A DNA stretch of 64,000 bases from Arenicola marina. Its lineage: Eukaryota; Annelida; Polychaeta; Arenicolidae. The notes below the pieces were generated by a model. That model worked only from the letters and a program-made list of their open reading frames with translations. It was not told the origin of the DNA and searched no databases. Made by a program: the position numbers and the translations under genes. The stretch covers positions 45,916,959-45,980,958 of the forward strand of contig OZ025252.1 of assembly GCA_964019135.1 (NCBI GenBank), written 5' to 3'. Of this stretch, positions 1-64,000 are shown in pieces; position 1 is the first letter of the stretch, and every line of letters begins with the position of its first letter.

Positions 1-299
1 CTGTTCTCGACTGCACAAATAACCACTGAAGTTCTGTGCATATCAGAATTATAACTATCAGAGTAGATTTTTATAAACATGACGTCACAATGGAAGTTCC
101 ATAGCAACCGAATTATATGCCACAAGCACGTGCATGGTATACGTCATCCCGCCAAAGATATGCAGTATGGCAAGCCGAAGCGAGGTTTATTTTAAATATT
201 AATCTGGATGTATCCCCTTGGAATATCTGAATTATTAAATATACGCCCGCATTTTTTAGGTAACACCTATTCATATTACTTCTCTCAGTTAAATTGATA
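1..299. other. No gene seen
   Basis: AT-rich flank of the interspersed repeat that starts near 300. I see no coding frame, RNA gene or clear repeat in this stretch. Confidence 0.6.
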
Positions 300-1217
300 A
301 TGCCTGACTTCTAATTAACGTTTGCCCACCGCTGCCAGCACGGCAAAGAGAGCTCGTAACCGTGCCACGCTCTCACAGCTCGCCTTACGTGACCACTATA
401 AAATAGTACAACCGCCGCGCACAATGTCAAGGCTATGTGACTTTTTTAGCGCACCATCTGTGTGAGATTATGGGGCGGGGGGGGGGGTGGGGGGGGGCAC
501 GCCTTAGATGGCCTTTATTTTGCATTGAAAACCGCCATTCTTCTTCAGAATCCCGGACCCTCGGGACTCCGCCCCTGGATCCGCCCCTGTTATTATGACT
601 TTCAATTGGACATCACTGACACACCTGTCGCTTCCACTACCGAAATATATTCGGGACGCGGTAGCGCATGCATCCTGACACCATTATTGTTTGATCCGCA
701 ATGTCAGCCCATCACAGGATTGTGGCTCTGTAGACGTTCCAGGTCATGTATCTAGCGTTATGTAGCGTTGTGGCACAGCGCTTGTACCGCAGTGCAACTA
801 ACGTGAGCACGCGCCATGGCCATCTGCTTTAAATTAGGGAGAGAGCCAAAAAAAATTTGTCCCAGGTTTTCTCGTGTAATAAACATGGTAACATAATTAC
901 ATAATGACTTTTCCTTGCTCATACCGCAACGTGTATTCGCAAGTCATGAAAAACCCACGCTCTCCTTCTCTGGCAATAAACGATTTTGCAAATCGCCGCA
1001 AACTGCATGTGAGATGTATTCTGGGTAATATTTAGGTATTGGGTAGCCTCTGCCCGGTGCAAAGAAACACTAACCTGTGCTTGTTGCCAGTTTCCATAGA
1101 CTACTTCACACGACATAATCTAAACACAATACCATGGGAACTTACACATATACGGAAAATAAAAGGAGTAAAATAAAACGATGCACTTTACACCTCCACG
1201 ACATATATGAAATTATG
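300..1217. repeat. Left part of an interspersed repeat, split by a retroelement
   Basis: This stretch is alignable by eye with 12690-13770: both hold the CACTGCCAGCA-type block, the GTGCCACG(G/C)TCTCACAG block, 'aatgtcaagg', the 'ggatccgccc' block and a final 'catgg(g)aac(t)tacac' block. The matching right part is at 6175-6960. A G-run lies at 477-497. I see no coding capacity and do not recognise the family; it may be a segmental duplicate or a non-autonomous element. Confidence 0.7.
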
Positions 1218-1365
1218 TGCCATAATTTCTTTTGTTGTGCAGCAACGATAGAAGTTATTACCCCCTACTCGCAGGGGGCCTCTCCTGAGTATGTTCCCCC
1301 CACCTGGAGCCACGGGTCCTCCCGTCCCCCCATCGGGAGCCCCCGGGATTTAGGTCACGTGGGCG

Positions 1366-1945
1366 ATGAGTCACGCGGCGTCACATGACCCACGCGCACT
1401 TGTCCGTCCACCATTTTGCTACTTGCCCCCGCTCTGTGGCCCAGTTTCTGTGGGTCGACAATACGTCTCAGGGGTGCAGTTCGCTGCCAGGACAGACATG
1501 AAAACCGAGGCACTGCTGCGTAGTGCGGCATCACGGCGTCGTACGGCGGATATCATAATAGTTGATGTAGGCTCCAATGACCTCGTTGATGCTGACCAAA
1601 GCCCTCTGCAAATTGCTTGCAAAGTGCATGAGGCCGCCCAGGCCATGCTGATAGCAGGAGCAGGACATGTTTGTGTGTGCTCTGCATTGCACAGGGCCAA
1701 CCACATTGGCAGGTTTACACCTGAACAATTTGACGGACGGGTTCAGGATTTCAATAAATACCTGTCAGTATTCTGCGAATGTGAAGACCGAATATCTTTT
1801 TGGTTGCATAAGTGGTTTTGGCGACATGCCGATAGGACACAGTGACAAGTGTCGGAATGGTCATTCGACGGTATCCATCCTAATCGCAAAGAGGGCCGCC
1901 CAAAATATACTACTTCGATTCGGCAAGCCATATTTCATGCTTCTT
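1366..1945 (+). pseudogene. SGNH/GDSL-hydrolase-like part of the DIRS/Ngaro-like element
   Basis: Shows an SGNH 'DVGSNDL' block, then 'ISFWLHK' and a downstream 'DGIHPNREG' block that carries the Asp and His expected near the end of this fold. SGNH-type hydrolase domains are known as passengers in Ngaro-type retroelements; their role there is not settled. The region is a fossil and is not a host gene. Confidence 0.65.
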
Positions 1946-2424
1946 CCCAGATCAGAAAACAGTGATATCCTATATATTTTACCACGTTAAATAATCACTT
2001 TAAATAAGATATTTAAGTTACTCAAATCTACAGCACCTACTAGTAAGCTATCATCATCCAAAAATCACTGAATACCACAATATGATCTCGAGCCTTGTTA
2101 TACTACTGCTTGTACTTAAACACATGCAAGCGGTCACCAAAAGCAAACCATACTCGTTTCATTCCATGTTGTCCCTGAATTGGTCCTGTAAGGCCCAAAA
2201 GCCTCATTCGTAATTTTCCCGGTTACTTAAATTGTAACCTAGTGCTGATCTAAGGAATATGGTACCAATATCGCTCATTAATCATATGGTTAAATAACTT
2301 CACATAGTGGCCACGCTTGTTCTTGAGGCCCAAGCCATATTCTAATTTTTCATTCAGCCTGTCGCTGCAATATGTGTCTTAATATGTATGGTGACCAAAG
2401 AAAAATCATACATTCATTCATATC

Positions 2425-3020
2425 CCACATCGAAGATCATTTGGCCTGTCACTGTTGTTGTGACCCAAGGCACGGGACAATGTCTAAGCTGCAATAGTGG
2501 GCCGGTCATCCCATGCAAGCTGACCCAAGGCTGGTAATATCCCATAATTGTGTCGCCTGTCATTGCAGTCATGACACAAGGCATATGAAGAGGCCCCATA
2601 GTCGACTCGTTCACCTGTCATGCTACGCAATGTGACCCAAGGCAAGCCACATCCCATTTCAAACCACATTTTCGCCTGTCACTCTACTTGTGATCCAAGG
2701 CATGGGAACTAACTTAGATTGTGTACTGGGCCTGTCATGCTTTGCAATGTGACCCAAGGCCATTAATATCCCCAATTACACACAAAGTCTGGCCTGTCAC
2801 TGTATTCGTGACCCAAGGCAGCGTAAAAGTACTGTGACTGATCATTCGCTTGCTACTGCGCAAGTGGTCCAACGTATGTTGTAATAGTATAATTGCCTCA
2901 TCGCTGGACGTTTGGCCTGTCACCGTATGGGTGACTCAAGGCAGGTAAGAATTGGTTGCCACATCCCATTTCAAACCACATTTTCGCCTGTCACTCTACT
3001 TGTGATCCAAGGTATGGGAA
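2425..3020. repeat. Diverged hairpin tandem array inside the element
   Basis: Nine or ten copies of a roughly 30-base core, GCCTGTCAC-N7-8-GTGACCCAAGGC, recur about every 60 bases. Each core folds on itself (GTCAC with GTGAC, GCCT with AGGC). Copies are diverged, with two near-identical blocks at about 2640-2715 and 2960-3025. The array sits between the SGNH-like and gag-like regions. Confidence 0.8.
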
Positions 3021-4232
3021 CTAACTTACGTGTTGTGCCAGGAACCGATACGACCACGCCCGGTGGTGTCGGCAGGCGCTCCCATCGGTCAAAACATTGA
3101 CCTCAAGGTCAAACAAAAAATCTGGTGCCATAAGTACAATGACGTCAATGAGCTACTGAACCCCCATCAGCAGGCCACCTACATCCTAGCCATAGAAATG
3201 AACCATCAACAGCCGGCGCTTAAGGCCAACCAGGCCCGGCACCGGGCTCCTACCATACATGATTGGGGACGGGCCTGGGACATATTTACCGCTATATACG
3301 TTTAAAAGTTCCCAGGGCAGCTCAACGACATCCTAACTTATGCAAGGGACGTGAAGAACCTCGCGGAGCAGTGAGCGCAGTGGTTATTTTATGACCAGCA
3401 ATTCCGCCTAGACAGGGAGTTCACACATTGCACATGGTCCACAGTCAGGCAGGATCTGTACAATCAGCGCACCACCAGGACGTCGTCATTCACCCCATTC
3501 ACCCCAGCAAGGAACCATCAGTCACACAACCAAAATATTAGATGACTTCCTCTTCTTACACCCTACACAGACAGGTTGCCAGGCACAATTATCAGCCTTC
3601 GTGCAGCTTAAAAATGAAATTGGGGTGCCTTTAATACCGGAGAAGACCGTAGGACCCGCGCAGACCATTACCTTCCTAGGCATCGAACTGGATATGCAAA
3701 AACTCCAGGCCCGACTGCCAAAGGAAAAACTCGAGCGCTACGCTGCAGACATTGACAAATACACGGATTCCCATAAGATCACCCTACGGGAGCTCCAGTC
3801 CCTTTTGGGAAAACTCCACTTTGCCACGTCGGTCGTACAGCCGGGCCGCCCATTCTTGCGCCGCCCCATTGACCTGTCAGAAGGGGTAACATGTCCCTCA
3901 CACTACGTGAGGCTCACATTGCCAGCTAAGCAAGACCTCCTGACGTGGCACGATTTCTTGAACTGCTACAACGGGGTCTCCATCATATCGCACCTTTCTG
4001 TCGCTACATTCCCTGCTATAAACATATACTCAGATGCTTCCGGCTCTGGATATGGCGCGACCTTCGGCTCTTTTTGGATACAAGGAACATGGCCCCCCAC
4101 ATGGGCATCTTGCCACATTACAATCCTCGAGCTCTACCCTATACTTCTCTTACTGCAAGTCTTCGGACACAAACTGCGTAACTCGGTTGTCACTTTTCAC
4201 TGCGATAATATCGCCGTAACACACATACTTAA

Positions 4233-4827
4233 GGTCGAGAGCGGGTGGGGGGTCTAAAAAAAATCGTCGACAGATTTTTTAGATTTTTTCTCTAGATAAG
4301 TATCATGTATGGATTTACCTGAAAATGTAATAAAAAATATATGTCACTTCACAAAAAAAAAAGTTTTGGGCATTTTTGTCAAATTGGCTTTAACATGGCG
4401 GTCAATGGGAAAATCCTATAAATGTGTTTTTTTCTCCATGTTTTAAAATCCCCTATAAAAAGTGGTCGACAGACTTCCACAAAAAACTGCCTGCTGAAGC
4501 CTAGCGTAAGGGTGAATACAACAATAACAAAAAAGCGATATGTTACTGAACTAACCTATGTTCTATGAGCTCCTTTGTATCCAAAATAGGCTATAAAATA
4601 GGCCAAAAATGACGAATTGTCACAATTGTGCCTTTCGGCACATATGTGCAATCACTAAATATCTTGGTATTTGCTTGTAATACATCCACTACATGCAAAT
4701 TTGGTGGAGGAAATATTATTTGATGTGACATAGATTGATATTGGTTGCCATTTAATCCTCAAAATTCGAGACAAAAAAATTGAATTTAGTTCTGAAAAAA
4801 TCCGCCAGGCGCCACCCGCTCTCGACC
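4233..4827. mobile_element. 595-bp TTAA-flanked MITE
   Basis: Perfect 16-base terminal inverted repeats, GGTCGAGAGCGGGTGG at 4233-4248 and its reverse complement at 4812-4827, are flanked on both sides by TTAA (4229-4232 and 4828-4831). The interior is AT-rich and has no open frame. TTAA duplication is typical of piggyBac and some Kolobok-type transposases, but the tips are not the usual piggyBac CCC/GGG. It was inserted into the RNase H region of the older retroelement. Confidence 0.9.
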
Positions 4828-5574
4828 TTAAGGCACAAACGTTCCGTGACCCGAAGATCATGGCTATCGTAAGACCTTTGGTGCTATTTTGCCTGCGCAA
4901 TAATACCTTAGTATAAGTTCTTAGCAGTACACATTCCGGGCGTGACAAATATACTAGCAGATGCCATATCTCGTTCACAGGTGACTCCACAATTGCTGCG
5001 TCAGTACAGCATGAAGCCCCTGCCGGAGCCTATACCCAACAGGTTCCTGCCCAAGAACTTCAGTCTACAATAGACACATTGGTCGGCAGATCACTGACGA
5101 AGTCCACTGTCAGGGCATACCAGCGCCACTGGCAACAGTGTCTTCACTTTACACCTGGAAGTACGACCCGGAAACCCGGGTCCACTCTTCCTTACCCTGG
5201 CCGGCCGCAAACTCGATCGCCAACAAGTGGTCGACTTCCTGAAGCTTACCTTGCGATTAGCAAGGCTTCCGGAACACCGATACAACACTCACTCGTTCCG
5301 AATCGGCCGCGCCACTCAGCTTGCACAGGACAACATATCTCACGCAACCATTAAACAAGCCGGACGCTGAAAATAGAACGCCTACACGGCATGCATACGT
5401 CCTAAACAGATCTTTCCCTGCTTTGCTTCCTCTTCTTGGGTGCCAGCTCTGACTCTGTCGGCCATTTCCCGACGAGTCAGACCTTCTTGGCGCTCCTTAT
5501 GAGGAGGGCACCCATCACTACACGCCACTTCACCTAACTCTCATACATTGCCTCATGCTAGTCACCACCCTCAT

Positions 5575-5790
5575 TCACAAATGGGTAGGTCAGCTTTGGT
5601 TGCCTGCTCAGGTCACCCTCATAGTCAGGCAAAGGTCACCCCCATGCCGGGGCTAGCCCGGCACGGTGGACAGGGGGGAAGGTCAGCTTTGGTTGCCTTC
5701 CCAATCATGAGCAATTCTGTGTAACTGTGGGAAGGTCGGCCTTGGTTGCCTTCCCAATCATCGGAATAAGCGTGTAAATATACAATGTTA
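5575..5790. repeat. Short repeats near the 3' end of the DIRS-like element
   Basis: Three copies of 'aaggtc(a/g)gc(t)tttggttgcctt(c)' type units alternate with small GC hairpins (GCCGGGGCTAGCCCGGC near 5645). A related hairpin, CCGGGACTAGCCCGG, occurs near 5903. They lie after the recombinase region, where this element class keeps its terminal repeat structures. Confidence 0.6.
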
Positions 5791-5981
5791 TACAAGTGAT
5801 GTCTGTGACGCTAGCCATGATGTATCTGCGCGGATGTAATACAATACTGATGTTTGCGAGTTCTATCCAGCTGTACCTAGGTTACTTTTACGTAGCGCCA
5901 AACCGGGACTAGCCCGGCATGGCGGTCAACTGTATATACGTTCGATAAAACACAAGTGCGCCGCCAGGCGGCCGCCTTGCT

Positions 5982-6124
5982 AGAAATAAGGTTTCACCCA
6001 CTATTGGTATATTGAAATTGGCTATTAATAGAAATAAGGTTTCACCCACTATTGGTATATTGAAATCGTTATTAGTAGAAATAGGGTTCACCACTATTGG
6101 TATATGGAAATTGGTTATTAATAA
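5982..6124. repeat. Tandem repeat, ~47 bp x 3
   Basis: Three head-to-tail copies of a unit that begins 'tagaaataaggtttcaccc' and continues 'actattggtatattgaaat'. The third copy is diverged. It lies at the 3' edge of the DIRS/Ngaro-like element. Confidence 0.9.
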
Positions 6125-6174
6125 AAAAAATATAAACCCAGTTATCGTGTTCTGTCGTTGCTAGCGGAACAAAT

Positions 6175-6960
6175 AAAATGACTTATTGTAAAGTTAGTTA
6201 ATTTCCAATCAATGACAACATGAGGTTTGCTGATAGCTCACATATAAGGCAAGAACAAAAAGCAAGTATAATAATTAATTACCTTCTGGAAAGGCCGCTG
6301 TCACCATCGAATATGTATTTTACTCCATGCCACGTGGTCTCCTGGCTGAACGACCTGGATTTCTCTGAAAACAGCAATGTTATTTACATTTCATCCGATT
6401 CATGATTCATGATTCAATGAGACCGGGAAGCTGGAAATATGATGAACCACCGGCAACGATTACCTGCATTCGTTCTGCCATTTTGATTAACTCCTTCCAT
6501 TTTTCATTTCTTCCGACTGCAGAGCAGTTACAATAATGTTGTGACTGGCTATGATAGAGCCTCTTTAGCTCAATAAGAAGTAATCAGAGACGATAGCGTC
6601 GGATAACCCAGAGTCAACGAGACCTGTTGCCTCTACCAGCAGTGATCGCCAACTGAGAGTAAAGGCTCGCTCTCCGGCCGAACAGGAGCGAGGGCGAGAG
6701 GCCACCTGCATGCGAGCTGTTATAAGTTAGTATGTTGTTCACCATTTTTGCCGAGAGACGGGGCTCCGACAAATGGGGCCATCTGACTCGACGCGCCTCA
6801 GCAGTGCAAGTTACGTGGTGACACGTATCGGGGCTGCGCTAACGACTGTGTCGAGAACCACATTTTCAGGATTACTCCAGAGAGGTTTTTTGCCTATGGA
6901 TGGCGATCGGTGCCAAAATTCATTGATTGTTAATGCTTTATTCTAATTCTTACATTGTAA
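6175..6960. repeat. Right part of the split interspersed repeat
   Basis: Matches 13775-14530, including 'ccttctggaa(a)ggcc', 'gctgtcacc(a/g)tcgaatatg', 'ctgaaaacagcaatgttatt' and the 'gccgaacaggagcgag' block. It continues the repeat left at about 1217 on the other side of the inserted element. Confidence 0.75.
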
Positions 6961-7053
6961 TGGTTGCCATCTGTGATTCGAAAAATGAACATGATCGGTC
7001 AGGTTTGAAGAACCTATACCGACGGCACGGCACTATATAAGGTGATATTCGAA

Positions 7054-7107
7054 GATTTTGCACATCATATTATTTTAAATGCATTTTGCGCTACAAATTG
7101 TATATTC
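7054..7107. repeat. 54-bp direct repeat, copy 1
   Basis: Matches 10093-10146 with one difference over 54 bases in the same orientation. Sequence on either side is unrelated beyond a few bases. Confidence 0.9.
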
Positions 7108-7485
7108 TAAAGAACTTCGCATTTAAGGAACTTTGGAACCCTCGCCGGCATATTAACTTTCGCCCCGGTTGCATGCTGCGAAGTGAGAAAAGCGGCGGAG
7201 CCAATCCTTTGGACAATAACCTTAGCAGCATGAGATGTGAAGGTCTGCCCAACGGCCGTGCCCGATCAGCCGAGACGGAGCTGATTTTGGACTCACCCAG
7301 GGCGACCTTGAACTCTGCACCATGCACTGCCGCGACCTGCGCTTTCTTTGGAAACTCTATGAAAATTCAATGAAATGTTGGTGGTTTAGGCCACTTTTGT
7401 GCACATGAAGGCTAAATCGGGTCAAGGAACCTTCGGGACGATGAAAGATGAAAGGCTGAAACATGCCCCAGATTATGTGCCTGAT
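7108..7485. other. No gene seen
   Basis: Frames here are short, overlap on both strands and resemble no family I know. I see no RNA gene. Confidence 0.5.
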
Positions 7486-7487
7486 TT

Positions 7488-7645
7488 ATGGAAACTCTAT
7501 GGAAACTCTAAAAAATTCTATGGAAACTCTATTGAAACTCTATGGAAACTTTATGGAAACTCTATGGAAACTCTATGAAAATTCAATGGAAACTCAATTG
7601 AAACGCTACGGAAATTCTATGGAAATGTTATGGAAAAACGTTTCA
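7488..7645. repeat. 11-bp tandem repeat (TATGGAAACTC)n
   Basis: About 14 units of TATGGAAACTC, progressively degenerate towards the right. The 'METLWK'-type frame that crosses it is a product of the repeat and not a gene. Confidence 0.9.
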
Positions 7646-8229
7646 AAAAATTTCCAAAGAAAAATCGACAGAAACCTAGAATTTGTTATCGAATTTTATT
7701 GAATGTGATATTTTCGTACGGGCTGCCCTTTTGCCATTTGTTTTTGTGTAATAACACCTTTAATTTTCATCGCAGGGGTTAGTTTTCGGATTAGCTTCTC
7801 GGTCGAATTTTCGCCCCATCATCGGCGATAACACAGATATAAAACAGTGCACAATGCCCATTCATGTATCGCCCGGTCCTTACATGTATACCGACTTACA
7901 TATGGAATGTCTCGCCGGTAATGGGCTTAGCATTTGCTTTTACCGCCTACATAGACAAAACCATTTTGTTTTTATAACGCAGACCGAGAGTCTGTTTTCC
8001 CAGCCATACAAAAAGGCGGTTACCTCGGCTGTCGAACCCTGTTTCCCATTCTCGGCGCAGACGGTGGGTTCTCTGGCGCCAACATAGCAAAGCGTTTATC
8101 AACGATTATATGTGTAACGCCAATTAATAATTTAGGAGTCCTGTTATGTCTAGGCCGCAGAGGTTCAGTATAGGCTGTGACGGCACATGATCAAGCCATT
8201 TCCCAGTGTAGATCAATCATCGGCGCGCA
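7646..8229. other. No gene seen
   Basis: I see no supported gene, RNA or repeat in this stretch. Confidence 0.5.
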
Positions 8230-8344
8230 AGGGCGCCTCTTGCCTCACTATACGGCCATATAGTGAGGCAGAAGCGCCTCTTGCCTCACTATACGGCCAT
8301 ATAGTGCGGCAAGAGCGCCTCTTGCCGCACTATATGGCCGTATA
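8230..8344. repeat. Cluster of strong perfect hairpins
   Basis: Three related blocks of GCGCCTCTTGCC(T/G)CACTATA type. The strongest fold has two perfect 26-base arms (8290-8315 and 8319-8344) around a 3-base loop. An earlier hairpin (about 8239-8270) has 12-base arms, TGCCTCACTATA and its complement. This could be a hairpin RNA source or a cruciform-forming element; no transcript evidence is available. Confidence 0.9.
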
Positions 8345-8599
8345 CGAATGGCGTTGCAGCTTATACATCGCATAGAAGCAGTAGCCTACTTAGATATATG
8401 TATTTTATTCTTACGCTGAACAAATAATGACCTATGTTATTTAAATCACCATAACCGTAATGCAAAATTAACTATGCCAAATGAAAGACATTAAATACCA
8501 GTTTATCTAACATTTGTTTTTACTCTTTTTACATGTTTAACATTTTTACTTGATAACATTTCATTTCCTCGTTCCTTGCCTGGTTCGGGTCACATTTTT

Positions 8600-8930
8600 T
8601 GTTCTCCTTTAGGTTCTTCTATTAAATTATCTGCAATAAGATCAGACGGTATCCTCGTTAGTTGAGTCCGGTAGAATGACAATAAGATCAGATCGGATCC
8701 TCTTTTGAATGACTGCGCTAAAATCCTATTAGGATCAAACGAGATTCTCTTTATTCGAGTCCGCCTGAATGACCACATGATCAGACTGAATCATCTATAG
8801 TCTGGTATAATGAGATTAGGTATGGACGGGATCCTCTTTTCTCACCCTGTTTGATCATGCGGGGTTGCGAGAGCGTGGGACAGGCTTGGTATCGGGGACC
8901 TGTCTGATAGTTGGATAAGGGATCGGTATG
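8600..8930 (-). repeat. Diverged repeats matching the 3' region of the channel gene
   Basis: Repeated 'ggatcctctttt...gagtccggtagaatgac' type units are also found at about 51295-51400, just beyond the stop codon of the DEG/ENaC gene. Together with the adjacent coding match at 8781-9030 this marks the 3' untranslated region of a paralogous copy. Confidence 0.55.
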
Positions 8931-9030
8931 TGAGACTTGTCGACTGGTGTTAGCATCAGACGGGACAACTTTGTCTGAGTTTGGCATCATTGCAATGTGT
9001 CGTTGGCTCCGGTGGTGTTCGCGTGAGTGT
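8781..9030 (-). pseudogene. Decayed last exon of a second DEG/ENaC-like copy
   Basis: The minus strand at 8930-9000 is clearly similar to the last coding exon and 3' flank of the channel gene at 51488-51560: 'HIAMMPNSDK' here against 'HIDMLGNSDN' there. A one-base difference moves the frame past the position of the normal stop, so the frame runs on to 8781. The TM2 segment expected just upstream is not recognisable. With the exon relic at 17985-18263 it indicates an old duplicate of the channel gene in the same orientation. Confidence 0.65.
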
Positions 9031-10092
9031 TGGTAATTACATGTACAGCTCTTTTTGTAAGACTAAAATGGAATTCGAATATCGATCGTATGACGCCTCA
9101 AAGATTTCAGTTGCATAGCTTAAGTATGGATATGCTAAACAGTATTGCGGAGTGTGGAGCTTCTTGATTGTCAGTACCTTCCTCTCCTTGGTGATTAGCG
9201 CCTATCCCCTAGATAGTTCTCCCTTGATATATGATATATCGTGTCCTCATTTCAACCCACTATATAGACACCAAAGAATTTGATAGATATAACCTGATCG
9301 ATTGTATGGCTTGATATTTCTACATGCCTCTCATCAATTTCCTTTTGGGTGACTTAAATACCATACATTTAGTTTTGCTGATATTAAGAGTAAACTTATT
9401 CAGTTGTAACCACTTTTTTATCTTCTATAATTTTATGCTTAATGTTAAAATCTTATCATTGTCTTCGTTCGTTTATATCTTACATATATATGATTAACGA
9501 TTCTTAACTCGTATGAACTTTTTCAGACATTGGGGAAGCCGTCACAGATAGAACAACGATGTTGGCCCACGCCGGCAATAGTTGCCACGGTTGCGGGCGG
9601 CATGCCGACGATAGTCCAGCGATGGTTCGATGCTACATGTAATGTTTTTTTCACTGCGAGTTGCTTCATCTGGCGACTGAGCTAGGTAACAACAACCTTC
9701 GCATTCTGTGGCTGTTGGAGAACTTTCAAACGTTGGCTGTGTTTCTCTGCATATTGGCATATTTTCACTCCTTTTAAAACAACGGTAAGTTCGTTTTAAA
9801 TAATAAATCATGTCAGAAATAATGATCGACTGCAAGCATATCTTCTGAAGCTTAATCAACCTTAATCAAAGGATGACAGCTTCATTGGTGCTACGGCTCA
9901 GGCATAACCAGGCCTGGTTCCCTCTCCTTGAGGTGAGCCAAGCCTGGTTACCACAGGCACAGCCGACACGGCCACACTGCTCACACGATGAACGGAAATA
10001 ACCTTGCACCCCTTCCTCACAGAAAGGGGGAGGGGAGGGGGTGGTCTGCACTTCATATTAATAAAATATGTTGACGAGAGGTATTTGTGAAT
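9031..10092. other. No gene seen
   Basis: Contains a 14-base palindrome AACCAGGCCTGGTT near 9906 and a G/C-rich purine tract near 10022-10040. Frames on the minus strand (to 105 residues) match no family I know. Confidence 0.5.
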
Positions 10093-10146
10093 GATTTTGC
10101 ACATCATATTATTTTAAATGCATTTTACGCTACAAATTGTATATTC
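10093..10146. repeat. 54-bp direct repeat, copy 2
   Basis: Copy of 7054-7107 with one mismatch, about 3.04 kb downstream. Confidence 0.9.
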
Positions 10147-10379
10147 AGTTTCACAGATCTGAACGACATGGCCCAACAGCTGCAAGAATCTGACTGTTCT
10201 GGTGCGTCAAGAGATTCATGTGTCAATAGATGCGCCCTCTGTGTGCATGCTTGGAGGGTGTCATGAAGAATCTGACTGATCCGGTGTATTTTGTTCAATT
10301 AATGCTATGTTAAGTCTAACATGTGTATTCATTTATTATATACATTCAGTGGTCCAATGTGTCGATCAATTGGCGGCTC

Positions 10380-10645
10380 CATGTTATTGAGCCGACGGTG
10401 TACCAATGTTGGCCCTCAGGACAACATTACCGTAGCCTAACGATGTTTGCCGACGGTGGACCAATGATGGGTGTATGATATTTGCCAAAGGTCGGCCAAT
10501 GATGGACCACCACTGGTCCAATGATGCCATGCCGACGGTGTACCAACACTGGCCCGCTGGAAAATGCTACATTGACCCAATGATGCTTGCCGACAGTGGG
10601 CCAATGTTGCGGCCGACCTTTGCCCAACGATGGTCCACCGTCGTT
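10380..10645. repeat. Degenerate palindromic tandem repeat
   Basis: Repeated 'gccgacggtg(t/g)accaatg(t/a)tgg' units, with CCAATGATGG/CCATCATTGG-type partial palindromes and a spacing of about 50 bases. Copies are diverged. There is no coding capacity. Confidence 0.7.
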
Positions 10646-12689
10646 GTGCTATCTGGGATGGCTTTCGGTTCTTGTACTTTGAGATGGCTGTTATGATTGG
10701 AAAGCGGTCATCATAATGTTTGATGAGTGTACTGTTTATTTTAGTGAATGCTTCCGGCGTGTCTTGTTCTTACTACATAATCCGAAATCAATTGGTTTAA
10801 ATTAAGCCAGATTCATTTTACTAATATATGGTTTGATCCATACTATGTTACGCCAAGACTACGGGGTTGATTCAAAGATGGCGACTTAGGTGCGAACATA
10901 GATTCTCCGCTTGTACCATTGCGATGTCAAATTGCTATCACTGGATGGAGTTGGAGAAGACACGTTATGCTCATCAGTAGTGTGAACAACAGGAGAGTGT
11001 TCCATCTCCACTCGAAAACGAGTGCCTTTCACTAGTTCACTCATAGAGTGTTCTCGAAAGCACATGGAAGACGTACGGGACATGTATTTAATTGGTTGCG
11101 AGATAAGCATTACTCAATAGATTGTTTACAAGATGCACATTGCAATCATTTTAGCGGATACATTTTCACAAGATTTGACAAGTGGTTATGACCTGGTTAT
11201 CGCTACTTATAGAGGTAATGCTAGGGAACAGCTATCCTGTTCAATAGAGGTCTAGTATAGCATAAAAGGAAAAATGTTGAGGAGGGTGGGAACTACATAG
11301 CTCTTGGTGTTAACAAGAAGGGTAGAGATACCACGTGGATAGCTCTTCATTGTCCTAATTGAGATAACCCAAAATTGTACAAAAAAAAAATAAAGATGGA
11401 ATTAATATCGAAAATTGTAATATTGATAGGCTTGGACAATTCAGAGAAGAAGTAATTTTTTTGCGTTTTCCTACGTAGTTCTAATAAAATTTAGTTGAAT
11501 CTGGTTTACCTTTAAGAAATATATTAATAGAACACGGTGCTTGGGAGATAAGTTCAATGTAAAGCACGGGTTTCGTATGCTAAAAGAATTATACTCCATA
11601 AAATAGCCATAGCCAGCGCCCGGAACAATAGTCCAGCGCATGGAGCCAAAGCATGCGCCCTGACCTACAAGAGCTGTTCCTGGAATAAACCGCAGAGGGA
11701 ATTATGTATGTAAATTGTACATGTACCCTGCTGTTCCAAGCGTATTATACATGGGACGCCTAAAATTAACATATTCAAATAAATAAAATATTCAAATAAA
11801 CTTACGTTTTCAGATAGCAGGAAAGTTTTTTTGGTTGTTTTAGATGATGACAAACAGCAAACAAATTTAAACTTTGTCGACGCGGTCTATGCCTGGGCAT
11901 TAATGGATTAATAAATGTCCAACTCCGCTTTTACTTACACGTTTGAGATATTCCACTTATTGTCAGCATTATCCCGTTTTAGACATAAAAGGTGTTCGTT
12001 CAATAGATATTTGAATAATGTATTTGACATACATACATTACTGATGTGTGCCGCCTACGTACATGGCCATGTGTTAGGCCTTCATACAGGGCGATATATT
12101 CCACCTCCGCACATGGTGATGTATTCCACCAAGGTATATTGCAATTGGTCACGCCAACTCATCATAGGGTCACGTCATCTACTCACGTTTATTGGCGATG
12201 CGTTCCGCTAATTACTGGCTAAGTTTCCTGCCAGTGAGTGACGAGATGTTTCGGCGCTTTTATGTAGTTAATTGGACAATCTGTATGTCACGTGGTGTCT
12301 TTCTCATTAGGCAATAAATTTGCTCTGTGTAGCCCGTTGTCACTTCCTGACGGTCGTTCGTGGCTCACAGCAATGGGCGTTTTCACGGGTGCAGACAACT
12401 CAAGGTCCTGTTATAACTTCTAAACTCTACAATTAACCATGCGTCCCCAGTTCACACTCCAACGCCAGGGAAGGGTACATGATTGGCCGCACGGGGAAGG
12501 GGACAGGGGTGAGGAGGAGGGTTGGGGATGGGGGGTCAATTATTGCGAAACAGACGGCACCGCTCAACAGAACGGTTGCATGAATGTCTTTATTGAACTC
12601 GTCAAAATACTAAATCGAATTGCGGATGAAGTGTCAGGCCAAAAAAATTGATCGTAGTCATGGATCCGGCCTGAATAATCCTTCTCTTA
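10646..12689. other. No gene seen
   Basis: About 2 kb of AT-rich sequence with only short unrelated frames. I see no splice-bounded exon, RNA gene or clear transposon end. A few 'atattccacc' repeats lie near 12095-12140. Confidence 0.5.
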
Positions 12690-14530
12690 ATAATAGTCTA
12701 ACGCGTTTGTCCCCCACTGCCAGCAGGGCGCAGTGAGCGTGTAGCCGTGCCACGGTCTCACAGTTTGTCCCCCACTGCCAGCAGGGCGCAGTGAGCGTGT
12801 AGCCGTGCCACGGTCTCACAGTTCGCCACGTGATAACGATAAAAGAAAATACAGTTGTCCGGCATTAATTACGCGCCCAATGTCAAGGTTATACGATTCG
12901 TTTAGAACCATCCCATGATATTATGAACAATGGGCGCATTTCTGTCAGGACTGACAGGCCGCCCGGCATACTCAAGCTCTTTCGGACGTGCGGTTTTGGC
13001 TACGCCGAATGTCAATGAATGGTTCGCACTGGCCATGTCCGTTTCATTTTGGGGCAATGGAACCAGCCTAGACAGTCACTTTCGTTCCGTCGCCATCTTC
13101 TTTCGAATGTCCCATATGCTGCTTTGAATGGGGCACATCGGCATACCGAATGAATGCGCGCGCACCCGACCCAGATGAAGTGTCGAGTTGTAAACCGATG
13201 CGTAATATGCGTATTTCACCTTGGGAATATACCCGGGTTATCAAAGAAATGCGCCCAATATCATATCCGTTATTCCCGGTGCATATGTTATCTAGTCAAA
13301 CAACAGTTGACTCCTTCGAGTCCACGATTTTTTGGACGATTGGGGGCAGGGGTCCACCATATTTGACAACCAGGGAATGGGGAGGGATTTCACTGGGGTC
13401 ACCCGCTGGATCCGCCCTTGTTGTTATACAATTCGACATCACTGATACACCTACCGTATCCATTATCGAATTCTACTAAAAAATTCAGATATCATTTAGA
13501 ATAATTTTAATCATTCTTTATTAATTGTAAATAGCTTATTCCATTAGGCTTATTTTTTTGGGTCTGGGTCATGTCTTTTCAGTGGGCGGGTGAAAGAGGG
13601 GGAATGCGGGGTAGCTTGCCCCATGCTCTCTGCATCAAATCAGTTTTCAACATAGACCATACGGTATTTCACATGATATAATCAAAACACCGTGAATGCC
13701 ATGGAAACTACACACATACGGGAAATAAAACGAGATAACAGCGATTTATTTTGTTCTTTACACAACTGCAACTTATAAATGCTTCATTGTAAAGTTAGCT
13801 AATTGCGAATGAGAGACAACCTGTTTTCGGCTAGGTCACACAAGAAGGTAAGAAAAACAAAAGACTATGATAAGTAATTGCCTTCTGGAAGGTCCGCTGT
13901 CACCGTCGAATATGTATCTCACTCCATGCCAAGTGGTCTCATGGCTGAACGACCGGGAGTTTTCTGAAAACAGCAATGTTATTTACGTTTCATCTGGCCT
14001 TTTATTCTAAAATAAGACCATTTGTTTGAGTCACCATGATCAATGCTACCACGAGAAGCACCCTGATGCACACATTTTTAATTTGTAATTCGTCACCTTC
14101 AATGATTCAGTGAGCCCGGCAAACTGGGAAACACCAGCAACGATTTTTCCTATCCTCCGGCGGCAGAGCAGTTACGATAATGTTATGCTGGTGGCTAGGA
14201 TAGCGCCATCAAATGGTTCAGCTCAATAAGCAGTAAGGAGAGAAACGGTAAGGTCGGATAATCTAGAGTCAATAAAACTTGTTGCCTCTACCAGCGCTGG
14301 GCGCCAACCGAGAGAAAGTGTGGGGCTTACTGTCCAGCCGAACAGGAGCGAGATGCCTCCTGCAGGCGATCTGTCATTAGCTAGTATGCTTTTCACTATG
14401 TTCGCCGGGATACAAGGCTCGACAGATGGAGCCAGCTGACGAGACGGGGCTCAGCAGTGAAGGTCACGGGGCAGTGCTAAATTATTGACGCAAACTAAAT
14501 GTGTGCTGCATCGCTGACGTATGGGCCCTG
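12690..14530. repeat. Unsplit copy of the interspersed repeat
   Basis: Matches 300-1217 and 6175-6960 end to end without the retroelement. It includes a local 58-base direct duplication (about 12708-12765 and 12766-12823, starting 'ttgtcccccactgccagc'). It works as an empty-site reference for the insertion in the other copy. No coding capacity. Confidence 0.75.
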
Positions 14531-14540
14531 TGCTCCCGTG

Positions 14541-14572
14541 TACAGTGTACACTGCAGACAGTGTACACTGTA
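14541..14572. repeat. Perfect hairpin with 14-base arms
   Basis: TACAGTGTACACTG (14541-14554), a 4-base loop, then the exact reverse complement (14559-14572). Each arm itself contains the palindrome GTGTACAC. Confidence 0.9.
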
Positions 14573-14679
14573 TATTACAGATACGGTCAACCGCCCATTT
14601 AAAAAATATTATTATGTTATTAAAATAGAATAATGTACCACTGTAAATATCATTACTATGGCAGTAATTATTAATTACA

Positions 14680-14775
14680 ATGAAATAGTGTCATGGTAAT
14701 CTGTGGTATTTACTGCAGTAAACCAGGGTATTTACGTCCATATACCATGGTTATGATATGGTGATATATTTTTTT
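14680..14775. repeat. CCATGG-type palindromic repeat, small cluster
   Basis: A few TCATGGTA/CCATGGTTA units of the family that forms larger arrays at 17340-17580, 30360-31080 and 58430-58920. It is followed by a G14-type run at about 14781-14793. Confidence 0.6.
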
Positions 14776-14799
14776 GTCGGGGGGGGGGGGGGGATTTCC

Positions 14800-15020
14800 G
14801 TTTTTCGTGAATAAGCTTTTCATTTCACCGTGAACTGGGAGTGAGGAAAATAATTCTTTGTGATCTGGGAATGGGATATTATCAGTCCGCCGTGATCGAG
14901 GATTTTAATTTATCGTAAACTGGGAATTTTAATATTAAATAACCGTGAATTGGGAAATGACCTCTCCTTCTAATTTATCGTGACATGGGAATAAAGAACT
15001 GTATTCTTTGTGACTTGGAA
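14800..15020. repeat. Diverged ~40-bp tandem repeat
   Basis: Five or six units of 'cgtgaactgggaat' followed by an AT-rich spacer ('aataattctttgtgat' type). Copies are imperfect. Confidence 0.6.
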
Positions 15021-15356
15021 ACACGAGCCCCCTTGCCCCCACCCCCTCCCCAATATTTGCCAGTCGAACAGTTAGGGTTAGAACGCAATATATGATAGCA
15101 TATATTGACATAATTCTACGACCATCTCCAGCTGTCATTCGATTGTCCTGTTATGGGGGAAAAAGTCAAACACGATTTTTCTCTTTAAGATAGCTTTATC
15201 AACTGAAATCATTCAACTACAAATCATGAAATGCAATTAGCGATGGATTTACTCCGGAGACCCAGTAAGGGTAAGGGGGGTGGGGGGGGGGGCGATTACT
15301 TGTTGGTCACGTTCTTGTTGGTAGCCTTCTTGATCAATTTAACTTCGTTTTCGAAC

Positions 15357-15680
15357 TTGTTCCGCCTGGTCATCTTCACGACAGCTTGTTCCGGATGGTC
15401 ATCTTCACGACAGCTTGTTCCGGAATGTCATCTTCACGACAGCTTAATCCGGATGGTCATCTTCACGACAGCTTGTTCCGGATGGTCATCTTCACGACAG
15501 CTTGTTCCGGATGGTCATCTTCACGACAGCTTGTTCCGGAATGTCATCTTCACGACAGCTTAATCCGGATGGTCATCTTCACGACAGCTTGTTCCGGATG
15601 GTCATCTTCACGACAGCTTGTTCCGGATGGTCATCTTCACGACAGCTTGTTCCGGATGGTCATCTTCACGACAGCCTAAT
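15357..15680. repeat. 29-bp minisatellite, ~11 units, with higher-order pattern
   Basis: The unit is 'gttccggatggtcatcttca' plus 'cgacagctt'. Unit variants ('gttccggaatg', 'aatccggatgg', 'gttccggatgg') recur in the same order twice, which gives a four-unit (116-base) higher-order repeat. Frames through it are open only because the unit lacks stop codons. Confidence 0.9.
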
Positions 15681-15699
15681 TCGCATGAACATCCTTCGT

Positions 15700-16313
15700 G
15701 TCGAGTCTAAACGAAACATAGACTAACATTAATAAATACGGTAACCACAACATTATAAGACATAAAGACCAAAACATTCCAGGAATTAATGGTATATGCA
15801 CAAATATTGATCGGCACAATATTATCATACTATATCATGTATTCATGTTTATGCGTATCCACGGCAAGTCCTTTTGCCCTCTTTGATGTCTTTACTTATG
15901 TACAGATCCAGGGATCAGAGAGAGGGGCGGGTGGGGCATGACCATCACACTCTGCTCCCGCCTCCCCCACGTCACACTGCGTTAATGCGCAGCCCCCGCT
16001 CACCACCGGCGACCTGCTTTTCGCTAGTTTGAGGGTAATCACACTTGAGTCCGTCCGAGCCGTGAGCACTGGCGAGCCAGTGAACGTGACGGGTAAGCCA
16101 TACAGTGCTGTTTGGCCGCCCGATCAGGTTTCTTGCCAGGAGGCTCTGCTGTACGCCAGTGTGCAAGTCGCTCTGATGCAGGGCCTGCGGTAGCATATAC
16201 TATATGTACCTAACATATATATAGATTACATCCAAGGTGAAACATAGCCATTATTTGGCGAAGGTTGCCATGGTCCATTCTGTGCTGATTTCAGGACGCG
16301 CCGGATGTAACCG
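15700..16313. other. No gene seen
   Basis: The only frame of note is 74 codons on the minus strand (15972-16196), which resembles no family I know. Confidence 0.5.
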
Positions 16314-16315
16314 TA

Positions 16316-17345
16316 TTTTTTTTTTTTTTTTTTTAACAAAGACTTTTATTTCATAAAGGACATACAATAATACGGAATCACAGATTACACGAGACACATG
16401 TAGTACGTTGTGATCATAAAATATCAACAAGGCATATCTACAAAATTCCAGTTCTTGTTAGTGAAAGTATATTTCGGGTTTGTATAATATGGTATATACT
16501 TTAAGCCTGTAGAGAGTTCGGAGTGATAAAACTGGTATCTGGTTCGGGTTATCTTTTGACTTGAATTAAAGTCCGATAAAAATTCTTTATATAGAAGATA
16601 CGATAAGAGCGAAATAATGAATATATTGTCCTTGGAATTTTCTGAAAAGATAATATCTCTGAAAGTAATAGTTGTTGGTAGCACGGACTAGTTTCCAGAC
16701 ACTTTTGGCATGTTTACAGTCGTATAGTAAGTGGTGCAGGTCTTGTTCTTTGTTACACACGCTACATTGCATATCATCAGTAATTTTCCATTGGTATAGC
16801 TTGGACTTACAACCGACTATGTCGTGCAGGACCTTGAAATTAAATTCTGCTTTTTGTCAAAAATGTTCTGAATTTTGTTTTCGTAGATGGGTCCAAAAAT
16901 TAAGTGTTGGTCATTTAACAAACATCTCCACTTCGACTCACGTGGTGGTTTCGTTACTTTCTTTTTCGTTAGAGCTTCATAAAAGTGTTTACTATTCGTG
17001 CCAAAACTTTTAATGGGTATCCGCTCCGACAGATAAGTAACCAGAGATTGTTCATTATCTTGTATAATAGTACACATTCTTTTAGTAGCTTTTTTATAGG
17101 TATAAATTTCACGCAGAGAGTTTGCATCTAATACAAGGTTGTTAAGTTTATATTGTTCACATAGGTTCCCATTTTGTATTCTTAGGTCTTCCATACAGTG
17201 GATATCTTGTTTGTACCATTTCGGGAAAAACAAACAGATCTGAGATTTGATTTTCGCATCGTAGATCGTGAAGTTGGAATTACCCCAAATATGCTGCTTT
17301 AGTACGCATTGTTTTCCCTCCATATGTGTAACTGTATGGTATGCG
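16316..17345 (-). mobile_element. 5'-truncated L1/Tx1-like LINE, 3' fragment
   Basis: The minus strand ends in a 19-base poly(A) (T-run at 16316-16334), preceded by an AATAAA signal. It encodes the C-terminal end of an L1/Tx1-type ORF2: a Cys/His cluster 'CSVCNKEQDLHHLLYDC' followed by 'VWKLV', then a 'LLSYLLYKEFL' stretch typical of the far C-terminus of these proteins. The endonuclease and catalytic reverse transcriptase parts are missing, as expected from 5' truncation. A frame shift separates the Cys/His part from the last ~80 residues, so it is dead. Confidence 0.7.
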
Positions 17346-17580
17346 GTAGTTATTACGGTCAATATTACAATAAGTACCATATACCATGGCATTAATATGA
17401 TATGTGGTACATACCATAATATTTACCATGGTAAATCACGTATACCAGAGTAATAACCATGGTATACTGTCGTATTGGGATTTGGGATAATCAAGGCTGC
17501 TGTATTTACTATGGTATACATCAGTATGTCATAGTATATTGTGGTAAACTATGGTATACCACAGTAAATACGGCCCAATG
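17340..17580. repeat. CCATGGTA-type palindromic repeat array
   Basis: Many ATACCATGG, ACCATGGTA and TATGGTATAC units with irregular spacing. It abuts the 5' end of the LINE fragment and lies about 400 bases from the DEG/ENaC exon relic. Confidence 0.75.
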
Positions 17581-17984
17581 TATAAAACTTGCGTACATTA
17601 TATATATAGGGCCGCCGTGGGCTGACAGACACAGTACTGCTTATGATCAACGGTAAGCGCTCATGCTAATAAATTGAAAAACAAATGACATACGTACGCA
17701 AACGCCGTCTAGGCGGGCAGATATTTCAATGTCTATGTGACATTAGGAGCAATACCGCAGTAATCTCCAGCCCGCCTTGTCAATAATTCCGTGGGAACTG
17801 AGCTTGTGATTGCAGGTTTTAGAAAGCTGCCACTACTGATCCTGAACACGCGATACGTTCGGAATCACGTGACCGCTACGTCGTCTCACGTAATCCCTAA
17901 GTGTCATAGTGAGGTGGAATTATTATCTAAGAGTGACAAGTGAAAAATTATAAATTGAAACAGTCTGTATATCAGTGTTTCAAG
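17581..17984. other. No gene seen
   Basis: No supported gene, RNA or repeat. Confidence 0.5.
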
Positions 17985-18263
17985 GATAAAAAGTTTCAAA
18001 TCTGGTAAATATTTCCCGGTGACCCGCTGTCTCACCTCTAGCGCCTCTTGATAGCGCCCCTGAATGGCGGAGTAAAGCCCCTGAATCGTCGTCTAGCTTC
18101 GCTTTCCCGAAACAGCTGACCACCGCTTCGGACAGCGGGGAAGTGAACAGGTCATGTCGGTACACAGTCCGACACACCCTTCTCTGTCCTCCGTTGTTAG
18201 CGTAGTCCATGGAGCAGTGGCTTCTGGTGCGATCGCTGCATCTGATTAAGAGACGCAGCATTT
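17985..18263 (-). pseudogene. Decayed exon of a second DEG/ENaC-like copy
   Basis: Matches the start of the long channel exon at 52513-54111, including its acceptor (AG then AT-GC-AGCG). Recognisable pieces are 'REGCVGLC' (against 'SESCVGAC'), 'YRHDLFTSPLSEAV' (against 'YQHDLSTIPLSEGV') and 'QEALEVRQRVTGKYLP' (against 'QKALEVRQRVTGRYLP'). The pieces lie in different frames, with a deletion of about 10 bases after the Cys pair and another shift further on, so it cannot code. It is on the same strand as the 51-64 kb gene and probably belongs to the same dead copy as the relic at 8781-9030. Confidence 0.8.
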
Positions 18264-18925
18264 GTTCAGCGTCAAAACCATCTTCCCCCGCTCTCCAGCA
18301 GGGTCAGATCTAACACGATAGGCCTATCCAACGTTTGTACTGATTGTACTCTCATTAAATATAAGATGCATACGCTGGATGTGTTACCTTTTCACCGAGT
18401 ATATATCTGTCCTTGAAATCTGTCCTTTAAATTTGTTCTGTGCATTCTGGACCAATCAAAACAGGCGAATTATAGCGGATATGGCGCTGTTATTGTCATT
18501 GTCGTCACTGTCGTCATGGTGAATAATATGTCGTCTGTTTTGTTGCTTAATGACGTCAAGTGTCGGTTGGCGACTTGGTGAGTTAGATATATAGCCCGTG
18601 AAATGTATCACTGCCCAGTGGGACACTTTTGGCGAGCAGCGGGTCCCTCGCGTGACTACAGCCGCCACCCCCGCGTCCAGCAAGTGACCAGCGCTATCAT
18701 CCGTGACTGACCAGCTACTGACCGACATTCGCTGTCACCGCCCAGTAGGCCTACAGGTAACCCGTGTCGAGCCACTAATGAAGTAAAGCTCGTTTGTAAC
18801 TCTACAACCGACCTGCAAGCAAAACGACGGGCCACCTCGATTTGTGATGCTGCCTCCTCATATGGTAAGAGCAGGTTGTTTCGAGGCTATGTTAAGTGTG
18901 TTTAAATCATCACCCCAGCAAACAC
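18264..18925. other. No gene seen
   Basis: A 90-codon minus-strand frame (18456-18728) has low-complexity Asp/Asn runs and no recognisable domain. I would expect upstream channel exons here if the dead copy were complete, but I do not see them. Confidence 0.5.
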
Positions 18926-18927
18926 AT

Positions 18928-21480
18928 AACGTTTTTGTAACGTTTTAAGGGCCAGTAGAACCGGTTTATTGACACCAGAGTAATTTTTTGAAAATTTTGT
19001 TTTACCTGCCATACCTCTATTTAGTTGTTAAAATATTCTGCTACAATGTCCACAGATAAATTATGAATGAAGCCCCAGTCATGCCTTTGCTCTAGCCACT
19101 CACCTTTTCCTATTCATTACAAGAAAATTAAGAAATATTGTGAGAAGTGCACATCCTAAGAACCACAGCAATATCTCTTAAAACTAAGTTAATTGTCTCC
19201 CCAATCGTCCGAAGTAGAACCAACGAGAATAATTTAACGTTACTAAACCCATATTACTGACTGACAGATGATTTTCTGTAAACATGTGTCCCTCGGCAGT
19301 CGCCATTTTTGACCGAAGGCGATAATAGAAGCATTTAAGCAAAGCTTAATTTTAGAATGGATTAACCCACGCCATATTTTGTCAGATTACGTTTATACTC
19401 GACAAGCATGAACTACAACGTCATACGTACCAGTTATGGAGCTTCATCAGTGATCACATCACATTACCTGGGATTTTCCAATATATTGTGGGTCTTCTTC
19501 GCCTCTTTTTTTCGTGGACACTTCGCACATAGTCTCATATTACTACGCATTTGTTCACCAGTCTATAATCCGCCAGTCTCTAGCTGATATACACTAGAAC
19601 TGAAAATAATCCAAACATGTATCCATATTTCATAACTGAATTGACATAAATTGCCCAAATTTCTTCGGAAAAGCTCACCAACTTCAGGAACTATGTTTTC
19701 AGTAAGACGTCGACACCCAAAGTATGTTGTTCGGTTACCGCACGTGCTTTAGTTTCGCAGGTTTCTCAAGAAATCGGTAGACATTTCAGCTAAATCAGAC
19801 AAGGATACTTTAGTAATTTAATAAACAAAAATAATGGAGTTGAAGAAATCATTCGATCATGTGTCAGATTGCTGTCAAGTCATATTTCCAACGACGAGGT
19901 CGCGGGTGATTGTTTACATGCCAGCGCGTGACATGCCACAGGGCACCACACACAATATTAACCCTTTTGTTTCTGAAGTCACTTGCAAGGATTTCAATCT
20001 CAGAGGCGAACAGTTGGTTATTGAAATGCATTTAACATTTAAGTAATCTTGCACATTTTAATGTCTCAGTGTAACAATATGCAGCCTCAGCGTGAACTCT
20101 CCGTACTCTGCTTGACTGATAACCAGACTGATGTTCAATGGCTGGAGACAAAGAAACCACTGATCGAACTGTAATTCATGTACATGTCTGTGTGTGCCAC
20201 GAGCCACACGTACAGCTTCACCCTAAAAATTCAATTGAAAAATTGAGAAATATCCCGATAATATTAGGTTCGCTTTTTTCTATTTCATGGCGAGTACATG
20301 GTTCAATCATAATACGATATTTGCATGGAATCATATATTATCGTCTTCACCTGTTCACACGAGGATATTTTTTTAGGATTGCTTTTCCGAAGCCGGATTT
20401 TCTGCCAGTACACTCATTATTGCCCAAGGCCTTTTGCAAATGAATTTATATTTTCGTTATGGTAAGCCAGCATTTACTACCATTATGTATTATCGATTAA
20501 CAGACACATGTTAATATTCACGGTGTTTGCTGTCGCAGGCCATTTTTTCGAGTTGTTCGAAGGCGGCTGTAGTATTGTGGAATAAGGAATGATCCCCCGT
20601 GCGTATGGGTGTAACGCAACGAATGCTCCCGGTGGAAATAAAGCAGATTCAATATGGCCGACTAGTAATACACATGTTGTGCTGATTTGTGAACTGATTA
20701 AGTGACAATATCCCCGGGGCCAGGAGACATCCGTGAATCTCACAGCGGCGACTTCATTGCGCAAAGCGGAATGGTGTAAGTGTTCTTGGCTTTGATTAAT
20801 GTTATTGTACAGATATGTATGTGCCAAATATAAATTGTTAAAGAACGGACAGCCCCAATACGTTTAACATCGTACCCAATGTGTCAATGGTATACGACTG
20901 GAAAATAAAGGGTTAATGTGCCATAAAACGGAATACTTTTCTGCGAACCAGAAGTGAAAAATGACGACCAACTTTACAAAAACTGGGGACGACAAGGTAA
21001 TTTCAAGTCCTACGTAAGAATCCAATTTAAGTTAAATTAACAAAATAAGCCTCGTTGGCAATAAACCATTACGTCTACTTTCATTTTGATGAGGTTTAGC
21101 AAGTTTTCAACTGGCCGCGTTCTGTCGGCACTGCCTGAAATGAAATATTTTGGAATGATACACAATTTCACAAAATTATGTTCCCTATTTCATGGCCATA
21201 GCTTATTTAGCACTTCTGGGTGCATAGACTGTAATGGTATATCAATTATTAGCTTATGCTTATAAATGGCACCAATAGAGTGCAAACAATTTTTCGACAC
21301 TTGAAACTTTTCAGGCTCACAATGCCGCTTCTACTGGCCCTTAAAATGGTTCTATTTACGTTACATTTTGCAAAAACGTTAAGATAACGTTTTGAAAACG
21401 TTTCGTATAATCCATATTCCCACAGGTGGATCAGAAACGTCATATTAACATTTTAGAAACGTTTTGCCAAACGAGTCAAC
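18928..21480. mobile_element. Non-autonomous DNA transposon with AACGTT-rich inverted ends
   Basis: The left end, CCCAGCAAACACATAACG at about 18933, is followed by 'gtaacgttttaagggccag' and 'tagaa'. The inverted counterpart 'ttctactggcccttaaaa' lies at about 21331-21348, followed by repeated AACGTTTT/AAAACGTT motifs to about 21475. The interior (about 2.4 kb) has only short frames without a transposase signature. A related end, inverted, lies at 45580-45877. I do not recognise the superfamily. Confidence 0.6.
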
Positions 21481-21905
21481 TATTTTATATTTGACAACAG
21501 ATGATAAAATCCAAGAAATCACACGGAATTTTCGTATAGTAAAGATTAAAATAATCTTCGAATAATTGATATTTTTACTTAAATCTGTTTGTGTTTTTTT
21601 GAGTTTCGTAATGTTATAATGACGTTATAAAGATGTTTAATGATCATGTGCTGTATAGATCGGTTTTTGCATCGAACAATTCAATTCCACCCTTATGAAA
21701 ATAGTCCATGGTACACCATAGTAAACCATGGTATTGTAGAGTTCTTTCGCCGGGCCGCACAGTAAATTCCAACACATGTCGTTCCTTTTTATTTCGCTAA
21801 AATATTCCATGTATCAATCTTCCCTCTGGTTTTCTAGTTCTAGTCCTAGTTCCAGTTCTAGTTAGTTCTCCTTTTTACTCGCTATCCCCGTCTATTTATA
21901 CATCC
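21481..21905. other. No gene seen
   Basis: AT-rich, with a short CCATGG-type cluster near 21707-21735 and a 'ctagttctagt' microrepeat near 21833-21865. Confidence 0.5.
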
Positions 21906-21917
21906 TTACAACGGGTC

Positions 21918-22440
21918 CTCTCCCCTCCCTCAAGTTAGGGGGAACCACCCCAACTTGGGGCCTCTCCCCTCCCCTAAGTTGGGGGTACCACCCCCACCCA
22001 GGGATTCACCCCTCCCCCAAGTTGGGGGTACCACCCCAACCCACGGATTCACCCCTCCCCCAAGTTGGGGGTACCACCCCAACCCGGAGTTCTCCCCTCC
22101 CCTAAGTTGGGGGTACCACCCCAACCCAGGATTCTCCCCTCCCCTAAGTTGGGGGTACCACCCCAACCCAGGATTCACCCCTCCCCCAAGTTGGGGTACC
22201 ACCCCAACCCCGGGATTCACCCCTCCCCGAAGTTGGGGGTACCACCCCAACCCAGGCATTCACCCCTCCCATTGGTTGGGGGTACCACCCCAACCCGGAG
22301 TTCTCTCCTCCCCTAAGTTGGGGGTACCACCCCAACCCAGGACTCACCCCTCCCTCAAGTTGGGGGTACCACCCCAACCTTGGGGCTTGCCACCACCCCC
22401 TCCCGGGAGCGTCCGCCTGTCGCTGCCACTCACTCCCGGT
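21918..22440. repeat. 43-bp hairpin minisatellite, array 1 (~10 units)
   Basis: The unit has a core GTTGGGGGTACCACCCCAAC, which folds on itself (GTTGGGG with CCCCAAC), and a spacer 'ccaggattcacccctccccc'. About ten units are present. The right edge carries a unique lead, 'gagcgtccgcctgtcgctgc', that is repeated at the edge of array 2 at 30075-30350. A C-run follows at about 22445. Confidence 0.9.
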
Positions 22441-22880
22441 GACCCCCCCCCCCCCCCCGGTTGACCCCGACCCACTGCTCGACCCCGCCGTCCACCACCG
22501 CTCTACGTATTGCTGCTATTCCCATTAACACTGAAACCTACGTCTAGCCCTACCAGATCTCTCTACACTATCTCCCACTAGCCTTGGCATCTCCCGATGA
22601 CATGACACATACACACATGCACTATACAATTAATAATGTTCGTTCGGAAAAATGTCTCAGCATCTTCGAGCCGCGCTGTCGGTCCCACAGTCAGATCAGT
22701 AGAGCGGCCTATGCTCACCGCCTGCTGTCGTTGAGGGGAGTTGTATCTCTGGCACTTTACTCTGGCCCCACACCTGATTGCGGTCCTGGGCCCGGGGGAA
22801 GGGCTGTCCCGTCGCCGCGTTTCATCCTGCGCTGCTCCCCGAAGCAGCTCGTACTCGCATTATCAATGGGAGCTGGTGGG
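22441..22880. other. GC-rich stretch, no gene seen
   Basis: Long overlapping frames exist on both strands because of base composition, and none resembles a protein family. Confidence 0.5.
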
Positions 22881-22959
22881 GATCTCCCACCAAAAGGCAG
22901 ACCTGAGCCTTCCAACCGCTGGTCCCTATCGTTCCGCTTCCGTTGCTGGCTTCCGTTAT

Positions 22960-23710
22960 CGGCCGATCTCCCACGTAAGGTTGGTGCCGACCCTCGGGGT
23001 GTCACATCACGCTTTATGCACCCCAAACCCCGCCAAATAGATCCACAACACCTCCGGACTCGACTAAACGAACCCTCCTCCTGGCCATCTTTCGCCTTCC
23101 GGCCGCTGGGTCCCACCCACCGACCTAGGCAGCTCAGCCAGACCACGACCATAGCCACTACACGCGCCCACCCAGAGCGCGCCACCTTCCCGTCGCCGAC
23201 CCGTATTGCTGATGCCTGAGACACGCTGACCCTCTGAGCTCCTAGCGGCTTCACGTCACCCAACTCACAGGATGACGACCGTGGTCGGTGCCTTTGCAAA
23301 CCAACATCACATCCGCCGCAAGGTAACTCGGTCAGCACCTTGTCTCCATCGAAGCAATCACACTCGCTCGGGTCGCACGGTATCCGTGACAACGCATCTG
23401 CGTCGCCGTGCTTTTTGCCTTGGCGACGGACTACATCCTGCTGCCTTGTCCTTCTCGATATATTGCAGACCGGCGCCTTATCCGTCGTTAGTGACAATTT
23501 CCCACTTAAAGATTGATGCAGGTACTCGGACATTCCGCCCTTTTCCCCACGCGTCACTCTTCGACATCCAGCCCGGTCCCGCGGCAGCACAGGTTTACTC
23601 CTCGGCTCGTGGCTCTCTTTCGCGGTGGATCTCCCACCTAAAGCCAGGGTAGGCCCACGGGGTGTCACATCGTGCTCCCTGCGCCTCATACCCCGCCACT
23701 TGACCGACTC
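22960..23710 (-). mobile_element. Ty3/gypsy remnant with duplicated flank
   Basis: On the minus strand about 23305-23425 encodes the RNase H tail and linker of a Ty3/gypsy polyprotein, 'GKKHGDADALSR' followed by a Cys-rich 'IPCDPSECDC' stretch. Two related segments, starting near 23700 and 23040, share 'tggcggggt', 'gatgtgacaccccg' and 'gtgggagatc'; they may be remains of its long terminal repeats or a local duplication. This is a small fossil piece. Confidence 0.55.
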
Positions 23711-23897
23711 CAACGACAGAGCCGCCACACCCAGCCACCTCCCTGTGCGCCACTCCTCACAACCTCCTGGCCGCCAAATCTCACCCAGGACATGACGCCG
23801 CACCACCACACAAACACAAACAGCACAACAAACACAAATCATCATCATCATTTATTTCGACCAGGAATCAATACAATACAACATAGCATACAACAGG

Positions 23898-23933
<36 letters not shown>

Positions 23934-24147
23934 GGTCAAGGAGACCACCATTATGACAGAGTCGCTGGCATGGTGGCCACCTCAACGCAAAAAAAAACAC
24001 ACATAAAAAAAAAAAAAAAAAACACACAAAAAAAAACCCAGCGGAGGACAAGACTCTATAAAGACAAATTAACAAGTTAACAATTACCTAAATACACCGT
24101 TATAGTTCGATAGTACAAATATGAAATAAGAATAATTTTTTGGGGGA

Positions 24148-27100
24148 CTAGATAAAACGTAATTCTTTTTGGCAGACATAACAATGGACTTTAAGACAGT
24201 CAAAACAGTACCTATCAAGAAGTCGTTTTTTAATATAGGTTGAGTATCCCGCTATTGAATGCGTAAATATCTTCGTTAAAGTCTCTTTTGGAGTTTGGTT
24301 TATTAAATGGGTTAAGTAATAGCGGATGCAGTTTTCGGCAAATTTGTGCTTGGTTCTGGGTATATTTTGCTTACGTCTGGTGTTATGCTCATGTCGGTCC
24401 AATATACGGGGAAAATGGAAAGAGGTAATAAAATATACAGGGAGATCATCATGCAGCAGCCTGTAATAAAACTTCAAAGCCTGTAACTCATGAATGTCGT
24501 CTATTTTAAGGAGATTCAATCGCTTAAATAAGGGTTCAGTGTGCGCAATATAATGACTCTTTGTTATGATACGGATGGCTCTTTTCTGAATATTTTTCAA
24601 TCGATCACTTTGGTGGCCCCAGGCTAATATACAGTAATGCAAGTGAGGTAAAATGAGCGAGTTATAAATGGTTAGCAGAATATGTTGAGGAAGGGTATAT
24701 TTTAGATGCTGCATAACTCCAACTACCTTAGATATTTTGAAAGCAATTTTATCACCGTGACTGGACCATTTCAGATGTTTATGTAGGGTCAGTCCGAGAA
24801 AATCAAAGTCGTCAACGCATTCTAGCTTGATATTTTCAATATAAAGTTCTGGTATCGTTACCCGCTTTTGTGGCATATAAAATAACATAAATTTGCTTTT
24901 TTTAACGTTAAGAGATAGTTGGTTAAGTTTAAGCCAATTGCTTACTAGAGAAAGTTCATGGTTAAATACTTCACTACTCACATTACCTTTTGGCGCTAAT
25001 GTACTAATTGTGCTAGAAAGGGTTGTATCGTCAGCGTAAATAATTGCACTAAATATTGCACTCGCTCTAGATATATCGTTTATATATATTATAAACAAAA
25101 GAGGGCCAAGTATTGATCCCTGTGGTACTCCTCGGGAGATCATAACTTCTTTTGATTGAACGTTATCTATGCTTACATACTGTTTGCGATTCTGAAGATA
25201 ATTTTGTAGCAGTTTGAGCGCAAGCCCAGAAACCCCATAGTGCTTCAGTTTAGCTAATAGTATATCGTGATTAATGGTGTCAAAGGCTTTTGATAAATCA
25301 AGATAGATGTTTAACGGTATCTCCCCTTCGTCTAGTTTATGTATGGTTTTATCGATTAATTCCAGAGCAGCCAATTGGGTTGAATGTTTTTTCCGGAAAC
25401 CATACTGACCACTGTTAAACAGGGTTTCGCGGTCAAAGTGGTCATACATCTGGTTATAAATTACTTTTTCAAAAACCTTTGATATGGCTGGTAAAATTGA
25501 AATTGGCCTATAATTGTCAATATTAGATTTTTCCCCCTTTTTAAAAACTGGTACTACTTTTGCAAGTTTCAATTTATCTGGAAACATACCAGTACAAATT
25601 GATTGATTAATGATGTGAGTAATTGCCTTACTTAAATCTACTTTTAATAGTTTCAGCATTTTCATTGACATGTCATCATGTCCAGAACTAGCCTTAGGTT
25701 TCAGCTCATCAATTATTTTATTAGTGACGTTATGATCGATTAAATTAAACACCATTTTGTTTTCACATGGATCACCTAGATAGTTAGTATAACTTTGGTT
25801 TGGGTCCGGTTTGATTTTACTGGCAAGTTTAGTACCAATGGTGCTAAAAAACTCATTAAATCCATTTACTACAGCCGAACGGTCAGATGTTGGCTTGCCA
25901 TTAATATTAAAGAGCTCGGGGAATTTGTCCTTTCGGTTTGATCTGCTAATGACGGATCTTATTGCTTTCCATGTTGCCTTGATGTCTCCCTTACATTTTT
26001 CGAAAGCATGGTAATAATACGATCTTTTGGCCAACCGAATGTTATTTTTTAATATGGTATCATACGTTCTAAGATTGGTTTTCAGAGTATCGTATTGACA
26101 GGACGTTGGCGCTGTCATTTTAAGTCTCTTGTAAAGTTTATCTTTAAACGCTATGGACTTTATGATACCATTAGTGATCCAGTTTGCCTTTTTATGTTTC
26201 CTCTTGTTAAATTTAACTGTTTTGTCCGGTAAAAAAGTAGCCCTGGCCTTTGCTAGTACATCGTCCATTATCTCATAATTGATATTAGGGTCGGCGCTAA
26301 GGTCACTGTTGAGTCTACCGAGAATATTTGCGTTTGCAATGTACTGTTTAAATTGTAGCATTGACTGTGGATCATTGGTTTTTATATTAATATAAGTGGG
26401 CGTTTTATTTGAGCGTCGTATATCTATGTCTAAACATAAGAAATAAGGGAGGTGGTCTGAAATGGCCTTCAATAAAATTCCCGCCGTTGTATTCAACGAA
26501 CTGGGTGTTAATTTACATAAAAAATTATCGATCAATGTACCCCTATTACGTGACAATCGGGTCGGTAGTGTGATTTTGGGAAGAAAACTGCAAGACATGA
26601 TGCAATCAAAATAATCGCTAATGGCCGGTTTTTCATTAATCATTAGGAGGTCAATGTTGAAGTCACCTGCTAAAATACATTCCCTATTAGGTTTGCTTCT
26701 CTCAAATGAAAAGAGAACCTCAGACAATTCTTCTGAAAAGGTTGCATAGTTTTCATTGATGTCGCATGGAGGTCGATATATATTTCCTAGAAGCATTTTC
26801 TTGTCAGTATTACGTCCATATACTTCAATGAATTGCCCTTCCCATATATTCGACTTAATCGGGTTATCTATAAAATTAAATGCATATGACTTATTGAGAT
26901 ATATAAGCAGACCTCCACGCGTGCTACAGGATTTACCCTGCGATATCAATACATAGTCATCGAGTTCGAAAATGCCAGTATCAGCATCATCTGATAACCA
27001 GGTTTCTTGTAAACAGACTGCACATAACACAACATTACAATCACGTAGAACCTCTAAAAACACTTTCAATTGATCAATTTTAGAACGAATGGAGGCAATA

Positions 27101-27321
27101 TTTAAACTAAGCATGGTGAACTCATGTCGCTTACTCTCCATGACCTTAATAAACCCATCCAAATCACAGTAAGGTGAGTGTTCAATAATAATTTCTTCCG
27201 AACAATCAATGTCAGATTTGCCATTACAATTAACTTTTAATGTATCAATAAGTGAATTAATATTTACACCCCCAACATTTGTTAAGATGTCACCAACATT
27301 CTCGTTACCCACAATCGACAT
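24148..27321 (-). CDS. LINE ORF2: AP endonuclease and reverse transcriptase
   Basis: 1057 residues with no internal stop. The N-terminal apurinic-type endonuclease shows 'SLNIASI' (~72), 'QETW' (~105), 'GDFNIDLL' (~219) and 'SDHLP' (~288). The reverse transcriptase (~585-850) shows 'NYRPISILPAISKVFEK', 'GQYGFRKKHST', 'LDLSKAFDTINHDILL', 'GVPQGSILGPLLF' and the catalytic 'YADD' at ~762-765, followed by 'FLGLTLHKHLKW'. After that comes a thumb-like region with 'QKRAIRIITKSHYIAHTEPL'. No Cys/His cluster is seen at the very end, although 'CFDCLKVHCYVC' comes close. The enzyme would nick target DNA and copy its own RNA by target-primed reverse transcription. All visible catalytic residues are present. 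The clade is within the jockey superfamily (CR1/L2/Daphne/Crack range); I cannot place it more closely. Confidence 0.9.
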   Translation of the reverse strand: MSIVGNENVGDILTNVGGVNINSLIDTLKVNCNGKSDIDCSEEIIIEHSPYCDLDGFIKVMESKRHEFTMLSLNIASIRSKIDQLKVFLEVLRDCNVVLCAVCLQETWLSDDADTGIFELDDYVLISQGKSCSTRGGLLIYLNKSYAFNFIDNPIKSNIWEGQFIEVYGRNTDKKMLLGNIYRPPCDINENYATFSEELSEVLFSFERSKPNRECILAGDFNIDLLMINEKPAISDYFDCIMSCSFLPKITLPTRLSRNRGTLIDNFLCKLTPSSLNTTAGILLKAISDHLPYFLCLDIDIRRSNKTPTYINIKTNDPQSMLQFKQYIANANILGRLNSDLSADPNINYEIMDDVLAKARATFLPDKTVKFNKRKHKKANWITNGIIKSIAFKDKLYKRLKMTAPTSCQYDTLKTNLRTYDTILKNNIRLAKRSYYYHAFEKCKGDIKATWKAIRSVISRSNRKDKFPELFNINGKPTSDRSAVVNGFNEFFSTIGTKLASKIKPDPNQSYTNYLGDPCENKMVFNLIDHNVTNKIIDELKPKASSGHDDMSMKMLKLLKVDLSKAITHIINQSICTGMFPDKLKLAKVVPVFKKGEKSNIDNYRPISILPAISKVFEKVIYNQMYDHFDRETLFNSGQYGFRKKHSTQLAALELIDKTIHKLDEGEIPLNIYLDLSKAFDTINHDILLAKLKHYGVSGLALKLLQNYLQNRKQYVSIDNVQSKEVMISRGVPQGSILGPLLFIIYINDISRASAIFSAIIYADDTTLSSTISTLAPKGNVSSEVFNHELSLVSNWLKLNQLSLNVKKSKFMLFYMPQKRVTIPELYIENIKLECVDDFDFLGLTLHKHLKWSSHGDKIAFKISKVVGVMQHLKYTLPQHILLTIYNSLILPHLHYCILAWGHQSDRLKNIQKRAIRIITKSHYIAHTEPLFKRLNLLKIDDIHELQALKFYYRLLHDDLPVYFITSFHFPRILDRHEHNTRRKQNIPRTKHKFAENCIRYYLTHLINQTPKETLTKIFTHSIAGYSTYIKKRLLDRYCFDCLKVHCYVCQKELRFI

Positions 27322-28397
27322 AGAAAATCAGTGCAATAATATTGTGAATCTCCGCAAACAGGCAAATAAACAAGTGAACAGAAACATATAAATGAACCTT
27401 TAAACAACAAACAGTTTTGTCATGGGTGTCCATTTCACTCAGCTTTTCACCAGAAACACACCCGGGTAGCGCAATTAACCTGTATTTGAAGAGTGACGGC
27501 TTCCTAATTAGTTACAACATTATATCTGCATACAAAATAACAAAACATTGTGACTGATATGAACACAGCCGGTTAAAGCAGCAGCGCAGAAACTGCAATT
27601 AACCTAATTCTGTATAACTCACAGAACACCGTGGCCATTACAAGGCGCAATCATCAGCGGTAACACCTGGCATATCACCCTTGTGGGGAAGGCCCCCGGA
27701 CACTGAACATACATACCGTGCCACGCGGGCAGTTTACTGACTGGATCGAACTAGTCTTTCGCGGGGGGAGAGAACGTATGGGACGTAGAGCAGAAGGCAC
27801 GAATGTAAAACCACTTACGATCTTTTACTGTTTAACATCAGTCATTAGAGCTCGTTTTTTCTATGCCGAGATATACCGAGTAGATTTGCTTCACACCCCT
27901 ATATTGAGCCATTTATTTGAAACAGGAGTGGGCTACGCTAATTTATGCCACTACGACACTACCATACAGCTCGAGGGGGCAAACCGTGAACCCTTTGGGG
28001 CAGGGCTTGTGTAAACACATGGCAGAGCATTCATGCATATCAAGCTATTGGGTCCTATGGCCCGTTATAGAGGAAACAAACAAGAACAATTAACAATTAA
28101 CGTTTGAGCTCGGTGTCATTAATGAGTGAGCTCTCCGTCTTCAGGCTTGGCTGATGACGGGTGGGAGCCGAAGGGGCGTGCGTCGTACAATCGACAACCA
28201 AGGCAAATATAAACAATAAACATTGACGCTGGCCTTAGTGTTTGTTTTACAACCAGAATGCCAGAAAGTTTCTAAACCTTTCAAATTGTATAGGCATATA
28301 GGAACATGGCTACACACCTGGATGAATATGTAGTATGAAACTACTCTTTTGACGAGTGTTGACGAGGCCGCTGTTCATATTGGAGGAGGATGGGAAC
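27322..28397. other. Spacer between the two LINE frames
   Basis: 1.08 kb without a supported gene. This is unusually long for a LINE inter-ORF spacer, so an inserted repeat or two separate elements are possible. I see no terminal inverted repeats or poly(A) that would decide it. Confidence 0.5.
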
Positions 28398-29717
28398 TCA
28401 TGATTGCCGATGCTTCTGTAACGCGGATGTCACGGCTGATTCCAGTAGTTTAAATCGTTCGCTTCCGGATAGTCTGCCAGCGAAGCGTTTCGTGATGACG
28501 ACAAGGACGTTTGTGAGGTTTTGCCGTCTCATGAGGTAGCGGACGTGACGTCCGGCGCCGAAGTCCCCGTCGTCTTGCCAGCCTTCCTGGTTGTCTGCCA
28601 GACGGTAAGCGGCGATGTTGTGCCTGGCGCCGGCCCGCTCAGGGTCCATCAGAAGCCAACGGTATTTCTTGCGGACGTCCTGGAGGGTCTGAGCCTTGAT
28701 GATCGAGGCACATGCCTTAGAGCTCAGTGACGTAACAACGTCCCCCACTGTGATTTGTTCCTGTTCCAGATTCTCATCGTCTCTCTCTCTGGATGTCAAG
28801 GAGAGAATGCTGTTGACGGGGATTGCAGGTAGCTGGACGTTTTGTTTTTCATTATTGATGAACAATCCATCGTTCGTGACCCGAGTCTGGATCCGGTGAG
28901 GGGCGGCGCGATCCCTGGCCGCCTGCGCCCGCTCGCCATATTCACGGCGGCGCTCGAAGATTTCAGCTGGATACTGTGGAGTAATCCTGAGGTTGTCTCT
29001 CCCTTTAGGTAGGTGGGTACGGGAAAATTCTAGAATATACTCGACGTCCTTGTAGGAGAGCAGCTTTGCCACAATTGGCCTTGGGCGTGATTTGTTGTTG
29101 CTGTTGTGAGGCCCCAGTCGGTGGCAACGCTCGAAGTGTGGGGCCCCGTCGTAGCCTTTACTCAGGAGCAGGTCTTTAACTTTTGCTTCACAGATCTCTG
29201 GGTGACGCCCACTGGTATCCTCAGGCACATTATGGATGAGGATGTTGTTTCTCATCGACCGACATTTCAAGTCGGCATAATCTTCTTTTAGTTCTTTTAT
29301 TTGCTTGTCTTGTTTGATGACAAAGCTTTTGAGGAGGGCGATTTCCTTCTTAAGTTCTATTATATCCTGTTGGTGGGTTGCGATGTGGCCCGCGTTTTCC
29401 CCATGGTCTTTAGCTGCAACCGCTAGTTGCTCCAGGACCCCATCCTTACCGTGGATGTCAGTGGTTTGGATATCCAACTGTGCCGCGATGTAATCTAATT
29501 TGTCATGAATGACGCTCAGAGAGTCTCTGTTTTCTACTGTATCCAAGATACGCGGAAGTGAGTTTGCTTGGCCTGGGCTCGACAATGGCAAGGGTTCCAT
29601 TGCTACTTTATCGCCCACACCTGCTTCTGTTGAATTCTTATCCATTAATATATTTGGTCTTTTGCTTTGCGGATTTCCACTGCCAGTTCGGTTTCTTTTT
29701 CTTGTGTGTTTACCCAT
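28398..29717 (-). CDS. LINE ORF1-like protein with C-terminal IMPACT/YigZ-type domain
   Basis: 439 residues, uninterrupted. A basic N-terminus (KHTRKRNRTG) is followed by a predicted coiled coil (~112-152), then an L1-ORF1-like RRM region (~155-235) with the signature 'CRSMRNNILIHNVPED', and an L1-type C-terminal domain (~236-290) with 'RREYGERAQAARDRA'. After an acidic linker, residues ~332-435 resemble the UPF0029/IMPACT N-terminal domain: 'ARHNIAAYRL', 'DDGDFGAGRHV', 'LTNVLVVITKRFAGRLSG'. In IMPACT and bacterial YigZ the same positions read HN.yAyr, D(G/D)GEPsGTAG and nvlVVVtRyFGG.kLG. Coiled-coil/RRM ORF1 proteins bind the LINE RNA as trimers; the role of the extra domain here is unknown. 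The start is the first ATG of the frame, just after a minus-strand leader. Confidence 0.75.
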   Translation of the reverse strand: MGKHTRKRNRTGSGNPQSKRPNILMDKNSTEAGVGDKVAMEPLPLSSPGQANSLPRILDTVENRDSLSVIHDKLDYIAAQLDIQTTDIHGKDGVLEQLAVAAKDHGENAGHIATHQQDIIELKKEIALLKSFVIKQDKQIKELKEDYADLKCRSMRNNILIHNVPEDTSGRHPEICEAKVKDLLLSKGYDGAPHFERCHRLGPHNSNNKSRPRPIVAKLLSYKDVEYILEFSRTHLPKGRDNLRITPQYPAEIFERRREYGERAQAARDRAAPHRIQTRVTNDGLFINNEKQNVQLPAIPVNSILSLTSRERDDENLEQEQITVGDVVTSLSSKACASIIKAQTLQDVRKKYRWLLMDPERAGARHNIAAYRLADNQEGWQDDGDFGAGRHVRYLMRRQNLTNVLVVITKRFAGRLSGSERFKLLESAVTSALQKHRQS

Positions 29718-30074
29718 TAGTTTGCGCTCTTTAATGGTGCCGTCTACTCTTTCTTGGCTGAAAAATCTTCACTTTATGTGCGCACCCGGTGAATGTGTAT
29801 TGCTTAGTACGCCATTGCAGAGTCTGGTATCCAAACGTTTTCGGCACCTGCGACACGCCGACCCTCCGTGCCTTTAGTGGTATATCCTCGTCTACTTCCC
29901 TGAAGGACAACCCCAACTCGTACCTTCCTACACAATCCTTCGCAACCAGGGCCGACGACTGGCCGGTACGGCCGGCCCCTTCTAGTTTCCCTGGTGGAAG
30001 GTGGAGCCGCTGGCCGGCCGCTCGCCGCGCCCCTCGCCGATCTCCTAGCCGCCACTCCCTCTCGGACAGGAGCG

Positions 30075-30350
30075 GGCGTAACCCAGGATTCTCCCCTCCC
30101 CTAAGTTGGGGGTACCACCCCAAACCAGGATTCACCCCTCTCCCAAGTTGGGGGTACCACCCCAACCCAGGTATTCACGCCTCCTCTTGGTTGGGGGTAC
30201 CACCCCAACCCGGAGTTCTCCCCTCCCCTAAGTTGGGGGTACCACCCCAACCCAGGACTCATCCCTCCCTCAAGTTGGGGGTACTACCCCAACTTTGGGG
30301 CTTGCCACCACCCCCTCCCGAGAGCGTCCGCCTGTCGCTGCCACTCACCA
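30075..30350. repeat. 43-bp hairpin minisatellite, array 2 (~5 units)
   Basis: Same unit and same edge sequence ('gagcgtccgcctgtcgctgc') as array 1 at 21918-22440. It sits directly 5' of the minus-strand LINE leader, in the place where some LINEs carry tandem promoter monomers. Confidence 0.85.
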
Positions 30351-30359
30351 AATCTCTCT

Positions 30360-31080
30360 ACAGTATACTATGGTAAATCATGATATACCATGGTACAGCA
30401 TCACGAACCATGATATTAGCATGGTATACCATGGCATAGCATGATAAATCATGGTATACCATAGTAAATGATGGTTTCACCATGGTAAATCATGATATAC
30501 CATGGTACAGAAAGAAAAACCATGATATACCATGGTACAGCCAGAAAAACCATGATATTAGTATGGTATACCATGGTATTACCATGGAAAGTTATGATAT
30601 ACCATGGTACAGCATGATATACCATGGTACAGCATGATATACTATGGTATCAGTATGGTATACCATGGTATATCATGGTTTACCATCAAATATTATAGTT
30701 AACCATGGCATACCATGGTTTACCATGCTATACCATAATATATCATGGTAATATCATGGTATTACTTTGGTATGTCATGGTATTACTTTGGTATATCATG
30801 GTATTACTTTGGTATATCATGGTATTACTTTGGTATATCATGGTATTACTTTGGTATGTCATGGTATAACTGGTATATCATTGTATAACTGGTATATATT
30901 GATACCATGGTAATACCCTGGCACTATGGTAATATCATGATACCATGGTAATATCTTGGCTACATGGTAATATCATGATATTACTGTGGTATATTATTAT
31001 ACCATGGTAATATCCTGGCACCATGGTAATATCATGATATTACTGTGGTATATCATTCTACCAAGGTCCCATGCAACCTG
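30360..31080. repeat. CCATGGTA-type palindromic repeat array (~720 bp)
   Basis: Dozens of TACCATGGTA, ATCATGGTAT and ATATCATGGTA units. Near 30735-30890 they become regular: 'tggtatatcatggtattact' at a 22-base period. A T8G15-type run follows at 31083-31107. No coding capacity. Confidence 0.85.
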
Positions 31081-31519
31081 GGTTTTTTTTTGGGGGGGGG
31101 GGGGGGGTGCAGAAAAGCCCCCTCCCGGATTTTCCACCGCCAAATTCCGCTGGGTCGCGGGAACATGTGCGTTCATAGACCGGGGTGCCGGGGAAAATAA
31201 TAAACCGAGCGGGTCCAAGTATTTTGGCGGTGAAGTACGGGTGGCTTTATAAAGCTCCCGGGAATCGCTGAGGACAGGCAGTATCGCAGCTATGTTTGGT
31301 GCGAGAAAAACAAACACACGATGATAGGTTGAAATAGAGGTTTATTCAAAACCCAGTAAAAGGGGGTATCGGGTTACGCAACGGCGTGGCCTATGGCCCG
31401 ACACCAGGCCTTACTGATATTACGTTGGTCACGCCGTCGTTGACAAAGGAGAGCGCGGTCAGATCGAATGTACAGCGGTCTACGATATGAGATGTAGTAT
31501 AAGCCGCGCAACGATAGCC

Positions 31520-31815
31520 CGATACCCGGAATTGGCGTCACTGCGGGAAATACCCCCGTCAGTGGCGTATCGTTAGATCGATACAGAATATAATAATACC
31601 CGCGGATTGCGCTTATTACGCAACCGTTAATTAACAAACAATATCCGCGAATTGCGCTTCTTACATAACCGGTATATGACAAAGGAATTCCCGCAAACTG
31701 CGAGGAGTAAATGACGTAACATTTACAGACTAATACAATTCCCGCAAAATGCGGCGACAATATGACTGAGTACGTAACAGTTACGAAGACCGATAGATGT
31801 CGCAAAATGCAGTAA
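31520..31815. repeat. Diverged ~60-bp repeats at the 3' end of the DIRS-like element
   Basis: Four or five units with 'cccgc(a/g)aa(a/t)tgcg' and 'acgtaac(a/n)gttac' motifs. They lie beyond the recombinase, where this element class carries split or inverted terminal repeats. Confidence 0.6.
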
Positions 31816-31859
31816 GGTTCTAATGAACCGTATATGTATTTATACCCGTTGACTTAGAA

Positions 31860-32120
31860 CAAGAGAGGTCGTGCTAATCTAAGCAGGCCTCGATAACATG
31901 ACTTAACGATTATGCTAGAACATTACAATATTATGCGGTGACCGCACCAAAGGTGGGGCTGGAAAAAACACCCCATATGACCCACCCAAGATACTGCCTG
32001 TTAGAGGGGAGCATAACTAAAACGAACAGAACTATTCGTGAGTCTGAACGTAGCGTAAGCTCCCGGTAGCAGGAGAAGAATACTAGACCCTAAGCAAGCG
32101 GGCATCGGCTACTCAGGTCA
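31860..32120. other. Non-coding part of the DIRS-like 3' region
   Basis: No supported gene. Confidence 0.4.
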
Positions 32121-32139
32121 AGCCGTAAGTAGCGGGGTG

Positions 32140-32445
32140 ACCTAGGCCACTCAGCTTAAGCTGAAAGCCGCGGGGTGCAATCTGTGAGTCACGACGGGTT
32201 TAGAGCCACTCAGCCTAAGCTGAAAGCGGCGGAGGGGTTTAAGGCCACTCAGCCTAAGCTGAAAGCGGCGGGGGGTTCAGGGCCACTCAGCCTAAGCTGA
32301 AAGCGGCGGAGGGTTCAGGGCCACTGAGCCTTGGCTGAAAGCGGCGGGGGGTTTAAGGCCACTGAGCCTAAGCTGAAAGCGGCGGGTGTAATATGTGAGT
32401 CACGACGTTGTAAGAACCACTCAGCCTAAGCTGAAAGCGGCGGCA
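32140..32445. repeat. Hairpin tandem repeat after the recombinase, 7 units
   Basis: The unit is 'ggccactcagcctaagctga' plus 'aagcggcgg', at 38-58 base spacing. The centre TCAGC(C/T)TAAGCTGA is a palindrome, so each unit can fold. Confidence 0.85.
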
Positions 32446-32483
32446 TGGCGAGACGTAGGATTAGGTGAGATCCCTGGAAAGAA

Positions 32484-32975
32484 CTACAAGGTAAGGGATG
32501 GCATCCGAATGTAGCGACGGTAAGCGTCGGAATTCCATCGACCCATCCGTCGAATCGTATCGTCGGGTACTCCCATGGCGGCGGCCGTGTTCGCTGCCCC
32601 GATGCGAAAACTATGTCCCTTGTAGACGGCGGCGGATACGCCCGACCAAGAAAGTGACTGCTGTAGGACGCGTGTAAAGTACTGCCGGGATACGGGAAAA
32701 CCCCCAGGGAAGATGAATAACGGACCCGGAGAGCTGCCGCGTTGTGTAAGGTAGGCGTCTAAGGCCAGGACTGGGTACAGCGTAGGTTGCGACGTTAGTC
32801 GTGACAGTGAGAGTGTAACGGGGGATCCTTTATGATGCTTAAAGGAGGTGAACGTCAAGAGCAATTTGGCATCTGATCTAGCAACATTAGCGTACTGTAG
32901 GGTGTGATTCGGGGCGGACGTTGCAAAGGTAATTTCTCCTATTCTAAGGTAGGCGTGGAAGGCTAGCAGATACAT
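32484..32975 (-). pseudogene. Tyrosine recombinase part of the DIRS/Ngaro-like element
   Basis: About 163 residues with the catalytic layout of tyrosine recombinases: an N-terminal 'AYLRIGEI' box with Arg, 'KGHSFRIGAANTAA' (HxxR), and 'MGRWNSDAYRRYIR' with the nucleophile Tyr. In this class the enzyme integrates a circular DNA copy without target-site duplication. It is part of a broken element. Confidence 0.85.
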
Positions 32976-33078
32976 GGCTCTGAAAAGGGTTTGAGCAGAG
33001 CTGAGTCCGCAACAACGTCCAGTGACGCAGTGACGAAACCAATTTTTTGAGGAGAATGGGGGTGATGGGAGCGCGATG

Positions 33079-34500
33079 TTAACTTTGTGAATTTATGATG
33101 TAGACAACAGCCATGTTATCGCATAGGAAAAGGATGCGATGGTTCTGGAGTAACTGCCCCTGTACCCTAATGGCGAGGACGATTGGAAGCAGTTCCTTGA
33201 TGGTGATGTGGTGATCAAGCCAAGAGGGGGGCCAGCAACCTTGCAGCCAATGTGAGCTGAGCATAGCTGCGAACCCCAACCCAGAAGCATCGTTTTCGAG
33301 ACGAAGCTCCAGGGAGGAGCACCACTTATTGGGGAGTAGGAAAGGTCGGCCGTTAAAGCTCTCCAAAAACAGTAACCATGCTGCCATATCTTTCCGGGCT
33401 TCCGAGGTGAGGGTGATGTGATGACAGGGCTTGGTGACCTTGGCTGTTAGGTCGATAAGACGACGTAGAAAGGCCCGACCCGGAATGACCGCGCGACATG
33501 CGAAGTTAAGGTGTCCCACGAGCGGCTGTAACTCTTTCAGTGAGATAGTTTTGGATTTGCGATATTTCGCCAGGCGGCTGATGCATGCAACGACCTAATC
33601 CCGTGGCACATAGGCCGACATCTTTGTTGTATCGATGTCGATGACATGTAAGGTTGCTTTAGTGGTGGGAAGGACCGTTTTGGAATGCTTGATGGGAAAG
33701 TTAACTCGTGTAGCGAGTTTGGTGAATGTTTCGGTATAAGCAGAACCTAGAGTGGTTTGAGTGGGCGCAAGGAAGATAAAATCATCGAGGATATGGAAGA
33801 GCAATTCGACGTGAAATTTGTGGTGCAGAATTCAGTGGAGAGAGGTACTAAAAGCTTCGAAAACGGCGCAGCTGCAGCCCATTGGTAACAAACGGTCGTA
33901 GTAGTAGTGACCGTTCCAAGTAAACCCAAGGAGGTGATAATCGAAGGGAGACACAGGTAAAATACGAAAAGCGTGTGCGATGTCCACTTTAGCTATAAGA
34001 CAGTTGCGACCCAGGGTATTGATGAGGGACACAACATGGTCCAGGTCTTCGTAAGACACTCAGCACAGGTCAGCTGGAATACCGTCGTTAACCGATCGAC
34101 CGCAGGGACAAGAAAGATTGTGAATGAGACGGAACTGTCCGGCCTCCTTCATGGGCACGAGACCCAGGGGTGAAATAAACATATGAGGTAACGGGGGTTG
34201 AGAAAGGCCTAGCAATACGATTGTGCTTGAGCTCTTCCGCAAGGCGCTGAGAGACAATCTCTGGGTTTTGGGTGGCGGAGGGATGGTTAGACGATTCGGC
34301 ATTAGATATAGCACCGACAAAACCCAGAGAGAAGCTGTGGGTGATGCAGGATATTAGGTAGTCGCGGGCGACTGGGTTGTAACCACGGAGGAGAACCTTA
34401 AGTTCTTGTGGGTTTAGGGGGGGAGGGAGTTGATTGGGAATGGGTCGGGGTGGCCTTAGGGGTCCTGAGGCCACACTTTGTGGCAGGGTGCTTGCCCCCA
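33079..34500 (-). pseudogene. Reverse transcriptase/RNase H part of the DIRS/Ngaro-like element
   Basis: Recognisable by 'SPLGLVPMKEAGQFRLIHNLS', 'KVDIAHAFRILPVSPFDYHL', 'FHILDDFIFLAP' (the LDD active-site box) and an RNase H stretch 'LENDASGLGFAAML' and 'LFLCDNMAVVYII'. It is broken; treated as a fossil. Confidence 0.8.
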
Positions 34501-34659
34501 CATTTCTGACAGACGTGATGGTATCTGCACGTGGGCACCCCACACTTCCCTTGTGAGGAGTAGCGGAAGCACACTCCGACTCCGTCCGGTTTGATCCGGG
34601 CATGGCCGGGGCCTTGCCGAAAGGGCTGACGGGGAGATTGCCAAGCAGAGTTGGCGGCG

Positions 34660-35258
34660 ATGGCATCAAGGCCCGCAGTTTACGAAATTGCTCGTCGTGG
34701 ACTCTCCAGGCGTGACCCCCATGGGGGACCTGGCAAGGGTGCGCACAGTGTCCATGTACTTTAGCATGGCACATGCTTGTGAGGGGTTAGGCTGCAAAGC
34801 AATGGACGTACACAGCAAGAACGCGTCTGTCCACTGCTCGATGGAAGAAATGTGGCGATTAGCCTTTTCAGCCATATTCAAAGAGGGCGTCTGGCCGAGT
34901 TTGTCAAGAGTGACCATGACGGTTTGAGAGGATGGGCTGTTTTGCGGGAGGCTATTTGATCCTGTATAGCCTCGATGCGGGTAGATATGTCTTGTTGAGG
35001 TGGCGGGGCCTCAGGTGATTGTCTTGGGCGCTTCGGTGGCGCTGCCTCATCCAATCTTGTAGGGGGTCGCCTTGACCGGGGTGGGCGCTGGGGTGGTGGT
35101 GGGCTATCATCTCTCGCTGGGACTCGTACTGGCATCTTGCCTCTCGCAGGGACAGGAGCCTTGCCGGCACGAGTGCTAGCAGTATTGGTACGGCGAGGCA
35201 TAGCTGAGAGCAAGACTGACAGCGAAAGATTAATGTGATAAGGATTATAATTTATCAT
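34660..35258 (-). pseudogene. Gag-like part of the DIRS/Ngaro-like element
   Basis: A Pro/Arg-rich N-terminal stretch ('PPPPQRPPRSRRPPTRL') is followed by a helical gag-like piece with 'IEQWTDAFLL', as in DIRS-type capsid proteins. It belongs to the same fossil. Confidence 0.6.
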
Positions 35259-35369
35259 GCGTAGGCCAATAGTGATGTAGCAACTGACATGTGGGCCCCC
35301 AACAGTTGCAGGAAAAAGGCAACTCCGGCATAAGACAGAGTAAAAGGTAGAATAGCTGAAAATGCCAAG

Positions 35370-36240
35370 GAGTATTGCTACTCAGCATGGGCACAAAGTG
35401 TTAAAAGAGTATTGCTACTCCATCATGGGCACAAAGTGTCAAAAGAGTATTGCTACTCAAGCATGGGCACAGAGTACCAAAAGAGTATTGCTACTCAAGC
35501 ATGGGCACACAGTGCCAAAAGAGTATTGCTACTCCAGCATGGGCACAAAGTGCCAAAAGATTATTGCTACTCCAGCATGGGCACAAAGTGCCAAAAGAGT
35601 ATTGCTAATCCAGCATGGGCACAAAGTGCCAAAGAGTATTGCTACTCAAGCATGGGCACAAAGTGCCAAAAGAGTATTGCTACTCAGCATGGGCACAGTG
35701 TTAAAAGAGTATTGCTACTCCAGCATGGGCACACAGTGCCAAAGAGTATTGCTACTCAAGCATGGGCACAAAGTGCCAAAAGAGTATTGCTACTCAAGCA
35801 TGGACACAAAGTGCCAAAAGAGTATTGCTACCCAAGCATGGGCACAAATTGCCAAAAGAGTATTGCTACTCCAGCATGGGCACAAAGTGCCAAAAGAGTA
35901 TTGCTAATCCAGCATGGGCACAAAGTGCCAAAGAGTGTTGCTACTCAAGCATGGGCACAAAGTGCCAAAAGAGTATTGCTACTCAAGCATAGACACAAAG
36001 TGCCAAAAGAATATTGCTACTCAAGCATGGGCACAAAGTGCCAAAAGAGTATTGCTACTCAAGCATGGGCGCAGAGTGCCAAAAGAGTATTGCTACTCCA
36101 GCATCGGCACAAAGTGCCAAAGAGTATTGCTACTCAGCATGGGCACGGAGTGCCGAAGAGTATAACTAAACCTGCATGGGCACAGAGTGCCAAAGATTGT
36201 AGCTACTACAGTGTGGGCATAAATTGCCAAGAGTTTGGCT
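35370..36240. repeat. 38-bp minisatellite, ~22 units
   Basis: The unit is 'agagtattgctactccagca' plus 'tgggcacaaagtgccaaa'. Each unit contains two small inverted repeats, AGTA-TTGC-TACT and GGCAC-AAA-GTGCC. Copies near 36150-36240 are diverged. The array lies between the SGNH and gag regions, like the hairpin array of the first element. There are no unique spacers, so it is not a CRISPR array. Confidence 0.95.
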
Positions 36241-36360
36241 ACTACAGTGCCACAGTGCTGGCGCTGATAACCTAGTATAGGCATAGTAACCTATTGATAA
36301 CCTAGTATAGGCATAGTTAGGCACAGTGTAGTGCTACTGGATGACATATCTTGATACATA

Positions 36361-36603
36361 TTACTTTCTGAACTCAGGGAGAGTATTAGTTGCAGCAATA
36401 ATGGCACCCCGTACACTGGCATAATACTTAGTAAGGGCTTGTGTGGTAAGGTGGGTTCCATCGCACAGGCAAGCCCTCCAATTTGCCCAAATACCTCTGT
36501 GGCGCCAGAAAGTAATCGACATATTGTTGGTGCATAACCGTAGCATTGCAGTATTATAGGTAATGACTTTGGCATTGAAGTTCTTTGTAGCCTGGGGAGA
36601 CAT
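36361..36603 (-). pseudogene. SGNH-like C-terminal piece of the DIRS/Ngaro-like element
   Basis: Contains 'ITFWRHRGIW' and 'CDGTHLTTQALTKYYASVRG', matching the 'ISFWLHK' and 'DGIHPNREG' region of the element at 1.2-6.2 kb. It lies on the far side of the SINE/gypsy insertions from the N-terminal piece. Confidence 0.65.
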
Positions 36604-36671
36604 GGCTCGAAAGAAAACTTAGGAGATAATCACCCGAGCGACTGAGTATACCGTAACCAGGTGTGTAGTAT
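36603..36671 (-). mobile_element. tRNA-derived SINE, 3' part
   Basis: Tail of the SINE whose head is at 42636-42786. The two parts were separated by the gypsy insertion. The edge near 36590-36603 ('gcctggggagaca') resembles the other edge near 42789 ('gcctggggcgaga') and may be the SINE's target-site duplication. Confidence 0.5.
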
Positions 36672-37035
36672 TGTTACGCGTCGTGCCTGGGATCCAGGCA
36701 GGTCACCCCTCGCAGTGTGGGACCCAATGGACTCGCCCAGGGTCAAGGTCGCCGGCAAACGAGCACCGAAGTGACTCAACAACTTGTAGCTATAAATGTT
36801 CTAGCGATTTATTTAAGTCCGGTGAAACTTAGGAACAACTGTGGTGAGCCACAACATAATAATCAAATAGTGATATAACGTGCCAGTCTTTCGCGTTACC
36901 CACATTCAATCACGTTTCTCTTTCTCCGTCACCCGCCGTTCTGTTTACCCAGCTCCCCTCCACCGATTTTCCCACCGCACACTCCCCACTGAGGTCTAGT
37001 TTTCCCCTTATACTATCAGATGCTCCATCGTAACA
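36672..37035 (-). repeat. 3' long terminal repeat of the gypsy element
   Basis: 364 bases with TGTTAC...GTAACA ends; practically identical to the other copy at 42272-42635. Confidence 0.97.
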
Positions 37036-37050
37036 ATACCCCCTCCTTAG
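37036..37050 (-). promoter_or_regulatory. Polypurine tract of the gypsy element
   Basis: The minus strand reads AAGGAGGGGGTAT directly before the 3' LTR, the expected primer site for plus-strand DNA synthesis. Confidence 0.8.
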
Positions 37051-37138
37051 CTTTTGTCGTCTCGACAAGGTATAAATCCTCATGAATAGTAAAACATCAA
37101 AGAATCAAAACTGAATTGTTACAATATCACAAATAACA

Positions 37139-40100
37139 TCAATATCGAATAAAGTCCTCATGTCTTGTCGGTTTCCTGCGTTGCCTGGTGGACCGCCTCA
37201 GTTCCGGTGCTCTCTGATCAACTGCACCGCGCTCCACACGCTCCGTACCAGCATCTTCATCTGTCATCATGTCATCATTCACTGGCACGGAATCAGCTCC
37301 CACAGTCAAGGTAGAAGGATTCTCCACCTGTAGCTGTTCCTGTATTCCAGCAACAATCTCGGGTTCCGGAAGTTCTTCTCCCCAGGTATATCGCCCAGGT
37401 CCGCGGTACCGCCACAACCGATTGGCGTGGACGATTTTCGCCTTACTTCGTCCGGCTCGTATGCGGAAAGTCACGTCGGACAGACGATCGACAATGACAT
37501 ACGGCCCCTCCCAGTTGCTCATCAACTTCGGAGATAGACCCTTCTTCCGCCGAGGGTTGTACAGCCAGACATGATCGTCTTTCTTGAAGGTCACTTCACT
37601 GGCCTTCAAGTCATGTCTTCTTTTCATAGTCTCTCCAGAGATCTTCAAGTTCTCGCGCACTTGATGATGTACCTCTCCCATTCGTTCTTGTAGTTCTCGG
37701 ACGTAGCTCGGGATGTCCCTCGGGAACTCCTCATCTGGGGGTCTTCCGGTAAGCAAGTCGACAGGCAAGCGCAATTCTCGCCCAAGCATCAGCTTTGCCG
37801 GTGTATATCCCGTAGATTCATGCTCACATGATCTGTACGCCATCAACAGCGGTGCCAGCTTCTCTTCCCACTCATCCTGTCCAGTTTGACAGTATTTCGC
37901 TAGCTCTTGTCCGAGGGTCCAATTAAACTTCTCAACCATGCCGTCAGATTGCGGTCGTAGAGGAGTTGTTCTCGTCTTCTGGATTCCTAGTAGACTGCAG
38001 CATTCTTTGAAGACAGCAGACTCAAAGTTGCTTCCCTGATCGGAATGCAGTTCATCGGGCATCCCAAATCGCCAGAAGAAATCCAGCAGTGCACTGGCCA
38101 CAGTAGTAGCTTCCTGATTTGGGATTGCGTACGCTTCTGGCCATTTGGTGTAATAGTCCATAGCTACGCAAATGTAGCGACTACCGGAAGTTGAAAGCGG
38201 TAGCGGCCCAGCGATATCCACCGCTACTCTCTCCATTGGGGCTCCAACTTGGTACAACTGCATTGGGGCCCTGCCTTGACGTTGTGGTCCCTTCTTGGCG
38301 CAGCAGATAGTGCAGCATCGGCACCACTCCTCTACGTCACGTCGCATGCCTAACCAATAGAATCTCTGTCGCAAGTGACTGAGCGTCTTCTTGACGCCGA
38401 GATGACCTCCAGATATGTTATTGTGTGCTTCCATCATGACATCGGCTCGAAGGTTCTTCGGCATCACCGTCTGCCAGTACCTGATCACCCCATCTGGCGA
38501 CTCCCACTTCCGCTGGAGAACGCCGTCGTCTAGCCGCAGCATGTCCCATTGCGTCCAATAGTTCTTGGTGTTGGCACTCGTACTCGAAATCTTCTCCCAC
38601 GCTGGTCGGAGGACACTCTGACCAAGGTGGTGGATGATGGGCAGCAAGTCCTTATCCGCTTTCTGCGATGTGGCGATGTTATCTGTTACGTCGTCTGTTA
38701 AAACTGTCTGACAACACACCGTTGCCTCCTTATTGTGGCAGTGGTGACATTCTTCGTCGCAAGGTCGACGGCTCAAGCTGTCGGCATTCGCGTGACTCTT
38801 CCCGGGTCGATACTCGATCTGATAGTCATACTGGTCCATCTTCCCAATCCATCGAGCCAGTTGACCCTCAGGGTTTTTCAGGCTTCGCAGCCAACGCAAC
38901 GCAGCGTGGTCTGTACGGATGGTGAATTGCGCTCCATACAAGTACGGATGGAAGTGACTTAGACTTTTCACTATTGCCAAAAGCTCCTTCCTAGTCACGC
39001 AGTAGTTTTTCTCGGCGTTGCTGAGACCTCGGCTGAAGTAGGCGACTACGTGTTCAGCGCCGTCCTTCCTCTGAGACAGGACGCCGCTGATGCCGGTGTT
39101 GCTTGCGTCACAGTCCAGTACATACGGCTGAGTTGGGTCAGGAAATGGTAATACTGGTGCAGTAGCCAAAGCTTCTTTCAGGAGAGAAAACGCCCGTTTG
39201 CACTCGTTCGACCACACAAAGTCACAGCCTTTCTTCGTTAGATCATGCAGAGGTGCTGCAATAGAAGCAAAGTCCTTCACAAATCTTCTGTAATAAGTAC
39301 AGAGTCCCACAAAACTTCTCACTTCACTCACACACGTGGGAACGGGCCAATTCGTGACGGCTGACACTTTTTCAGGATCAGTGCGGACGCCATTTTCTCC
39401 CACAAGATGTCCAAGGAACGGGACCTCTTTCTGAAACAATTGACACTTCCGGGGATTCAGTTTCAGCTGTGCGGCTCGGAATCTGTCGAGTACTTCAACC
39501 AGTCGTTCTAGTTCTTGTTCGAAACTCACTCCGAACACATTCACATCGTCGAGAAACACAATTGACGTTTTCCAATGAAGACCTTCAAGAATTCGCTCCA
39601 TCAAGCGCTCAAAAGTTGCAGGCGAATTACATAACCCAAACGGCATGACGCGAAACTGCCACAAACCCTGCCCGTAAGAGAAAGCCGTCTTCGACTTGTC
39701 AGCATCGGCCATTTTCACCTGGTGGTAGCCGGACTTCAGATCCAGAGTGCTGAACTATTTAGCTCCAGTTAAAGCGTCCAGAGTGTCGTCCACTCTAGGT
39801 AAAGGATACGAGTCCTTGACTGTCACTTGGTTAAGTGCGCGATAATCCACACAACACCTTGTAGACCCGTCCTTCTTCTTCACCAGGACCACAGCGGATG
39901 ACCATGGGCTACTAGATTTCTCTACTACGTCTTGTTTGACGTAGTCTTCCATCACTTTCTCCATCTCCTGTCGCTGGATTGGGCCCATTCTTCTTGGCGG
40001 TTGTTTGATTGGCGCATGATCACCAGTATTAATGTGGTGCTCTGTCAAGTCCGTGCGTCCAAGGTCATGGTCTCCGGAAGAAAACACATCAGCGTAGGAC

Positions 40101-41092
40101 ACTAACAATTCTCTGAGTCTGTCTGTCTGTTGGGAATCGAGACACGATGAACTTCTCTGAAACAGATCCTGAAGATAATCAGGCAATTCCTCATTGCCAT
40201 CTGGCTGGTTTACTTTGCACACTCTAGTCTGAATTTGCACAACTTCCTGACACAACCCAACTTGACTTCCTTCACGTACTGTTTGTGGCTGGCAAGAAAC
40301 ATTTGCCATCACGATTGGAACGACTTCTTCATTCAAATCAACTAAAGTCCTGCCTACCATCAATCCGTCTGCTAGTGCAACGCTCTCATCTCCTTCGACC
40401 ATCCCGTAACGAGCATTCAGTGTTCTCTCGGCTTTACACAATAGCAGTTTCTCGGATTTGGGAGGCACAATGGTTGTCCTACAAGCAGTAAACGTGGTAC
40501 TGGTTTCACCAACAGCGCGAACAGGAATCGTCTGTCCATCACACCTCATCTGCATCCTTCCCAGATCCAGATAACACTCCCTGGGTAACAGGAAGTCTAG
40601 ACCCAAGATACAGGGTTCGTCAATATCTGCCACATAGACTGAGTGTTTGGTCTCGACACTTCCCAACCTCAACAAAATATCAATAGGTCCCCACAAGACA
40701 GCACAGTGACCTGTCACACCACAGATCTTCTGCTTGGCTTCGGGTAAGTGTCTCTGCGTTGTCATATCCGGTCTGATGAACGTCTTCTCTGAAGCTGTGT
40801 CGATGACAATAGGACATCTTCTTCCCTCTATCTCTCCCATGGCTTGGATCGAACTGGCTGTTTCTACTGGCCTGGAGACCAACAACTGGGACTGCGACGG
40901 GTAGACTGGCTTTCGTCCCGCATTACCAGCCTCTACTCGTTTCCCGAAGCTTGCGCCGCCACCGTAGAGTCCTGCTGCTGCAGGCATTCCCACTGCATGT
41001 GACCAGGTCTGCCACAGCGCCAGCACGTTCTCTGTTGTGCACTGCCGTCCGCATGGTAAGCGCTCTGATCCTCCCTCCTTAGTTTCCCGCAA
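37139..41092 (-). pseudogene. Gypsy pol region (protease, RT, RNase H, integrase)
   Basis: Order: aspartic protease ('[14 protein letters not shown]', D-T-A/S active site), reverse transcriptase ('[19 protein letters not shown]', 'FLDDVNVFG' catalytic box), RNase H ('LDCDASNTGISGVLSQ', 'TDHAALRWL'), zinc-binding integrase head, integrase core ('VDIAGP', 'SDQGSNFES', 'QSDGMVEKFNW') and a tail with a 'GPYVIVDRLSDVTFRI' module. No chromodomain is obvious. It looks broken about once; treated as a recent fossil. Confidence 0.9.
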
Positions 41093-42219
41093 TTTCTCCG
41101 CAAGTGTCCTGGTTTACCACAATGCCAACAGCCCCCTTGACGCCTTTCAGACAGTACATGTCCTACTCGCGTCCGAAATCCTGAATTTGAGTCAGTCTGG
41201 AATCTTTCAGTACTCGATTTCACGTATGATTCAAATTCAAGTGCTCGTGCTAAGGCTTCCTGCAATCCAGCCGGTTGCGCCTGTTTCACCTGAATCTTGA
41301 GCTGAGTACTATCTAAGGCGTCAATAAACTGATCCCTTAAAAGGATCCTGATGACCTCCGTACCTCCATCAGGATAGGCCTTGTGGGCAATGTTTTCTAG
41401 GTCTTGAGCAAGCTGTTGTAGTGATTCTCCCCGACCTCTGATCCGGGTCCGGAATCTCGCCCTATAGACTTCGTCTTGATGTCGGGTTCCGTACCGTCTG
41501 TCCAAGGCATCTGCTAGGGCCTCATAGCTGTGACGTTGATCTCTCGAGAGCTGACCCAGGATCTCGACTGTTGGGCCTTTTAAGCTCGTGGCCAGCTGGG
41601 TGGCGCATTGTTGATCTGTCCACTCATTGGCTTCCGCCAAAAGTTCGAATTGCGCCCGGTATGCTTCCCATGGCACTTTGCCATCAAATTCTTGAGGCTT
41701 CCGACTTACGTGGTTGGAGCTAGAGGTGGGAACCAACGGCGTGGAGAAGAGAGGGGCAGTTGGGTTAACAACAGGATAAGTCTCCAAGTCCATACTCAAC
41801 TGACGCGTGTCCGCGTCGTCTCGGTAGTTCTCATAACGTTCTGCGACACGTGTTCCTCCGACTTCACTTCTCAGGTTTCTCAGGTCGGTAGTCACCGCGT
41901 CCCTTAGCTGTCCGATATCTTCGCAGACGGCGTCTACTCTCTCTGTTAGGGTCTCACAGGCCTGATTCACCTGAGACTCCAGCGTCTTGTTCCTGTCAGT
42001 ACACTGTTTGTCCAGTTGTTGTCTGACCTGGCGCAACGCACTGGTTTGGACGTCAGCATGACGGCACAGCTGCTCGTCCAGTTGTTGCCGTAACTCCTGC
42101 CGAAACTCCAGTATGACTTGCTGCGATCTGTCAGCCTGAACCTCAATAGCCTTCAACAGGTCCGCCATGCTGATTTCCGAAAGTTGTTCTTGTGTCTTAC
42201 TGCGAGTGCCGCTTGCCAT
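40933..42219 (-). CDS. Gypsy gag
   Basis: About 428 residues. A coiled-coil-rich N-terminal half (Gln/Glu/Leu-rich, ~10-130), a capsid-like middle ('[20 protein letters not shown]', 'DALDRRYG') and two C-terminal CCHC knuckles. It packages the element RNA in the usual scheme. Its end overlaps the start of pol. Confidence 0.9.
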
Positions 42220-42251
42220 GGCTAGTTGTCACAACGCGCATCAAAAAGAAC

Positions 42252-42270
42252 AATCCCACTTCTGACACCA
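42252..42270 (-). promoter_or_regulatory. tRNA-Leu primer binding site of the gypsy element
   Basis: The plus strand AATCCCACTTCTGACACCA is the 3' end of a metazoan tRNA-Leu plus CCA, so the minus strand next to the 5' LTR is its exact complement. This predicts tRNA-Leu priming. Confidence 0.85.
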
Positions 42271-42271
42271 A

Positions 42272-42635
42272 TGTTACGCGTCGTGCCTGGGATCCAGGCA
42301 GGTCACCCCTCGCAGTATGGGACCCAATGGACTCGCCCAGGGTCAAGGTCGCCGGCAAACGAGCACCGAAGTGACTCAACAACTTGTAGCTATAAATGTT
42401 CTAGCGATTTATTTAAGTCCGGTGAAACTTAGGAACAACTGTGGTGAGCCACAACATAATAATCAAATAGTGATATAACGTGCCAGTCTTTCGCGTTACC
42501 CACATTCAATCACGTTTCTCTTTCTCCGTCACCCGCCGTTCTGTTTACCCAGCTCCCCTCCACCGATTTTCCCACCGCACACTCCCCACTGAGGTCTAGT
42601 TTTCCCCTTATACTATCAGATGCTCCATCGTAACA
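42272..42635 (-). repeat. 5' long terminal repeat of the gypsy element
   Basis: 364 bases; partner of 36672-37035. The TATAAA-like 'ctataaatg' on the opposite strand is present in both copies. Confidence 0.97.
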
Positions 42636-42786
42636 GTATTTCCGGTCCCAGGCCCGAATGGACGCCGAAAGTTGTCTACCCGCAGAGGCGGGATTCGAAC
42701 CATCAACCTTCGCACCCAGAGCGAGCACCTTACGCATTAGGCCAAAGTGAACTTCCCATTTGGCCCGAGGCGCTTGGTGTCTTTCA
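42636..42786 (-). mobile_element. tRNA-Pro-like SINE, 5' part
   Basis: The minus strand shows RNA polymerase III box A (TGGCCTAATGCG) and box B (GGTTCGAATCC). A 7-base anticodon loop, TCTGGGT, would read TGG (proline), framed by CTCGC/GCGA(A). The acceptor stem does not pair, so it is a SINE head and not a working tRNA gene. Its 3' part continues at 36603-36671 beyond the gypsy insertion. Confidence 0.75.
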
Positions 42787-43122
42787 TCCACCGGGCCTGG
42801 GGCGAGATATCACACTCTGCGTGGCTAAGTCCTCAGGGTCGGCCGCACGACACAGATCATTAGATCCTATATCCAGAAAAACTATGCGAGGGCTGAGGCT
42901 TTGAATCATGTGTAGCTCTTCCCAGAGATGAGATAACTCAATCCCACCGATGCCATGGAAAAAGACCTCGTGCATGGATCTATCCAGGCCAAGGCATGCG
43001 TCCTTTTGGAGCGCAAATTCACAAAGGCGACGAGTGAAAGAGTGCCCTAAAATTAGAGTGGACACATGAGGAGAGGATATTTCGTGAGATCTAGGATGGA
43101 CAGAGTCAGGTTTGGGTTCCAT
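42784..43122 (-). pseudogene. SGNH-like N-terminal piece of the DIRS/Ngaro-like element
   Basis: Contains 'LILGHSFTRR' (block I, GHS in place of GDS), 'FHGIGGIEL' (block III type) and 'FLDIGSNDLC' (GSND block). It ends at the SINE boundary. Confidence 0.7.
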
Positions 43123-43299
43123 ACCGTCCTGGTTGTGTAGCGGGATAAAACGAAAGTGGTTGGTCGCGATTGTGGGACATGAGCAGCGGTTGTTAAACTT
43201 AAATTTCGTAGAACCGCAAAATAGTTTTTACCCTGCAAAGATGGCCGACCGATAAGAAATAGTAAGATGCGTGCGCACTGCAAATAAGGCCGGAGTAAA

Positions 43300-43895
43300 C
43301 ATCACGTGAGCGTTGACCCTAGACACAAACATAACGCGCCCCTGCAAGGTGCGCTGGTCTGCCCGCCAGGTCCTACGCGGTCATAGGGACCCGTGTAAGA
43401 CGGACTAGAAGAGCATTCCAGGGGCTGTATAAAACAGATTTACTGCGTGAAATCTTCCATTTACGGCGGACCTCCCCCTCCCCCGAAAACCCAACAATGT
43501 ACTAAGTCCCCCCCCCCCCCTCCACCTCTTTCTCCCCCCGGGACAGCAGCGTTACAAATAGAACACCAGTGGGATTTGCAGCGTGCCACAGCCCGCGAAG
43601 TGAGTTGTGGGCCACCAGGCGGCAACCGCCGCCTGGCGAAGATGCGCAGCAGAGATCGCAATGAAGGCGCATGCGCGAAGTTTCAAAAATATTGCGGAAA
43701 GGCGAGTCCTACTTCATGTGTGAACGATTAGCTTATATTCACGAATATTTGCTTATGTATATGAATGAAAGGTATGTATTTACAAATACTATGCTGTACA
43801 GAAGTCACCCAGGTTTCAGTGTGACACCGTAACACAAGACCAACAGGAGCTTTTATCCTTTGTTGACAGTCTTGTCACACACCCTACTAGTCCCT
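43300..43895. other. No gene seen
   Basis: Contains a C12-type run near 43509-43520 and a GC hairpin 'aggcggcaaccgccgcct' near 43618-43635. No supported gene. Confidence 0.5.
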
Positions 43896-43900
43896 AGGCT

Positions 43901-44008
43901 AGCCTGAAAGTTCAGACGGTACAGTCTGGACACTTGTTCTTGTGACTGTAACAGTTGTTACAGTACATCATCAGACTGTCAAACTGTAACGTCTGAACAT
44001 TCAGGCTA
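43901..44008. mobile_element. ~108-bp palindromic MITE
   Basis: Begins AGCCTGAAAGTTCAGACG and ends in the near-complement (CGTCTGAACATTCAGGCT). The tips themselves contain the palindrome CTGAA.GTTCAG. A single related end lies at 57010-57069. Confidence 0.75.
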
Positions 44009-44289
44009 CTATCACCCAAGCCCCAAGTCGCCTAATTCAAGGAATAGGTTACATCACATGGGACTACACCCCCCCCCCCCCCCCCGCTGCCCCCGGCCTG
44101 TATCAGTTGATTTACGGCGCCTGTGCAGCCACTGAACCCTCTACACTACAGTACAGGAACCCTAAACGCCGGAGGGAGTGGGGGGTCGACCTGCCCCCAT
44201 CCCTCTCTCTGAAGTTTGTGGCTCTTGTACGTTCCCCTAGATGATACTGCTGTGATATCTCTCGGCCCGGCCCTCCGTGGACCCCTCCA

Positions 44290-44460
44290 CAGACCTACCC
44301 CTGTATACGGGGATCAAGGGTCACGAACTGACCCGGAAAGTTTTTGGTTCCCGCCATGGTTTGGGCTTGAACCACCGACCTCTCGCTTCCCAGGACGTTC
44401 GGAGCGTAACGTCAAACGCGATGCGCCAAAGGGATAATCCCGTTGGCGCAGGTTGTTTTC
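44290..44460 (-). mobile_element. tRNA-like SINE remnant
   Basis: The minus strand shows a box A-like TGGCGCATCGCG and a box B-like GGTTCAAGCCC, with a GACGTT/AACGTC stem between them. No tRNA acceptor stem is present. No relation to the tRNA-Pro-like SINE beyond the Pol III boxes is visible. Confidence 0.5.
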
Positions 44461-44469
44461 GGTCAATTT

Positions 44470-44900
44470 AGGTTGCACCGGACCGGTACCGAGATACTTC
44501 ACTGCCGCCACTACGGCACTAGCCTGGGGCCAGTTTCATGAAATCTTCGTCTGTTCTTATTTGTATGAACCTTAGTACAAAGATTGTAAATCTTATATCC
44601 TGTACGTTCCTCTCATTATCATCTTGTTAACATACTTTGTTGATTTCTTTGTACATGTGTCTATATGGGTATATTATGACGGAAATGGGGTGTCACAATC
44701 AGACACAATGCTGATTTTTTTTTCATACAGGCAAATTGTAATCAGTGAATGAAGGCATTAGTGATCATGAGTAATACACACGCGTTGGCTGATTGGGCAT
44801 CTTCAACATTTCCTTCAATTATTATAAGCGGAAGCGCAGTTATTTTGATCTTGTAAACGTCGCAATGGTTTTATAGGAAACTTATTATTTCACACAATAA
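44470..44900. other. No gene seen
   Basis: AT-rich; no supported gene. Confidence 0.4.
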
Positions 44901-44916
44901 CCTTCAGATTAGTGTC

Positions 44917-45030
44917 ATGAGCACAGTGGACCTGATCAGAAATATGATGAAGCGCTTGGGTACGAACAGGCTGTGGGAGCTACACAGCTTTAGGGGGCAA
45001 AAAGCCAAACTTCCCTTCCAATCTACCAAC
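44917..45030 (+). CDS. Exon-like segment resembling DUF4806
   Basis: The frame 'LIRNMMKRLGTNRLWELHSF' followed by 'RGQKAKLPFQSTNVC' resembles the core of DUF4806 (a short helical domain with a conserved 'G.KGK.aF' stretch found in invertebrate nuclear and transposon-linked proteins). It would be an internal exon with a possible donor after 45030. No function is known. The assignment is from memory of the family pattern and could be wrong. Confidence 0.35.
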
Positions 45031-45120
45031 GTCTGCAAAGTTACACTCAAATTTGCTGATTATGATTGCATGATTACTAACTGTATTGCAGGTTTCCATT
45101 GATGTTTTTTTTTTTTTTCA

Positions 45121-45270
45121 GAAGCCAGCATGAAGTACCATTCCATCGACGAAAAAGTGTGCTATGTGCTCAAGTCTGCTCCTTGGCAGAAGGGTGGGAA
45201 GGCAAACTTTATCCGAACTTATGGTGATATCTTTCGCGGTCGAGCACAACCATATTTTTTCGCTTCTTAG
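45121..45270 (+). CDS. Possible terminal exon after a strong acceptor
   Basis: A T-run and CAG (45104-45120) give a good acceptor. The following frame reads 'MKYHSIDEKVCYVLKSAPW' and stops at about 45270. No family is recognised. It may belong with the exon-like segment at 44917, and both may be cargo of the AACGTT-type transposon whose end is at 45877. Confidence 0.3.
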   Translation, partial: EASMKYHSIDEKVCYVLKSAPWQKGGKANFIRTYGDIFRGRAQPYFFAS

Positions 45271-45579
45271 TCAAGTAAGACACTTTCATGTATGTACTGG
45301 ATAGTTTGTTTTTCTACACATAAGTTAATTACTTACAATCTGTCAGGAGAGTTCCAATTAAACCTCACATATTTACCCTGCTGAACGTTCTTGTTCCAGA
45401 ATGAGCCTAACGAGACCTCAGCCTGATTTAAACAGATTTATTGCATGTAATTCGGCAATAAAGAGTCTTTGAACTGAACTAAATTGTTGTTGCATGAATT
45501 TCTTTTTCCTCGCGTGACATAGAATTAATATTACATTCATTTCATTAAAGTTATGAAATGCATAAAACCACTGCAAACT

Positions 45580-45877
45580 CGCATTTTTATAACGTCCAAT
45601 ACAGGTTTTATAACATCCAATAAACGTTTTATAACGTCCAATAAACGCGTTTTATAACTTCTAATAAACGTTTTATAACGTCCAATAAACGTATTATATC
45701 GTTTTAAAAACATTCCTAAAACGTTAAAAATGGTAATAATAACGTTTTACGAAAACTTTTTAAAAACATTAAAACACCGCTGCAAAACAACGCAATTATA
45801 ACGTTTTTTGAAAACGTTTTCGAAACCAATTTGTATCGTTTCTACGACGTCAAAATAACGTTTTTGTGTTAGCTGGG
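45580..45877. mobile_element. End of an AACGTT-type DNA transposon
   Basis: The minus strand starts CCCAGCTAACACAAAAACG at about 45876, much like CCCAGCAAACACATAACG at 18933. It carries five 21-23-base subterminal repeats of 'aacgtccaataaacgtttta' type (45595-45700). I do not see the opposite end. Confidence 0.55.
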
Positions 45878-46255
45878 ACGTGATTAGCATTATTTCCCAT
45901 ACGGGCCTTGCGAACGTCCAGTAGCCGCAAATGTCCTGCGTTGGCTCCAAAATCCAATTTGTGTTTTTATAATTGTTCCTGCATGGCAGCCAGTGATATG
46001 CATCGATATAATTACGACCTACCGATGTAACTTCTGAAGCTCGAATCCCTCGAGTGCTATTTTGTAAAACAAGCTACTGTTATTCTGTTTCTGTTTTTTC
46101 ATTTGATTCTATCCAACTTCATTCTTTTATGTATTGTGATCGTGTCATTTGGGCAGATAAGATTTTATATTATGTAAATATGTTACCTAATAATTCATGT
46201 CCTGTCTTTTCCAGACAAGTTAATAGTATTGTTCGTCACTTGAGATGTACGATAT
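45878..46255. other. No gene seen
   Basis: AT-rich; no supported feature. Confidence 0.4.
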
Positions 46256-46261
46256 GTAGAA

Positions 46262-46878
46262 GATCTGACCACATACTGTGTGCATCATATGTCCTCTGGA
46301 AAGATCAGACCACATACTGTGTGCATCATATGTCCTCTCGAAAGATCAGACCACATACTGTGTGCATCATATGTCCTCTGGAAAGATCAGACCACATACT
46401 GTGTGCATCATATGTCCTCTGGAAAGATCAGACCACATACTGTGTGCATCATATGTCCTCTGTAAAGATCAGACCACATACTGTGTGCATCATATGTCCC
46501 CTGGAAAGATCAGACCACATACTGTGTGCATCATATGTCCTCTGGAAAGATCAGACCACATACTGTGTGCATCATATGTCCTCTGGAAAGATCACACCAC
46601 ATACTGTGTGCATCATATGTCCTCTGGAAAGATCAGATCACATACTGTGTGCATCATATGTCCTATGGAAAGATCAGACCACATACTGTGTGCATCATAT
46701 GTCCTCTGGAAAGATCAGACCACATACTGTGTGCATCATATGTCCTCTGGAAAGATCAGACCACATACTGTGTGCATCATATGTCCCCTGGAAAGATCAG
46801 ACCACATACTGTGTGCATCATATGTCCTCTGGAAAGATCAGACCACATACTGTGTGCATCATATGTCCTCTGGAAAAA
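46262..46878. repeat. 41-bp minisatellite, ~15 units
   Basis: The unit is 'gatcagaccacatactgtgt' plus 'gcatcatatgtcctctggaaa', very homogeneous. It lies directly 5' of the plus-strand LINE and stays open in one frame with its endonuclease region, as tandem 5' monomers would. Confidence 0.95.
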
Positions 46879-46899
46879 TCAGACCCACCTGCATAAAGA

Positions 46900-49800
46900 A
46901 TCCTGGAATTGTAGTTCCTGTATTACAGATATTTTTTTTGGAGTAACTGGCGATAATACTTGGTCAATTATGCACATGAATATAAGAAGCCTACCAAAGA
47001 ACTTTCTTAATTTTACATCTTATCTGAGTACGTTATCTCATGAATTCCAGGTCCTTGCCCTTACTGAAAACTGGCATAACGAAAATAATGTTGGTCTTTA
47101 TGGTCTAGAAAACTGTACATCAGTAAATAATTATCGCAGTGATAGAAGAGATGGGGGCGTTACCCTATTTGTAATTTTTTTTCTGTTATTTCGAGTTCGC
47201 GATGATTTAGAAATATTTAATGAGAAACTTGAGACATTGTTTACTGAACTAGATAAATCTACCAACGCGACGGGGAAAACCGTCATTATTGGCGTAATAT
47301 ACAGACCCCCCGATACAAATATAAAGGTGTTTAACGACATATTCCGTGATCTATTGCAATGTATAGATGCGGGAAATTGCATTTATTTAGCGGATGATTT
47401 CAATATTAACTTATTGAACTATGAAACTCATAAGGAAATCTCCTACTTTGCAAACACGATGTTCAGTTTTTCATTGTTTCCTGTTATAAACAAACCTACA
47501 CCTATAATAAAAACATCCACAACCCTAATCGACAATATTTTCACTAACGATATCCAGGTAGTTAATTCCATTCCAGGTATCATGTACACTGATGTAACCG
47601 ATCATTTTCTCTTATTTTTTGTATATCATGCAAGGATATCATGCACACCCATGTGAATGCAAGGCTAACGAGATGTGTAAACGTGAAAAACGTGGAGATA
47701 TTCAAACAAAGGTTAGCTGAAACAGATTGGTCGATGACGCTTGATATGAAGGACACACAGGAAGCATTTTCAGCCCTGCATGGTCGTCTATGTAGTTTAT
47801 TCAATGGAATTTTCCCAATAATAAAAAATGGGTCTAACTATAAGAAACGAAAACCATGGTTGACATCTGGCTTAAAAGCGTCGATCAAGGTTAAAAATAA
47901 GCTTTACCTTAGATTCATGAAGACAAAAGAAGAAAGGATTAAGGAAGAATACAAAGTCTACAAAAATAGTCTGCTAAGGACCACTTCAAAAATCGGATCA
48001 TGCAATATCGTGGTGACTCATATAAATCGTGGAATGTGATTAAAGAACTAATAAATCGCACCAAAAGAAAGCAATTCCAAAATAAATTTGTAATCAGTAG
48101 CTCAGCGGTTACAGATACAGACATACAGACATACAGAATGGATTTAACAAGTTTTTTGCTAACATAGGTTTAACCCTATGCAAGAGTATTCCCCACATCA
48201 AAGATAATTCACCATGCAGCTACACTAAGCAAACAAACAGCGCGAGTTTGTTTCTTGAACCAGTGAATAAAGAAGAACTCCATAACATAGTTTGGAAGCT
48301 GAAAGAAAACTCACCTGGATGGGATTACATAGGATCTAAAATCATTGAGAGTGCATATTTAATTTTAGAAGAACTCCCTGATACATCTTTTAAACTTGTT
48401 ATCAGAAGGTCGATTTTCAAAAGAATTGAAAATATCGTCGTACCCATATATATAGAAGGAGACAAAACCAAATTCAACAACTATAGACCGATATCTATTC
48501 TTTCGACGTTCTCAAAAGGGTTTGAAAAACTGGTGCACAATAGATAAACGACGTTTATTAATAGACACTGCTTGTTGCACGATAACCAATTCGGATTTAT
48601 AACTCAGCACTTTATGACGTCTGCTCTCATACTATTTATGGATAAAATCGCAACAGCAATAGATAAAGGTGAATATGCTTTAGGTGTGTTTCTTGACTTC
48701 TCGAAAGCTTTCGATACAGTAAACCACGATATACTCTTTACTAAGTTAGAAAAATATGGTGTACGAGGAGTGGTGTTAAACTTGATAAAAAGTTACCTTA
48801 CTGGTAGAGTACAATATGTAGAGTATAATGAGGCTATCTTATCTAGACATAGAATTACTTGTGGAGTACCACAAGGATCCACACTGGGACCACTCCTGTT
48901 TCTTTTGTGTATAAATGACGTAACCTTAGTGAGTAAAACATTGTTTTGCATTCTTTTCGCAGCTTATTCGAACTTCCTCGTTACAGGGACAAAATTAGAT
49001 GATATGACCATGATTTTAAATAGGAAATTAGATATTATTGTGCACTGGTTACGTCCAAATAAACTTACACTGAATGTAAATAAAACAAAGTACATGGTAT
49101 TTACATCAAGCTGTAAGAAAATTAAAGGCTCCACTAATGTGGAGGTAATGGGTCAAAGTATTACCAAAGTCACGAAAACGAAATATCGATAGTAACCTAA
49201 TGTGAAAGGAACACGTAGCATATATAAAAGGAAAAATCGCACGAGGCTTAGGCGTAATTACTGAAGCTACAAAGTACTCTAAAACTGAAACCCTCCGTAC
49301 GCTCTACTTTTCATTTAGCCACCCATACATGCTTTATGCTCATGAACTATAGGGAACTGCGTGCCAATCATATCTTTGGCCACTTGTTGTGTTGCAAAAA
49401 AGAGCTGTTAGAATTATTACTGGTTTAGAAAGAAATGCTCATACAGATCCGCTGTTTAAAAAGCTGAATATTGTACCTTTGTTGAATATGGCTGAATATT
49501 GCATGTTGATATTTATGTTCAAACTCAATACAGTTCATCTACCAAAAGTGATTGCTTCTTTATTTATTAATAATTATCAAATACTCGGTTATGGTACTCG
49601 AGGATCTAAGTTATACCACACACCTAAGGCCAGAACAAATTATCTACCGAAGACTGTCAAGTATAGAGGTAGTATAGTGTACAACGAATGGTGCAATAGA
49701 ATTAGTTTCAACGTTAATTCAATAGAAGTGAATAAACGAGACCTCAAATCAGAAATATTTGCCCATCACCCAAATCCATTAAGTGCGACTGACTTACCAT

Positions 49801-50040
49801 GCAATAAGCATCTTCTGTTCTATATATTTTTTTTTATTTTTTTTGCTATAAATTTTATCTAGTCTAGCTGATATTTGAAAGATATGTAAAATGTTGTATG
49901 AGCTCTGCAGCTAATAAGCCTTGCTTCTGCTGCTGTTAATGTGTTTAATATTTAGTATTATTCTCTTTTGATGTTTATAAGCTTGTCGAACAACTGTAAC
50001 CGATTTAAGAGAACAATAAACCGATTCAACAATTCAATTC
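46900..50040 (+). mobile_element. Decayed LINE with endonuclease and reverse transcriptase
   Basis: Endonuclease motifs are 'MHMNIRSLPKNF' (~46975), 'LTENWH', 'ADDFNINLL' and 'TDHFLLF'. Reverse transcriptase motifs are 'NNYRPISILSTFSKGFEK', 'DNQFGF', 'LDFSKAFDTVNHDIL' and 'GVPQGSTLGPLLF'. The catalytic box reads FAAYS where FADDS is expected, so the enzyme is dead. Frame shifts lie near 47650, 48010 and 49195, and an in-frame stop at 48545-48547. The C-terminal part has 'QKRAVRIITGLERNAHTDPL'. The 3' end is 'aacaattcaattc'-like near 50040. A jockey/CR1-range element, clearly different from the LINE at 24-30 kb. Confidence 0.85.
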
Positions 50041-51123
50041 CTCATGACAATCCATATAAAACGCTGAGAGTTTAGTAAAGTCGAAGCTAGCGAAATAAAT
50101 ATATCTGTTAGTTAAGCAATCCATTTAATCAAATGTTGAAATTTCGAAGGGACAGTTTCCGCGTAATCGTTGAAATAATATCGCTGCCTGGAGTCGCTGG
50201 ATGCACTGGAATCTAGCGCAATAGATCTCACATATTATCTATTTATTAATGTAAAATATGTCGCTTTGATTTCCCTAAACAGCATTATATATGGATTTGT
50301 CCCGAAGAAGTGACTCGTTGACGACCCACACGCCTACGCGCACCTACACCTGGATTTTCGGCTTCATGTCTTCAAATTGTCAACTTATGATACCTTAAAC
50401 AATTCATAGGACACCTTTAGGTTTTCCTTATTGTTTGCTCTAATAGAGTAAAACTTTTTATTTAAGATTATTTGGGAAACACTTTGAGAATTCTTACACA
50501 AATTCTTAGGAATTCTTGAGAAGATTTAGGTCAAGAATTTACTTCAGAATTCATGATCACATTGACCGGTGTCAGCTTTATGCTATAAAATGCCATGCAC
50601 ATGAAAATAACAGTGTTCTTAGTGTAGTGCACTGTATTGCAATGGAATAACAGACAGAGTTTAGTAAGTAGATGAATAAGGCAACTTTATTGACGGTGAT
50701 ACAAAGTTCAAAATTATTATCAGTGGTATAAAAAAAACACATCAAAATTGATAAACATGTGGCGGAAAATCACATCGCCAATGGGAACCATGTGAAGGAA
50801 AATACATCCCATGAAAACATGTGGCGAAACAAAATAATGATATATTGATAATTATTTACAATATTTATATGGCTCGTAAGCACGTCTCATCAAGTTTCAT
50901 AATGTATTATTATGGTTTAAACCTAATAACCTATTTCAGCAGACATTCGTGACATTATGTTGAAACATTGCTGACTCGCGTTGATGCAGAGGTGGATACG
51001 GCGTGGAGGTGGTTTATTTCGCTGGTGGTTGTAAGCGCTTAAAGAAATCCATATTTACTAATTTCTGTAAACATTACGGCACAACATGAATAATGAATAT
51101 ATGTCCATATAAAAGGGTTGATA
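50041..51123. other. No gene seen
   Basis: Region 3' to the channel gene. It contains repeated 'catgtggcg(g)aaa' segments (50755-50830). On the minus strand AATAAA occurs near 50685 and 51015, either of which could end the channel transcript. Confidence 0.5.
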
Positions 51124-51190
51124 TGCATACAATATAAATAATGCATACAATATAAATAATGCATACAATATAAATAACGCATACAATAAT
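51124..51190. repeat. 18-bp tandem repeat x 3.5
   Basis: The unit 'gcatacaatataaataat' is repeated head to tail. Confidence 0.9.
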
Positions 51191-51514
51191 CCTAAGCAGT
51201 TAAGCAGGTGAATCATTACACACACAAAAGTGACCAATAGATATATTCGACGTCACTAATATTGGCCTTAATTACGAAAATATGTCAGGGTCAAACGGGA
51301 TCGTCTTTATCCAAGTCTGGTAGATTTACGTCAGGGTCACACGGGATCCGCTTTGTTGAAGTCCGGTAGAATGAAGCCGGATCCTATTTTAACCTGTTTT
51401 ACCAGGCGGATGTTGAAAAGTGGGGGCGACCTGTAGAATAAAATGATACCAGAAAATCGGGTGGATCAGTGGCTTAACGGGTCGGCGTGTGAGCCTTGTC
51501 GACTGGCTTCAGCA

Positions 51515-51699
51515 TCAGACGGGACACCCGTTGTCTGAGTTCCCCAGCATATCAATATGTGCCGAGGTATCCGTCGGTCGTCGCTTGCGACTGGCGTCTC
51601 TCCGGCGGTTCATTATCTTGTAAATCAGCCAATCGAGGACCTCGACGACACTGAGTGCACTTGCACCCAGGAATAAACCCATGTAGCCACCTAGGTCGC
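51515..51699 (-). CDS. DEG/ENaC-like channel, last exon (TM2 and tail)
   Basis: Encodes 'DLGGYMGLFLGASALSVVEV' and 'LDWLIYKI', the pre-TM2 Gly-Gly motif and second membrane helix of the DEG/ENaC family, then a basic tail (NRRRDASRKRRP) and the stop after 'DNGCPV'. The GAS triplet matches the G/S-x-S selectivity filter. The family forms trimeric sodium-selective channels in the plasma membrane, gated by peptides, protons or force. The acceptor is TTCTGCAG at 51700-51707, phase 1 (codon Gly split). The tail has no obvious PDZ-type end. I am confident of the family; the ligand and gating cannot be told. Confidence 0.9.
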
Positions 51700-51892
51700 C
51701 TGCAGAATGCATAAGTGGAACAGTTTCATTTTAGTTTACCTGTTGCAATTTCGTGAAGCTTAAATGTATTATATTATGACAATTAGCTGCTTTGACATAG
51801 CTTGTTATGACATTATATGAGTGATATCACAATTTATTACGTGATCTTAAATTCCGATCATATTTGTATGAGATAAATGCAGCGATGTATAC

Positions 51893-51984
51893 CTCCAAAG
51901 TCTGGCAGATCGTATGCAACCGTCTGTGTGGTTTTCTCCTCTCGCAGTTGGGAAAAGTAGATATCTAACCTCAAAACATTCCGC
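51893..51984 (-). CDS. DEG/ENaC-like channel, pre-TM2 exon
   Basis: 92 bases bounded by TTTCAG and GTATAC. It encodes 'RNVLRLDIYFSQLREEKTTQ' and 'TVAYDLPDFG', the conserved segment that precedes TM2 in DEG/ENaC channels ('..lDIYF..l.ye...q.p.y....'). Phases 2 in and 1 out match both neighbours exactly. Confidence 0.9.
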
Positions 51985-52136
51985 CTGAAATGAAATCCAA
52001 CGTCATTTAAAATTTTGTGTTGAAAAAAAGCCTTTCACGCCGAAACAAATACGAATACCGAACGATCGAACATGAGAGTGCCATAAACTTGGCGCAGACG
52101 ATATCGAATATCCGGCGAAAAACAAAACGCTTTTAC

Positions 52137-52297
52137 CTGATGAACTCGGCATCAATTTGTGCCATATCTCGAAAACGTTGAAGATTTCCTTGTAATTCTT
52201 CAAAACGGTCTTGCAGCTGTAGCCTTTGCTTTAGCAGAAGAGATTGAAATGCGTCCATCTCATCCGAGATACATGTAAAGAAGTCCTCAAGAATATT
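52137..52297 (-). CDS. DEG/ENaC-like channel, helical exon
   Basis: 161 bases between TTTACAG and GTAAAA. It encodes 'NILEDFFTCISDEMDAF' and 'QSLLLKQRLQLQDRFEELQG', strongly helical and amphipathic, directly before the conserved pre-TM2 segment. Phase 0 in, 2 out. It has no counterpart that I know in ordinary family members at this position. Confidence 0.85.
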
Positions 52298-52512
52298 CTG
52301 TAAAGAAAGGGAAAGAAAATCAATGGATTAAATGTTTTACAGAACGGCTTGAGGACAACTGCCCCAGGACAAATCGGACGAAGATTGTGCTGGTGGTATG
52401 ATGTGGAGGAGGCTGGTGTGGGAGTGTAGCCATTGTAAGCGAGGGAAGCCAGGTAGACTATAGCATGCGCTATCATACGCTAACAAATATTGAACGAGGA
52501 AATGGTTATTAC

Positions 52513-54111
52513 CTGGATGCGTTCCTGTGCGCTTGTTTTGAAAAATGACGCCACGTTGGGTATTGTGACGTCACCGTAGTAAGGGTTCTGCCTGGGAATG
52601 ACGCGCTCAGCACTGTCGAGGTTAGCGACAGGCTCTCGCCAGAGGTACAATGCCTTGGCTCTATCAGTAAAGCGGCCACGTGCTTCCGGTTGGCTGAAGT
52701 ACTCTCCTAGTTCTATGACGTCATGGATCCCTGTCATATACGCCGACAGCAGAACATCTTTGAATTCATCAAATTTACTGAGTCTCGGCGCCACATATGA
52801 CCGCTCCAAGTGGCCCTCAATGTCTCGTAGGAGGATCCAGAAGGTCTGATTCACTCGCTCACCTAGGGCTAACTCCATTTCTAACTTGGTCATTTCTAAC
52901 GAGGCGTACTTTCGGTACACCTCCTTTATTTCACGTCGTAGCATTTCTATTTCAGTCAGTTTACTTTCCATTGAGCGCCCGGTCAGTTTCTTGCCACGTG
53001 TATCATCCATTACTTTGTCTCTGTTCGTTTTAATCGTCATGAGAAACGTACGGTAAGCAGACAGGCAATTAATAATAGTTTCTAGTTTGTGTTGATATTG
53101 CAAAATAAATTGATCTGCGTATTTTAAATTGGAGACGTAGTTTGCTGAAACGTTCTCGACATCTATGTCTCGCACTGTATTCGACAAATATGCAGTCGCT
53201 GAAGCCGCTGTTGTTTCTTCCGTTTCATGGTTCCCGTTTTGAAATAAATCAATTTCAGTGTCCTCGTTGCCAATTTTTTGTCGCAAAAGTCCTGTCACAT
53301 TTGGACGAATAAAGTATACAATATCATATTCAGACAGGATATGGTCCCGTGCAAGGTTGCACTGTTCCCGTCGCTCTTTGCCGTAGACAAGAGACGCCGC
53401 TAACTCCACGGCTGCCATCGCGTCTACTTGCACCCAGCGCACAGTGTCACGACGTCTATCGAGCCAGGCTGATGTATACTGCACATTCTTTAGCAATTTT
53501 GTACCGTTCAACATTTTCGCTTGTAATGCGGGCATGCCCGTGTCGATTTCACGTAATGTCTCACGTGCCATATTTACGTCCGCAGGGAGCAAGGCAATGC
53601 TGCGAGTATGGCTTACCACTTCCGACATCAACTTTATCACATCCCGCAGAATGGCCACCAGCGTGTCACGATCCAGCATCAGGTGGGTTTTGTAGGCTTG
53701 CTGGTAGACGTCAATGTCCGCGTACAAAAATGCCATGTCTTCCCATACTTTAGTTTAGCAATACGTCCACGGCGCTGTCGATTCTTGTGAAGAGCGTTTT
53801 TTTTTCGGAAAAGACGTTAAACCTCAGCAGGCTTTCGATATCCTCTAAAGAGTTTTCCACGGCATTGATCTGGTTTAGAACTTCCGGTAAATATCTTCCC
53901 GTGACCCGCTGTCTCACCTCCAATGCCTTTTGGTAGAACTGTGTTAACCCCTGTAGGCCATCCTCCCTGACAGAGCTCATTACCCCTTCGGACAGCGGGA
54001 TAGTGGACAGGTCATGTTGGTACTCGGTGTTGGCGCAGGCGCCGACACAACTTTCGCTGTCCTCTGCAAGCGGCGTCTCCGGAGCAGCAACTTCTGGGAA
54101 GATCGCTTCAT
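52513..54111 (-). CDS. DEG/ENaC-like channel, Cys-rich piece and very long helical insert
   Basis: 1599 bases between CAAACAG (phase 1) and GTAATA (phase 0). It starts 'DEAIFPEVAAPETPLAED', then 'SESCVGACANTEYQHDLSTI', like the C..C..t.Y....S motif of the DEG/ENaC extracellular domain. About 500 mostly helical, Leu/Glu/Arg-rich residues follow ('ALEVRQRVTGRYLP', 'EIEMLRREIKEVYRKYASLE'), where ordinary members have well under 150 before TM2. The length is one base over the codon frame: near 53755 the frame ending 'SAVDVLLN' gives way to 'KVWEDMAFLYADIDVYQQ' by a single extra base. The long second frame alone runs 53736-52480 if the intron is ignored. A decayed paralog of the exon start lies at 17985-18263. 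It is either a pseudogenising allele or a sequence error. Confidence 0.8.
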
Positions 54112-55128
54112 CTGTTTGGGATGCACAAGACTTATCCAGTCAAGCGTAATCACACGCATGACCTTTTCAACGTAAGACGAGAAGGTAATCAGAATACAAC
54201 TAGCTAATTTTATTCATGCATGGTACACGCGCCGTACATGGAATTTAATAGAGTTGGTTATGTTTTGGAACAGGCCATTATTATAGGCAAGCTCCGAAGC
54301 AACACCTGCCACCGTGAGATCTCTCCATCTTAGCAGAGCCACATATTAATTGAGTCATTGAGACATATGATTGTTGCCAGGGCGTCTGACGCCCCGACAG
54401 AAGAAGACATTCTACATATACAGTTCATTTCGTGTCCTTTTATGTAAACTATATAAATTTCGACACCATACCTACCGCAAGGCTTCGCACTAATAATATT
54501 CATATTTGCCTCAGTGTTATTCCTATTGAACGTACATGAACCTACCTTGTATTACGCATGACAGATATGATTGCATGTTACATTTGGGTTCACCACCTGT
54601 AAATATATTACAAACAAGTGAAAACGATATCCAACGAGGGTGACAATGAGGTCAGGCAAGGAGGCCATCGTTTAATCACCAGCTTGCGGGCTGTGGAAAA
54701 TGTGGAGGTACTATCGAGGCGCGGATCCTACGGGAAACTTGCAACCGGGAGCGGAGGGGGGTGCTGGTGAGATTGTGCAGGACGAATAATGTACTTATGC
54801 CTCATCAGCTCATGTCATTTTATCATTTGTCATTGACGCCAATAGCACTTGCGATAATATAATGTTTATTGTTGGATTTCATATACCGACTTTGAATAAA
54901 ACTTTATCCTATCTGTAACCTTATCTCTTGTCCTTTATCGTCTTATCTGGACTGGTTGGCGCCGAGTGAATCAATCGGTGTACTTCATGGAAATAAATGC
55001 ACAACAAATGTGTTTAAGATATATTTACGCTCAATGTGAGCAGACTAGAACATATACCCGACCATTCATGTGAAGGTTGTCACAGTGACACCGCCGTTCA
55101 AGAGCTTCAGTCTCGCGTTGTTGGATAC

Positions 55129-55155
55129 AACGAGAGTACGTGTAACTCTCGTTGC
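55129..55155. repeat. Small hairpin in the intron
   Basis: CAACGAGAG, a 9-base loop, then CTCTCGTTG; a perfect 9-base stem. Confidence 0.7.
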
Positions 55156-56559
55156 GGAAGTGCGAGAGGTCTTTGGTTCCACACGTGCCGTAAGGAGGAG
55201 GCAGAAAGATAATCTGTCGAGAAAATATTTATTATCAAAATATTGTAATGCCAAGAAAGATTGTTAAACGCTATAAATCGGCAGTGGTGAGAAAGGCGTG
55301 CGTGCGTGACTTAATATAGGTGATCGCGGAATGTTGGCGGTCGCCGTATACGGGTACTATTTGCGAAATATTGATACAAGTATACATTACAGTTTTGTAA
55401 AACATGATACGAATTGACCTGATGGGGTACCTTGTAAAATTGATCACTTAAGCTTTGTGGGATAAAGGCAACCATTTGCGCAATTTGACAGCTGGCTATG
55501 GTACGGTGGGGTAGTTGTGGGTACGTACGTTACTGAGTGCCAGACGTGCGAGCACATGTTGTCCCGGGCCTAGATTAAAGATTCACCTTCCTCATCAAGG
55601 GCACGTCAACTTGTTTGTTGAATAACACCTGTCAAGGAAAATATCGACCTAAAGTAGACACACCAAGAAACAAAATATGATTGAATCACCGGGGACAAAA
55701 ATTATCGGAAAATGAAAATATTTTTTTTATATTGTAATGGTGATACATTGCACCTTCAATATCGTAAAATGACAGCAACAACATTATCATTCTGCGAAAT
55801 AAACAAGATTAAACGTTTTTTCCGTCTTATTCGATGTACGCTTCGTACGATGACCTGATGTCTACATCATTCAAATTCGCAACCCTAAGTATATATTTCA
55901 ACATAATTAGTTTTCCGAAACCGTTAACCTCTCCTTTGAGGGTGTTAGTCTTGGGAATCTATCAATATTTATACCACGGACGAAAAGGATAATTGTAAGA
56001 GCAACGCAGGCTGATCCAGGTGATTCCCACTTACAGGCCCACTTTAATACAAAGTGTACCCCATTTAAGATGTGATCCCCATTGGAGGACCCCCACTCTG
56101 ACACATTCCCCTTCTGGGTGCGATCTTATGGAGAAACTCACTCCCCTGTCGTAAGATACACGGAGAGCTGATACCTTGATGGCCAAGACATGGTTATGCC
56201 GAATGCATAATGCATTTTGACAATACCTTGACACCAGATACTGCGGCAATACCAGGAATATACTGGTAGTCGGCAATGTCCATCCAGAGCTGGAGTCCCG
56301 AATCAACTCCTATAACACACCGACTTGTGGTTATATAAACACCGACCATATAAACAGCAGCATGGCGCACGGCCCGCGTGTTCCTGGTGAGCCCTAAATT
56401 GGCGTCTATGGGCAACCTGATGAACCTAATAGCATAATTTGGTCAGATACGTTCTTACAAGCCTAAATTATGACTGCAATACCCACATGTCAGGGTGTAG
56501 GCCCCATTTAATGAACTACTGGAACCCGGCCAACGCGTAATTGTATCGAAGTATTATTA

Positions 56560-56850
56560 TTATTTTATTATTATTATTGGGTTTCTTTAGCGCCAAATCC
56601 GTGAATCGGTTCAAAGACGCTGTAAAAAAAAGTAATCCGCATAATTTACACAATAAATATTTTTGCTGAAATAAGAACTACATGCACAACACTAATAACC
56701 TTCATAAATAAATTTAGTAAACAAGTATGTTTTAAGCCCTGTTTGAACTGACTAAATGTATCTAAAAGGCAGGGCGTTCCACAACATTGGAGCATTTACA
56801 GCAAAGACACGTCTGCCAAGTACTAAAAGCACCCAGTAGCAGGTGAGCAA
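56560..56850. repeat. Decayed interspersed repeat with AGCGCC...GACGCTGT core
   Basis: (TTATTA)n is followed by 'gggtttctttagcgccaaat' and 'tcggttcaaagacgctgta', then 'aaggcagggcgttccacaac' and 'gcatttacagcaaagacac'. This word order is familiar to me from widely spread repeats of aquatic animals. The family name is not certain. Confidence 0.5.
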
Positions 56851-57009
56851 CGATATGATTTCCGCTTCAGTATCGTTAGCAGCATTCATAAGCACGGAAG
56901 ACAGTTCCATAGCTGAGCTCACCCGTCGATGTAGCTTGCAGGGTAGTTTGGTTGTTGCCGTTGAATGTGAGACAGTTTCCCATATCGGTTACCGTCGTCA
57001 CCGTCATAT

Positions 57010-57069
57010 TATGATGGCAGGAAGTCACAAGAACAAGTGTCAAGACTGTAACGTCTGAACATTCAGGCT
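57010..57069. mobile_element. Single end of the AGCCTGAA-type MITE
   Basis: The reverse complement of the end matches 43901-43945 (AGCCTGAATGTTCAGACG, then 'cacttgttcttgtgact'). The opposite end was not found. Confidence 0.6.
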
Positions 57070-57640
57070 ATGGGTGCCTCAACCCTATAGCCTTTGGCCC
57101 TGGTAAATACCTCTCTGACCACGCCCATAAATGGAGCAAGGCACTGCATATTTATTCTGTAAGAACTTTTAACTTGAGCCACCGGTCGACTATTTCTGAT
57201 TTTAGGCCTGGTGAGCGTCATGGCTCTCACCTTTCCTCCATTTACCGGGGTGGTGAGAGAGGCATGTACCAGGGCTATATAGCCCTGTCCCATGCCTCCC
57301 CCCCAATTATTTAGTGGTGTCTGTGTGGGGAGGTTGAAGACCACATACCTTTTTGATACCCAGGAAAACTTCCAATGGCTCAGTGAAAAATCAGGGAATT
57401 GTTTTTTTGTTTCATGTGGGAACTCTTTACTACGGTATAGTCTTGTTTTCAGGCTATACTGTTTATAACATTCTCTTTGGTATTTATTTGGCTTCCTGCA
57501 TAATGTACTGGGGTAATAATAAATGTACTACAAAGTATCGTAAGATCGCCTTCTAACCTTTTAGCACCCATGTCCTTTAATGTTAAACAGCATTGGTGAA
57601 TGATAATTTACTAAGACGATAAGTGTATCTTTTCTTGCAG
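57070..57640. other. No gene seen
   Basis: A 93-codon minus-strand frame (57063-57344) resembles no family and is partly made of repeat sequence. Confidence 0.4.
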
Positions 57641-57643
57641 ATC

Positions 57644-57733
57644 AAGTCAGGAGAGAATTTACTGGCAATGACGTAAAAGAAATTTTCATGTTAATGCTAG
57701 AGAAGATCAGCAACGTTGTAAAGGCTGGATAAT
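57644..57733 (+). CDS. Possible terminal exon on the plus strand
   Basis: A good acceptor (TTTTCTTGCAG) is followed by a frame reading 'QVRREFTGNDVKEIFMLMLE' and 'KISNVVKAG', ending TAA. No upstream exon was identified and no family is recognised. It could be the last exon of a small nested gene or of a transposon-carried gene. Confidence 0.3.
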
Positions 57734-58428
57734 AATAAGAAAAACTGAAGGATCTACTTGTTTTACAAATTAAAATGAATTTATTTGTATAAAAGATTGT
57801 TTATATATGTTATGTGCATTGAATAGTGGTTGTTTTAAAGTTGAGTATTAGTTATGTAGTAGATGTGAAGTACTGCAGGGTAGTACATCTCATTTTGAGG
57901 TGGAATTTGTATCTGTTACAAAAGAAGAGAAAATACATCATCAATTCAATTATAACAGTTGTTTCCTGTATATGAGTTAGACTACCTGTATAGGTAGACA
58001 TTATTTGTAATAATCAAATAATAAGCTGGTTTTTATGTCATCTATGTACTGTGTGATTGTGCATATAATGACTGGACAAAATTCCACAATGGCATTTTTT
58101 TCAATTCCTACTTTTGTCCTATTTTTTCTGTATTTCCATTCCTACTTTTGTCCTACTTTTTCATGAGGGTGTGCTGGACAGCCTGAATATATATATATGG
58201 TTAGAATGTGTATACTATATAAATGTTTTGGAATTTGTGTCATTTATGTCACAGGGAGTTAATTATGTGTATATAATGTGCGTATGTCACATGTTCACAA
58301 ACTGCATCTTTTTATTGCAATACATATATATGAAACTGGATTGTAAATCTTTGTATTCTTTATTCTTGTATTTTTCAGACTCTGGCATTATATATATATA
58401 TCATAGCATTATATATTGCTATATGTAA
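57734..58428. other. No gene seen
   Basis: AT-rich intron sequence, with a duplicated 'attcctacttttgtccta' segment near 58106-58160. Confidence 0.4.
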
Positions 58429-58429
58429 T

Positions 58430-58920
58430 GGTGATTAGTACCATAATATACCATGGTATCCATGTAATAAAGTACCATGGTAAATTAGCATACCCTGGTA
58501 CTTGGTATACCATGGTAATTTACCATGGTATACCTGTTTCAAAATACCTAGGTAAATGTGCTTTACCATGGTATATTACCATGGTATTATACCATGATAC
58601 TCTACCATGGTATACCTGTTTCAAAATACCTAGGTAAATTTGTTTTTACCATGGTATTATACCATGATACTCTACCATGGTATACCTGTTTCAAAATACC
58701 TAGGTAAATGTGTTTTTACCATGGTATTATACCATGATACTCTACCATGGTATACCTGTTTCAAAATACCTAGGTAAACGTGTTTTTACCATGGTATTCT
58801 ACCATATTCCGCATATGTAACTAACCGTCATTGCTTTCAACATGGTATTCTACCATGGTATACCTGTTTCAAAATACCTAGGTAAATTTATCATGGTATA
58901 CCATGGTTATCTCATGGTAT
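58430..58920. repeat. CCATGGTA-type array with 70-bp period
   Basis: Starts with irregular ATACCATGG units, then about five copies of a 70-base unit 'taccatggtatacctgtttc' plus 'aaaatacctaggtaaa' and 'accatggtattataccatga'. Each unit has two palindromes, TACCATGGTA and TACCTAGGTA. A 38-40-base foreign segment sits at 58803-58842. Confidence 0.9.
58803..58842. repeat. 40-bp inverted copy inserted in the CCATGG array
   Basis: Perfect reverse complement of 59227-59266 (40 of 40). It interrupts the array unit between 'accat' and 'catgg'. Confidence 0.95.
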
Positions 58921-59226
58921 TTTTTCGTAAGGGTCATGTCATGATTTTAAATTGTTATGGTTTGATTAGTGCAAAAACGATCTATTCTTTCAATAAAACG
59001 GTAGACTGCACACGTTTATGTGACGTAGTACAGATATATGCCAACTAGCAATCAATTACTGTCAAGCAAAAAACTTTGTTCTGATATATAAACCATTCAG
59101 GCTTAAGTAAATGCTTTCTGAAATGTGCATGCTAATCTTTCATTTTAGCCTATTAAGATAATTTTTATAAATTGGAGGTACATATATGTAAAAATAAATT
59201 TAAGAAGAAAGGAAATACACTTTTAC

Positions 59227-59266
59227 TGTTGAAAGCAATGACGGTTAGTTACATATGCGGAATATG
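59227..59266. repeat. 40-bp inverted partner
   Basis: Perfect reverse complement of 58803-58842. It lies outside the array in non-repetitive intron, 57 bases from the MAM exon at 59323, so this is probably the source copy. Confidence 0.95.
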
Positions 59267-59322
59267 AGAATAAGTATCTTGATATTCATGGTGCGGTTGA
59301 TGCTTATGTATGGGCACTTTAC

Positions 59323-59659
59323 CTGTTTCTGTGCATGGATCCTTGTCTATCCTGATGTCGTCTATGGCTAGGACTCCAGGGCCGCCTACTGCCTTGATGC
59401 TCAACGGATACTTTCCAGGGGGCAGAGGCACCGTCATGTCCGACCACTGATACGGCTGAACAAACTCCGGAGCCCAAAAGAAAAAAATGTTGATGGTCTC
59501 TCCACCCGTAATGTTCACAATAAAATCGCATTCTGTGCAGAAGATCTTGTAGCGTAAACACGACCCCCCCCCCCGGAACTGTTTGGTTGATGCTTTCCAT
59601 TCTGGAGAAGGTGTAAGACGGGGTAGACACCTGCATGTGACAATCACCGGTAGCGCCAT
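59323..59659 (-). CDS. MAM domain 3, C-terminal exon
   Basis: Acceptor TTCTAACATCAG, donor CAG/GTAAAG, phases 1 and 1. It encodes 'GATGDCHMQVSTPSYTFSRM' then, in a shifted frame, 'SCLRYKIFCTEC', 'WSDMTVPLPPGKYPLSIKAV' and the MAM ending 'GVLAIDDIRIDKDPC'. The shift falls at a run of eleven C (plus strand, 59564-59574): one base fewer would keep frame, and the exon length is one base over. This is either a homopolymer sequencing error or a real lesion. MAM domains are extracellular adhesion modules. Confidence 0.8.
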
Positions 59660-60215
59660 CTGATGTTAGAAAATACCGCAAAGTTGAAGAACGGGACCAA
59701 TTGGTTGGATTATAAAAACGCGCAAAACGCAACCGATGATAAACAGAATGACAAGCACACGATGCTACAGATAATGCAGATCATAAATACGTAGGTGAGT
59801 TCAGACTTGGACTAATATCGAACAATAACGATTATGTATTGCTACTTTTTAAATCTTTTTATCGAATAAAAATCTCTAGTCAATTAAAACACAATTGCAG
59901 GGTATACAGAAAAGAAAAATTAGCATTCACATTCAAAAAAACTGTAACATAGGCATATAATGGTAAACCAGGCTAAAACGGTATTTAGGGCTTAACAGTT
60001 GACCGTACGGTGGGAGCCATGTGAACTACGTCACAGATTTGTGTGTATTTCATCGGTTTATTGTGACATTTCTTTTAATGCTGAGCAGGGCCCAGGCAAT
60101 ATATTTTGGTGATCCTTAAGTGATAAGAATAAATAATTCAGACATTAAAATGTAGCAATGTAACTATTGATCGTGAAGTGAATTTGACTTCTGCCACTGT
60201 TAACAACATGCTCAC

Positions 60216-60314
60216 CACAGGCCCGTGTCCAGTGTTGTGTTGCATGTGATGTCTCGTCAACATAGCCACATTGGTCAGGGTTATTGAAGTCACAGTTCAT
60301 CGTGCCTTTGGTCA
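60216..60314 (-). CDS. MAM domain 3, N-terminal exon
   Basis: 99 bases between TTTCAG and GTGAGC, phases 1 and 1. It encodes 'VTKGTMNCDFNNPDQCGYVD' and 'ETSHATQHWTRAC', the start of a MAM domain (C-F-x3-x-C-G-Y...W.R). The phases join it to the exons on both sides. Confidence 0.85.
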
Positions 60315-60530
60315 CTGAAACCATTATGTGAGTCCACATCTCAATTTTTTAATTACTTCAATTTTTTCGACCTTTTATTTCTTTAAATCAGCATGTGGCT
60401 TAAGAGGTATGATTTGTTACGATCCGCGTCTGCTTATCTAGGAATGCGATAACTACGGTAGGAAAAAAACCATATGGATTGGCTTTTATCTAGTCATTCT
60501 CATGTCACGACATATTACATAAATGGTTAC

Positions 60531-60831
60531 CCTTTTCGCGACAAGTGCCCTTGTCAAAGTTGACATTGTCAATGAAGGCTTGGTAGGTGGGGTGTTGTCC
60601 AGAGATAGCCTGAAATACAACGGCCTTCTCTCCATATTCCTGGATCGTGAGGTGCATGGTGTGCCAGGACCGCCCCAGACCATGACGAGGCTCCATGTCC
60701 TGACCGAGTCCCGGGCTCTGGGCCACCTCCGGGCCGGGTTGGATGTCTTGTTTCTGGCTCCCCACAGTATGGCCAACGCCCATTATAATTGAATCTTGTG
60801 ATTTGCCCAGGAAGCGTTTGCAAAGGGCAAC
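60531..60831 (-). CDS. MAM domain 2, C-terminal exon
   Basis: 301 bases, phases 0 and 1; acceptor TTGATTGAAG, donor GTAACC. Continues the MAM fold: 'IIMGVGHTVGSQKQDI', 'HGLGRSWHTMHLTIQEYG', 'EKAVVFQAISGQ' and the ending 'AFIDNVNFDKGTC'. The frame is open throughout. The overlapping alternative frames in the same place have no domain pattern. Confidence 0.85.
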
Positions 60832-61571
60832 CTTCAATCAAAAGACATGCAAGTGATGGTAAAGTGCTCTTACGGGCCTTGTCATAATATATATAACCCG
60901 TACAAAAATGGGTTTTCAGGTGAAAGCTAGTTAGAATTCAGTTAGATACTTCAGCTAAATAATTTATCATGTAAATTAGTTTTCCAGTGCTCAAATTTAA
61001 ACTGTTGAATGCGCTATCTGCCTTGTGGTGGCTCATTGCATGCCGCTCGGTTTCGCGTGCGATGTTCACCAAGATTCTGTTAAGTCCTTAATTCTAACTA
61101 ATTACTGACTATGCATACTTGTAAGTTCCTGATTTCAACAAGCTTTGTGAACCTAAATTTCAACTCTTTTCTAACTGAAGGGTAATTTACATATCTCCGG
61201 GCCAGGTGAATACTATTTAAAAAATAACTGTTCAGTTTTCTGCTGAGGATATACCATAAGTCCTAAGTAAGGTAACTTTTTTTTCGTAAGGAAATGGCGC
61301 GAAACAAGTTGTAAGAGAGACTGTCACACAATTTTGTCTAATCCAAAGATTTCGTATCGTCAATTCTCAGCAGCAAAACGACACGCAAGTCAGGGTGACG
61401 AGATACATTATTAGTGAAGTGTAAATACCTGCATACAGGTAAAAAAACCTTCTAAGAATTTATTGCAACTTCATAGTTATTCATAACTGACCGCCAGTTG
61501 CAGGTGCTTGACTGAATTATAACAACAATACTCGATCAAGCTCCTGACCACAATCTCTACAGGTAACTGAC

Positions 61572-61735
61572 CTCTAACGTGTCTTCGACCCATAGGTCAA
61601 AGGACAAACAATAACTTCCGTCCAGTCGGACCCATGGAGACACAAGACGCCCCTGACGCACAGACATCATGGACACTGTGGCGTTGTTGCTGTAGATCAC
61701 CTGGTCTCCGTGGTAGGACAGACCAACTGCGTAAT
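61572..61735 (-). CDS. MAM domain 2, middle exon
   Basis: 164 bases, phases 1 and 0; acceptor ACATTTCCAG, donor GTCAGT. Encodes 'DYAVGLSYHGDQVIYSNNAT', 'GRLVSPWVRLDG' and 'SYCLSFDLWVEDTLE', the D.t.G.y ... SP ... C.sF segment of a MAM domain. It resumes the MAM fold exactly where the exon at 63193-63339 stopped, after the nested CUB module. Confidence 0.85.
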
Positions 61736-62101
61736 CTGGAAATGTTAATGGCATGCATTACTATTGATCAACGTAACCACTGATTATAGGTAGGTAAATG
61801 TTAATTGATGCATAAATATGAGCGTACTTTTGTCATGAGAAGGTGATGTTTACATTGGCACGCGCGTTATTATGCTCCATATGTTAAAAAAATTAAAGTG
61901 GAGGTGAAATCAAATGCAAAATTGAGTTACATCGGAACATATTGTATATCCATTTAACAGAACAAGTAAACCAGTAAAGCAGTTGTCCCTTAGCTATTGT
62001 TATTGCATACATGTTACCGTCCGGCTGTATTAAATGATAAACCCACCAAAAATGTATATCATGTTAGGTATATATATTTGGCCTTCGGGGTGAAGTAATA
62101 C

Positions 62102-62297
62102 CATGTCCTTCAACGAGACTGGTGTGATACTCCACAAGAAATCCCCTGTTAACTTGATAAAAATCCGTGTGAAGACACAAGGTAACGTTTCCGTCCTTGA
62201 ATGTAAGCGGGCCCGGGGTCAGAAACCCACAGAAGCAGGATTCGTTACGGTTGCATTGCTGGGAACCACAAAGTCCAGACTGGGCGGAAGCAGACAC
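62102..62297 (-). CDS. CUB domain, C-terminal exon
   Basis: 196 bases, phases 0 and 1; acceptor TTATGCAG, donor GTATTA. Encodes 'VSASAQSGLCGSQQ', 'TPGPLTFKDGNVTLCLHTDF' and 'NRGFLVEYHTS', the second half of a CUB domain (CG...sgn.l.l...sd......GF.veY), with extra cysteines ('CNRNESCFC'). Confidence 0.8.
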
Positions 62298-62616
62298 CTG
62301 CATAATGACGAATGCAAAACAATTCATAATGAAGTAAAAAAATGAACGTTAAAAAATACCAGTAGGATATATTTTCTTTGCATAACTGATTGTTGTTTAG
62401 AATGCTGCGTCGGGTTTCTGACCCATTGTTCTACTTCGCATATTAATCATTGATAATTTCACGTGGATTCCAATGAATCAACTAGATGTAATTGAAAAAT
62501 GTAGTTAACGCGCATATTTAGATTTTCGATTTTTTAATGATCAAAACGACCCTGCTCTTTGATACTTGTTAAAGCGCGAATGCGCTATATGATTCAATCA
62601 TAGAATTAATACAAAC

Positions 62617-62804
62617 CTGTAAGAAGTCATAGTCGCAATGGGATTCAAACTCCAGCTCCATATACGCAAACGAGAGTATAACTTGCGCCTTGGGGGGTTG
62701 GACGATGACGTAGGAACAGTCCATGTGATCGTTGTAGGCGTGAGGGAATCCGGAGGAGGCGATGGAACCACTGACGTCATAGTAGTATGTCTCACCTTTG
62801 CACA
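62617..62804 (-). CDS. CUB domain, N-terminal exon
   Basis: 188 bases, phases 1 and 0; acceptor ACACGTAG, donor CAG/GTTTGT. Encodes 'CKGETYYYDVSGSIASSGFP', 'HAYNDHMDCSYVIVQPPKAQ' and 'FAYMELEFESHCDYDFLQ', a textbook CUB first half (G.i.S.gfP..Y...m.C.w.i...p....i.l.f....le....CdyDfl). Confidence 0.9.
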
Positions 62805-63192
62805 CTACGTGTATAACACAACGTTGCATTTTAAGTCAAAAGTCGATGTATTCGAGATTGATATACGAGACTACAAGTACATACATTTACGCACGCAGTC
62901 GCTACAGTGTCATATAAATCAAACACTCCAATTCCGTGCTTACAAAACGCATCAAATGAATCGCAACTGCGGGGCCCAAAAATCCATTCGTATATCTATA
63001 ATTGCTGCCGAAATGGTGGGTAATTAAACGCCCCTATGATTATTTCTATTTCTGTGTCTACTATTGCTGGGGCGGAATGGTTTTGTTCCCTTCGTTTTCG
63101 TTTTGATATCTCCGTATCATTTCCGTTGAACTCAATCTATACTTATGAGGTACGATAATATTACCGGTATTGAGGGAAGATCGATAACTTAC

Positions 63193-63339
63193 CGGGACTT
63201 CGGTAAGAAGGAGCCGATAAGGCATTTTCTATGTTGTCCTTTGAGATCTGCTTCCACTTCATGAAAGCAGAATCCGTCTCCACCACATAGTCACACAAAC
63301 CTTCGTCGAAACTACAGTCCGCAGTCGCGACGTCACTTT
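63193..63339 (-). CDS. MAM domain 2, N-terminal exon
   Basis: 147 bases, phases 1 and 1; acceptor ATTTCAAG, donor CCCG/GTAAGT. Encodes 'ADCSFDEGLCDYVVETDSAF' then 'MKWKQISKDN' and 'SAPSYRSP', a standard MAM start. The next MAM residues ('DYAVGLSY') are not in the next exon but two exons further on, beyond the CUB module. Confidence 0.85.
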
Positions 63340-63637
63340 CTTGAAATAGTAACGAGAAATTAATATTATTCTATATAGACGTACTAGAAGCATACATAAG
63401 TTTTCACTTATCCAGTTACTTTTTCGAACCAGAGACATAATTTCGTATTGCAAACATTCTTCTTTACAGTTTGTAAACATATTTTATCACCGAAGCTCAG
63501 TACAGAGCTGGAATATGTCACTTGAATACTGAATAGCGTTATGTGTTGGGTGCAAAAGTGCAAAATCAAACCTATTTAAACCACTGATGGATGGCTTTAT
63601 AATGTTTCACAGAGCGAGTGTGTACTTGGTTACTTGC

Positions 63638-64000
63638 CGGAAGTCTCTTTGGGTTGGCAGGCGTTCTGGGTAACAATGACGTCATCGAGTTTTATGTATG
63701 CCTCCTACGCGTCCCCCATGACAGCCTCAAAGCGCAGAGCGTGACCACCGGCTGGCATACAGACGTCGTGTTTTACCCAACTCTTGGTAGGAATGTCGGG
63801 CGGTTGGTAGGCCGTGTGTGCCAGCCACAAATCTCCCCCAGTGCCATTCGCCTCTTTAACTCGCTGCAGCCGACGCAGTTGCGTGTGGATTCCAGTCTCA
63901 TTATCTACCCTGCTGACCACTAGCTGGGTCAAAGTATCGCAGTAAGCGGAGTGAACGATGGCCTTGAATGTAACGAAGGTCGGTTGAGAGAAGTTGTGAG
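63638..64000 (-). CDS. MAM domain 1, C-terminal part (runs off the window), with in-frame stop
   Basis: Encodes 'FSQPTFVTFKAIVHSAYCDT', 'VKHDVCMPAGGHALRFEAVM' and the MAM ending 'EAYIKLDDVIVTQNAC'. A TAG at 63705-63707 sits where most MAM domains have an aromatic or other residue before 'EAYIKLDD'; TGG to TAG would be the simplest origin. The donor is GC (TTCCG/GCAAGT), a recognised minor donor, phase 1, which fits the next exon. The upstream part of the gene lies outside the window. Confidence 0.75.

Follow-up and report, generated by a model that had tools for sequence, protein, structure and literature searches.

DEG/ENaC channels are mostly known as compact trimers, opened by protons, by peptides or, in worms, by force acting via separate tether proteins. 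The family is characterised by an amiloride-sensitive sodium conductance of the trimer and by a His-Gly motif on the cytosolic side ahead of TM1. Their TM2 carries a GxS selectivity motif, and the finger and thumb are marked by the motif C-x-W/F-x-G-x-x-C and a thumb cysteine pattern. In ENaC, gating is modulated by the GRIP, a short segment added to the finger region and cleaved by proteases. Enteropeptidase/matriptase-type membrane proteins combine LDLa, CUB and MAM modules in their ectodomains, together with a serine protease. EGAS likewise combines a DEG/ENaC channel and extra modules in one polypeptide, and in the available portion of PMC10424705 these modules are EGF-like, whereas the genes described here encode PAN, MAM, Kringle, LDLa and CUB modules plus a long unmatched insert. 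In the open-access literature, we found no DEG/ENaC channel with this module set; degenerin and CUB are both named in PMC9545775 and, in the part of that text available, are treated apart.

The window analysed is a stretch of 64,000 nucleotides from Arenicola marina. On its minus strand we observed eight MAM/CUB exons, E10-E17 (64000-59323), followed by the channel exons E22-E25 (54111-51515), which confirms the content, strand and order given by the sequence-only reading. That reading had proposed a fusion of MAM and CUB modules into a DEG/ENaC channel. We consider it highly probable (about 0.88) that these exons are parts of a single gene in which a DEG/ENaC channel is fused with extracellular modules, and that the window copy (copy A) is a broken member of this tandem-duplicated subfamily. 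The proposal of a fusion stood, while the long insert ahead of TM2 and the pseudogene state of copy A had been overlooked.

The fusion is best appreciated in two apparently intact paralogs on the same contig (C5). Paralog B (C5:46027260-46062414) was modelled with 29 exons encoding 2093 aa, open from the first located exon to the stop, and paralog G (C5:35962526-35985946) with 28 exons encoding 2050 aa, also open to the stop, with E1 lying outside the model; no exon carrying the initial Met was located. The two proteins are 66.6% identical, neither has an internal stop, and their phases are equal, G having been fitted under the condition of B's phases. The G splice sites fell exactly at the position projected from B for 23 of 26 exon starts and all 26 ends (E25 excluded), and GT-AG borders were found everywhere in both genes except for one GC-AG in B. 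The acceptors of E15 and E17b in B look weak, and E17b has an alternative possible start. As read from these models, a single open frame in two paralogs would place MAM and CUB modules inside one DEG/ENaC polypeptide, in the order TM1, PAN, MAM, Kringle, LDLa, MAM, MAM with a nested CUB, MAM, and finger/palm/thumb, after which come about 590 residues that match no family, and then TM2. The modules form a cassette of about 1,020 residues between the exons for TM1 and the first palm strand and the finger exons. They are extracellular, between TM1 and TM2, as had been proposed, but lie earlier than just before the Cys-rich thumb segment; similarly, the MAM-CUB-MAM list holds for the MAM and CUB modules and had missed the PAN, Kringle, LDLa and further MAM.

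Channel and modules were compared with Pfam profiles. ASC was matched in four stretches of B (4.6e-49, in an earlier 25-exon model) and three of G (5.1e-58). MAM (PF00629, cut-off 26.4 bits) was matched in three stretches of G (121.5 bits, 3.7e-35), and in B by MAM1 (57.7 bits), MAM2 (31.9) and MAM3 without the CUB (45.4), with MAM4 alone staying under the cut-off at 23.6 bits. CUB (PF00431, cut-off 21.4 bits) reached 58.6 bits in B and 55.8 bits in G (6.6e-15). For Kringle (PF00051, cut-off 34.3 bits) and LDLa (PF00057, cut-off 24.1 bits), G scored 36.2 and 26.2, and B, in the 25-exon model, slightly under the cut-offs at 33.8 and 22.3. PAN/Apple (PF00024, PAN_1, cut-off 21.4 bits) scored 21.8 with the G exon alone and was absent from the full-length scans, which covered E up to 0.1 for B (25-exon model) and up to 1 for G; within these same limits, no EGF family appeared in either protein. 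The TM2 motif GLFLGAS is present in A, B and G, and the finger motifs CQWAGSLC and CEWAGSPC, together with the thumb exon, in B and G. An exon with the His-Gly motif (TTWHGVKYIF) precedes TM1 in A and B and aligns with ASIC1.

When the channel part of B was compared with the PDB, the best sequence matches were ASIC structures, with ASIC1 at 1.3e-24. B shares with ASIC1/ASIC5 the His-Gly region, TM1, the first palm strand, the finger end and the thumb Cys pattern, and its modules and long insert have no counterpart in the ASIC alignment. The extracellular domain of ASICs is given as about 300 residues in the available text of PMC9949801. The arrangement resembles the ENaC GRIP in being an element added to the finger region and differs in that the GRIP is a short segment and here there is a string of independent modules; it resembles the enteropeptidase/matriptase-type ectodomains in its mix of modules, which there accompany a serine protease and here a channel.

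In copy A, all exons are on the minus strand. E10, the second exon of MAM2 (63638-64000, continuing to 64066 beyond the window), has a GC donor as in B, and is followed by E11, the first part of MAM3 (63193-63339), with 93% nucleotide identity to B and phases 1-1. The two halves of the CUB are encoded by E12 (62617-62804; Pfam CUB at 4.9e-13 for its ORF) and E13 (62102-62297), the entire CUB of B giving 9e-16. MAM3, in which the CUB is nested, resumes in E14 (61572-61735; B MAM3 minus the CUB, 9.9e-12) and ends in E15 (60531-60831), whose ORF matched MAM at 2.5e-05 (24.6 bits against a cut-off of 26.4). MAM4 occupies E16 (60216-60314) and E17 (59323-59659). At the other end, E22 (52513-54111) begins with the Cys pair CVGAC and contains the bulk of the long insert, which ends in E23 (52137-52297); E24 (51893-51984) encodes the last palm strand, NVLRLDIYFSQL, and E25 (51515-51699) the pre-TM2 segment, TM2 with the GAS selectivity motif, the C-tail and the stop. 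This last exon of the window, with GLFLGAS, matched ASC at 7.6e-06 (25.6 bits against a cut-off of 23.6). Beyond 64000, where the sequence-only reading had pointed for TM1, a TM1 exon is present on the same strand at window-scale 70243-70076, followed upstream by the His-Gly cytosolic exon at 76884-76803; the PAN, MAM, Kringle and LDLa exons of copy A also lie past this end.

The interval 54112-59322 had been read as 5.2 kb with no visible TM1, start or terminal exon, across which 59323 could be joined to 54111 in a compatible phase. It contains five channel exons: E18, the finger end with the motif GNCLTFN (56923-57024); the palm exons E19 (56227-56309, GLQLWMDIADYQYIP, agreeing with B at 28 of 28 residues) and E19b (55529-55628); E20, a thumb exon with LPPPYGTCG..YSRC..ERRCHC (55063-55213), whose B counterpart is homologous to the ASIC1 thumb; and E21, a thumb Cys exon (54546-54596, GEPKCNMQSYLSC). 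The direct join is ruled out by these exons, and since 59323-54111 is not a true junction in the modelled relatives, the phase match there carries no meaning. A frame extended beyond the MAM4 donor soon reaches a stop (ORF end 59249), as any intron may.

The arrangement recurs along the genome. On contig C5, 17 loci, the window copy included, share the nine markers TM1, PAN, Kringle, LDLa, MAM2, CUB, MAM4, thumb and insert in identical order and strand, a recurrence beyond chance. Three diverged loci on C14 hold eight of them in order, without the Kringle, with 29-59% identity for the markers of modules and TM1 and 31-47% for those of thumb and insert. The family has roughly twenty copies, further loci being partial. 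Because the grouping opens a new gene at every step back in the order, any group it yields is ordered by design; the evidence lies in the 17 cases in which a single group accommodates nine markers. The split insert rows 35918985 and 35919351 were counted as one. The count left out MAM2 and MAM4 rows that were stray or partial (C5:35999210, 35999434, 36001721, 36012477, 36012554, 36014977, 36094262-36094677, 35927395 and 45976520), the thumb or E22 rows C5:36010164, 36016564, 45900498 and 45934955, all E22-start rows of one search, second-half CUB rows, the insert pieces 35825895 and 36235160, a short TM1 piece (C5:46092536) and all rows of one further search. Rows for the Kringle, LDLa, CUB, TM1 and thumb markers were also left out where they lay on C2, C4, C6, C7, C9, C11, C12, C13, C18 or C20, elsewhere on C14 than at the three loci, or at C5:29021067 and C5:32040625.

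The cassette has phase-1 borders on either side in B as well as in G (E2b out 1, E17b in 1), so that the channel would also be in frame without the modules. Together with the lack of a TM1 within the window alone, this symmetry could be taken as a sign of two separately spliced genes, one encoding a secreted or membrane MAM/CUB protein and situated within or beside the other, a DEG/ENaC gene. We regard this arrangement as highly improbable, given that TM1 lies upstream and the thumb downstream of the modules at all of the C5 and C14 loci just described, and that the intron before the cassette measures just 247 nt (B) or 353 nt (G) and contains no shared ATG exon, an observation that concerns the upstream side only. 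In addition, constraint is similar in modules and channel exons: between B and G, the pooled dN/dS was 0.27 for the modules, 0.25 for finger-thumb and 0.33 for the insert, with single segments ranging from 0.12 (LDLa) to 0.49 (TM1 and E2b), and 47 of 47 module cysteines were kept. The pooled value of one further locus, L042, was excluded because its stretch begins after E14/E15 and the rows there are spurious. The modules are under purifying selection. This also bears on alternative splicing, since skipping all modules as a unit would preserve the frame, and module-free channels could be made alongside module-bearing ones. Such skipping would need fifteen consecutive exons (E3-E17) to be omitted together, and the selection on the modules indicates that they are in use, so we judge it unlikely. 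Under the single-gene reading, the phase-1 introns flanking the cassette make it look like a clear case of exon shuffling into an ion channel.

The insert of about 590 residues, a second part specific to this lineage, lies ahead of the last palm strand and TM2, a position that we take to be the one where ASICs carry the knuckle. It is probably helical, as modelled: AlphaFold, used without an alignment on 415 of its residues, gave a mean pLDDT of 36.7 and at most a helical tendency. A PDB sequence search with this 415-residue stretch returned no match at E up to 1. Pfam matches to Wtap and MinE were under the cut-off and were discarded.

Based on these features, the intact members would assemble as DEG/ENaC trimers at the cell surface with a normal pore, as suggested by the His-Gly motif and the GAS filter, and the finger of every subunit would bear a large arm made up of the modules. 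This arm may bind an extracellular partner, such as matrix, a cell-surface protein, a protease or a secreted ligand. The signal, be it binding, pull or cleavage, could be relayed via the finger and thumb to the gate, the outcome being a receptor- or tether-gated cation channel. The step from the arm to the gate is put forward tentatively. With similar caution, the roughly 20 copies under selection might represent a new class of receptor-channel, in which the finger carries an exon-shuffled module arm, the knuckle a long, probably helical domain, and the modules act as a sensor that gates the pore directly; candidate inputs are a ligand, a matrix tether or cell contact. Adhesion-type modules within the channel polypeptide would offer a direct route to study how binding outside the cell is coupled to a DEG/ENaC gate.

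Judged from its lesions, copy A is a decayed member of the family, a pseudogene. E10 contains an in-frame TAG at 63707-63705 (GCGTAG in A, ACGAAA in B), and the frame is shifted by +4 nt at 59574 in E17, +1 nt at 55584 in E19b and +1 nt at 53758 in E22. The stretch 57025-59322, which in A contains short-unit repeats, lacks the finger exons E17b and E17c, present in B, G and L042, as well as the start of E18, present in B and G, so the start of the finger is missing. The acceptors of E2b and E18 are lost, the latter together with the first 17 nt of the exon, and exon sequence is shortened by 5, 14 and 57 nt. The homopolymer-like differences (the G run at 59574 and the single nucleotides at 55584 and 53758), as well as an A/B dN/dS of about 0.44, which is non-neutral, would fit an intact copy A whose lesions are assembly errors; however, exon losses of 5, 14 and 57 nt, two absent finger exons, two lost acceptors and a TAG that differs at two positions from the B codon are atypical of read errors, which makes this explanation very unlikely. 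For a decayed copy A, a dN/dS still at about 0.44 indicates that the decay is recent. The insert is also shortened in lower-ranked copies, suggesting that part of the family is decaying.

As the sequence-only reading had described, the minus strand carries eight MAM/CUB exons and four 3′ channel exons, and the last exon of this window copy (A) encodes the DEG/ENaC TM2 with GLFLGAS. That reading had proposed a direct join of the modules to the channel, from 59323 to 54111, across an interval in which it saw no TM1, start or terminal exon. However, missed exons were found there for the finger end (57024-56923), two palm segments (56309-56227 and 55628-55529), the thumb (55213-55063) and the thumb Cys (54596-54546), all on the minus strand. 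The direct junction is not made in the modelled relatives, where further channel exons intervene; because those two exons are not joined in them, the 1-to-1 phase match between 59323 and 54111 has no weight. A short-unit repeat, ACCATGGTA-rich by eye, occupies 58440-58930, in the interval where the paralogs have two finger exons.

The window is C5:45916959-45980958, and positions are given on its own scale, carried on along the contig past 64000. The contig beyond that point was compared with DEG/ENaC genes that this genome encodes in a single frame. The TM1 exon sought there was located on the same minus strand at 70243-70076, as was a cytosolic His-Gly exon at 76884-76803. The stretch from TM1 to the window edge holds a PAN-like exon (69486-69220), a damaged MAM (67915-66962), a Kringle (66703-66461), an LDLa (66196-66080) and the MAM2a exon (64566-64453). 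Two further DEG/ENaC His-Gly exon copies, SRSFSQETTWHGVKYIF and a variant, are present on the minus strand at 6383-6285 and 13982-13884, in the region upstream of a neighbouring paralog whose TM1 is about 1 kb outside the window start. A degraded piece of the E22 region, interrupted by two stops (17997-18257, minus strand; C5:45934955-45935215), is perhaps the remnant of another copy between two minus-strand members.

The modelled part of the fused channel runs from the His-Gly motif, observed in A and in its paralog B, through TM1, the first palm strand (FPAVTICNQN), E2b (exons are numbered 5′ to 3′), PAN, MAM1, Kringle and LDLa. It continues with MAM2, MAM3, MAM4, finger, palm, thumb and a Cys pair (CVGAC), after which the rest of E22 and E23 form an insert that precedes the last palm strand and TM2. 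The CUB is nested in MAM3, which matches MAM at 9.9e-12 once the CUB is left out. Phase-1 introns bound the modules, and phase-0 introns occur only inside CUB and MAM3. The entire E3-E17 cassette, placed between E2b and the finger exons, has phase 1 on both sides. Such 1-1 cassettes are a signature of exon shuffling. Since skipping the cassette keeps the frame, a module-free isoform is possible from the exon phases.

Two paralogs retain an open frame. B (C5:46027260-46062414; window scale 110302-145456), on the opposite strand to A, was modelled by hand, one exon at a time, and has 29 exons and 2093 residues with no internal stops, its introns being GT-AG except for one GC-AG; E17b has two candidate starts of equal phase. 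In B, a unit of about 74 bases that includes the MAM1 exon end and splice donor is repeated several times in tandem (131003-131300, window scale). The diverged paralog G (C5:35962526-35985946) has 28 exons and 2050 residues, also without internal stops, and all its introns are GT-AG. The G model was built from separately fetched stretches, without E1, and B's phases were a condition of the fit, so the phase agreement alone is not independent; its splice sites fall exactly at the projected position for 23 of 26 exon starts and all 26 ends (last exon left out). The two proteins are 66.6% identical over 2036 aligned residues, and the first exon, with the start Met, was not found in either model.

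Marker exons were mapped across the genome (867 Mb, 762 contigs) with B or window queries and then grouped, some rows being left out; the marker lists comprise the best candidates, so the locus counts are lower bounds. On contig C5, at least 17 loci, A included, carry all nine markers in one order (TM1-PAN-Kringle-LDLa-MAM2-CUB-MAM4-thumb-insert); another lacks only PAN, one has just the first five and one is a solitary TM1. At least three C14 loci have eight markers, Kringle not being detected there, with 29-59% identity to B for the module and TM1 markers and 31-47% to B or window queries for thumb and insert. One locus on C19 (TM1-Kringle-CUB-thumb-insert) and one on C3 (TM1-insert only) match weakly (E 5.5e-6 to 6.9e-4). 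Such a marker order, kept through so many copies, is not expected of two neighbouring genes with unrelated fates, which argues for one fused gene. Large further DEG/ENaC clusters lie at C6:8.39-8.76 Mb and at C13:11.06-11.24, 16.8 and 24.4-24.7 Mb; several of those on C6 fit the entire ASC profile within a single open frame of ordinary size. In the same assembly, the mitochondrial COX1 has 13 TGA codons within the matched frame and reads open under NCBI table 5; it contains 25 ATA and 5 AGA codons, at what would be Met and Ser positions, and no AGG, a usage that fits an invertebrate.

Between B and G, the modules show dN 0.19 and dS 0.69 (dN/dS 0.27), and the ratio is 0.25 from finger to thumb and 0.33 in the insert; single segments range from 0.12 (LDLa) to 0.48 (Kringle) and 0.49 (TM1 and E2b). 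All 47 module Cys of B are conserved in G. Ten insert-exon copies besides A and B, taken from the best-scoring among 24 matches, are all open over at least 536 codons, with dN/dS against B of 0.22-0.43. Among the lower-ranked matches some frames are shorter (181-497 residues), and some copies have therefore decayed. The low dN/dS, the kept Cys and the open insert copies indicate, at the sequence level, that the fused protein is in use in at least part of the family.

The insert (E22-E23, 54111-52137, up to about 590 residues; 588 in B) yielded no Pfam family above the cut-off, and no PDB sequence matched the 415 residues tested. A low-confidence structure model suggests that it is probably helical. 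The C5 and C14 copies have this domain, and those of C19 and C3 show it weakly.

The DEG/ENaC pore and gating signatures are present (His-Gly, GAS, finger and thumb Cys motifs), and the DEG/ENaC part matches ASIC1 structures at 1.3e-24. By family knowledge, the fused channel would be a trimer with all parts between TM1 and TM2 extracellular, holding three module arms at the finger, which in ENaC and ASIC affects gating. The modules (PAN, MAM, Kringle, LDLa and CUB) are of binding types, so their most likely role would be the recognition of an extracellular partner. This recognition might alter gating, the channel acting as a receptor or the arms as a tether for force, a proposal that we place somewhat below even odds (roughly two in five). 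Among described channels, the closest are the EGAS channels of nematodes ("EGF plus ASC domain"; PMC10424705), which share the principle but differ in their modules. A phylogenetic study of bilaterian ASICs gives about 300 residues for the ASIC extracellular domain (PMC9949801), and the portion of the open-access literature consulted contained no report of a DEG/ENaC with MAM, CUB, Kringle or PAN.

Copy A itself, judged by its lesions relative to B, is a pseudogene. The E2b acceptor is changed, half of E4 plus its donor is lost, E5 and E6 lack 5 and 14 nt, the Kringle donor has become GC, and a TAG is present at 63707-63705. Downstream, 4 nt are inserted at 59574, the finger exons E17b and E17c are missing, E18 has lost its acceptor and first 17 nt, and single nucleotides are inserted at 55584 and 53758. 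Since A still shows dN 0.068 and dS 0.156 against B (1871 of 2042 codons of an earlier B model), its decay is recent. Possible retroelement frames, RNase H- and reverse transcriptase-like by eye, were noted at 38843-39079 (minus strand) and 48359-48541 (plus strand).
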